In this document: positions 1 through 43,416 of the stretch, in pieces
Layout of the letters: every line of letters starts with the position of its first letter
Numbering within the stretch: position 1 is the first letter of the stretch
NCBI GenBank assembly: GCA_913062595.1
Contig: CAJXWT010000009.1
Coordinates: forward strand, 1-43,416
Length of the DNA stretch: 43,416 bases
Reading direction: 5' to 3'
Source of the DNA: an uncultured Fidelibacterota bacterium
GTDB taxonomy: Bacteria > Fidelibacterota > Marinisomatia > Marinisomatales > TCS55
Position numbers and translations under genes: made by a program
The notes under the pieces: model-generated
Databases searched by the model: none
What the model was told of the DNA's origin: nothing
Seen by the model: the letters and a program-made list of their open reading frames with translations, nothing else

Positions 1-366
1 TATTTTTCTGTTTCTAAGAAAGAGCAGGAAAACCGTTTTAAATCACGCGAAACTGACCCGTTAAAGCAGTATAAGCTGTCGCCTGTAGATAAACAGGCTC
101 AGGAATTATGGGATCAATATTCAATCCGCAAATTTGAAATGTTAAATGCCACCAATCGGACACTCACACCATGGACAATTATACGATCAGATGATAAGAA
201 AAAAGCTCGCCTCAATTGTATGAAGAGTATATTGGTAAATGTAGATTATGAAGGGAAAATTTCTAAAAAGAAACTCGAATATGATCCTGAAATTGTTATT
301 TCCGGCATTGACGAAATAAAGATAATGGAAGAAAATCTTTTGAATCCAGAATTATTGCCTGGTTAA
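1..366 (+). CDS. ppk2: Polyphosphate kinase 2 (PPK2), C-terminal part
   Basis: The reading frame is open from base 1, so the 5' end lies outside the window and 121 residues remain. Visible PPK2 signatures are a segment like FSVSKKEQENRFKSRETDP, then KLSPVDKQAQELWDQY and PWTIIRSDDKKKARLNC, which form the end of the P-loop kinase core in this family. PPK2 enzymes transfer phosphate between polyphosphate and nucleoside mono- or diphosphates. Which nucleotide is used cannot be told because the Walker A and lid regions are missing. The stop is 7 bases upstream of the SixA-type gene, so the two are probably co-transcribed. Confidence 0.85.
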   Translation, partial: YFSVSKKEQENRFKSRETDPLKQYKLSPVDKQAQELWDQYSIRKFEMLNATNRTLTPWTIIRSDDKKKARLNCMKSILVNVDYEGKISKKKLEYDPEIVISGIDEIKIMEENLLNPELLPG

Positions 367-373
367 TATATTA

Positions 374-874
374 TTGAAAAATTTATTTCTTACCAGACAT
401 GCAAAATCCAGTTGGAGTAATCCCGGATTAGCCGATATAGACCGTCCATTAAATGAACGTGGGAAAAAAGCGGCGCCTTTCATGGGCAAATTGATCGTAG
501 ACAAAGGTGAAAAACCGGAATTACTCATATCCAGTCCTGCTAACCGTGCGCTTTCGACGGCGAGAGCCTTTGGGGAAGTTATGGGGTTAGTAGAAAATGA
601 TATTATTGTCAATCGTGCCATTTATGGTGCCGGGGCGCAACAATTATTGGAATTAGTGCAAAACCAAGATGACTTACATAAATCGATCATGCTGTTTGGT
701 CATAATCCGACTTTTACATCGTTTGTTAATATGCTTACGGGTAGTAACATAATGAATGTAGTGACCTGCGGTGTCGTCCGCATTAACTTTGAGTATTCTT
801 CCTGGATAGATATTGATTTTGGTTCCGGAAGGTTGGTGTATTATGAATATCCAAAAAAGTATGCCAATGCATAA
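374..874 (+). CDS. SixA-type phosphohistidine phosphatase (histidine phosphatase superfamily)
   Basis: This 166-residue protein is the usual SixA length. The N-terminal RHAKSSW motif carries the catalytic His9, which takes up the phosphate. A second His lies in FGHNP (about residue 116), and Arg57 falls in SSPANRALSTA, the typical second Arg site. Family members dephosphorylate phosphohistidine on Hpt domains or small molecules. The start is TTG at 374: the next ATG would remove the RHAKS motif, and no clear Shine-Dalgarno is visible. It follows the PPK2 gene directly, which fits a phosphoryl-transfer operon, but the physiological substrate is unknown. Confidence 0.85.
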   Translation: MKNLFLTRHAKSSWSNPGLADIDRPLNERGKKAAPFMGKLIVDKGEKPELLISSPANRALSTARAFGEVMGLVENDIIVNRAIYGAGAQQLLELVQNQDDLHKSIMLFGHNPTFTSFVNMLTGSNIMNVVTCGVVRINFEYSSWIDIDFGSGRLVYYEYPKKYANA

Positions 875-918
875 GGAATATTGTACTTAGTCATTTGCGT
901 TATTAGTCAAACTATATA

Positions 919-1770
919 ATGATTATTAGAATCATTGCGTTGTTTGGTGTTCTGATATTTATCCTGATCGTTGCTATTACCTATACATTAAAACAAGCGC
1001 AGAAATTGCCTTTTAATTCACCTGTAAATTTCCACGGGAAAAGCGCACAGGATAATAATCAAAAAACTGTTGTATGTGTTGGTAACAGTATAACTCATGG
1101 TCAAGTTAGCTATAATTATGTAAATATTTTGTCAGAGCGCCTAAGTGTTGATGGTTATCAATTTGTAAATGCGGGAATTAATGGAAATTTGGCATACAAT
1201 GTGGTTAATAGATTAGATAAGATCATTGGGTGCGATCCAGATTATGTAACCGTTCTTATTGGTACCAATGATGCAAATGCGTCATTGAGCGAAAAAAATA
1301 GAGCGCGCTACATGAAAGAGATGGCCCTTCCCGAGGAACCGAATGCAGAATTTTTCAGGAAAAACATTAAGGAACTTATATTGCAGTTAAAAAAGCAGAC
1401 AAATGCAGAAGTTGCCATATTATCGCTACCACCTATCGGTGAGGATATAAAGCACATAGCCTACCAACGAACAAAGGAATACAGTGGAATCATACAGAAT
1501 GTCGCAAACAAAAATAATGTGGATTATTTACCACTTCATGAAAAAATAACAAAGTATTTACTGGCGGAAGATTTTCATCCAAAATTATCATACGATAATG
1601 GATTTAGATGGATCATGATAAAAGGTATTTTTTCTCATTTACTACTGGGAACCAGTTTTGATAAGATTACGGCCGATAATGGTTTTCTTATTCTTACAGA
1701 TTTTTTACACTTGAATAGTCGCGGAGCAAAAATGACGGCAGATTTAATCGAAAATTGGATATTAAAATAG
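919..1770 (+). CDS. Membrane-anchored SGNH/GDSL hydrolase (esterase or lipase)
   Basis: The 283-residue protein begins with one hydrophobic segment (about residues 2-24) and probably sits on the periplasmic side of the membrane. SGNH blocks appear in order: VVCVGNSITHG (block I, nucleophile Ser), NAGINGNLAYN (block II Gly region), VLIGTNDAN (block III Asn) and DFLHLNSRG (block V, catalytic Asp and His). This catalytic set supports an ester hydrolase, but the substrate (lipid, acetyl-sugar or thioester) cannot be assigned. An upstream in-frame stop and a 44-base gap separate it from the SixA-type gene, and the next gene starts 13 bases after its stop. Confidence 0.85.
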   Translation: MIIRIIALFGVLIFILIVAITYTLKQAQKLPFNSPVNFHGKSAQDNNQKTVVCVGNSITHGQVSYNYVNILSERLSVDGYQFVNAGINGNLAYNVVNRLDKIIGCDPDYVTVLIGTNDANASLSEKNRARYMKEMALPEEPNAEFFRKNIKELILQLKKQTNAEVAILSLPPIGEDIKHIAYQRTKEYSGIIQNVANKNNVDYLPLHEKITKYLLAEDFHPKLSYDNGFRWIMIKGIFSHLLLGTSFDKITADNGFLILTDFLHLNSRGAKMTADLIENWILK

Positions 1771-1783
1771 GTCAGTCTTAAAT

Positions 1784-2929
1784 ATGAACAATACCACTCT
1801 AAATAGATTATTATTGATTTTATTACTTTTGAATTTCTGGGTAAGCGCTGATGAAACTGACTGGGACGCTGGAATCCATAATACTGAAAAACTTTCTTTT
1901 CAAGTTGAGACATTTGTAGCAGGATTTGATGTACCATGGGGAATGGCCTTTATGCCAGATGAAAGGATGCTTGTAACCGACCAAATCGGAGATCTATGGG
2001 TTGTATCAAGTGATGGTAAAGATAAGGTCAAAGTTAGTGGTCAGATACCTGCTGTCCGAGCAAAAGGACAGGGTGGAATGATGGATGTTGAGATCCATCC
2101 TAACTTTATCAATAATTCGTATATATATTTATCCTTTAGCGATATTCTCGAAAATAAATCACACACTGTATTGTTAAGGGCTAAGCTTGTTGAAAATAAA
2201 TTGATCGATGCAAAAATTATTTTCAAGGCAGATGAAAAATTTTATACCAAAATATCCCGTCATTTTGGTTCGAGAATATTATTTGATGATAAAGGGTATC
2301 TATTTTTCTGCGTGGGAGATAGAGGTGAGCGGGATCAGGCTCAGAGTCTCAAAATGCCTAATGGGAAAATGCACCGCGTACACGATGATGGTACCATACC
2401 AATTGATAATCCATTTTATAATACTGAAGGATCCATAAAATCGATCTGGTCCTACGGCCACAGGAATCCTCAGGGGTTGGTGTTACATCCAGTTTCACGC
2501 GAAATATGGGAGGCAGAACATGGGCCTAAAGGCGGAGATGAAATAAATATCGTAACCAAAGGTCACAATTACGGATGGCCAGTAATTACGTATGGAAGAA
2601 ATTATAGCGGTACAATTATCTCGAAATACACTCACAAAGAGGGCATGGATCAACCTGTTTTTCACTGGACACCTTCCATAGCTGTATGCGGGATAACATT
2701 TTATAAGGGTAATAAATTCCCAGAGTGGAACAATAATTTATTGGCAACATCATTAAAATTTGAACGATTACACCGTGTTGAAATGGATGGTTTAAAAATG
2801 GTAAAGGATGAAATTATTTATGAAGCCGGCAGTAGAGTGCGGGATGTTGAGATCGGGCCGGATGGTTTAATTTACGTTGCTTTAGAGGATCCTGGACGGA
2901 TTGTGCGACTATCACCATATCGAAAATGA
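1784..2929 (+). CDS. PQQ-dependent aldose/sorbosone dehydrogenase-like secreted beta-propeller
   Basis: The 381-residue protein has a signal peptide (hydrophobic residues 8-21, likely cleavage after VSA). It is a glucose/sorbosone dehydrogenase-family propeller: VPWGMAFMPDERMLVTDQIG at the start of the fold, then GHRNPQGLVLHP, WEAEHGPKGGDEIN and YGWPVITYGRNYSG, which are the stretches that form the PQQ and Ca2+ site in soluble aldose sugar dehydrogenases. It probably oxidises sugars in the periplasm. No PQQ biosynthesis gene is present in this window, so the cofactor would be made elsewhere or taken up. The end overlaps the next gene by ATGA. Confidence 0.88.
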   Translation: MNNTTLNRLLLILLLLNFWVSADETDWDAGIHNTEKLSFQVETFVAGFDVPWGMAFMPDERMLVTDQIGDLWVVSSDGKDKVKVSGQIPAVRAKGQGGMMDVEIHPNFINNSYIYLSFSDILENKSHTVLLRAKLVENKLIDAKIIFKADEKFYTKISRHFGSRILFDDKGYLFFCVGDRGERDQAQSLKMPNGKMHRVHDDGTIPIDNPFYNTEGSIKSIWSYGHRNPQGLVLHPVSREIWEAEHGPKGGDEINIVTKGHNYGWPVITYGRNYSGTIISKYTHKEGMDQPVFHWTPSIAVCGITFYKGNKFPEWNNNLLATSLKFERLHRVEMDGLKMVKDEIIYEAGSRVRDVEIGPDGLIYVALEDPGRIVRLSPYRK

Positions 2930-3159
2930 ATCTTTATCGTATAGTTAATATCGTATACAGAACCCTGTGGCTGATCCTTATTATTCTTATTTTTACTTTT
3001 GATCGGTCTAGCAATAATAGTGTATACATTCTTGGATTACTGGTTATTTTAACTATAGTAGCAGTTGTAAGGGCAATTAATTCGCGGAACGAATGGCGTC
3101 CCATAGCTGAGAAGCATTATTTCGAAAATATGACTGAAGAAACTAGCAAGGATGATTGA
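2926..3159 (+). CDS. Small two-helix membrane protein of unknown function
   Basis: The 77-residue protein starts at an ATG that overlaps the stop of the sugar dehydrogenase (ATGA), which indicates translational coupling. Two hydrophobic stretches (about residues 13-25 and 31-48) form a probable membrane hairpin, followed by a charged tail ending in acidic and Lys residues. I recognise no family. The tight coupling suggests it is made together with the dehydrogenase, but this says nothing definite about function. Confidence 0.7.
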   Translation: MNLYRIVNIVYRTLWLILIILIFTFDRSSNNSVYILGLLVILTIVAVVRAINSRNEWRPIAEKHYFENMTEETSKDD

Positions 3160-3197
3160 TCACTTTGTATTTGAAATATAACTGAAATAATGCTTAA

Positions 3198-3719
3198 ATG
3201 AATTTGGTCCTGAAAGCAACCCAATTTTCCGCCCTTAAACATCGCAATCAGCGACGGAAAGATGGTAAGACACCCTACATAATTCACCCGATTTCAGTAG
3301 CAATGATTTTAGCTGAGATTGGCGGTATTGATGATCCGGAAATATTGTCAGCCGCACTTCTACATGACACCATTGAAGATACAGATACATCTGCGCATGA
3401 ACTCGACAAAGAATTTGGATCTAGGGTCAGGAAAATTGTAGAGGAGTTGACAGATAATAATCAGCTAACTTTTACGCAACGTAAACAGCTGCAAATTGAT
3501 AATGCTCCGCACTTATCCAAAGATGCTACTCTTGTTAATATTGCAGATAAAATATCAAACGTTTCTGACGTAATAAAAACTCCTCCACCGGAATGGGATC
3601 AAAAACGCTGTAATGAATATGCTGATAGGGCAGAAGCAGTTATAAATAATTGTCAGAAAGTTAATCAGGATTTGGAAAATCATTTTTTCGAAATATTAAC
3701 AGAATACAGAAAAGCATGA
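3198..3719 (+). CDS. HD-domain small alarmone hydrolase-like protein (MESH1/SpoT hydrolase type)
   Basis: At 173 residues this is a stand-alone HD hydrolase with the order found in SpoT/MESH1: HRNQRRKDGKTPYIIHP (His30), LLHDTIEDTDT (HD pair at 56-57 followed by the Glu-Asp diad) and a later NIADKISNV with the last metal-binding Asp. There is no synthetase, TGS or ACT domain. The MESH1 group removes pyrophosphate from (p)ppGpp or phosphate from NADPH in vitro. I infer a similar Mn2+-dependent reaction here. The start codon has weak ribosome-binding context. The end overlaps the next gene by ATGA. Confidence 0.85.
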   Translation: MNLVLKATQFSALKHRNQRRKDGKTPYIIHPISVAMILAEIGGIDDPEILSAALLHDTIEDTDTSAHELDKEFGSRVRKIVEELTDNNQLTFTQRKQLQIDNAPHLSKDATLVNIADKISNVSDVIKTPPPEWDQKRCNEYADRAEAVINNCQKVNQDLENHFFEILTEYRKA

Positions 3720-4519
3720 AAAACGTTCTTCGGTTCTTAATCTGTAACGTGTTTCTATTGCATGCCCAGGCAAAGTTGGACAGCTTGGATAGTTTGATCG
3801 AGCTTAATGAAACACTAGTTATTGACACTGCGATAAAACTAGACAGTCTGCAAAATCTTGTTGAAGATTTACAGGAATCTTATGCAAGAGAACAATTTTT
3901 ACTTTTGGAACGTGTGGCTGTTATTCGCATTAACCGGGCTGCGTTTGCTGGTATGTGGATTAATAAACCGCTGATGGGGCAACGAAAGGACATTCCGCAA
4001 GGCGCGGAAGTTATTTTTTACCCCTATTATATTCAGGATTTCATCCGTGTATCTTTTCATGATACGATTGGTTACATGAGTTCAGCATTTTATGATCAGG
4101 TTGGTTTAACTCCGTACTTCCATGAAGCTCGAGAACGCGCCTTGGTTAGAGAAAAGAATGATCTGAACCTCGAGAATGAGAGTGATCGTTTTAAACGTCG
4201 AGCAAAAGAAAGGATACATGAAGCGAAGTATCTTGCTAAAAGTATTGAGGATTTAACTTTTGCCCAGAAAAAAGAAGAATACCGTAAACGGATCCTAATG
4301 GATAAATGGGGGTATGAATTTGGGTTAAAAATTAAGGATGGTATTGTTGATATTGGATTTACTGAAACTATGGTTGAGGATGCCCTAGGCCGTCCCGATA
4401 GTGTTAACCGTACTACTTATTCATATTATGTGAGAGAACAATGGGTTTACAATGAAGGTAATTATCGCTACATTTATCTGGAAGAAGGGATTGTAACGGC
4501 AATACAGACTAAAGGATAA
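3716..4519 (+). CDS. Secreted protein with coiled coil, SH3-like segment and BamE-like C-terminus; function unknown
   Basis: The 267-residue protein has an N-terminal signal peptide, with likely cleavage before Gln in LLHAQAK. A short coiled coil follows (about 21-62, with repeated DSL and NLVEDL heptads), then a compact beta-rich stretch (about 65-130, GMWINKPLMG to SSAFYDQVG) that looks SH3-like. A long Lys/Arg/Glu-rich helical linker comes next. The last 60 residues (FTETMVEDALGRPDSV, then a W-V-Y strand and a final GIVTAIQ) resemble the SmpA/BamE two-helix three-strand fold. No known protein with this domain order comes to mind. It overlaps its neighbours at both ends, so it belongs to a translationally coupled unit. 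Confidence 0.75.
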   Translation: MKNVLRFLICNVFLLHAQAKLDSLDSLIELNETLVIDTAIKLDSLQNLVEDLQESYAREQFLLLERVAVIRINRAAFAGMWINKPLMGQRKDIPQGAEVIFYPYYIQDFIRVSFHDTIGYMSSAFYDQVGLTPYFHEARERALVREKNDLNLENESDRFKRRAKERIHEAKYLAKSIEDLTFAQKKEEYRKRILMDKWGYEFGLKIKDGIVDIGFTETMVEDALGRPDSVNRTTYSYYVREQWVYNEGNYRYIYLEEGIVTAIQTKG

Positions 4520-5112
4520 TGAGTTTGAATAACTTTCATAGAATAATTTCAATTATCTTAATTGCTATTCCATATTTATACGGGCAAGTACAAGATGACA
4601 CTGCAACAAAACCACCGCCTGAAAGTACTTTCGAGACTGCAACTGATGACCAAGATCAGCAGGACTTAGAACGTCAAGTAGTCAACGAGGAATCAATTGT
4701 TTATACCATACCAACTTTTGATAAAATGAGTGGTTTCACCGTTGGGTGGTCCTTTAACCAACCAATTAATTCCGGTGCAAAATATAAACTTGAAAAATAT
4801 GAGCCAATTATAGGTTTGTCTATTACATCACCTATTACAATCAGTGCACGCATGTTCACGGTAGGTTTTGGATTAGGAGTAGAAGCCGGTAATGATAGTT
4901 TCGGTATTTATGGGACTACAAATGTAAAACTGTTTGGTAAATTTTCATTAATGGCAGGACTCGGTTCCATCAATGGCAGTGGTCTTCATTTGGGCGGGGG
5001 ATTTGATATAAATGTACCCAATCTGCCTTTTTCAGTAAGACCATTTGTTCGTGCAAATTCACCGTCCCAGGGATGGGTGCAGGCTGGTATTATTTTTGGT
5101 TATAGATTGTAG
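4519..5112 (+). CDS. Putative outer-membrane beta-barrel-like protein
   Basis: The 197-residue protein overlaps the preceding stop by one base (TAATG). It has a signal peptide ending in LYG before Gln. A Thr/Pro/Asp/Gln-rich, low-complexity segment (about 25-65) precedes a Gly-rich region with alternating hydrophobic residues (GLSITSPITIS, FGLGVEAGN, LMAGLGSINGS, GIIFGYRL) and an aromatic/Leu end. This pattern fits a small outer-membrane barrel of about 8 strands. No specific family or ligand is recognisable. Confidence 0.7.
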   Translation: MSLNNFHRIISIILIAIPYLYGQVQDDTATKPPPESTFETATDDQDQQDLERQVVNEESIVYTIPTFDKMSGFTVGWSFNQPINSGAKYKLEKYEPIIGLSITSPITISARMFTVGFGLGVEAGNDSFGIYGTTNVKLFGKFSLMAGLGSINGSGLHLGGGFDINVPNLPFSVRPFVRANSPSQGWVQAGIIFGYRL

Positions 5113-5135
5113 AAATATATGAGGCATCTGAATAC

Positions 5136-5168
5136 ATGCAGACCAAGAAGATGATTCTATTAAAGTAG
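5136..5168 (+). CDS. Ten-codon ORF, copy A of a sister pair (possible leader peptide MQTKKMILLK)
   Basis: ATG to TAG encodes only MQTKKMILLK. It would be dismissed except that the same ten-codon frame occurs at 41656 as MQTKEMVLLE with a stop at the same codon. The differences include silent Leu changes (CTA/TTG, TTA/CTC). Similarity starts at the ATG and is absent upstream. The stop codon forms the end of the left arm of the hairpin at 5160-5186, just before the GTG start of the next gene. A leader peptide is possible. There is no proof of translation, and the ribosome-binding context (GAGG 12 bases upstream) is poor. Confidence 0.35.
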   Translation: MQTKKMILLK

Positions 5169-5186
5169 GATTTATTACTACTTTAA
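5160..5186 (+). promoter_or_regulatory. 9-bp perfect hairpin immediately upstream of a GTG start
   Basis: TTAAAGTAG (5160-5168) pairs perfectly with CTACTTTAA (5178-5186) around a 9-base loop. The 3' arm ends 3 bases before the GTG at 5190, where a Shine-Dalgarno would normally lie, and the 5' arm contains the stop of the ten-codon ORF. A ribosome on that ORF would open the hairpin. It is not followed by a U tract, so an intrinsic terminator is unlikely. Confidence 0.4.
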
Positions 5187-5189
5187 AAA

Positions 5190-5540
5190 GTGGAAAGTTG
5201 TCCGAATATCGCAGGTAGAGAGATCCGTAGACGTCTAAATATTGGCTATATTGGTTTGGCTCTTACGATCGTTACTATTGCATATATAATTATTGTTAAA
5301 CAGGATCATTTACGGTTTATTGTGTTTTTCCCTGCTATATTAATGACCATATCATTTTTTGAAGCTTGGGATAAGACCTGTATTGTCAATGCTTATTTCG
5401 GGATAAAAAATATGGGTGAAAAAAACCATAGAGAAAGAGATGCTGATTCTTTGAAAGTACAGCGGTTACAATCAGTCAAAATTGTCGTTAAAGCAGTTTT
5501 GAGCGCTGCTATTTTAACAGCAATTATTTATTCAATTTGA
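5190..5540 (+). CDS. Small membrane protein of unknown function with three or four predicted helices
   Basis: The 116-residue protein must start at GTG 5190, because an in-frame TAA lies two codons upstream and the next Met is deep inside. Hydrophobic segments lie at about 18-35, 41-56 and 96-114. Two Cys residues (4 and 64) and an N-terminal Arg-rich stretch (REIRRRLN) are notable. The region between the second and third helices is highly charged (GEKNHRERDADSLK). I do not recognise a family. There is no Shine-Dalgarno; instead the hairpin at 5160-5186 abuts the start. Confidence 0.65.
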   Translation: MESCPNIAGREIRRRLNIGYIGLALTIVTIAYIIIVKQDHLRFIVFFPAILMTISFFEAWDKTCIVNAYFGIKNMGEKNHRERDADSLKVQRLQSVKIVVKAVLSAAILTAIIYSI

Positions 5541-5663
5541 TAAAGAAATCTCTAATAAAAGTCTTTGTAGTCGTATGTATGGGCTTTTTGATTTATTTCT
5601 ATTTGGTTATCTGGTCCACCCATTTATAATTAATTGGATCTATATACTCCTAGCCTAGTGTTG

Positions 5664-5737
5664 TAGCGGAGGAGGGACTCGAACCCCCGACACGTGGATT
5701 ATGATTCCACTGCTCTAACCAACTGAGCTACTCCGCC
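5664..5737 (-). tRNA. tRNA-Met (anticodon CAT), probably elongator
   Basis: Read on the minus strand the 74-base cloverleaf is complete. The acceptor GGCGGAG pairs with CTCCGCT, with a G-U pair at position 1-72 and discriminator A. The D arm is GCTC/GAGC, the anticodon stem GTGGA/TCCAC encloses loop ATCATAA, and the T arm GGGGG-TTCGAGT-CCCTC follows. No CCA is encoded. The D-loop and anticodon stem match elongator Met rather than initiator, which would have three G-C pairs in the anticodon stem. A CAT anticodon could also be tRNA-Ile2 modified by TilS, but overall similarity favours Met. Confidence 0.93.
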
Positions 5738-5754
5738 ATATTATTATTTGGCTT

Positions 5755-5782
5755 AGAATAAGGCCAGCAAAATTACCGGCAA
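5755..5782 (-). promoter_or_regulatory. Candidate promoter of tRNA-Met
   Basis: On the minus strand a TTGCCG -35 box (5777-5782) and a TATTCT -10 box (5755-5760) are separated by 16 bases. This puts transcription start about 10 bases ahead of the mature 5' end at 5737. Both boxes are imperfect, so the assignment is tentative. A short inverted repeat TTACCG/CGGTAA (5773-5792) overlaps the -35 box. Confidence 0.4.
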
Positions 5783-5867
5783 CTCTCGGTAAATCCAAAT
5801 CCTTCACTAATCTTGGATAACAGAACTTTTTCAGGGTAATTTCAACGTGCTAATCCGGCTCAGTCCG

Positions 5868-7238
5868 ATGAGAGTATTTTTCATACTTGCTTACTTTCTA
5901 GTTTATGGCCTACTTGGCCAAAATATAACGCTATTACCAACCCCTTTTGATATGAGTGTAAATCAATTCCGTGGCAATGGTCAAAATACAGAAGCCGTTG
6001 TAAATCTTATGATCCCAAAAACATTATTTGAGTGGATTGATGATGGGGAAAAGTATGAGTTCGAGGGTGTTGTAGATGTACGTGTATTTATCAATGGTAT
6101 TATTGCGGCACAAGATGCATTTCGTATTATAGAATCGGCCGTTGATCGGCCAGGCCCCGCAGAAAGACAGGTAAGCATGGTGCAACAGTCAAGATTTATA
6201 CTAAGCAGGGGTAGCGCTGTTTTCAGTGCTGCAATTACTGACTTGGCATCCAAGCAAGTACATATGGCAACTAAGAATGTGATTATTCGGGCTATTGATG
6301 ACAGCTATCTAACTACCAGTGATTTATTAGTCTGTACATTCCTCAAACGTGAGCAGCTCATGGAAGAAAACAGTATCAATCGCAATGGATATACAATGAC
6401 GCCCAATCCCAGTGGTGTTTTTGGACTGGGAAGGCCAATGTTGTATGCTTACAGTGAAATTTATGGTTTACAGGATGATGGTGGTACGTATACTGCAAAT
6501 TATATTTTATTTGAGCGTAGTGGTAAGGAAGTTTTTCGGCGTGGGCCTTTTGTAAGGAAAAAACCTGGGGAATCAAGTGTTGAAACTCTTGGAATTAATG
6601 TGATGGGGTTGTTAGCTGGTAGATATAGACTACGACTTGAAGTTATAGATGATCAATCGGATCAAAGGACGTTTATAGATCGGGAATTCTTTGTAGTAAA
6701 GGAACAGCTTACTGATTTTAAAAATAATTTTACCATGATCCTTGACGCAATGGAAAACGATGAATTACGGGACTTTATAGATATTGTTGGATATTTCATG
6801 AGCGAATCGGAATTTCAAACTCTTATGAAGGCAAATAGAGGCGATCGGATTGTACAATTAGTCGATTTTTTTGAAAAACGTGACCTTGATAGAAAAACAA
6901 ATGAAAATGAATTTTACAATCAAATAAACACGCGTCTTGCACTTGCTGATCAACAATTCTCAACTCGGAACTTTTCTGGTAGAAAAACTGACCGTGGCCG
7001 CGTATTAATTCGTTATGGTCGCCCAAATGATATTGAACCTTATCCGGCCAACGAAGATAGATTTAGTTATGAAATATGGCATTATGATGATTCAGATGAT
7101 GGATTTATTTTTATTTTCATCAATAAAAATGGTGCAGGTATGTTTGAACAAATTCACTCCACTCATCCGGATGAATTTCGAAATTATCGCTGGCAAGATA
7201 TGGTAGTCCGTGGGTCAACTAATTTGATTGATTTTTAA
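5868..7238 (+). CDS. GWxTD domain-containing secreted protein
   Basis: The 456-residue form starts at ATG 5868, which places a clean signal peptide at the N-terminus (cleavage before Gln in LLGQNITLL). The GTG at 5847 would only add seven residues. The body has beta-rich modules and then a GWxTD-type C-terminus: RGRVLIRYGRPNDIEPYP, YEIWHYDD and DGFIFIFINKNGAG. The family is common in the FCB lineage and in Acidobacteria and has no established function. The tRNA lies upstream on the opposite strand, and gdhA follows after 26 bases. Confidence 0.85.
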   Translation: MRVFFILAYFLVYGLLGQNITLLPTPFDMSVNQFRGNGQNTEAVVNLMIPKTLFEWIDDGEKYEFEGVVDVRVFINGIIAAQDAFRIIESAVDRPGPAERQVSMVQQSRFILSRGSAVFSAAITDLASKQVHMATKNVIIRAIDDSYLTTSDLLVCTFLKREQLMEENSINRNGYTMTPNPSGVFGLGRPMLYAYSEIYGLQDDGGTYTANYILFERSGKEVFRRGPFVRKKPGESSVETLGINVMGLLAGRYRLRLEVIDDQSDQRTFIDREFFVVKEQLTDFKNNFTMILDAMENDELRDFIDIVGYFMSESEFQTLMKANRGDRIVQLVDFFEKRDLDRKTNENEFYNQINTRLALADQQFSTRNFSGRKTDRGRVLIRYGRPNDIEPYPANEDRFSYEIWHYDDSDDGFIFIFINKNGAGMFEQIHSTHPDEFRNYRWQDMVVRGSTNLIDF

Positions 7239-7243
7239 AATAA

Positions 7244-8602
<1,359 letters not shown>

Positions 8603-11596
8603 TCATATACCACTAGTTTCCTGTTCATTCATTGGATCTAGCTCAGGGACTTTCGGTTTAAGGATGACACCGTTACCTGTTTGCCCATCGATCTTAATAC
8701 GAAGCGGATATTCCAACTCATAACAGGTAGTATACGTTTTTTCTTCTTTAATTATTTGTTCATATAACCAGCTAAAATCAAATACATCAGTATTTGAATT
8801 ATGATCCACAGTGAAATAACCCAGTCGCATACTGGTAACATTTTGAAAGAAATGACTACCAAAAGATGGATCAATTGGAAAATCATTTATTCCTATCTCA
8901 ACTATTGCGCTGGCACCGTTTATCTGTTCCCAATTTACTGGAACTCCCAGCCAGGGATCTGCTGAGCCCCAGCGACCAGGCCCTACAAGTATATAAGGGT
9001 GTTGTTTAATCATTGTTTGGTTGATTGCATGTATTTCTTTGGCGATATCCTTGGTCATTGCCGGTTTGAATCGCTTAGGGTCTACGAAAACGATATGACT
9101 CACATCATCAATAAATCCATCACCTAATGTGACTTTGCTGGTGCATAGAACTTCATCCAGCGATTCTTCTTCCATAGTTATAATTTCTCTCGATCCTCCC
9201 ATAACCATGGGCTTGATTTGTAGCAATGCAAATTCAGGGTTCTTTTTTAGATTATCAAATAAGTTGACGGCGTATTCGATTTCAACTTCACACCCCAAGG
9301 CTTCTTTTCCCATTATTATAAGGTCGTTTAAGATATCTACTAGTGGGAATGTGACCCATTTTAATATTGGTGCAAATGTTATCACCCTGGTTCCATCATA
9401 AGATAAGGAGTCTCTTATAACATTGTCTTCGCTTGATATAATGCTACCAGACCACTTTAGCGAACCATCCTGTTCGGCAATTTCTAGGTTATATGATGAT
9501 AAGTTTTTCTCTTCCCCATTCAATAGTGGATGGGCTTTTGGATTAAGATTCATTGCGTAGAAGGCATTTTGAGAGTTTTCCAATGTCGCCTTAATCGAGT
9601 AATACTGGGGCAATATACCGGGGTATTTTGGTGAGAATCGCAGGGATTTTTCACCATTGGCAATGGTTCTTCCCAATCCAAGTGCTAAATGAGCCACACC
9701 TTCATCGCGCTGCAGGTATGACACTGGGTAAAAATTAAAGCTTTGCGCAGTCCCACTAAAGGTTGGGTAGTATCTGTCATTATAATTCTGACCAACCATC
9801 TCCATTAGTATCACCGCCATTTTTTCTTGTTCAATACGATGCACGGATCCACCTATAAGGGATTTAGGGCCTTGAAAAAACGTGGAAGCATATACGAGCT
9901 TTATAGCAGTGATAATATCAGACAAACGGTCATTCAATTTCTTGCTATTATTCGGCAGCATATAGGTGGCATACATCCCTGAAAGTGGTTGGTACTGGCT
10001 ATCCTCTAGTAGACTCGATGATCGTACCGCCAAGGGATACTTCACTGATTTAACAAATACTTTAAGTGAGTTTCTTAAATCACTACTAAAATTTGAATTA
10101 AGAAATAATTTTGATATTTCTTTGTTTGTTTTTTTTGACAGTGCATCCGTCCATAGATTATTTTCCTTCATGAATTCGTCAAAAGAATTGGTACCGACTA
10201 CGGCAGCATGAGGAATATTAATATCTATTCCATCATAACGATCTCGGAAGTCCGATGAACGAATCATTTTTTGAGCGAAAGCTAGTCCGCGGGCTTTTCC
10301 ACCTAAAGATCCACCTGATATCTGGGTAAAACGCTTCGTATGATCAAATGTATCTCGTTGAATTTCTACAACCTGTCTTGCTTCGCGATTTTTAATTGTA
10401 TTTTCGATCAGATCAACTAAATAGGCCCGATGAACATCTGAGTTTTTAAAATCAGCATGATTCAGAGGCCGCACCTGAGAGGCAAGTCCCAAATATCCGT
10501 GTGCAGCCAACCAATTAGAAAAGTGATTGCTATTTGCATGGTAGAGGAGTGATTCTTCTGGGACAGTTTGGATCGCCTTAATGAGTGCAGGCAAATCAGA
10601 GACTTTGATCAGTTCCTTTCCTTTGGGTGTGCGGAATATGAGATCTCCAAAGCCAAAATTTCTGACTATGAATTCACTGAGTTCTATTAACAAAGTCGGA
10701 GAATCCTTATACAGGAAATGAGCTTGAACCTCTTCAGCTAGTTCAGCATTTTTACTATATTTTGATTGCAGTATAATTGGTATGCTTGGATCAATTGATC
10801 TTGCCCATCGTGCAAATTTTACACCAGCGTTTTTATCTAGTTTGCCGTCTTTTGGGAAACGGATATCAGAAATTATGCCAAGTGTACTCAACCTGAAGCG
10901 CTTAAAATAGCGTTCAGCTTCCTCATATGAAGTAGCTAGAAGTATTTTTGGACGGCCGCGCATATATAATAATCTTTCGTGATCACTGGCACTTTTATCA
11001 ACCATTTCTTTTACCTGGTAGCTGATCTCCTTATAAATCATTGGCAGTATTAGGGAGTAATACCGTGGTGAATCCTCTATTAGAATAATACAGCGTACAT
11101 CTGCTTTTTTGATATCTCTGCGAATATTCATAGCGTCTTCAAACATTTTCACTATTGCTAATAATACATTGGCATTCCCTGACCATATGAATACACGATC
11201 TATAGCGGATTTTTCAAAATCTTCTGGTAATTGCTTTATCTCTGATTCATCAAAGGCTAACAGAATAACCGGTTTTTTTGGATAAATTTCTTTAATCTTC
11301 GAACAGAATAGTACGGGATCCATATCTGCAATGCGCATCATCACAATTATCAAATCAAAGTCTTGGCGGGATAGCATTGTAAGTGCATCCTCAGCAGTAG
11401 AAGCTTGCCAGACTCGTGGCGCATTACTAAAATTCATCCCCATGTATTCATGCAATATCTGTTCAGTCAATCGACCATCCTCTTCAAGGACGAAAGAATC
11501 ATAGGGACTAGCTACAAGGAGGATCTCATGAATATGATGGAACATCAAATCCTGTAATGTCAGTTTGTCTGCTAGTGTGAATTGTACAGATTTCAT
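8603..11596 (-). CDS. Two receiver-like domains fused to PEP synthase/PPDK nucleotide-binding domain
   Basis: The 997-residue protein begins with a degenerate receiver-like domain (about 24-155), in which the expected phospho-acceptor position in FDLIIVMMRI is not Asp. A second receiver (about 168-310) keeps the acidic pair E174-D175, Asp244 in IISDIRFP and Lys297, so it can probably be phosphorylated. From about 428 it has a PPDK/PEP-synthase ATP-grasp: GGSLGGKARGLAFA and LAVRSSSLLEDSQYQPLSGMY (about 523-541). The His-bearing swivel domain and the PEP-binding TIM barrel are absent, so a complete PEP synthase reaction is not possible alone. The ATP-dependent target is unknown. Confidence 0.85.
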   Translation of the reverse strand: MKSVQFTLADKLTLQDLMFHHIHEILLVASPYDSFVLEEDGRLTEQILHEYMGMNFSNAPRVWQASTAEDALTMLSRQDFDLIIVMMRIADMDPVLFCSKIKEIYPKKPVILLAFDESEIKQLPEDFEKSAIDRVFIWSGNANVLLAIVKMFEDAMNIRRDIKKADVRCIILIEDSPRYYSLILPMIYKEISYQVKEMVDKSASDHERLLYMRGRPKILLATSYEEAERYFKRFRLSTLGIISDIRFPKDGKLDKNAGVKFARWARSIDPSIPIILQSKYSKNAELAEEVQAHFLYKDSPTLLIELSEFIVRNFGFGDLIFRTPKGKELIKVSDLPALIKAIQTVPEESLLYHANSNHFSNWLAAHGYLGLASQVRPLNHADFKNSDVHRAYLVDLIENTIKNREARQVVEIQRDTFDHTKRFTQISGGSLGGKARGLAFAQKMIRSSDFRDRYDGIDINIPHAAVVGTNSFDEFMKENNLWTDALSKKTNKEISKLFLNSNFSSDLRNSLKVFVKSVKYPLAVRSSSLLEDSQYQPLSGMYATYMLPNNSKKLNDRLSDIITAIKLVYASTFFQGPKSLIGGSVHRIEQEKMAVILMEMVGQNYNDRYYPTFSGTAQSFNFYPVSYLQRDEGVAHLALGLGRTIANGEKSLRFSPKYPGILPQYYSIKATLENSQNAFYAMNLNPKAHPLLNGEEKNLSSYNLEIAEQDGSLKWSGSIISSEDNVIRDSLSYDGTRVITFAPILKWVTFPLVDILNDLIIMGKEALGCEVEIEYAVNLFDNLKKNPEFALLQIKPMVMGGSREIITMEEESLDEVLCTSKVTLGDGFIDDVSHIVFVDPKRFKPAMTKDIAKEIHAINQTMIKQHPYILVGPGRWGSADPWLGVPVNWEQINGASAIVEIGINDFPIDPSFGSHFFQNVTSMRLGYFTVDHNSNTDVFDFSWLYEQIIKEEKTYTTCYELEYPLRIKIDGQTGNGVILKPKVPELDPMNEQETSGI

Positions 11597-11653
11597 AAAG
11601 AAAACTTATAACCTATCAGTTATAGAGACACGAAAAAACAAGGTATCGCCGAG

Positions 11654-12355
11654 TTGATCTTCACACTTTTCAAATATATTAATGCCATTAAAAATCTGGT
11701 TTTGGACTTGGTTTATCCTAATACTTGTGTGGGATGTGCCAGGATACATGAGGACAATCGTACAAATATATCCAAATTTTGCAAGGATGGGATGAAACCT
11801 ACAAAGTTTGGCAACTGGGTCCTAAATGTTACCAACAAAAATTATCTGGATGATATGCGCTCAGCTTGGTTTTATAACGATTTTTTACAAAACTTAATTC
11901 ATTCCCTTAAATACAGTGAACGCGCTAATTTGGGTTTTGATCTGGGAGTCCTTTTGGGTGAGGAAATTCTTATAGATGAAATAGGTGACATTGATATGAT
12001 AATTCCCGTACCATTACATTGGTTAAAAAAAAGGGAAAGAGGTTATAATCAGGCATTTTGGCTGGCAAAAGGATTAGCATCTGTTTACGCAGCGCCTGTT
12101 GATACGAGTATAATTAAGCGTACACAATATACTGTTTCCCAAACGAAGCTGGGCAGTACAGAACGTATGGCAAATTTAGATGGTGCTTTTACCACTAATA
12201 AATCTCTGGAAAATCAGCACATATTATTAGTTGATGACGTGCTGACCATAGGGTCGACTATTTCAAACTGTGCAAAAGTATTAAGAGAAAATGGTGCAGC
12301 ACGGGTTTCAGGCATCACATGCGCAACCCCAAGGGAAAATTTTAGTAATGATTAG
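11654..12355 (+). CDS. comF: ComF-family phosphoribosyltransferase-like protein
   Basis: The 233-residue protein probably starts at TTG 11654; no ATG lies near the N-terminus. The N-terminal zinc ribbon is incomplete: CVGC is present, but the second pair reads CKDG, so the fourth Cys is Gly. The PRTase core follows with IIPVPLHWLKKRERGYNQA and the PRPP loop HILLVDDVLTIGSTI. ComF proteins are linked to DNA uptake and single-strand DNA handling in naturally competent bacteria. The end overlaps pgk by 8 bases, so the two are translated together. Confidence 0.87.
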   Translation: MIFTLFKYINAIKNLVLDLVYPNTCVGCARIHEDNRTNISKFCKDGMKPTKFGNWVLNVTNKNYLDDMRSAWFYNDFLQNLIHSLKYSERANLGFDLGVLLGEEILIDEIGDIDMIIPVPLHWLKKRERGYNQAFWLAKGLASVYAAPVDTSIIKRTQYTVSQTKLGSTERMANLDGAFTTNKSLENQHILLVDDVLTIGSTISNCAKVLRENGAARVSGITCATPRENFSND

Positions 12356-13535
12356 GGCGTTACATTCTTTCGATGTAAAACAAAAACGCGTACTGATGCG
12401 AGTAGATTTCAATGTTCCTATAGAGAATGACCGTGTTGTGGACTCATTTCGTATCCAATCTGTGATACCATCAATTAAGGAGTGTCTAGATTCTGGTTCA
12501 TCAATAGTACTCATGTCACATTTGGGACGGCCTAATGGTAAAATCGATGAAAAGTTCAGTCTTGTTCCTGTGGGGGAAGCACTTTCTGATATTTTAGAGA
12601 TACCCATTAAATTTTCTCATGATTGTATTAGTGAAGATGCAATTAATGTGACAATCGGGTTACATCCTGGAGAAGTACATCTGCTAGAAAACTTACGCTT
12701 TCACTCTGGAGAAACTGACAATGATCCTGAGTTTGCAGGAAAACTCGCCCGGCATGGGCAGATCTACATAAATGATGCCTTTGGAACAGCGCACCGATCC
12801 CATGCCTCCAATGTTGGTGTCACGGAACATTTCATACAAAAAGGTATGGGATATTTAATGGAAAAAGAGCTTCAGTTTTTACTAGAAAGGTTTAAGAAAC
12901 CAAAACCACCATTACTATTGATTCTGGGCGGGGCAAAAATATCAGGTAAATTACACCTTATTGATCGATTCCTGGATGATGCAGATACAATATTGATTGG
13001 TGGTGGTATGGCTTTCACTTTTCTTAAGGCACTTGGGGTGAAAGTTGGTCGATCAATAGTGGATAGTAAAATGGTTTCTACTGCGGAAGAAACTATAGCG
13101 CGAGCTCGCCGAAGGCGGGTAAAACTTGTTTTTCCAGTAGACTTTGTTATAGCCGAAGCGATTGAAAAACCGAAAGAAATGAAGACTGTAGCATTTGATT
13201 CTATTCCTGATAGTTATATGGGGCTTGATATTGGAACAGAAACTGTAAATATTTTCTCCGATTATATTTCACGTGCAGGAACAATTTTATGGAATGGCCC
13301 AATGGGTGTTTTCGAAAAGAAAGAGTTCGAAAACGGAACAAAAGCCATATCAAAGGCGGTTTCCTTGGCCTATGATAAAGGTATTGATACGATCGTGAGT
13401 GGAGGTGACAGTGCAGCTGCGGTAAAGAAATTTGGTGTGAATGAAAAGATGACTCATGTTTCTACAGGTGGTGGCGCATCTTTGGAACTATTAAGCAGGA
13501 AAACACTACCCGCATTGGAGGCATTAGGCAGGTGA
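12348..13535 (+). CDS. pgk: Phosphoglycerate kinase
   Basis: The 395-residue form starts at ATG 12348 (MIRALHSFDVKQKRVL), which gives the normal N-terminus; an upstream start would add 19 non-homologous residues from within comF. Family motifs are VLMRVDFNVPIE, SHLGRPNGK, LLENLRFHSGE, YINDAFGTAHRSHAS, LLILGGAKISGK, WNGPMGVFE and SGGDSAAAVKKFG. It transfers phosphate from 1,3-bisphosphoglycerate to ADP in cytosolic glycolysis. It overlaps comF upstream and tpiA downstream, so it lies in the middle of a coupled glycolytic operon. Confidence 0.97.
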   Translation: MIRALHSFDVKQKRVLMRVDFNVPIENDRVVDSFRIQSVIPSIKECLDSGSSIVLMSHLGRPNGKIDEKFSLVPVGEALSDILEIPIKFSHDCISEDAINVTIGLHPGEVHLLENLRFHSGETDNDPEFAGKLARHGQIYINDAFGTAHRSHASNVGVTEHFIQKGMGYLMEKELQFLLERFKKPKPPLLLILGGAKISGKLHLIDRFLDDADTILIGGGMAFTFLKALGVKVGRSIVDSKMVSTAEETIARARRRRVKLVFPVDFVIAEAIEKPKEMKTVAFDSIPDSYMGLDIGTETVNIFSDYISRAGTILWNGPMGVFEKKEFENGTKAISKAVSLAYDKGIDTIVSGGDSAAAVKKFGVNEKMTHVSTGGGASLELLSRKTLPALEALGR

Positions 13536-14308
13536 TGATAAAAAAACCCATAGTTGCCGCGAATTGGAAAATGTATAAAACTCCACAAGAGGGCGTTTCC
13601 TTCGTCAGTGAGATATGTAATTTGCTTTTGGATAAGGAAAAACCAACAATTATATTCTGCCCGTCTTTTACATCGCTCTTTTACATGAATGAAAATTTGT
13701 CCGATTCGGGTATCGAATTAGGCAGTCAAAATGTTTATTTTGAACCCGAAGGTGCCTTTACCGGTGAGACTTCAGTTGGTATGCTTAAGGCCTGTGGTGT
13801 TCGTTACGTAATTATTGGACATTCGGAGCGGCGGCATATCTTTAATGAGAACAATACTTCATTAAATAAAAAGCTGCATGTGGTTCTGGATAATGGTCTT
13901 GTACCAATTTTCTGCATTGGGGAGACATTTGATGATCGGAATGCAAGGTACACGAAAATGGTATTAAAAGAACAGTTAACCAAGGGCTTGGATGGTGTCA
14001 AAGGTCAATTAATTGATCGCATGGTTATTGCATATGAACCGGTTTGGGCAATTGGTACAGGAGTTAACGCAGAACCAAAGCAGGTTGAGGATACCCATTT
14101 ACAGATAAACGGATTACTGGCTGAACTATATGCTACTGAATTAGTAAAACAAATCCCGATTCTATATGGCGGATCTGTAAAACCTGAAAATGCGAAAGAA
14201 TTGATTGAAGTTGAAGGTGTAGACGGATTTTTAATTGGTGGAGCGAGTTTAAAATTGGAATTATTTTCTAAAATAATAGAAATCGTTAAAAATAATTATA
14301 AGGGGTAA
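13535..14308 (+). CDS. tpiA: Triosephosphate isomerase
   Basis: Starting at ATG 13535 the protein has 257 residues, a normal TIM length; a GTG at 13532 would add one Met. Motifs are VAANWKMYK (substrate Lys), VIIGHSERRHIFNE (electrophilic His), VIAYEPVWAIGTG (catalytic Glu) and YGGSVKPENAKEL with DGFLIGGASL (phosphate binding). It interconverts dihydroxyacetone phosphate and glyceraldehyde 3-phosphate. The start overlaps the pgk stop (TGATG), and secG begins at the base after its own stop. Confidence 0.97.
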   Translation: MIKKPIVAANWKMYKTPQEGVSFVSEICNLLLDKEKPTIIFCPSFTSLFYMNENLSDSGIELGSQNVYFEPEGAFTGETSVGMLKACGVRYVIIGHSERRHIFNENNTSLNKKLHVVLDNGLVPIFCIGETFDDRNARYTKMVLKEQLTKGLDGVKGQLIDRMVIAYEPVWAIGTGVNAEPKQVEDTHLQINGLLAELYATELVKQIPILYGGSVKPENAKELIEVEGVDGFLIGGASLKLELFSKIIEIVKNNYKG

Positions 14309-14638
14309 ATGATGACAGGAATACTCATAGGTATCCATACAATCATTAGCATTTTGTTAATAGCTGTAATATTAATGCAAGCAGGCCAAGGCGGTGGTTT
14401 AGCTGGTGGTTTAAGCAGCGGTATGGGCAGCTCTATTTTTGGTGGTCGTGCAGCGGCAACTGCATTGAGCAAAATTACAACCTGGTTCGCTATTGCATTT
14501 ATGACCGTTGGCATCTTAATTAGTCTGACTAGTGCTCCTGAAACCATTGATAGTGAATCCATTTTAAAGCGTGAAGCAGATCAACGTTTGCTAGATCTAT
14601 CAGTCCCTGATATCCAGCAGAACCTGGACATTGAATAA
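14309..14638 (+). CDS. secG: Preprotein translocase subunit SecG
   Basis: The 109-residue protein has two membrane segments (about 5-22 and 54-75) around the conserved cytoplasmic loop MQAGQGGGLAGGLSSGMGSSIFGGRAA (the loop is at about 24-50). This is the SecG signature. It is part of SecYEG and aids SecA-driven export. The acidic C-terminal tail (about 80-109) is a little longer than in many SecG proteins. It follows tpiA without a gap and is followed 8 bases later by tRNA-Leu. Confidence 0.93.
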   Translation: MMTGILIGIHTIISILLIAVILMQAGQGGGLAGGLSSGMGSSIFGGRAAATALSKITTWFAIAFMTVGILISLTSAPETIDSESILKREADQRLLDLSVPDIQQNLDIE

Positions 14639-14646
14639 AATCGATT

Positions 14647-14730
14647 GCCGAAGTGGTGGAACTGGTAGACACGCTGTCTTGAGGGGGCAGTGGGGGAAAC
14701 CCCGTGCGGGTTCGAGTCCCGCCTTCGGCA
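14647..14730 (+). tRNA. tRNA-Leu (anticodon GAG)
   Basis: The 84-base class II tRNA has acceptor GCCGAAG/CTTCGGC with discriminator A, anticodon stem CTGTC/GGCAG and loop TTGAGGG (anticodon GAG). A long variable arm and T arm GCGGG-TTCGAGT-CCCGC follow. No CCA is encoded. It lies 8 bases after secG and 15 bases before the next ATG, so it is probably cut from the same transcript. The secG-tRNA-Leu(GAG) order matches the well-known secG-leuU order of Escherichia coli. Confidence 0.96.
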
Positions 14731-14745
14731 CAATTGGAGGAAAGA

Positions 14746-16065
14746 ATGTTTAATAACTCACAACAGATATTTATAATTCTCGCAATATTTATGACCATTC
14801 TAGTTGGGCAGACACTTGATCAGGTTTTAGCGGATGGGAAGAATGAACTTACTAATGGTCAAATTGAGCGAGCTGAATCATTATTTACGCAAGCTCTGCA
14901 AATGGATCCTACTTTTGCCCCAGCGATGCTTGAATTAGCCAGACTTAATCTTCGTTTAGGTAAAATGCAAGAGACGCGGGACTTCTTAAAGCGAGCAATT
15001 GATGCCGACCCTGAAAATCAAGAATTCAGAGATGAGTTCGACCTTATAAATGTAATTAATACATTAATGAATGATGCCAGTCGATATATGGGCAATACTG
15101 ATTATTCTAATGCTTTCGAAAGCTATCGAATTGTCCTGGAAAAATTTCCCACATTTGCTGAGGCGGCCTATAGTATGGGTTTAGTAAAGTATCGGGAAAA
15201 AAGTCTTGATAAAGCAGTTCAGCATTTTAAAAAAGCACTAGAAATAAATCCATATCATGAAAAAGCTAGAACGGCAATAGATAATGTTGCGAAAAAATCT
15301 TTTAATGATGGAAATAGGGCCTACAAACGAGGTGACCTAGATGGAGCTTTAGAAGGCTATAATAAGGTGTTGGAATTCGATGAAAATTTTTACCAGGCTC
15401 ATTATCAAATCGGTGTAATAGAAGCGAAAATGGGTAACCGTGATGGAGCGATTGACCATTACCAACAAGCACTAGATATAAATCCGAATTTTTATAAAGG
15501 ATGGTATGCAATGGGACTTTCCAAGAAGTCTAATAGTGATAACGAAGGCGCTTTGGTAGCATTTAGAGCAGCTGTTGATGTGCACCCTGCCTATGATAAA
15601 GCTTTCGGTGCCATGGGTGAGATATACATCAGTGAGAAAAACTATGATCAGGCAATTGAGGTTCTAAATACTGCTGTTCAGGTTAATCCTAAGTATTCTA
15701 AGGGATATTCAACCCTCGGTGTAGTTTATAGTGAAATGGAAGATTGGGCTAATGCAGCAAATAACCTTGTACTAGCTACGACATTAAATGAAAAGGACGC
15801 AATGGCCTGGTATAGATTAGCTGCCGCTTATAATCAATTAGATGAGTGCGATCGCGCTGAAGAAGCAGCCCGAAACTCAACGGATCGCAAGCCATCTTTC
15901 GGTGGAGGATGGATTGAACTTGGTATAGCAACGTGGTGTGGAGGTAAAGGTAACAAAGTTGCGTCCATTAATGCATTGGATAAGGCGCGCAAAGATCGTA
16001 ACTGGAGGAAAATTGCTGAGTACGAAATGGATAGAATTATGAATCCTCAAAAATACCAGAACTAA
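14746..16065 (+). CDS. Secreted or periplasmic TPR-repeat protein
   Basis: The start is ATG 14746, preceded by a strong Shine-Dalgarno (GGAGG, 5 bases away), giving 439 residues. Residues 7-21 are a signal peptide or anchor ending in LVG before Gln. At least nine 34-residue TPR units follow, recognisable by repeats such as AEAAYSMGLVKYREKSLDKA, AHYQIGVIEAKMGNRDGAI and GYSTLGVVYSEMEDW. TPR arrays bind protein partners; no enzymatic domain is present. It probably supports envelope assembly, although the partner is unknown. The C-terminal 60 residues lack clear repeats. Confidence 0.88.
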   Translation: MFNNSQQIFIILAIFMTILVGQTLDQVLADGKNELTNGQIERAESLFTQALQMDPTFAPAMLELARLNLRLGKMQETRDFLKRAIDADPENQEFRDEFDLINVINTLMNDASRYMGNTDYSNAFESYRIVLEKFPTFAEAAYSMGLVKYREKSLDKAVQHFKKALEINPYHEKARTAIDNVAKKSFNDGNRAYKRGDLDGALEGYNKVLEFDENFYQAHYQIGVIEAKMGNRDGAIDHYQQALDINPNFYKGWYAMGLSKKSNSDNEGALVAFRAAVDVHPAYDKAFGAMGEIYISEKNYDQAIEVLNTAVQVNPKYSKGYSTLGVVYSEMEDWANAANNLVLATTLNEKDAMAWYRLAAAYNQLDECDRAEEAARNSTDRKPSFGGGWIELGIATWCGGKGNKVASINALDKARKDRNWRKIAEYEMDRIMNPQKYQN

Positions 16066-16095
16066 TATCAATCGAACTCTAGGACTAGTTTCCTA

Positions 16096-16779
16096 ATGAT
16101 AAAAGCGGTCATATTTGACCTAGATAATACTCTGCTTGATTTCATGAAAATGAAAGAATACGCAGTAAAAGCTGCTATTGCCGGTATGATTGAGGCTGGA
16201 CTTGATATTGATCCTGATAAATCATATGAGACCATAATCGGCATTTATGAAGAGGAAGGTTGGGAGAATCAACAGGTATTTAATGATTTTTTAAATAAAA
16301 CGATCGGTGAAGTAAATAATAAATATTTGGCAGCAGGTATAGTAGCCTATCGACGAGCCAGGGAAGCGAATCTGTTGTTGTATCCAAATGTAAATCATAC
16401 GCTTGTGGAACTAATAAAAAGAGGTATGAAACTTGCTGTTGTATCTGATGCGCCTAGCCGAGAAGCATGGATGCGAATTTATTACTTGAATCTACACCAT
16501 CATTTTGATGTGGTTCTCACTTTTGATGATACTAATGTTAGGAAGCCATCACCGATACCCTTTGAAATGGCTTTATCCCAGCTAAATATTGAGGCTGAAG
16601 AAGCTTTGATGGTTGGTGATTGGCCAGAAAGGGATGTCGTTGGAGCAAAAAAACTTGGTATCCGAACAATATTTGCTCGCTATGGTGATGCGTTTGGCAC
16701 AGTTGATTCAGGTGCCGACTGGGATATCAATGATGTCTACGAAATAGTAGGTATTGTAAACGAGCTCAATAGTGGCTGA
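16096..16779 (+). CDS. HAD-superfamily phosphatase (subfamily IA)
   Basis: The 227-residue HAD hydrolase has motif I DLDNTLLDF (nucleophile Asp and acid/base Asp), motif II VVSDAPS, motif III Lys in NVRKPSP and motif IV MVGDWPERDVVGA. A helical cap lies between motifs I and II. The range of substrates in this subfamily (phosphoglycolate, nucleotides, phosphosugars) is too wide to assign one. The last 8 bases overlap the acpS start, which shows a coupled operon. Confidence 0.88.
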   Translation: MIKAVIFDLDNTLLDFMKMKEYAVKAAIAGMIEAGLDIDPDKSYETIIGIYEEEGWENQQVFNDFLNKTIGEVNNKYLAAGIVAYRRAREANLLLYPNVNHTLVELIKRGMKLAVVSDAPSREAWMRIYYLNLHHHFDVVLTFDDTNVRKPSPIPFEMALSQLNIEAEEALMVGDWPERDVVGAKKLGIRTIFARYGDAFGTVDSGADWDINDVYEIVGIVNELNSG

Positions 16780-17137
16780 ATATTTTATCGGCACAGATAT
16801 TGTTTCAGTTGTACGTATTGAAAAAATTATCCAAAAACATCCCCAGCGGTTCATAGAACGTATTTATACGCCCATAGAAATTAAATATTGCGATTCAAAA
16901 GCTGCGCCGCCTATCCATTTTGCTGGCAGGTTTGCGGCCAAAGAGGCCATCAAAAAATCTTTATTATCTTCCGGTATTGTTTCAAATATTGATTTTGCAG
17001 CAATAGAAATAATTTCAAGTGAATCCGGCGCTCCTGAAGTGAAATTAAATCATCCGCAACTGGATCAAATTACTTGTATGGTTAGTATATCCCATACTAA
17101 TGACACAGCTATTGCGTTTGCTTTAGTAAGAGTATAA
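16772..17137 (+). CDS. acpS: Holo-[acyl-carrier-protein] synthase
   Basis: The 121-residue protein begins with GTG at 16772. It has the AcpS signatures FIGTDIVSVVRIEKI (metal-binding Asp) and HFAGRFAAKEAIKKSL (metal-binding Glu and substrate Lys), then MVSISHTNDTAIAFA near the end. It transfers 4'-phosphopantetheine from CoA to acyl carrier protein for fatty acid synthesis. It overlaps the HAD gene upstream, and its last base is the first base of the next start codon. Confidence 0.93.
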   Translation: MAEYFIGTDIVSVVRIEKIIQKHPQRFIERIYTPIEIKYCDSKAAPPIHFAGRFAAKEAIKKSLLSSGIVSNIDFAAIEIISSESGAPEVKLNHPQLDQITCMVSISHTNDTAIAFALVRV

Positions 17138-18669
17138 TGAAACTTCTGACACAAAAACAGGCCCGCGAACTTGACCGTGTTGCCATGAAAGAATACAATA
17201 TTAAAGGTATTCAACTAATGGGATCAGCAGGGTTAGCTATTGCTGATCTAGCAGTGAAAAAAACTGGTGATATTCATGACCCAATCATAGTTATTCTATG
17301 CGGCAAAGGTAATAATGGTGGAGACGGCTTCGCTGCAGCCCTTGAGCTCGATAAAAATGGATTTGAGGTGAGTGTATTTTGTATTTCTACTTTAGAGGAA
17401 ATAACGGGTGATGCAAAGTATTTTCTGGACCTGTGTATTAACGGCAATATGCAGATAGAATTTTCAGGTGATTTATTAGATGAAGGTTATGGGTGTGATT
17501 TAATAATTGATGCATTACTAGGTACCGGTGTCCATGGCACTGTAAAAGAAAGTATTATTCCGTGGATAGAATGGATTAACGCAAAAAATTGTGTCGTGCT
17601 TTCAGTAGATATTCCAACCGGTCTTCAAGCGGATAGTGGTATTGCAGAACCAGTAGGTGTAAGAGCAGATTTTACTATAACAATGGGATGCGCCAAACTT
17701 GGTTTAGCAATGCGGCAGGGACCTTTTTTAGCAGGAGAGGTACATATAGCAGATATTGGCTTTCCCGCTGAGGCTGTTGATAAACTTTCCGGATTGAACT
17801 GGCATAAAGCAATGGATGAATCGATTTCCTGTTTTCTAGAACCACTTGAAATCAATACACATAAATATAAACAAGGCAATGTATTGGTTATCGCTGGTTC
17901 AAAAGGCATGACGGGAGCGGCTGCGCTCTGTTCATATGGATCATTACGGGTCGGAGCAGGACTACTCATCGCAGCAGCACCAAGTTCATTAAATAATATC
18001 TACGAAAAAAAGATTACCGAAGGAATGACGATAACTTGTGAAGATGAAAATGCTGGGTATTTTTCTTCAAAAAATTGTGAAGAAATTATGCAACGATTTG
18101 ATTGGGCCGATGCCATTGCTATTGGCCCCGGACTTGGACCAAATGAAGAAACAATTAAGTTTGTTGAAGTATTAATAAGTGCTGCTAGTAAACCATTGGT
18201 CATTGATGCGGACGGTTTAAGACCCTTTATGGGTAACCATAATCTCTTTGAAGAAATTACTGTTCCATTCGTGATTACTCCACATTACGGGGAATTTTGT
18301 CGCCTCACAGCTGCTGATTCAAAAACAATTGAAGGTGAGTTTACATCTGTAGTAACGGATTTTATGAATGATTTCAGTGGTATTCTAGTTGCCAAGAACG
18401 CACCTAGCTGTGTTTTTTACAAAAATGATGGTATCGTAAATTCAACTGGGAATCCTGCCCTGGCCACTGCAGGAACAGGCGATGTGCTTACTGGTATGAT
18501 TGCTGGATTTATTGCGCAGGGGCTTGAACCATCCAATGCTGCCCAAACTGCAGTATACATTCATGGAAAAGCTGCTGACCTTTTTTGCGATAAAAAAGGT
18601 ATGCGCGGAATGATTGCCTCAGATCTGCTTAATACAATTCCTACTGTTTTAGCTGATTATGACGATTAA
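17137..18669 (+). CDS. nnr: Bifunctional NAD(P)HX epimerase / ADP-dependent dehydratase
   Basis: The 510 residues match the fused YjeF_N plus carbohydrate-kinase-like architecture. N-terminal epimerase: GKGNNGGDGFAAALEL, LIIDALLGTGVHG and VLSVDIPTGLQADSG. C-terminal dehydratase: KYKQGNVLVIAGSKGMTGAA, AIAIGPGLGPNEE, LVIDADGLRPF, FVITPHYGEFCRL and NPALATAGTGDVLTGMIAGF. Together they repair hydrated NADH and NADPH. It is placed directly after acpS, as in many bacterial genomes. The C-terminus overlaps the VanZ-like gene by 11 bases. Confidence 0.95.
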   Translation: MKLLTQKQARELDRVAMKEYNIKGIQLMGSAGLAIADLAVKKTGDIHDPIIVILCGKGNNGGDGFAAALELDKNGFEVSVFCISTLEEITGDAKYFLDLCINGNMQIEFSGDLLDEGYGCDLIIDALLGTGVHGTVKESIIPWIEWINAKNCVVLSVDIPTGLQADSGIAEPVGVRADFTITMGCAKLGLAMRQGPFLAGEVHIADIGFPAEAVDKLSGLNWHKAMDESISCFLEPLEINTHKYKQGNVLVIAGSKGMTGAAALCSYGSLRVGAGLLIAAAPSSLNNIYEKKITEGMTITCEDENAGYFSSKNCEEIMQRFDWADAIAIGPGLGPNEETIKFVEVLISAASKPLVIDADGLRPFMGNHNLFEEITVPFVITPHYGEFCRLTAADSKTIEGEFTSVVTDFMNDFSGILVAKNAPSCVFYKNDGIVNSTGNPALATAGTGDVLTGMIAGFIAQGLEPSNAAQTAVYIHGKAADLFCDKKGMRGMIASDLLNTIPTVLADYDD

Positions 18670-19009
18670 ACACTTCCGCGGTATGTTAATCGGATATATC
18701 CTTCTTATTATTTCCGTATCAAGCATACCTGGAAATTCAATTCCTCGGTTTATATTGCTTTCATGGGATAAGCTATTGCATCTGGTTGAATACAGTATAT
18801 TGGGTTATCTCGCCGTAAATAGTTTTAGAGCAATATCCAAAAACCAGGTAATAGTTATTATAATTTCTTGTTTAGGTTTTGCATGCTTTGACGAGCTATG
18901 GCAGTCTTTAATTCCTGGTCGTTTTTCAAGCGGACTAGATATAATAGCTGATGGAATTGGTATTATAATTGGAATTATATTTGGATTACGATTAATTATT
19001 AATAAATAA
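18659..19009 (+). CDS. VanZ-family membrane protein
   Basis: The 116-residue protein has four hydrophobic segments. The diagnostic region is SWDKLLHLVEYSILGYLAVNSF, the second-helix VanZ motif with Asp-Lys-His, followed by CFDELWQSLIPGRFSSGLDIIADGIG, the conserved E-x-x-Q-x-x-x-P-x-R-x-x-x-x-D-x-x-A-x-x-x-G pattern. VanZ proteins are linked to cell-envelope and glycopeptide tolerance phenotypes; the biochemical role is unsettled. It starts inside the end of the preceding gene. Confidence 0.88.
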   Translation: MTIKHFRGMLIGYILLIISVSSIPGNSIPRFILLSWDKLLHLVEYSILGYLAVNSFRAISKNQVIVIIISCLGFACFDELWQSLIPGRFSSGLDIIADGIGIIIGIIFGLRLIINK

Positions 19010-19075
19010 TGATTATAATTTTTTTACCCTATTACTGTATTAATCAATTAGATACTCCTTTAGATTGCGTAAAAA

Positions 19076-20326
19076 ATGGATAGACTTGTTGTAAGGGGTG
19101 GTAGGCCACTTTCTGGAACTGTAGAGATAAGTGGTGCGAAAAATGCGGTTTTGCCATTAATGACAGCCGCCTTAATGGTTGATGGCGAGACCACCTTAAA
19201 AAGAGTACCGAACCTTAAGGATACCCGTACGATGATTCGATTGTTGGATATCGTTGGCGCCGGAGTTTCCTTCGATGCAGGAGAAATGAGTATTGATGGA
19301 TCCACTGTAAATAATCTGGAAGCGCCCTATGATCTGGTAAAGACGATGCGTGCTTCTTTTTATGTGTTAGGTCCATTGCTGGCGCGATTTGGCAAAGTTA
19401 GAGTGTCTTTACCGGGAGGATGTGCCTGGGGCCCGCGACCGGTAGATTTTCACCTCAAGGGGCTTGAAAAACTTGGTGCCAAAATTACGCTTGAAGGGGG
19501 TTACATATTGGCCGAGGCAGATCGTTTAAAAGGAAATAAGATTTGTTTTGATTTTCCTTCTGTCGGTGCGACTGGCAATATTGTTATGGCGGGTGTTTTG
19601 GCGAAAGGAGAGACTGTAATTGAGAACGCTGCTAGAGAGCCTGAGATAGTACAATTATGCGAAGCTCTAAATACAATGGGTGCAAAAATAGATGGCATAA
19701 GAACTGATAAGATCATTATTGAAGGTGTTGATCAGCTACATAGTGCAGATTTAGATGTAATTCCTGATAGGATAGAGGCGGGTACTTATTTAATAGCTGG
19801 TGCTGCCATGGGAGACATTACACTTAACTACTGTAATCCAAAGCATTTGGAAGTTTTAATTGAAAAATTAATACAGGCTGGTGCAAAAATAGACACCTCT
19901 GAAAATAGTATTTCCATCAAAAAGGCTAACTCAATTAATCCTACTGATGTTACGACGGAAGTATATCCCGGTTTTCCAACAGATCTGCAAGCCCAGTGGA
20001 TAGTGTTAATGGCGATCGCGACAGGATCTTCGGTTGTCACTGATACTGTTTATCATGATCGATTTACCCACATACCCGAGTTGAATCGATTGGGGGCAAA
20101 TATCAAATTGCGGGATAATATTGCGATAATAAATGGGGTGGATCACTTAATTGGTGCGCCAGTAATGTCCACGGATATTCGCGCCAGCGCATCCCTGATC
20201 CTAGGGGCAATTATGGCTAAAGGTCAGACTGATATTAGCCGTGTTTATCATATTGATCGGGGTTACGAATCAATTGAGAAGAAATTTCAGGCTTTGGGTG
20301 TCGATATTGTTCGAAAGAATGATTAA
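19076..20326 (+). CDS. murA: UDP-N-acetylglucosamine 1-carboxyvinyltransferase
   Basis: The 416-residue protein has the two-domain EPSP-like fold. It has VEISGAKNAVLPLM (Lys22), LPGGCAWGPRPVDFHLKGL with catalytic Cys116 (so the fosfomycin-sensitive Cys form), RIEAGTYLIAGAA and YPGFPTDLQAQW (catalytic Asp). It transfers enolpyruvate from PEP to UDP-GlcNAc in the first committed step of peptidoglycan synthesis. A 66-base AT-rich gap upstream has no clear hairpin. Confidence 0.97.
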   Translation: MDRLVVRGGRPLSGTVEISGAKNAVLPLMTAALMVDGETTLKRVPNLKDTRTMIRLLDIVGAGVSFDAGEMSIDGSTVNNLEAPYDLVKTMRASFYVLGPLLARFGKVRVSLPGGCAWGPRPVDFHLKGLEKLGAKITLEGGYILAEADRLKGNKICFDFPSVGATGNIVMAGVLAKGETVIENAAREPEIVQLCEALNTMGAKIDGIRTDKIIIEGVDQLHSADLDVIPDRIEAGTYLIAGAAMGDITLNYCNPKHLEVLIEKLIQAGAKIDTSENSISIKKANSINPTDVTTEVYPGFPTDLQAQWIVLMAIATGSSVVTDTVYHDRFTHIPELNRLGANIKLRDNIAIINGVDHLIGAPVMSTDIRASASLILGAIMAKGQTDISRVYHIDRGYESIEKKFQALGVDIVRKND

Positions 20327-20395
20327 TGCATTATGTTCTATTTATCCAAAACCTTTACTAATTTCGGTGCGTTTCGCTCGGCGGAATAAAAAATT

Positions 20396-21745
20396 ATGCA
20401 GATTGTAATTATCGGCGCTGGGGAGGTAGGCTTTCACGCTGCAAAGGCGTTAAGCGAGAGTAATCATGATATTACTGCGGTTGATATATTACCTGAAAAA
20501 TGCACCCGTTTATCAGAGAATCTTGATGTAATTGTTGTTGAAGGCAATGGTGCAAGTCCAAAAATATTGCACCAAGCCAAGGTAGAGAATGCAGACTATG
20601 TGTTGTGTCTTACCCGGGTTGATGAAGTAAACCTAATTGCTGCCCTGCAGGCACATGAACTGGGTGCGAAAAAGATCATTGCTCGGCTGAGGAATCAACA
20701 GTACACCACCCGCCATTCGATCATAAAGCCTGAGAAATTTGGCATCGACTTAGTCATCCACCCAGAGAAGGCAGCCTGTGATGAAATTATACGTCTCGTA
20801 AAACATCCATACGCTGTTCAGGTCATGGATTTTGAAGGCGGTCGGTTAGAGATGATTGGTATTCGGTTAAATGGTGATAATCGTCAAATAGTTGATTTAA
20901 GTGTTGGTGAGGTATGCGGAGCACATCCAGAATTTAAATTTGGAATTATAGCAGTATTGCGAGATGGAAAGACGATTGTTCCATGGTCGGATTTCGTCTT
21001 TGAAAACGGTGATACGCCGTACTTTATCCTGCAGACAGAGCATGTGCATGATCTGATGAGGATGCTGGGTAAAGATTCATCCCGTAATGACCGAATAATG
21101 ATTCTGGGGGGCAGTAAAATCGGGCGATCCGTTGCAGAGGGTTTGCAGGATGAAATGAATGTACGTCTGGTAGATTATAACCGACATAAATGTGAAGGGA
21201 TAGCAAACGAGTTGGGAAATACCATGGTCATAGATGGCGATGGCACTGACTTGGAGTTACTTAAATCAGAAAACATTGAAATGGTGGATTGTTTTATTGC
21301 TGTGACAGAGAACGAGAAAACAAATATGGTTTCAGGCCTCTTGGCACATCATTTTGGTGTTGAACAGACAATTATGCATATTGGGACTACGGAGTTTTTG
21401 CCAATAATTCAAGAAATTGGTATTGGTTCGGTAATTAGTAAAAATATGTCTACGGTCAATTCGATTTTACGCCAAATACGTAGCGACTTATCTGACACTC
21501 AAGTAATGACCTTTGATGAAATAAATGTAGATGTTCTTGAACTCAAGCCGGACAAAGGCAGTGCTGTTTGCGACCAGCCACTATCTGAAATATCTTTCCC
21601 TAGAGCAAGCATAGTTGGTGTAATAAACCACCATGGGCACTTGACAATTGCTAGAGGATCGTCGCAGTTAACTGAAGAAGATACAGCTCTTGTATTTGCG
21701 AAGAATTCCGTTACCGAAAAAGTGCGGAAATTATTCCTCGCCTAA
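20396..21745 (+). CDS. trkA: Trk potassium uptake regulatory subunit TrkA
   Basis: The 449 residues form two RCK modules: N-domain 1 with IIGAGEVGFHAAKAL and VEGNGASPKIL, then a first C domain; N-domain 2 with MILGGSKIGRSVAEGL and DGDGTDLELL, then a second C domain. Both Rossmann glycine motifs bind NAD(H) or ATP in known TrkA proteins. It sits on the cytosolic side of TrkH and gates K+ uptake. The trkH start codon overlaps its last base. Confidence 0.95.
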   Translation: MQIVIIGAGEVGFHAAKALSESNHDITAVDILPEKCTRLSENLDVIVVEGNGASPKILHQAKVENADYVLCLTRVDEVNLIAALQAHELGAKKIIARLRNQQYTTRHSIIKPEKFGIDLVIHPEKAACDEIIRLVKHPYAVQVMDFEGGRLEMIGIRLNGDNRQIVDLSVGEVCGAHPEFKFGIIAVLRDGKTIVPWSDFVFENGDTPYFILQTEHVHDLMRMLGKDSSRNDRIMILGGSKIGRSVAEGLQDEMNVRLVDYNRHKCEGIANELGNTMVIDGDGTDLELLKSENIEMVDCFIAVTENEKTNMVSGLLAHHFGVEQTIMHIGTTEFLPIIQEIGIGSVISKNMSTVNSILRQIRSDLSDTQVMTFDEINVDVLELKPDKGSAVCDQPLSEISFPRASIVGVINHHGHLTIARGSSQLTEEDTALVFAKNSVTEKVRKLFLA

Positions 21746-23211
21746 TGAATTTAAAGACGATTCTAAATATACTCAGTGCTCTATTAACTATTTTAGGGCT
21801 AACTATGCTTTTCCCGGCATTTGTATCATGGTTATATGATGAATCTGATGTCATATTCTGTTTGCAATCTGCTGGATTAGCAGTATTTATCGGTTTACCA
21901 ATCTGGTTCATGTCACGCAAGAGTCGAAAGCTTCGTAACCGGGACGGATTTATCATTGTAACATTTTCCTGGATCATTACAGCGCTTGCTGGTGCATTAC
22001 CATTTTATATATCCGGTGCTATACCAAATTTTACGGATGCATTTTTTGAAGCAATGTCTGGAGTAACGACGACTGGTGCTTCAATTTTAGGTAACCAACA
22101 AACTTTACCCCATTTACAGAATGGGATTGAAAGTTTATCTCATGGAATATTGTTTTGGAGATCTTTTTTGCAGTGGATAGGAGGTATGGGAATCATACTG
22201 TTTACCATTGCCATCTTGCCCCTACTAGGCGTTGGCGGGGTACAGCTATTCAAGGCAGAAGTACCTGGCCCAGTTGCTGATAAGCTTAGACCACGTGTGA
22301 GAGAAACAGCAAAATTGTTGTGGATAGTTTATTTAGGAATTACTGTTTTAGAAATACTTTTACTGGGTAATAATGGCATGGGTTGGTTTGATGCCATTTG
22401 TCATTCATTTACTACAATGCCAACAGGAGGATTTTCCACAAAAAGTTCCAGTATTGCGGCATTTAATAGTGGAACTATTGAATATATAATCATAGTATTT
22501 ATGATAATTGCCGGCACCAATTTTTCACTTCATTTCAGGGCAATATCAGGCAATTTTAATAGTCATATAACTGATAAAGAATTCAAGGTTTATTTCTCTT
22601 TAATATTTTTTGTGACAGCAATAATATTTTTACGGTTGGCCCTAAATGGTGAAATAAGTGAGGAAAATTTTCGAGCTTCCTTATTTCAAACTGTTTCGTT
22701 AATAACAGGTACAGGCTATTACAGTGCTGATTATGAACTCTGGCCATATTTTGCACAAACCTTGTTACTATGTTTAATGTTTATTGGAGGGATGGGGGGC
22801 TCAACGAGTGGTGGAATGAAAATAATTCGGGTATATGTATTATTCAAATATATGGCTCTAGCCACCCAGCGTATGCTACATGCAAAAGCAATTATTCCGA
22901 TACGAATAGGTAATCGTTTTATATCAGAAGACGTAATTCGTAACACGTTGGGATTTTTCCTTTTTTATATATCAATTTTTGTTTTTACTACCATTGCTTT
23001 AACTCTGATGAATGTAGACCTTGAGTCTGCTATTGGGGCTGCGGCCAGTGCAATTGGAAATATTGGTCCCGCGATAGCAGATTTTGGGCCAACCGATAAT
23101 TATGCTCTTTTGCCAGATTTTGGTAAATGGCTGCTTACATTCTGCATGTTGCTAGGCAGACTTGAGATCTTTACTATAATTGTGATTTTTAGCAGGGTTT
23201 TTTGGAAGTAA
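21745..23211 (+). CDS. trkH: Trk potassium uptake channel subunit TrkH
   Basis: The 488-residue polytopic membrane protein has four membrane-pore-membrane repeats. The pore filters are visible: GVTTTGASIL, TTMPTGGFSTK, TGTGYYS and SAIGNIGPAIADFG. FLQWIGGMGIILFTIAILPLLG is another conserved Trk segment (about residues 144-165). It forms the K+ channel with TrkA. The start overlaps the trkA stop, so both subunits are made in a coupled way. A short 12-base gap with a GGAG Shine-Dalgarno leads to the crotonase. Confidence 0.95.
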   Translation: MNLKTILNILSALLTILGLTMLFPAFVSWLYDESDVIFCLQSAGLAVFIGLPIWFMSRKSRKLRNRDGFIIVTFSWIITALAGALPFYISGAIPNFTDAFFEAMSGVTTTGASILGNQQTLPHLQNGIESLSHGILFWRSFLQWIGGMGIILFTIAILPLLGVGGVQLFKAEVPGPVADKLRPRVRETAKLLWIVYLGITVLEILLLGNNGMGWFDAICHSFTTMPTGGFSTKSSSIAAFNSGTIEYIIIVFMIIAGTNFSLHFRAISGNFNSHITDKEFKVYFSLIFFVTAIIFLRLALNGEISEENFRASLFQTVSLITGTGYYSADYELWPYFAQTLLLCLMFIGGMGGSTSGGMKIIRVYVLFKYMALATQRMLHAKAIIPIRIGNRFISEDVIRNTLGFFLFYISIFVFTTIALTLMNVDLESAIGAAASAIGNIGPAIADFGPTDNYALLPDFGKWLLTFCMLLGRLEIFTIIVIFSRVFWK

Positions 23212-23223
23212 CGGAGAGTATTT

Positions 23224-23997
23224 ATGAGTTTAATTAAGATTAATAATGAAAATGGAATATCTGAGATCACTATTGATCGACCAGAAGCCCTCAACGCGAT
23301 GAATCCAGAAGTGGTTGCTGAATTCACAAGTGTAATTCAGGATACTGTGGAAAATAAAGAAACAGGTGTTATTATTATCACTGGTGCCGGGGACAAGGCA
23401 TTTATTGCAGGTGCGGATATTAAGTCGATGCAGAAAATGAGCGCGGAAGAGGCGCTGGCTTATGGTAAAGCAGGACAAAAGTTAACAATGCTAATTGAAT
23501 CATCACCAAAACCTGTTATTGCTGCCGTAAATGGTTTTGCCTTGGGCGGTGGATGTGAGATTGCCATGGCCTGTCACATACGCATCGCATCAGAAAACGC
23601 CAGTTTTGGTCAACCTGAGGTAAAGCTTGGTCTGCTCCCAGGGTGGGGCGGTACGCAGCGTTTACCAAAGATTATTGGCGTTGGGCGGGCGAATGAACTC
23701 ATCACCACCGGAAAAATAATTAATGCTGAAGAAGCACTGCGAATTGGTCTGGCGAACGGTGTTTGCCCGCATGATGAACTACTATCTAACGTTCGAAAAA
23801 TGGCATCCACTATTCTACGCAATGGTCCACGAGCAATTGCATCATCTTTACATTGTATTCAGGAAGGACTAGCAGCGCCGATAAAAGAAGGACTGGAAAT
23901 TGAGGTGCAAGAATTCAGTAAACTTTTTCATCATGATGAACGGATGGAAGGTCTTACTGCCTTCATAGAGAAAAGACAAGCTAATTTCCGAGATTAG
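23224..23997 (+). CDS. Enoyl-CoA hydratase / crotonase
   Basis: The 257 residues match the crotonase family. It has the oxyanion segment AFIAGADIKSM, then AAVNGFALGGGCEIAMAC and FGQPEVKLGLLPGWGGTQRL, with both catalytic Glu residues present, so a hydratase (3-hydroxyacyl-CoA from enoyl-CoA) is likely. The exact chain length cannot be read from sequence; 3-hydroxybutyryl-CoA dehydratase is one possibility. It is separated by 9 bases from the small ORF that follows, and a methylmalonyl-CoA epimerase gene lies further on, so acyl-CoA metabolism is shared by the operon. Confidence 0.9.
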   Translation: MSLIKINNENGISEITIDRPEALNAMNPEVVAEFTSVIQDTVENKETGVIIITGAGDKAFIAGADIKSMQKMSAEEALAYGKAGQKLTMLIESSPKPVIAAVNGFALGGGCEIAMACHIRIASENASFGQPEVKLGLLPGWGGTQRLPKIIGVGRANELITTGKIINAEEALRIGLANGVCPHDELLSNVRKMASTILRNGPRAIASSLHCIQEGLAAPIKEGLEIEVQEFSKLFHHDERMEGLTAFIEKRQANFRD

Positions 23998-24006
23998 CCT
24001 ATTATC

Positions 24007-24141
24007 ATGGCAAGATACGCTACTTGGGTTGTTGGTGCATTTGACTATTTATTCAAAGAATCAATAACCACTCCATTTGAAAAAGAATTCACTTTTCCTA
24101 ATGCTGACCGCATACAATTTACTTACGGGGTACAGGATTGA
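24007..24141 (+). CDS. Small 44-residue ORF coupled to dipeptide epimerase; function unknown
   Basis: ATG 24007 opens a 44-residue frame that ends in TGA sharing a base with the ATG of the epimerase gene (TGATG). It begins MARYATWVVGAFDYLFKES and ends FTYGVQD. There is no signal peptide or clear transmembrane helix; the N-terminal half is moderately hydrophobic and the rest is aromatic and charged. No family is recognised. Support is positional: it fills exactly the space between two operon genes with termination-reinitiation geometry. No strong Shine-Dalgarno is seen. Confidence 0.5.
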   Translation: MARYATWVVGAFDYLFKESITTPFEKEFTFPNADRIQFTYGVQD

Positions 24142-25187
24142 TGGAACTAAGTTTTACCAGCTATCGATTGAATTGTACCCATCCGTTTGGAATCTCGCGG
24201 AGCACTAATGAATATTATGATATTGTTTATGTGTACTTGTCAGGCGCTGGTATTACCGGTAGAGGGGAAGCTGCACCCTCTGCGAGATACGGTGAGACAA
24301 AAGGTCAGGTCATAAAACAGCTTAATTGTATAGATGAGGTACCTGATGAGTCGATGTCAGTAGAAGACGGCGATATTTGGTGCAGCGATCATTCTGGTGG
24401 AATAAGTGCTTTGCAGGCGGCATTGAGCACGGCATGGTTAGATTGGTGGACACAGAAAGAGGAGGTGTGCCTTGCTGATTATTTCAAGTCTGATAAGAAA
24501 GATATGCCGTTAACTTCTTTTACAATTGCGATTGGTGATTTGAATTTGATACCACAAAAAATAGCCGAAGCAGCACCATACCGAATTCTCAAGATAAAAT
24601 TAGGACTAGGCTTACAGGATGATCAGCGAATAATTAAGCGTATTAGAGCGGAAACAGATAAATTAATCCGAGTTGATGCGAACGAGGGATGGGACCTGGA
24701 AACGGGCATAACCATGTGTAAATGGCTGGCAGATCATCATGTCGAGTTCGTGGAGCAGCCTTTTAAGGCTGATAATTTGCATGATACGGCTACGTTACGG
24801 GAAAAATCACCATTACCCCTGATAGCAGATGAGAACAGCATTGTCGCTGCAAATATACCTGATATAGCCCATGCATTTGATGGCATAAATATCAAATTAA
24901 TGAAATGCGCATCACTTTTAGAGGGGCAGCGAATGATAGATATAGCCCGTAATTATAACCTGCAAATAATGCTGGGTTGCATGGTTGAATCCACAGTCGG
25001 AATCACAGCAGCAGCCCATCTGGCTGCCCAGGTTGATTACGCTGATCTTGACGGTAACCTGCTTATTGAAAATGACCCTTATAAAGGTGTGCAGGTAACA
25101 GATGGTCGACTGATTCTTCCTGATGAAAATGGGTTAGGTATCGTTATAGATTCTTACTATAAAAATACCTGGCCAGAACTGAAATGA
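24141..25187 (+). CDS. Dipeptide epimerase (L-Ala-D/L-Glu epimerase-like, enolase superfamily)
   Basis: The 348-residue protein starts at ATG 24141. It is a muconate-lactonizing-enzyme-type enolase fold: RILKIKLGLG (catalytic KxK), IRVDANEGWD (metal Asp), VEFVEQPF (metal Glu), LIADENS (metal Asp) and INIKLMKCAS (catalytic Lys on the other face). MLGCMVESTVGITAAAHLA is the typical C-terminal barrel strand. This motif set matches dipeptide epimerases, which act on L-Ala-Glu from murein recycling or on related dipeptides. Specificity is not fixed by motif alone. It overlaps the methylmalonyl-CoA epimerase start by ATGA. Confidence 0.87.
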   Translation: MELSFTSYRLNCTHPFGISRSTNEYYDIVYVYLSGAGITGRGEAAPSARYGETKGQVIKQLNCIDEVPDESMSVEDGDIWCSDHSGGISALQAALSTAWLDWWTQKEEVCLADYFKSDKKDMPLTSFTIAIGDLNLIPQKIAEAAPYRILKIKLGLGLQDDQRIIKRIRAETDKLIRVDANEGWDLETGITMCKWLADHHVEFVEQPFKADNLHDTATLREKSPLPLIADENSIVAANIPDIAHAFDGINIKLMKCASLLEGQRMIDIARNYNLQIMLGCMVESTVGITAAAHLAAQVDYADLDGNLLIENDPYKGVQVTDGRLILPDENGLGIVIDSYYKNTWPELK

Positions 25188-25588
25188 AAATATTAGGAAT
25201 AGAACATATTGGTATCGCTGTAAAAGATCTGGATACGAATGCGCCATTCTGGAGACATGTGTTAAAAATTTCGCATAAAGGAACAGAAGCTGTAGCGCAT
25301 GAGGGCGTCACAACAGATATTTATGATACCGGGAATGGTAAGATTGAACTACTGAAATCAATGGATTCTGGATCCGTTATTGAGAAATTTCTGGAGAAAC
25401 GCGGTGAAGGAATACATCATGTATGTTTTGAAGTAGACGATATATATAAAGCAATAATAGAACTTAAAGAATTAAATATTGATGTAATATCTGATCGTCC
25501 TACGGTTGGTGCTGAAGGGTATAAAGTGGTTTTTATTCACCCAAAAAGTACCGGTGGGGTACTGGTGGAACTGGCGCAAAAAAATTAA
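25184..25588 (+). CDS. mce: Methylmalonyl-CoA epimerase
   Basis: The 134-residue VOC-fold protein opens with ILGIEHIGIAVKDLD (first metal His) and has KIELLKSMDSGSVI with the Glu ligand, GEGIHHVCFEVDDI (second His) and GVLVELAQK (final Glu). This is the standard MCE pattern: it converts (2S)- to (2R)-methylmalonyl-CoA in propionyl-CoA/succinyl-CoA interconversion. Mutase subunits are not in the window. Its TAA overlaps the stop of the converging decarboxylase. Confidence 0.92.
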   Translation: MKILGIEHIGIAVKDLDTNAPFWRHVLKISHKGTEAVAHEGVTTDIYDTGNGKIELLKSMDSGSVIEKFLEKRGEGIHHVCFEVDDIYKAIIELKELNIDVISDRPTVGAEGYKVVFIHPKSTGGVLVELAQKN

Positions 25589-27042
25589 CTAATTCTATTC
25601 TTTTCCAAGGTTTTAGTTTCCTGCAAAATTAATTTCCAGGCCTTGATAACATGATCCCATGTCGTTTTTGTCTGACCGATAGAAAATCTTATGGTGTATT
25701 TATTATTTAATTTGGTATGAATTAAATAGAGTTTGCCGCTATCATTCAGTCTTTGGACAAGTGCTTCATTGAATTCATCCGAACCTTTATAACGGAAACA
25801 AACCAGATTTAGTACGGTTGGTGCCATTAATTCAAACCGATCGTCTTTATTAATCTCTTCTGTGAGCGCTTTAGCTGATCCTATATGCTGTCTTATGTGT
25901 GCTTGGATTCCCTTGATTCCATAATGGCGAATAACGCTCCATAATTTTAGGGATCGGAAACGTCTGCCCAGCGGTATCTGCCAATCTCTATAGTCAAATA
26001 CAGAATTTGATTTACTTTCTTTAGTTTTTAAGTATTCCGGCGTGATGCTGAGCGAGTCGATCAACGCATCTCTATTAGATACGTAAAAACAGCTACAGTC
26101 AAAATTTGTTAGCATAAATTTATGCGGATTGAAACAGTAGCTTTGGGCAAGTTCCAAACCTTCGTGAATGAAGCGGTATTCAGGGCATGTGGCTGCAGAT
26201 CCAGCCATGGCGGCGTCAACATGCAGCCAAATACCGAATTCCGAGCAAATGTTTCCGATCTCTGTTAGAGGATCAAGAGCTGTACTGGATGTCGTACCCA
26301 CTGTAGCACAGACAAAAGCGGGTGTTAAACCATCTCTTATATCTTGTTCTACAGCTCTGCGCAGTTCTGATGGTCTCATGGCAAATTCATCATCAACTGT
26401 AATTGAACGCAGATTATGTTTACCGATACCAGTAATCTTCACAGCTTTTTCTATTGAAGAATGGGCCTGGTTAGAGGTATAAACGCGAAGTTTACCATCG
26501 AAACCAGTCTCATTTATTTTACCATTTGATGCTTTTTCTCGGGCAGCTAACAAAGCACAAAGTATTGCACTGGATGCCGTATCATGAATTACACCACCGC
26601 CTGTACTAGTAGATTTGAATTTTTCGGGGAGATGTAACATATCCACCAGCCAATCCAATACGTGTGTTTCCAGTTCTGTACATGCCGGGCTAGTGGCCCA
26701 CAACATCCCTTGCACACCAAGTCCAGTTGAGAGCATATCACCAAGAATAGCTGGACCAGTCGAGTTGCAAGGGAAAAAAGCGAAAAAATTAGGGGATTGC
26801 CAGTGGGTTACTCCGGGCAGGATTTTTTCATTCATATCCGCTAACACTGCCTCGAAAGTTTCACCATCTTCAGGAGGGTGGTCTGGCAACTGTCCACGGA
26901 TGTCACCAGGCCGCGCTTGGGAAAGTACTGGTAATGAATCCACGTTTTGATAATATTCTGCTATCCAGTCTATTACCTTATAGCCATTTTTTTTGAATTC
27001 GTCGATTGTCATATGAATTGAATGTTTGTTATCCATGTTCAT
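25585..27042 (-). CDS. Aromatic L-amino acid decarboxylase-like group II PLP enzyme
   Basis: The 485-residue protein has the group II decarboxylase order: HWQSPNFFAFFPCNSTGPAI, LETHVLDWLVDML, STGGGVIHDTASSA, QAHSSIEKA (His194 stacks on PLP), LHVDAAMAGSA (Asp276 binds the pyridine N) and CFNPHKFMLTNFDC (Lys308 Schiff base). In the Asp motif, Met replaces the Tyr common in this family. Substrates of relatives are DOPA, Tyr, Trp or Phe, so amine production is likely but the substrate is undetermined. A GAAGG Shine-Dalgarno precedes the ATG. It is transcribed divergently from uvrC, across the palindrome at 27100-27119. Confidence 0.9.
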   Translation of the reverse strand: MNMDNKHSIHMTIDEFKKNGYKVIDWIAEYYQNVDSLPVLSQARPGDIRGQLPDHPPEDGETFEAVLADMNEKILPGVTHWQSPNFFAFFPCNSTGPAILGDMLSTGLGVQGMLWATSPACTELETHVLDWLVDMLHLPEKFKSTSTGGGVIHDTASSAILCALLAAREKASNGKINETGFDGKLRVYTSNQAHSSIEKAVKITGIGKHNLRSITVDDEFAMRPSELRRAVEQDIRDGLTPAFVCATVGTTSSTALDPLTEIGNICSEFGIWLHVDAAMAGSAATCPEYRFIHEGLELAQSYCFNPHKFMLTNFDCSCFYVSNRDALIDSLSITPEYLKTKESKSNSVFDYRDWQIPLGRRFRSLKLWSVIRHYGIKGIQAHIRQHIGSAKALTEEINKDDRFELMAPTVLNLVCFRYKGSDEFNEALVQRLNDSGKLYLIHTKLNNKYTIRFSIGQTKTTWDHVIKAWKLILQETKTLEKNRIS

Positions 27043-27075
27043 TTATCCTTCATTTATTAATTATTTATATCGATA

Positions 27076-27104
27076 ATATTAGAATTGACAGTCGAGGTAT
27101 GAAA
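27076..27104 (-). promoter_or_regulatory. Candidate promoter of the decarboxylase gene
   Basis: On the minus strand TTTCAT (-35, 27099-27104) and TAATAT (-10, 27076-27081) are separated by 17 bases. The -35 box lies in the left end of the 27100-27119 palindrome. Confidence 0.45.
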
Positions 27105-27119
27105 TACAATTGTATTTCA
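27100..27119. promoter_or_regulatory. Perfect 20-bp palindrome, candidate operator
   Basis: TGAAATACAATTGTATTTCA reads the same on both strands. It lies midway between two divergent genes and contributes to the -35 hexamer of a candidate promoter on each side. It is suited to a dimeric repressor that would control the decarboxylase and uvrC together. No regulator gene is adjacent. Confidence 0.55.
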
Positions 27120-27143
27120 AAACGGAGTAATCCAGATTATATT
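27115..27143 (+). promoter_or_regulatory. Candidate promoter of uvrC
   Basis: TTTCAA (-35, 27115-27120) and TATATT (-10, 27138-27143) are separated by 17 bases, placing the start about 17 bases before the uvrC ATG. The -35 box overlaps the right end of the palindrome. Confidence 0.45.
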
Positions 27144-27166
27144 TTAATGAATGTATATTTTGGGTC

Positions 27167-29011
27167 ATGAAGACTAGTTTAAATGAGAAAATAAAAAATA
27201 TTCCCACAAAACCGGGTGTATACCAATTTAAAAACGATGTAGGTGAAATTATTTATATAGGTAAGGCCAAAAACCTACGCACCAGAGTACGATCCTATTT
27301 CCAAAAAAACAAATATCAGACACCAAAAAATCAATCCATGATCAAAAGGATCACCGATTTGGATTGGATTGTAGTTTCGACCGAAGTAGAGGCATTGTTG
27401 ACTGAAGCAAATCTGGTAAAAGAACATAAGCCGCATTATAATATTAATCTCAAAGATGATAAATCCTTTCCTTATATACGAATCACGAGGGAACCTTATT
27501 CGAGAATTTTTATTACCAGAGATATTGTTAAAGATGGATCCAGATATTTTGGTCCATACACTGATGTTTATTTACTGCGCAGATCGTTAAAGGCCGTTCA
27601 TAAGATTTTTCCTATACGTAGCTGCGACTTTTATTTAGATCAGGAAGTTATTAGTGCCGGCAAAGTAGATCTCTGCCTGGATTACCATATTAAGAAATGT
27701 GAAGGCCCCTGTCAGAATTTGGTCTCCCAGAAAGATTACAATGCGATGATAAAACGGGTAGTGCAGTTTTTACAAGGCAAAACGAAAGATACAGAAAATT
27801 ATATAAACAAACAGATGAGTGTCGCGGCAGATGAGATGCGCTACGAAGATGCTGCAATGTATCGTGATCAACTTGCAGCCGTTAAAAGTTTTAAAGAAAA
27901 GCAACGCAAGGTTGCTGCTGACTTTGATAATCGTGATGTATTTGCCATGGCAAAACAAGATAATATGTGTGTAACAGTGATTGTACGAATTCGTAATGGC
28001 AGGATCCACAGCATAGAAAAGATCTCAATTAATATTGGCGATGAAAGGGACGCAGATATTTTTGAATCCGTCATCACACAATTTTATCTTAACTCAGATT
28101 TCATCCCGAAAACAATAAATGTTGCGGACGTACCAACTAATAAAAAACAGCTACTGGTGTGGTTAAAAGAAAAACGAAACGGCCCTGTTCATATTCAAGT
28201 TCCAAGGAGAGGGGAAAAAGCCAGGGAGATACGGCTGGCAGCACAAAACGCAAAGCTGTTGGTAGGAGAATGGATAATCAATCGCAAGAAACGGCGCGAG
28301 TTGATACCAAAAATGGTGCAACAACTTCAGGAAGATCTGCAACTTAAGATACCACCACGCCGAATAGAGGCATTTGATATTTCTCATTTGGGAGGCACAA
28401 ATACGGTTGCTTCGATGGTATGTTTTATTGATGGTAAAGCACGTAAATCGGAATACAGGAAGTACAAAATAAAGACAGTTGTTGGTATTGATGATTTTGC
28501 CGCTATGCGGGAAGTGGTATTCAGGCGTTATCGGCGATTGAAAAGCGAACAGGCAACCCTGCCAGATCTAATACTTATTGATGGCGGTAAAGGACAACTT
28601 AGCATGGCAATATCTGCTTTGCGTGAACTTGGATTGGATTATTTGACAGTTATTGGGCTGGCGAAGCGGTTGGAAGAAGTATTCGTGCCAGGTCACTCGG
28701 ACGCACAATCCATACCCAGACAATCACCTGGTCTGATATTATTAAGGAAAATACGGGATGAGGCCCACCGGTTTGCGATCACATTTCAAAAGCAGAAACG
28801 AAACAAACAAGTACGCACCTCAATATTTGATAGCATTGATGGTATGGGCCCGAAACGGGTACAATCTTTATTTATTGTATTCCAAGACATAGAAAGCATT
28901 GCCCAGGCTAATACTGATATAATTGCCAAGAAAGCTAAGATTCCCTTAAAACAGGCCAAAAGTGTGCGTTTGGCTGCTAGACAGTTTCGAACAGAAAAAA
29001 CGCCTAAGTAA
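27167..29011 (+). CDS. uvrC: Excinuclease ABC subunit C
   Basis: The 614 residues are the standard UvrC length. The GIY-YIG domain has GVYQFKNDVGEIIYIGKAKNL. The UVR motif lies at about 205-240 (ADEMRYEDAAMYRDQLAAVK) and binds UvrB. The RNase H-like endonuclease domain has IEAFDISHLGGTNTVASMV and DLILIDGGKGQLSMA. Tandem helix-hairpin-helix motifs end the protein (FDSIDGMGPKRVQSLF). It makes both incisions in nucleotide excision repair. The Cys-rich cluster before the UVR domain (CDFYLDQ to CLDYHIKKCEGPC) is intact. Confidence 0.97.
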   Translation: MKTSLNEKIKNIPTKPGVYQFKNDVGEIIYIGKAKNLRTRVRSYFQKNKYQTPKNQSMIKRITDLDWIVVSTEVEALLTEANLVKEHKPHYNINLKDDKSFPYIRITREPYSRIFITRDIVKDGSRYFGPYTDVYLLRRSLKAVHKIFPIRSCDFYLDQEVISAGKVDLCLDYHIKKCEGPCQNLVSQKDYNAMIKRVVQFLQGKTKDTENYINKQMSVAADEMRYEDAAMYRDQLAAVKSFKEKQRKVAADFDNRDVFAMAKQDNMCVTVIVRIRNGRIHSIEKISINIGDERDADIFESVITQFYLNSDFIPKTINVADVPTNKKQLLVWLKEKRNGPVHIQVPRRGEKAREIRLAAQNAKLLVGEWIINRKKRRELIPKMVQQLQEDLQLKIPPRRIEAFDISHLGGTNTVASMVCFIDGKARKSEYRKYKIKTVVGIDDFAAMREVVFRRYRRLKSEQATLPDLILIDGGKGQLSMAISALRELGLDYLTVIGLAKRLEEVFVPGHSDAQSIPRQSPGLILLRKIRDEAHRFAITFQKQKRNKQVRTSIFDSIDGMGPKRVQSLFIVFQDIESIAQANTDIIAKKAKIPLKQAKSVRLAARQFRTEKTPK

Positions 29012-29107
29012 ACCAGTGCGATTAAGCGTTAAAATAACATAGAGAAAGCTGTATTTTCTGTGATAAATATCAACTACACCTAACTCTATTACTTGTAGAT
29101 TAGTTGA

Positions 29108-30961
29108 ATGATCTGGTTTCGCTACCTATTACTTATCGGATTAATACTCAATTCGTTATCTGGGCAGGAATATGTTCCTGATAGAATAATTGTAAAACTT
29201 GCTCCGGATATTTCTCGTAATGATTTCAGCAGTATCCTTGATACCAATAATTATGTGGTTGAAAAAGTATTGGTCAGACGTCTCAATATCATCAGCGTCA
29301 AATTGAAGAACAATCAAATTTCACCATTAGACGCTATAAAGGAATTTCGCAACAATCCATTTGTTGATAAAGCAATTCTAGACACAAAGGTTTCCCGTAG
29401 GGATATGCCGGATGATATGCAGTTTGACCAGCAATGGGCATTGCATAATGTTGGCCAGAGTGGTGGTACAGAAGATGCCGATATTGATGCACCAGAAGCC
29501 TGGGATATCGCAACCGGGGGCATAACACCTTTGGGAGACACTATAGTGGTCGCTATTGTTGATGGAGGCATGTTGCTAACTCATGCGGATCTAACTCCTA
29601 ATTTGTGGACGAATTGGGGTGAAATATCTGGTAATGGAATTGATGATGATGGTAATGGCTATGTCGATGATGTACATGGCTGGAACGCCTATTCTTCAAA
29701 TGGGTCAGTGCCAAGCGATGGTCACGGTACCCACGTTGCAGGAATCGTGGGTGCTAAGGGTTATAATGGTGCCTATGTGGCCGGTGTGAACTGGAATGTA
29801 AAACTCATGCCAATAGCTGGTTCTTCCGGAACGACCTCTATTGTTTTGGAAGCATATGGTTATGCCCTGGATCAACGGGCAATTTATGATTCTACTGATG
29901 GATCCTCTGGTGCATTCGTGGTGGCTACTAACAGCAGTTTTGGTGTTAATAACGCTGACTGCAACAGCGGTAATTATTCTCTCTGGAATGATATGTATGA
30001 TGCCCTGGGTCAGTATGGTATCCTTAGCTGCGGTGCGACGATGAATAATAATTCTAACGTTGATGTTACCGGCGATGTACCTACTGGATGTGAAAGTGAA
30101 TATATGATCTCTGTTACGAATACGACGCGGAATGATGCGAAAAACAGCGGTGCCGCATATGGGGCAACTACTATTGATCTTGGTGCACCGGGGACACAGA
30201 TATTATCTACTTACACTGGAGGAGGTACTTCATCTCTATCAGGTACATCTATGGCCTCTCCGCACGTTGCTGGAGCAGTTGGCTTCCTACATGCATCAAT
30301 GTCTGCAGGTTTTTCGTCTTTTTTTCAAAGTAATCCTGCAGAAGGTGGTTTGCTTATAAAACAATTGATCTTGGATGGCACAGATCCATTACCAACTCTT
30401 AATGGCGTTACGGTGAGTGGCGGGCGGTTGAACCTTTATAATTCAGCATTATTAAGTATGGAGACCATGGCAGCAGATTCCCTGGATCCAAACCCTGTCA
30501 CCAATGTTACAGCAGATACTACAGAATGGTATCGCGTAACATTAAATTGGAACGATCCTACAGAGTTATTTGGAGGTGATGCAATCCCCACTTTTATGAT
30601 AAATATATATCGGGATGGTGAATTTGAAAGTTCTGTCTGGCAAGGTGTAGAAAGTTTTACCGATATAGGACTATCCTCTGATTCAGAGTACTTATATACG
30701 TTGGTTACTCGTGTTGTTGCTAATGATTCACTGAGCATTGGTGTATCAATCCCAGTAACTATTGCGGGTGGAAACTGTCAACCGGGTGATTTAACTGAAA
30801 ATAACGTAGTGGATGTGCTGGATGTGGTACAATTATTACGATTTGTTCTCGGATATAATGAACCCAGCCCAGTACACTATTGCACAGGAGATTTGAACTA
30901 TGATAATAATCTTAATATCACTGATGTCCTGATGCTTATGGACACAATTTTGGGTATATAG
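29108..30961 (+). CDS. Secreted subtilisin-like serine protease with FnIII-like and dockerin-like domains
   Basis: The 617-residue protein has a signal peptide cut before Gln in LSGQEYVPD, then a propeptide-like region opening DRIIVKLAP (about 21-100). The S8 catalytic triad is complete: Asp152 in AIVDGG, His206 in DGHGTHVAG, Ser381 in GTSMASPHVAG, with Asn275 at the oxyanion hole. A DDDGNGYVDD insert (about 179-188) is a probable Ca2+ loop. A fibronectin III-like module (about 455-545) is followed by a dockerin-I-like pair of Ca2+ loops (GDLTENNVVDVLDVV and GDLNYDNNLNITDVL). No cohesin is seen nearby. It is probably cell-surface or secreted. Confidence 0.92.
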   Translation: MIWFRYLLLIGLILNSLSGQEYVPDRIIVKLAPDISRNDFSSILDTNNYVVEKVLVRRLNIISVKLKNNQISPLDAIKEFRNNPFVDKAILDTKVSRRDMPDDMQFDQQWALHNVGQSGGTEDADIDAPEAWDIATGGITPLGDTIVVAIVDGGMLLTHADLTPNLWTNWGEISGNGIDDDGNGYVDDVHGWNAYSSNGSVPSDGHGTHVAGIVGAKGYNGAYVAGVNWNVKLMPIAGSSGTTSIVLEAYGYALDQRAIYDSTDGSSGAFVVATNSSFGVNNADCNSGNYSLWNDMYDALGQYGILSCGATMNNNSNVDVTGDVPTGCESEYMISVTNTTRNDAKNSGAAYGATTIDLGAPGTQILSTYTGGGTSSLSGTSMASPHVAGAVGFLHASMSAGFSSFFQSNPAEGGLLIKQLILDGTDPLPTLNGVTVSGGRLNLYNSALLSMETMAADSLDPNPVTNVTADTTEWYRVTLNWNDPTELFGGDAIPTFMINIYRDGEFESSVWQGVESFTDIGLSSDSEYLYTLVTRVVANDSLSIGVSIPVTIAGGNCQPGDLTENNVVDVLDVVQLLRFVLGYNEPSPVHYCTGDLNYDNNLNITDVLMLMDTILGI

Positions 30962-30983
30962 TTTCTGAAAATTTGATAAAGAA

Positions 30984-31475
30984 ATGAATGATAATAATAT
31001 TAACACACTTTTAAATAATTACTGTAATAGAAGGGAATTTGTCAAGGACACGTTAACTGGGATAGGTACCGTGGCATTTGGAAGTTTTATGCTGGTTAAT
31101 CAAAGCGGTTGCAGTGAAGGTAGTCCTACGGCACCTACCGACAGTAACGGTGAGACTAGCATTACTGTCGACTTGTCGTTCCCAGAAAATAGCGCTCTGG
31201 CAACGGTAGGCGGTACATTGGCATTGACCGCCAATGAATTGGACGGCTCGGGCATACTCCTATACAGGAAAAGTGATACCAGTGTGTTGGCATTCAGCAG
31301 AATTTGCACGCATAATGGTTGTACAATTGGTTCGTTTCAGAATGGTACATCTGCATGTCCCTGTCATGGCAGCCAGTTCAATACATCGGGCAGTGTTGTA
31401 AATGGACCGGCTGTAAATGCATTGAAACAGTATTCAGCAACTATTGTAGGTGATATAGTAACCATTTCTCCCTGA
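30984..31475 (+). CDS. Rieske [2Fe-2S] protein with Tat-like signal
   Basis: The 163-residue protein has NRREFVK followed by a hydrophobic stretch (about 15-40), matching a twin-arginine signal, which suits export with the cluster already inserted. The Rieske domain has CTHNGC (Cys108, His110, Cys113) and CPCHGS (Cys125, Cys127, His128). The first and fourth Cys/His pairs bind iron, and Cys113 with Cys127 would form the disulfide of bc1/b6f-type Rieske proteins. No cytochrome b gene is adjacent, so it may serve another periplasmic electron path. Its TGA overlaps the next ATG by one base. Confidence 0.9.
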   Translation: MNDNNINTLLNNYCNRREFVKDTLTGIGTVAFGSFMLVNQSGCSEGSPTAPTDSNGETSITVDLSFPENSALATVGGTLALTANELDGSGILLYRKSDTSVLAFSRICTHNGCTIGSFQNGTSACPCHGSQFNTSGSVVNGPAVNALKQYSATIVGDIVTISP

Positions 31476-32182
31476 TGAAAAAGCGAGTGGTCAATTTATT
31501 TATTACCTTGCCCTTAGCCAGCATAGGGCTATACATTTTTCTCCTGGCAGCAGCCATAGTTTCCTACAATGGCGGTAATTCAATAGACTACCATGGAATC
31601 GGGTATTCTTTTTCCCTGAATTTCCTCAGCGATCTGGGTAGGTTCAGCGGTTACGCTGGACAGGATAATAGCCTGTCATTTTACAGTTTTAATTTATCGT
31701 TAGTCACTATAGGTATCGCATTTTTGGCATACTTTATATTCCTGCCTTCATTACATAATTCAAATCCAAAATCATTTCTATTTTCACGGGTTGGCAGTCT
31801 TTTTGGGTGTTTTGCAAGCATCTGTTTTACTGGGGTGGGGCTGACCCCTGCTGATACCTTAAAAGACTTGCATGTATTTTTTGCTAACTGGGTTTTCCGT
31901 TCTATGAGCCTGGCGGTACTATTTTATGCCTTAACATTTCTTTTCCTTAATAAAGATAATCTATATATATCTATATTATTTCTGTTGAGCGGAATCGTTG
32001 TTTTTGCTCATATAGTGATTGCCGATATAGATCTGGCCGTTTATATGTCCAATCCCCATTATGCCCGAGTCCTATCCCAGAAAGCAGCTGTCATCGCGAT
32101 GATATCCATGGTCCCATTAATGGCGATCATTAATTTGAGACAGTTACAGGAAAGGACTATTAATCTGCGAATATTTGGTTAA
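31475..32182 (+). CDS. DUF998-like polytopic membrane protein
   Basis: The 235-residue protein has six or seven hydrophobic segments. The stretch after helix 1 (NFLSDLGRFSGYAG) resembles the conserved loop of the DUF998 membrane family, which has no defined activity; the assignment is from pattern only. It overlaps the Rieske stop by one base and so is coupled to it. A role as a membrane partner of the Rieske protein is speculative. A 28-base gap with no hairpin separates it from the converging thioredoxin gene. Confidence 0.65.
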   Translation: MKKRVVNLFITLPLASIGLYIFLLAAAIVSYNGGNSIDYHGIGYSFSLNFLSDLGRFSGYAGQDNSLSFYSFNLSLVTIGIAFLAYFIFLPSLHNSNPKSFLFSRVGSLFGCFASICFTGVGLTPADTLKDLHVFFANWVFRSMSLAVLFYALTFLFLNKDNLYISILFLLSGIVVFAHIVIADIDLAVYMSNPHYARVLSQKAAVIAMISMVPLMAIINLRQLQERTINLRIFG

Positions 32183-32210
32183 TGGGATTATTATAATTTA
32201 GGTAAAGTAC

Positions 32211-32903
32211 TTATAGTCTCATCTCAGCCAAAGCGAGTTTCCTCTCTTTTCGGTTTAGCTCCCTTTCGGCTTTGAATAATTCTGTTTCAAGTTTCCTTAT
32301 AGAATATCGTTCACTTTTAGATTGCTGTTTTTTAAGTTGCCTAATAATTTGTTTTTTAGCAGCTAATGAAATTTTTTCTTCCTTTAATTGATCCACTAAT
32401 AAGATATGAATAATTCTTTTCATATCAACAAATTCCTGAATTTCAAATAACCGTGTAAGAAATACTATTTTTCCATCTGGTCCTAAAATAATATTCCTGG
32501 TAACACCACTATTTCGGTCTGCAAACAGAGCGAATATATCCGCACCAGGATCTAGAGCAAGAGGGTAGGTGACTTTCACTTCTTTTGCAAACTTGGTAAC
32601 AACATCTGCAGGTTCATCCCGGTCTATTCCAATCACATTCAGCCCTAAATTTTTGTAGACTTTCCAAATTTTCTTCTCAATTTGGGGCATTTCCTCCCGA
32701 CATACTTGGCACCAGCTTGCTGTGAACTGCAGCATGGTGACCTGGCCTTTTAAATCTGCAAGAGAAGTTTGTGATCCATCGGGAAAATCAAGCACAAAAC
32801 TAGGGGAATCATCACCAACATTTACAATATAACCGCGATCATCCGGTGTCTGTGAAAAAGCAATAGTTAGAGATAGTAGAAAGAATAATAGCTGTTTGAT
32901 CAT
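32211..32903 (-). CDS. TlpA/ResA-like periplasmic thioredoxin with C-terminal coiled coil
   Basis: The 230-residue protein has a signal peptide cut before Gln (IAFSQTPDD) and a thioredoxin-like fold of the TlpA/AhpC-TSA group with [13 protein letters not shown], where Cys65 and Cys68 form the active site. Residues up to about 165 match ResA-like length. The last 65 residues are highly charged with heptad-like Leu spacing ([20 protein letters not shown] and [20 protein letters not shown]), a predicted coiled coil that most relatives lack. It shares an ATGA-type overlap with the upstream CBS-like gene, so a sulfur or redox link is plausible. Confidence 0.85.
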
Positions 32904-33853
32904 ATGAGAAAACCATTATTGCTCATCCACTCATCACTAACAAACTTGCTTAGATAGTTTCGAATACTGTCTGGGAGAATTACAAGTACATTTTTATCGG
33001 AATCAAGATTCTGGGAGGCTTTAATAGCTGCCCAAACAACTGATCCACAGGATCCACCGATCAACAAGCCTTCTTCTTGGATCAGTCTACGGGCCATGGT
33101 AAACGCATCTTGATCATTGGTTTTTATATACCGATCCACTAGTGTATTGTCCAGCACATCGGGGAAAAAATCATACCCAATTCCTTCAACGTGATAGGTA
33201 TCTATCTCGGTACCGCCTCCTAGAATTGAACCAATTGGATCGACCCCGATAATTTCAATATCAGGAATGGCTTCTTTTAATCTTTTTGCCACACCGGTTA
33301 TGGTACCGCCAGTGCCTGCACCGATAACGACCATCGCTAGATTTTTACCGAATTCATCAAGAATCTCTTCGGCCGTTCCATAATAGTGCGCATCCGGGTT
33401 ATTTGGGTTAGCGTATTGATCGAGTATATGAGAATTAGGTATTTCACTATGTAACCGTTTGGCAACACCGAGAAGACTTTCAGGATCATCATGAGCTGCT
33501 TCTGTTGGTGTGCGTACGATTTCTGCCCCTAGCGCTTTCAAAACAACTTCTTTTTCCATACTCATTTTTTCCGGCATGGTAATGATGAGTTTATATCCTT
33601 TTACCGCAGCGGCCAGAGCCAGGCCAATACCCGTATTACCGGAACTAGGTTCGATCAATGTATCTCCTGGTTTGATACGCCCTTCTTTCTCAGCTTCCTC
33701 GATCATACGTACGCCAATACGATCTTTCAAAGAACCACCAGGGCTTAAAAATTCACATTTGGCAAATAACTGGCAGTTTAGCTCAGCACCTATTTTACCA
33801 AGTTTTACTATCGGTGTTTTCCCAACCGCATCTAGAATAGAATTGTGTATCAT
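32900..33853 (-). CDS. Cystathionine beta-synthase-type PLP enzyme, catalytic core only
   Basis: The 317-residue fold-type II enzyme has [18 protein letters not shown] (Lys43 Schiff base), [17 protein letters not shown] (PLP phosphate and substrate loop), [10 protein letters not shown] and [12 protein letters not shown]. The middle and end ([39 protein letters not shown]) resemble eukaryotic cystathionine beta-synthase more closely than CysK in my reading. The heme-binding N-terminus and the C-terminal Bateman domains are absent. Likely reactions are cystathionine or cysteine synthesis from serine or O-acetylserine; which one is open. It is the first gene of the minus-strand pair. Confidence 0.88.
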
Positions 33854-33877
33854 TTTACAACCTAATTAATTACTTCT

Positions 33878-33906
33878 ATGATAAGAAATACCTGAAAAAT
33901 TACGAA
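33878..33906 (-). promoter_or_regulatory. Candidate promoter of the CBS-like/TlpA-like operon
   Basis: On the minus strand TTCGTA (-35, 33901-33906) and TATCAT (-10, 33878-33883) are 17 bases apart. It overlaps the promoter proposed for the TonB receptor, so RNA polymerase could not occupy both at once. Confidence 0.35.
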
Positions 33907-33920
33907 TAATTAAATATAAT
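33892..33920 (+). promoter_or_regulatory. Candidate promoter of the TonB receptor operon
   Basis: CTGAAA (-35, 33892-33897) and a perfect TATAAT (-10, 33915-33920) are 17 bases apart, giving a start about 36 bases before the ATG at 33963. No riboswitch-sized leader is present. Confidence 0.55.
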
Positions 33921-33962
33921 ATTTGTATTACATTCACCGTTAATTTGGCTGTCTATCTGAAT

Positions 33963-36854
33963 ATGAAATACTTTCACAAATTTCTAATAGCATCAGTTAT
34001 ATCGCTTCATTTAGTAACGGCTGGTACTACCGGTAAACTGGTAGGTATTGTACTAGATAAAGCATCAAAAGAACCTCTTATCGGTGCGAATGTGATGATT
34101 GCTGGTACAGGTCTTGGTACCGCCACAGATGCGGAGGGCAGATATTTTATTTTGCAGATCCCACCGAAGACTTATAGTGTGAAGTTTTCAATGATCGGCT
34201 ATAAGGATGTCCTCGTGAAAAACGTTAAAATACAGCTGGACCTAACTACCAGGTTAAATGCAGAATTGGAAGAAGGTGTCATTGGTATGGAAACAGTTGA
34301 GGTGACCGCTCAGCGACCAATGGTCCAGCCTGATGTTACCTATTCACAGGTCAATATTACTAGCGATGAGATCGATATGTTGCCTGTGGAAGAATTTGAG
34401 GATATAATCGCCTTACAAGCGGGTGTAGTTAATTCCGGTGGATTGCACGTCCGCGGGGGTAGAAGCGGTGAAATAGCCTATATGATCGATGGGGTTACTG
34501 TGACTGACCCATATGATGCGGGTATGGCAGTGGAGATTGAGAACAATTCTATTCAAGAATTGCAATTCATCAGCGGCACATTTAACGCTGAATATGGAAA
34601 GGCGATGTCCGGTATCATCAACATTATAACAAAAAGCGGGGATTTTTCGAAATATTCCGGGAATGTATCCTCCATGCTGGGCAGTTATTATGCAAAAGAT
34701 AATCTTTTCCCGCAGTTGGATAAATTTCGTCCAAATACGATTCAGGATATTCAGGGCTCAGTTAATGGCCCAATTGTGCGCGATAAAGTATCATTTTTTG
34801 CTTCTGGCCGTTTTAAACGTAATGGTGGTTATTTATACGGACAGAAAATATTTGTACCCGAGTCACACCAGTGGAATCCGCAAATAAATGATTTTGAATT
34901 TATAAATCCGGGTCATGCGCTTTGGGATTCGCTTTACCATCCGTTTGGAGTGAATGATTCATCCTGGATTGCAATGAACTGGTCTGAACAATATACTGGC
35001 TTGGCAAAACTTACCTGGAAAATTAATTCAACGCTAAAGTTAGCCTATAGTTTTAGCGGTAGCGAGACCGCATCACAAGGTTATTCCCATGCCTATAAAT
35101 GGAATCCGGATGGCAGATCTCATCAATTCACTTCAAAAGCCAGTAGCATGTTGATTGTTGATTACAGTTTAAATCCATCTACTTTTTTCACGCTTTCGTT
35201 ATCACAGTCCATAAACCACTACCGTAGTCAAAGAAGTGATGATAGCAAATATTTTAGAGATCACTCTATTATTTCCATAGATACTGTAAACTGGTTTGGC
35301 GGTGAATTTATTGATACAACTCTTTCCGCAGATCCTAACCTCTTTTATGTAGACCCAACTATAGTAGATTATACTCCCGGGAATAATTTTGAAGTGGGGG
35401 GGCATAGCATGGACTATTTTGAACAAAAATCAACGATAAATACCTTCAAATTGGATGGGATCAGTCAAATTAATCGATTTCATTATTTAAAGGGTGGTTT
35501 GGAATTGAGAATCACGAATCTCGACTTAACTAGCTACACGGTTCAGTTGGCTCAATATACTGGTTACACCCCAAGAATTCCTAACGTCAATGGTGTTAAT
35601 CATGATACTTATGGAGATGATGGACGCAATCCTGTAGAATACGCTCTTTACCTACAGGATAAAATAGAATTTGATGACCTGGTTGTGAATATTGGAATGC
35701 GCTGGGATTATTTTGATCCAGATTGGAAAACTTTAAATGATGGCAGTGATGCGAATATTAATAGTCCCGTAAAGCCAATCAATAATTTCTTTGATCTGGA
35801 TGGAGATACAGCAATTTCTGACTGGGAAATGACGTTTGATAATCGGAAAGATGTGGATGACCGTTTAGAAAGTAATGCATTTGGTGACCCTTGGTATAGA
35901 AAAGTGAAAGCTAAACGCCAACTTAGCCCGCGCTTTGCCTTGGCTTTTCCGATAACAGACCAGGGACATATGCATTTTTCCTATGGACATTTTTTTCAGA
36001 TTCCAAGTTTTAGTTATTTATATACTAATCCAGAATTCGAAATACCAGCAGGTAGCGGATCAGGTTATACAATGGGAAACGCGGACATGGAACCGCAACG
36101 AACTACCCAATATGAAGTAGGTTTTTCGCAACAGGTTGGGCAGGATATAGGTATAGAAATGACCATGTTTTACAAGGATATCCGCAATCTGAATGCTACC
36201 AAGGTAATTCAATCATTTGTTGCGGGTGATCGCTACGGTCTATATATCAATCAAGACTATGCCAATTCAAAAGGTATCACGATCGCGCTGTCAAAAAGAC
36301 CTTCTGCAAAAGTATCCGGCAACATCGATTATACCTATTCTATATCTGAGGGCAATGCTTCGGATCCAGCGGCTGCCTTTCTGGATGAGCAATCGAATGT
36401 GGAACCGGAAAAGATGCTGGTGCCATTAGACTGGGATCAGCGGCATACATTTAATACATCGCTAACCTACCACCCGGTGAAAAATTCGGGCATCGGGTTG
36501 ATTTTTAGGTTTGGTAGTGGTTTCCCATATACAACAGCATATCTAGGGGTGCGAACATCTTTTGAGAATAATGCTCGCGAACCAAGTACATATAATCTTG
36601 ACCTGCGCAGTTACTATCAATTCAATTTTTTTGGCTTGAAGGCTTCATTGAGTATGAATGTCTATAATCTATTTGATATCCGTAATGAGTTAGTTGTTTA
36701 CTCAGATACGGGGCGATCCACATATACTCTCCTGCCAACCTATACACCCCAGTACAGTGGCCCGGGTTATAACAACCTGGATGAATTCCTGGTGCGGCCG
36801 GACTTTTTTTCCAGCCCACGACAGATAAAACTTGGATTTAGTATTAGCCTGTAA
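33963..36854 (+). CDS. TonB-dependent receptor with carboxypeptidase regulatory-like N-terminal domain
   Basis: The start is ATG 33963 (963 residues), giving a good signal peptide; an upstream TTG would add six residues. Residues about 25-105 are a carboxypeptidase D regulatory-like beta-sandwich (GKLVGIVLDKASKEPLIGANV to NAELEEG). A plug domain follows (VEVTAQRP, EEFEDIIALQAGVV, VRGGRSGEIAYMIDGV and FISGTFNAEYGKAMSGIINIIT), and then a 22-strand-size barrel ending in FSISL. The substrate is unknown; no ABC transporter or SusD-like gene is adjacent. It is the first gene of a three-gene envelope operon. Confidence 0.93.
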   Translation: MKYFHKFLIASVISLHLVTAGTTGKLVGIVLDKASKEPLIGANVMIAGTGLGTATDAEGRYFILQIPPKTYSVKFSMIGYKDVLVKNVKIQLDLTTRLNAELEEGVIGMETVEVTAQRPMVQPDVTYSQVNITSDEIDMLPVEEFEDIIALQAGVVNSGGLHVRGGRSGEIAYMIDGVTVTDPYDAGMAVEIENNSIQELQFISGTFNAEYGKAMSGIINIITKSGDFSKYSGNVSSMLGSYYAKDNLFPQLDKFRPNTIQDIQGSVNGPIVRDKVSFFASGRFKRNGGYLYGQKIFVPESHQWNPQINDFEFINPGHALWDSLYHPFGVNDSSWIAMNWSEQYTGLAKLTWKINSTLKLAYSFSGSETASQGYSHAYKWNPDGRSHQFTSKASSMLIVDYSLNPSTFFTLSLSQSINHYRSQRSDDSKYFRDHSIISIDTVNWFGGEFIDTTLSADPNLFYVDPTIVDYTPGNNFEVGGHSMDYFEQKSTINTFKLDGISQINRFHYLKGGLELRITNLDLTSYTVQLAQYTGYTPRIPNVNGVNHDTYGDDGRNPVEYALYLQDKIEFDDLVVNIGMRWDYFDPDWKTLNDGSDANINSPVKPINNFFDLDGDTAISDWEMTFDNRKDVDDRLESNAFGDPWYRKVKAKRQLSPRFALAFPITDQGHMHFSYGHFFQIPSFSYLYTNPEFEIPAGSGSGYTMGNADMEPQRTTQYEVGFSQQVGQDIGIEMTMFYKDIRNLNATKVIQSFVAGDRYGLYINQDYANSKGITIALSKRPSAKVSGNIDYTYSISEGNASDPAAAFLDEQSNVEPEKMLVPLDWDQRHTFNTSLTYHPVKNSGIGLIFRFGSGFPYTTAYLGVRTSFENNAREPSTYNLDLRSYYQFNFFGLKASLSMNVYNLFDIRNELVVYSDTGRSTYTLLPTYTPQYSGPGYNNLDEFLVRPDFFSSPRQIKLGFSISL

Positions 36855-36860
36855 TAAGCG

Positions 36861-39800
36861 ATGAGATTATTCATTATTATTTTCCTGTTTTCTTTACTGA
36901 TTGGTCAACAACCAGACAAAATTTTAGAAGGTGTTGAAAGCCGTGCAAAAAGCTTAGATGTGACGGACAGGAAATATGGCGATCATAACGGTAATCGTAT
37001 TTTTAACCGTTTCTATAATTTCGGTGGTATTGGAGATGCTGGTGGAAGTTTATCCGGAGTTTATCCATATGGTTCAGGACATTCTTATTTTTATGAATTT
37101 ACACCTGTAGTAGCTGCCAGTGTCATTGATACCAATGGCAATCGTGTCCACATTGTTTCGGATGGCGCAGTGGCGCTTAAGGATAATTCTCCCCAAGGGT
37201 ACCAGTGGGGCTTTGAGCCACTTACAGGATATGCCAATCCTAATCAGGAAATCATGGCTATGAGTGATAAATCTTACACTTGGCCGGAAACCTGGCCAAA
37301 TCGTGAAAGTGATTGGGATGGGTATTGGAATGGTCAATATGGTAAGTATGAGCGTGCGGACCAGGAATCATATTTTGTGATGGATGATTATTATAATGAT
37401 GAATTTTCACATTTTCCTGATTCGGCAGATACCGACGCGGTTCCGAAGCGCAGGTCAGGGATTGGGGTCGAGTTGGAAGTGCGGATTTATCAATGGAATC
37501 ATCCGGCCGCAGAAGATATTATTATCGTAACCTACTGGATAACGAATGTTGGTACATCGCGTTTGGACAGCGTCGTATTTGGAATGTATGGAGATGCGGA
37601 TATTGGCAGCACAAATGGTGATTATTCGGATGATGATGCCTGGTTCGATATTGAAAACGATATTGTATACCAATGGGACCACGATGGTTGGAGTAATGCA
37701 GGTGGCGGTTTCAAGCCGGTCTACTTTGGCTGGAGTTTTTTGGAATCCCCAGGAAATCCTCACGATGGAATAGATAATGATGAGGACGGAATGATTGATG
37801 AAAGTCAGTTTGATGGTATTGATAATGACGAGGATTGGCTGGCGGAAAGGGACGATATTGGGTCAGATGGACTCGGTGAATATCATTATGGTTATGCTGG
37901 TCCTGATGCAGATGGTACAGAAGGAAATGGAATACCTGATCTGGGAGAACCAAATTTTGAAATTACTGATAATGATGAATCAGATCAGATCGGGTTAACC
38001 AGTTTTTACGCATCGCCTTATCCGAGTATATATCCTTCCAATGATGAAATTATGTGGAACCAATTAAAACCGGGGATTTTTGATGTAGCATCGCAAAATA
38101 TTGATCAAACTTTTCTTTATGGTTCTGGATATATTGCGCTGGATCCTGGAGAGAAAAAGAAATTCGCCGTGGCAATGGTGTTTGGTAATGATATGGATGA
38201 TATTTTGAGAAATACGGTTACCATGCAAAACATATATGATAATGATTATAATTTTGCCAAACCGCCCCTGAAACCCAACTTGACTGTAATACCAGGGGAT
38301 AGGAAAGTGACCCTTTTTTGGGATAAACTAGCGGAGAATTCACTCGATGCCATCTATGGCGCAGATTTCGAAGGATATCGTGTATACCGCAGTACGGACC
38401 CTGGTTTTATTGATCCGTACATTATTACGGATGCCTATGGTAATAATACCTTTAAAAAACCGATCGCTCAATTCGACTTGATTGATAGTTTAAAAGGACC
38501 CCATCCAATTGGTTTTAACGGAATACAATACGATATGGGCAGTGATACGGGTCTGGAACATATGTATGTAGACAGTAACAATGTTTATAATGGTATGACC
38601 TACTATTACGCTGTCGTGGCCTATGATAAAGGGTATGACCTTGATTTCTATGAACTGGGATTTAGTGAACAAGAAAACTTGTTACCAATAGCGCCTTCTG
38701 AATGTTCTATTATTGTTGACCTTGACCGTAAGGGTAACGTGACCAATTTGAGTGAAAATGCTGGTAAAGTTGTAACGAATGCACCTGTGGCAGGGTATAT
38801 GGGGCCTAATACATCAGCGCCGGGGCAAGAGTTTGTAGCACATGATTCTGGCTATGCCACCGGTAGAATAGAAGTGCTGACTGTCGATCCAACAGCCGTA
38901 CCTGAAAATGCTACTTATTCATTAAGTTTTGAGAGGGCCCTTGGCAGTTCTATTATTTACTATTCGGTTCGGGATGAGCAATTAAAAGATGAAGCATTTG
39001 TTATAGCAAGTGGGTATGGATCTCTAGACCGTAAAAATATAGACTCTACGACTGTAGATATTACTGATGAAAGTGGTGCAACGACTTATCAGCTTGGTAT
39101 TGATTATACCATGGACTATGCTAATGGTATTATTATAGCTACTGAAGGCAGCGCGCTGGAAGAAATGAATACTTATGTTGCCAGCTATCTCTATTATCCA
39201 ATTTTAAATAGTAGTTCAACTGCAGGAGAAACTGATAATCCCATTTTTGACGGCATGAAAATTTATATATTTAATGATTATATCGGTGTGAATGTTGATT
39301 CTTCAGGCTGGGTTGGTGTGAACGCGCCATATTGCTACAGAATCTTTGATCAAAGAATTCATCCTGCCGATTTCGAAATAATTTGGGAAGGGGATGTTGG
39401 CGACTCGGTCACGGCTGATTATTCTAATCTTCCTTCACCCTTCAGGGTCAGGAACATTACGGAGAATAATGAGGTTACTTTTCGTATCTATGATATTAAT
39501 AATAATGACCTTTGGGAACCTGAAGAACCAATTTTATTAATGCCTTATCCGGGTATGCAAACACCCTACATGTTTGTCCAGTTTTTCCCGGATTCAGTTA
39601 TGTGTCCTTATAATGAAGATGATGTTTTGTACGATACGACCGCTACCATCGCGAAAGGCGATCGTTTCAGAATAACTACAGTGCGGCCCTTTACCAGCGA
39701 TGATAAATATCATTTCACCACCAGAAAGTCATGGGTGGACAATCAATTGGCTACTGATGAACTTGATGATATCGTAGTTGTGCCAAATCCATATGTTGTA

Positions 39801-40076
39801 ACAGCTCGCTGGGAACCAAAACATATCTATGTATCTGGGCGCGGTCCTCGGAAACTGGATTTTATCAATTTACCCCAAGTCTGCACCATCAAGATCTTTA
39901 CTATGGCTGGGTACCTAGTTGATGTAATAGAGCACAGCAGTGCATATGAGTATGGTACCTATTCATGGGATATGTTATCAAAGGATGGATTGGAAATTGC
40001 CTATGGTCTTTATATCTATCATGTAGATGCGCCAAATGTGGGTGAAAAAATAGGGAAATTTGCGGTAATAAAATGA
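36861..40076 (+). CDS. Large surface protein with FnIII-like region and FlgD/type IX-like C-terminal domain
   Basis: The 1071-residue protein has a signal peptide cut before Gln (LLIGQQPDK). An Asp-rich region (about 300-370: GIDNDEDGMIDE, then GIDNDEDW and GPDADGTEGNG) looks like Ca2+-binding thrombospondin-3-like loops. A fibronectin III-like segment lies at about 475-610 (DRKVTLFWDKLAENSLD to YYYAVVAYDKGYD). The end (VVPNPYVV, CTIKIFTMAGYLVDVIE, YGLYIYHVDAP, IGKFAVIK) has the FlgD-Ig/Por-secretion pattern used by type IX cargo. It lies 6 bases after the receptor gene and overlaps the PorV-like gene (ATGA). The function is unknown. Confidence 0.85.
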   Translation: MRLFIIIFLFSLLIGQQPDKILEGVESRAKSLDVTDRKYGDHNGNRIFNRFYNFGGIGDAGGSLSGVYPYGSGHSYFYEFTPVVAASVIDTNGNRVHIVSDGAVALKDNSPQGYQWGFEPLTGYANPNQEIMAMSDKSYTWPETWPNRESDWDGYWNGQYGKYERADQESYFVMDDYYNDEFSHFPDSADTDAVPKRRSGIGVELEVRIYQWNHPAAEDIIIVTYWITNVGTSRLDSVVFGMYGDADIGSTNGDYSDDDAWFDIENDIVYQWDHDGWSNAGGGFKPVYFGWSFLESPGNPHDGIDNDEDGMIDESQFDGIDNDEDWLAERDDIGSDGLGEYHYGYAGPDADGTEGNGIPDLGEPNFEITDNDESDQIGLTSFYASPYPSIYPSNDEIMWNQLKPGIFDVASQNIDQTFLYGSGYIALDPGEKKKFAVAMVFGNDMDDILRNTVTMQNIYDNDYNFAKPPLKPNLTVIPGDRKVTLFWDKLAENSLDAIYGADFEGYRVYRSTDPGFIDPYIITDAYGNNTFKKPIAQFDLIDSLKGPHPIGFNGIQYDMGSDTGLEHMYVDSNNVYNGMTYYYAVVAYDKGYDLDFYELGFSEQENLLPIAPSECSIIVDLDRKGNVTNLSENAGKVVTNAPVAGYMGPNTSAPGQEFVAHDSGYATGRIEVLTVDPTAVPENATYSLSFERALGSSIIYYSVRDEQLKDEAFVIASGYGSLDRKNIDSTTVDITDESGATTYQLGIDYTMDYANGIIIATEGSALEEMNTYVASYLYYPILNSSSTAGETDNPIFDGMKIYIFNDYIGVNVDSSGWVGVNAPYCYRIFDQRIHPADFEIIWEGDVGDSVTADYSNLPSPFRVRNITENNEVTFRIYDINNNDLWEPEEPILLMPYPGMQTPYMFVQFFPDSVMCPYNEDDVLYDTTATIAKGDRFRITTVRPFTSDDKYHFTTRKSWVDNQLATDELDDIVVVPNPYVVTARWEPKHIYVSGRGPRKLDFINLPQVCTIKIFTMAGYLVDVIEHSSAYEYGTYSWDMLSKDGLEIAYGLYIYHVDAPNVGEKIGKFAVIK

Positions 40077-41095
40077 TCGGCATTAAAAGAACATTAATTA
40101 TTATGGCCTGCTCAGCGTGTCTTTATGGTCAAATAACTGGAAGCGTAAGTAATGTCGGTACAACAGCAGCATCATTTTTGGATATTGGTATTGGAGCAAG
40201 ATCGCTATCGATGGGCGGCGCTTTCGTTGCCCTTGCTGATGACCCGACTGCCCTGTATTGGAATCCAGCAGGTATGGTAAATATTCAGACACCAACAGCG
40301 CATTTTTTTCACTCACCATGGTTGGCTGATATCCGTTTCAATCATAGTGCAGTGGTAGTGCCAATAGATAGGTCTAGTTCATTTGGTTTTTTCATTACAT
40401 CCGTCTCGATGGATGAAATGCAGGTGCGAACAGTAAAAATTCCCCAGGGAACTGGTGAATACTTTTCGGTTAGTAATGTAGCCTTAGCTGGTTCTTACGC
40501 TCGACGACTCACCGATCGCTTTTCGTTCGGTTTTAATATTAAATACATACAAGAAAAGATATGGCATATGAATGCGGGTGGATTGGCCGTTGATTTGGGG
40601 AGTTTATTTGTTACCAAAAACAGCGGTGTTCGTATTGGCATGTCCGTTTCAAATTTCGGTGGAAAATCAGCCATGGAAGGATATGATACTGAAGTGGATT
40701 ATGACGTGGATGAGACCATGTATGGTAACAACGATAAAATCGATGCGCATTTGAACGCGATGAAATGGCCGCTACCATTAGTTTTTCGCGCAGGAGTGAG
40801 CAAGGATTTAATACAATCAGATATATATAAACTCACCCTTGCGGGTGATGCAGTCCATCCAAATAATAACGTTGAGTATCTGAATCTTGGGTTTGAGTAT
40901 ATATTCCGCGATATTCTTGCTCTTCGGGGTGGACAGGCTTTTCTTGGTATGGATGACTCAAAACAAGGTTTGACATTAGGTGTGGGTCTTAATTATCAAA
41001 TACCGAGAGGACCAAGGATTACACTAGATTATGCTTACCGATCCTTTGGTGTTTTTGAAAATATCTCTGGTTATTCTCTAAACCTTATTTTCTAA
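40073..41095 (+). CDS. PorV/PorQ (UPF0164)-family outer-membrane barrel
   Basis: The 340-residue protein has a signal peptide ending in LYG before Gln. The family signature is clear near the N-terminus: FLDIGIGARSLSMGGAFVAL, then ADDPTALYWNPAGM. The rest alternates hydrophobic strands with turns, as in a FadL-like 14-strand barrel, and ends in YSLNLIF. PorV shuttles type IX cargo to the attachment complex in Bacteroidota, and its placement after a CTD-bearing surface protein suits that role. No other type IX component is present in this window. Confidence 0.88.
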   Translation: MIGIKRTLIIMACSACLYGQITGSVSNVGTTAASFLDIGIGARSLSMGGAFVALADDPTALYWNPAGMVNIQTPTAHFFHSPWLADIRFNHSAVVVPIDRSSSFGFFITSVSMDEMQVRTVKIPQGTGEYFSVSNVALAGSYARRLTDRFSFGFNIKYIQEKIWHMNAGGLAVDLGSLFVTKNSGVRIGMSVSNFGGKSAMEGYDTEVDYDVDETMYGNNDKIDAHLNAMKWPLPLVFRAGVSKDLIQSDIYKLTLAGDAVHPNNNVEYLNLGFEYIFRDILALRGGQAFLGMDDSKQGLTLGVGLNYQIPRGPRITLDYAYRSFGVFENISGYSLNLIF

Positions 41096-41103
41096 TTTAA
41101 ATT

Positions 41104-41613
41104 ATGACAGAAAAAAAGAGCATTCTGCTGGTTTCCGCCACTGGGAGGGAAAACTACGAATTAGCCCAGGAACTCAAAGAAATAATTGATAATGCAGCAG
41201 CAGTTTTTGCGACAGTAATTAACCTTGAGTCTTATGATTTGCCACTCTACAGGCCAGGTATTGAGATTAACAATAAAACTGCCCAGAAATTGAGTGCGGA
41301 ATTCGAGAGTACGGACGGATTTGTTTTCTGTGCCCCGGAATATAACGGTGGGGCACCACCTATATTGACCAACGCGATTACATGGGTGTCAATTACAACT
41401 GCAAACTGGCGCGATGGCTGCAATGATAAATTTGCTGTAATTGCAACTAGCAGCGATGGTTCAGGTCAACGTTTTCTTATCTCATTTCGCTCGCAATTAG
41501 AACATATGGGTACATTGGTGTTGCCGAGAACTATTACGGTTACTAAAGGGCAATCTTTGAATAGAGAATCTGCAGAGAGGACATTGCAGAGTTTGGTTCG
41601 CTATATGACCTAG
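41104..41613 (+). CDS. NAD(P)H-dependent FMN reductase family flavoprotein
   Basis: The 169-residue flavodoxin-like protein begins with a beta strand (KSILLVSATGR) whose loop binds the FMN phosphate; the usual GSxR is changed to SATGR. CAPEYNGGAPPILTNAITWVS is the strongest family mark (PEYN-G). It would reduce FMN or quinones with NAD(P)H. The spacing of 8 bases after the PorV-like gene suggests read-through from the envelope operon, although function differs. Confidence 0.85.
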   Translation: MTEKKSILLVSATGRENYELAQELKEIIDNAAAVFATVINLESYDLPLYRPGIEINNKTAQKLSAEFESTDGFVFCAPEYNGGAPPILTNAITWVSITTANWRDGCNDKFAVIATSSDGSGQRFLISFRSQLEHMGTLVLPRTITVTKGQSLNRESAERTLQSLVRYMT

Positions 41614-41655
41614 TAATTATTTGGAATATCCTACCTGATACAAGCTAGAGGTTTT

Positions 41656-41688
41656 ATGCAGACCAAGGAGATGGTTTTGCTCGAATAA
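41656..41688 (+). CDS. Ten-codon ORF, copy B of a sister pair (possible peptide MQTKEMVLLE)
   Basis: ATG to TAA encodes MQTKEMVLLE. AGAGG lies 4 bases ahead of the ATG, so ribosome-binding context is acceptable. Nineteen of the first 21 bases equal the copy at 5136, and the later codons differ mostly in ways that keep Leu-Leu. It is followed 19 bases later by a strong terminator hairpin, and no plus-strand gene lies between. Translation is unproven. Confidence 0.35.
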   Translation: MQTKEMVLLE

Positions 41689-41707
41689 ATTCTAATAATA
41701 AAGTGAT

Positions 41708-41735
41708 AAAAAAGGGGCAATTCAGCCCCTTTTTT
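41708..41735. terminator. Bidirectional intrinsic terminator between FMN reductase and hsp20
   Basis: An 11-bp stem with AAAAAAGGGGC (41708-41718) and its complement GCCCCTTTTTT (41725-41735) closes a 6-base loop. A U tract follows in either direction. It ends the plus-strand envelope operon and the convergent hsp20 transcript. Confidence 0.92.
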
Positions 41736-41752
41736 ATTTACAGCCATTACAA

Positions 41753-42187
41753 TTAACTGATCTTTATTTGACGACCTTCAGGAAGAATTTCCTTGGTCTT
41801 TGGTAAGGTAACCGTTAACACGCCGTTCTTGAATTTTGCGGCAACCTTGTCCTCATTTACGTTATCTGGCAGCCTGAAACTGCGATTAAATGAACCAAGT
41901 TGACGTTCACGGATCCGATAACCATCAGTGGATTTTTCATTATCAATAGCGCGTTCACCTTTAATTGTGATAACGCCATCGTGAATATCTACAGAAACGT
42001 CATTTTTATCTAAACCCGGCATATCTGCGGATAAGAAAAATTCTTTTTCTGTTTCGTTCACATCGACTGCAAGCATCCAGGATTGTCCAGCAGAAAGACG
42101 GGGCCAACCAGGGCTAAACATGCTATCGAAGATCCGATCAAAATCAGTCATTAAACTGCGTGTTGGGTTCCATTTTACTAGTGTCAT
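41753..42187 (-). CDS. Small heat shock protein, Hsp20 family
   Basis: The 144-residue protein has the alpha-crystallin domain (about 38-135): AVDVNETEKEFFLSADMPGL, VSVDIHDGVITIKGERA, RERQLGSFNRSFRLP and KFKNGVLTVTLPK, the last being the canonical GVL motif of this family. An IxI-type tail is present (IKIS). It prevents aggregation of unfolded proteins and acts in large oligomers. AAAGGAG gives a strong Shine-Dalgarno. The upstream region has a near-consensus sigma-54 promoter at 42233-42249 rather than an obvious sigma-32 type. Confidence 0.95.
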   Translation of the reverse strand: MTLVKWNPTRSLMTDFDRIFDSMFSPGWPRLSAGQSWMLAVDVNETEKEFFLSADMPGLDKNDVSVDIHDGVITIKGERAIDNEKSTDGYRIRERQLGSFNRSFRLPDNVNEDKVAAKFKNGVLTVTLPKTKEILPEGRQIKIS

Positions 42188-42232
42188 TTAAGACTCCTTT
42201 CTTTGATTATTTAATTGTTTCACCATTATTAT

Positions 42233-42249
42233 TACAATTTTCGTGCCAA
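42233..42249 (-). promoter_or_regulatory. Candidate sigma-54 (-24/-12) promoter of hsp20
   Basis: On the minus strand TTGGCACGAAAATTGTA matches the sigma-54 consensus YTGGCACGrNNNTTGCW at all fixed positions except the C of the -12 GC, which is T. It places transcription start about 34 bases before the hsp20 ATG. Confidence 0.45.
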
Positions 42250-42275
42250 CATATCATTTAGACATAATTTTCATT

Positions 42276-42299
42276 GAAAGATGCAAATTTGTCGCTTTC
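42276..42299. promoter_or_regulatory. Imperfect 24-bp palindrome upstream of the hsp20 promoter
   Basis: GAAAG, then 3 bases, then CAAATTTG, then 3 bases, then CTTTC. Half-sites match at 9 of 12 positions. It lies about 27 bases beyond the proposed -24 element and could bind a dimeric regulator. Confidence 0.3.
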
Positions 42300-42406
42300 T
42301 ATAATTATTTTGTCAGGCCAGTCTGATATTTCTGCAGAGATTGGCTTTGGATATTCGATTTTAGACCAATTATTGTGTAGTTTTTCGTTCTTATATTGTA
42401 TTGTTT

Positions 42407-43416
42407 ATGAGTGATTTAGCATTATTTGGCGGAAAACCGGTCAGAAAGGATCCATTTCCGGTTTGGCCACGGGTTACCGCAGGCCAGAAAGAACAACTTC
42501 TTGATACTTTGGAAAGCGCTACCTGGGGCATTGGAAGTGACGCGATCACAACTTTTGAGGATCGATTTGCCGATTTTCACGATGCAAAATATTGTATTGC
42601 TACAAGTTCAGGTACGAACGCGTTATGGGTTGCTTTAAAGGCTGGAGGTGTTACCGCCGGGGATGAAGTTATTATACCACCCTATACATTTATAGCAACT
42701 GCATCTGCGGTACTGATGGCTAATGCTATACCCGTATTCGTTGATATTGATCCTGATACGTTTAATATTAATCCAACCCTGATTGAGAAAGCAATTACTG
42801 AGCGGACGAAAGCAATCATGCCTGTTCATATCGGCGGGAATCCTGCAGATATAGATCGTATTAAGGATATTGCTAAAAAACATGATATATCCGTTATTGA
42901 AGATGCCGCGCAAGCGCACGGCGCGGAATGGGAGGGCGTGAAAGTTGGCGCCTTAGCAACAGGTGGAATATTCAGTTTTCAATCCTCAAAAAATATGAGT
43001 GCCGGGGAAGGCGGGGCGATCCTATCCAATAATGATGAATTCATGGACACCTGCTTCGCCTATTATAATTGCGGGCGCCAACGTGGCGGTGATTGGTACG
43101 AACACCAAATTGTAGGGGGTAACCACCGCATCAATGCTATGGCAGCCAGTTTATTACTACCACAGCTTCAGACTGTGGCAGAAGATATGAATATACGCGA
43201 TAATAACAGGAAAAAACTTGACGAAGCGTTAACCAGTGAAGGATTGGTACCGACAGGTTCTTATGAAAGGACCACCCGGAAGGCTAACCACTTATATTTA
43301 CTCAGGTATAAGGCAGGACACTTTAATAATGTTCCACGAGAAAAGTTTTTCAAAGCAATGCAGGCGGAAGGTGTATTTACCTATGCGGGTTATAAACCAT
43401 TGTATCGTGAAAAAGT
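42407..43416 (+). CDS. DegT/DnrJ/EryC1/StrS-family aminotransferase, 5' part
   Basis: The frame starts with ATG 42407 (MSDLALFGGKPVRKDPFPVWP) and runs off the window, so 336 residues are visible and the C-terminus is missing. Motifs include TSSGTNALWVALKA (PLP phosphate), GDEVIIPPYTFIATASAV, VIEDAAQAHGA (PLP ring Asp) and SFQSSKNMSAGEGGAI with the Schiff-base Lys. The family makes amino sugars or acts as dehydratases or oxidoreductases; the LFGGKPVR opening is typical of the larger members of the DegT group. The substrate cannot be assigned from this part. Upstream are AT-rich bases with no strong promoter. Confidence 0.9.
   Translation, partial: MSDLALFGGKPVRKDPFPVWPRVTAGQKEQLLDTLESATWGIGSDAITTFEDRFADFHDAKYCIATSSGTNALWVALKAGGVTAGDEVIIPPYTFIATASAVLMANAIPVFVDIDPDTFNINPTLIEKAITERTKAIMPVHIGGNPADIDRIKDIAKKHDISVIEDAAQAHGAEWEGVKVGALATGGIFSFQSSKNMSAGEGGAILSNNDEFMDTCFAYYNCGRQRGGDWYEHQIVGGNHRINAMAASLLLPQLQTVAEDMNIRDNNRKKLDEALTSEGLVPTGSYERTTRKANHLYLLRYKAGHFNNVPREKFFKAMQAEGVFTYAGYKPLYREK

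Follow-up and report, generated by a model that had tools for sequence, protein, structure and literature searches.

Two ten-codon open reading frames in a 43,416-nt stretch of DNA from an uncultured Fidelibacterota bacterium (the window, i.e. the whole stretch analysed here) are very probably 3′-terminal remnants of the coding sequence of a type A T9SS sorting domain (CTD). Both copies are homologous to the C-terminal strand of that domain.

Results

The two frames run from ATG to stop on the forward strand. With the family-like residues encoded upstream of the ATG given in parentheses, they read (YEASEY)MQTKKMILLK-TAG (ATG frame 5136–5168; orphan CTD tail 1, 5121–5168) and (YLIQARGF)MQTKEMVLLE-TAA (ATG frame 41656–41688; orphan CTD tail 2, 41632–41688). 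As the initial annotation had reported, they share 19 of their first 21 bases and lie 23 and 42 bases after the preceding ORFs, which end at 5112 and 41613, respectively. That annotation attributed the likeness to selection on a peptide or to a shared RNA element. The neighbouring genes end before the tails and in other frames, and the tail frames are open only from 5106 and 41617; further upstream the frame is broken, and neither copy has a signal peptide.

Tail 1 lies between two forward-strand genes that are conserved side by side in congeners. The upstream gene (4519–5112) encodes a conserved product with an outer-membrane-like ending (GIIFGYRL) and no match in Pfam or NCBIfam, while the downstream gene (5190–5540), which starts with GTG here, encodes a 116-aa conserved protein showing 57–66% identity in four congeners. 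Tail 2 follows a forward-strand gene for an NADPH-dependent FMN reductase (41104–41613; PF03358, E = 1.7e-19). Just 3′ of the tail lies a terminator-like stem (41706–41737, no strand assigned), a hairpin also found in congeners and taken as the ancestral terminator between this gene and the reverse-strand gene for an Hsp20 small heat-shock protein (41753–42187; PF00011, E = 1e-27). Directly 5′ of the FMN reductase gene, positions 40073–41095 encode an outer-membrane protein of the PorV/PorQ family, a T9SS-type component (NF033709, 199 bits).

The genome to which the window belongs (2.37 Mb, 134 contigs) was searched with the degenerate pattern MQTK[KE]M[IV]LL[KE]-stop. Six exact copies and 21 copies with up to three mismatches were found; the reversed pattern, used as a control in the same genome, gave no matches. 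Since copies of the pattern abound against an empty control, the likeness between the two frames is not due to chance, a cause that had been left open at first. Most of the remaining copies form the C-terminus of an ORF hundreds of codons long, the last ∼90 residues of which follow the arrangement YPNPFNP...YDMLGR...AGVYLYQIQAGEYMQTKKMVLLK-stop. Two such ORF ends matched TIGR04183 with 46.5 and 45.6 bits (cut-off 23) and PF18962 with 38 and 33.8 bits (cut-off 27). The genome contains 76 TIGR04183 matches above the curated cut-off and encodes a SprA translocon frame of 2033 aa; in the window, TIGR04183 gave no match at E ≤ 0.1. In intact genes the stretch forms the last β-strand of the CTD, the signal that takes Sec-exported proteins across the outer membrane. 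The genome-wide family that had been envisaged does exist, but it is not new: it corresponds to TIGR04183/PF18962, and numerous genes that carry a Por C-terminal sorting domain have already been reported in SAR406/Marinimicrobia (PMC5596340). The intact copies extend ∼80 codons further 5′ than the decapeptide, and the window copies also resemble the family outside the frame, which the initial annotation had named as grounds for refutation; the idea of a ten-codon unit starting at the ATG was not confirmed.

A tail profile based exclusively on the 26 C-terminal residues of 18 intact domains detected both window copies, one at 5121–5165 (E = 4.8e-6, profile positions 12–26 of 26) and the other at 41632–41682 (E = 2.1e-3, profile positions 9–25 of 26). 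The two copies hold only domain positions 75–92 and 78–92. The initial annotation had seen no similarity upstream of the ATG. The window copies are indeed unlike each other there, but each matches the CTD family in frame, and some four to eight family-like codons are retained 5′ of the ATG. Upstream of the ATG at 41656, 17 of 24 bases are identical to those of an intact domain in register (p ∼1e-4 against random 24-mers of the window); for the ATG at 5136 the figure is 11 of 15 bases (p ∼0.005 against random window pieces). When the 30 bases 5′ of 5136 were aligned locally without an anchor, no significant match resulted; significance was reached only in an alignment anchored at the ATG. Judged from these sequence comparisons, the upstream evidence is weaker at 5136 than at 41656.

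Methionine occupies the first decapeptide position in just five of 30 intact domains, and the ATG is therefore an internal codon of the family rather than a conserved start. The fifth position is Lys in 29 of these domains and Arg in one, and the tenth is Lys in all 30. Copy 1 keeps both Lys residues; copy 2 has lost these diagnostic residues, with Glu at both near-invariant positions. The bias towards silent changes is real (replacement/silent ratio ∼0.09 among intact copies) and reflects purifying selection in the intact full-length genes. Selection on a peptide sequence is thus borne out, but its target is the C-terminal strand of full-length domains, not a free decapeptide or an RNA. A free micropeptide family was ruled out on two grounds, the lack of conservation of the ATG and the continuation of the similarity upstream in intact genes.

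At site 1, the distance between the last codon of the upstream gene and the first codon of the downstream gene is 33–34 nt in congeners G001, G002, G004 and G005, and 80 nt in the window; at site 2 it is 64–78 nt in five congeners and 145 nt in the window. The net gain is therefore ∼47 bp at site 1 and ∼68 bp at site 2, the latter relative to G003, the nearest congener. No tail was present at the orthologous sites of four (site 1) and five (site 2) congeners, and since these sites are empty each tail is a lineage-specific gain. For the same reason, a remnant of an ancestral gene resident at the two sites was ruled out. The piece added at site 2 sits between the FMN reductase stop and the ancestral terminator. 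The site 1 spacer of the congeners, which contains an AAGGAG sequence resembling a ribosome binding site, is unrecognisable 5′ of the GTG-starting gene. A perfect 9-bp inverted repeat (TTAAAGTAG ... CTACTTTAA; 5159–5185) extends across the stop codon of tail 1 and lies just 5′ of this GTG; it is absent from the congeners, which have AAGGAG in its place, and might have arisen by chance (fold z-score −0.85).

Tail 2 is also present in an independent MAG (Candidatus Neomarinimicrobiota; L112) that shares 99.3% identity with the window across 7.3 kb, which makes an assembly artefact unlikely for this tail. The independent MAG is incomplete (1.4 Mb) and has no match to the tail 1 region, so that this argument covers tail 2 only.

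Seven further interior tails lacking the N-terminal half of the domain were found in the genome (C12:5206, C38:14466, C45:15610, C45:8736, C66:9502, C6:23837 and C109:3964); tails cut by contig ends, in C118, C97, C65 and C79, were kept out of the interior count. These other remnants are graded in length, with first positions that range from 45 to 80 of the domain. A reverse search with the first 41 domain columns yielded 75 places below E 0.1. Seven of these had no tail match, and all seven were full-length domains with diverged tails. No 5′ CTD remnant was found in the genome, N-terminal halves being always accompanied by a C-terminal half or located at a contig end. The interior remnants hence comprise nine 3′ ends and zero 5′ ends (two-sided sign test ∼0.004, with small numbers from one genome), although a tail-based search favours the finding of tails.

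Two of these loci show further features. On the reverse strand of C109:2300–4475 (L157, ∼380–560), the 3′ end of a glutaredoxin-like gene runs into an orphan tail, and the stop of this gene (LLGKENTD-stop) now lies within the tail in another frame. On the reverse strand of C45, at ∼8733–8801 (L009/L154), a long repeat-containing ORF continues in frame into a CTD of which just the final 25 residues are present; the domain thus has an internal loss and represents a sorting signal that is either broken or minimal.

Five other orphan tails precede a dispersed intergenic repeat present at roughly 35–40 places (C12, C27, C36, C38, C45 and others; L082–L111), with consensus GCCCCGCCCANTAGCGGGGTTTTTTGTTTATAGACATTTAGGACTGGTGG..GTGTAATATT. 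In this repeat, a hairpin resembling a terminator and a T-run precede a promoter-like TAGACA - 18 - TAATAT arrangement, and an Rfam search of L084 gave no match. It might help those tails to persist. The window contains no copy of it, which ruled it out as a carrier of the two window tails.

Discussion

The CTD tails entered the lineage of this species after its split from the congeners. Most likely, a CTD gene was gained at each site and later deleted down to its last 15–20 codons. No sorting function is expected of the window copies, as no cargo is attached to them, and both are probably non-functional. Several observations fit this history less well. No intermediate with a larger piece is seen at either site, the tail peptide of copy 1 would still be acceptable, with all its diagnostic residues kept, and 5′ remnants are absent from the genome. 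Gain followed by deletion, twice, with the last codons left each time, is not the simplest history either.

An insertion of short patches, in which CTD 3′ ends of some tens of bases were copied straight into intergenic sites that never held full genes, is a less likely alternative. Possible routes include template switching and the use of copied filler DNA during repair, and the tails would be non-functional in this case too. The net gains are small and lie in otherwise conserved spacers, the ancestral sequence returns soon after the tail stop at site 2, and the nine interior orphans consist exclusively of 3′ ends. However, neither a target duplication nor a common border can be defined, the breakpoints vary among orphans, and the numbers are small, come from a single genome and were obtained in a search biased to tails. 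A more specific proposal, that sorting-domain gene ends are copied into intergenic sites of these Marinimicrobia by a 3′-anchored process, appears quite improbable. If true, ready-made secretion tails would be scattered through the genome, from which neighbouring genes could later acquire them.

It is very improbable that the frames are translated mini-genes whose ten-residue products are maintained by selection, for instance as upstream ORFs that regulate the gene that follows. Both frames do have an ATG and a stop, and AGAGG and GAGG sequences lie 4 bases 5′ of the ATG at 41656 and 11 bases 5′ of that at 5136, respectively. However, the family conserves no ATG and its similarity runs on 5′ of it, both sites are empty in congeners, and copy 2 is otherwise found only in the 99.3% identical MAG. 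At 41656, moreover, the next gene is on the opposite strand, which makes an upstream-ORF role impossible.

That the frames share an RNA or DNA element and look like coding sequence by coincidence is hardly credible, for although the similarity is short and dispersed and five other orphan tails precede the terminator-like repeat, that repeat is not in the window, the copies differ overwhelmingly by silent changes in a codon-like manner, and the family occupies the 3′ termini of long, conserved reading frames, which refutes the idea for the family as a whole. Rfam gave no match at either window site, and the fold at site 1 was not unusual (z-score −0.85). The low fold z-score at site 2 was discarded as a sign of an RNA element, its source being the ancestral terminator common to the congeners.

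Read as decayed 3′ remnants, the apparent members of a new micropeptide family become debris from an already known export tag, and they show that short ORFs can owe codon-like conservation to full-length parents. The bias to 3′ remnants may help to study the spread and decay of sorting-domain genes in Marinimicrobia.

The last ten codons of the window copies, plus five to eight upstream codons, correspond to the C-terminal strand of the domain found in ∼75 genes of this genome. Unlike T9SS type A sorting domains, which span ∼70–90 residues and include YPNPFNP and YDxLGR motifs, the copies lack the other 75–85% of the domain, and unlike the genes containing such domains they have no linker, cargo or signal peptide. 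They resemble bacterial small ORFs or leader peptides in having an ATG and a stop ten codons apart, but differ from them in showing no in-place conservation between species and a similarity that exceeds the frame. With bacterial gene remnants (pseudogene debris) they share truncation, a lineage-specific location, a broken frame and the loss of constrained residues; unlike the usual debris of this type, they are very short, and only 3′ ends are represented.
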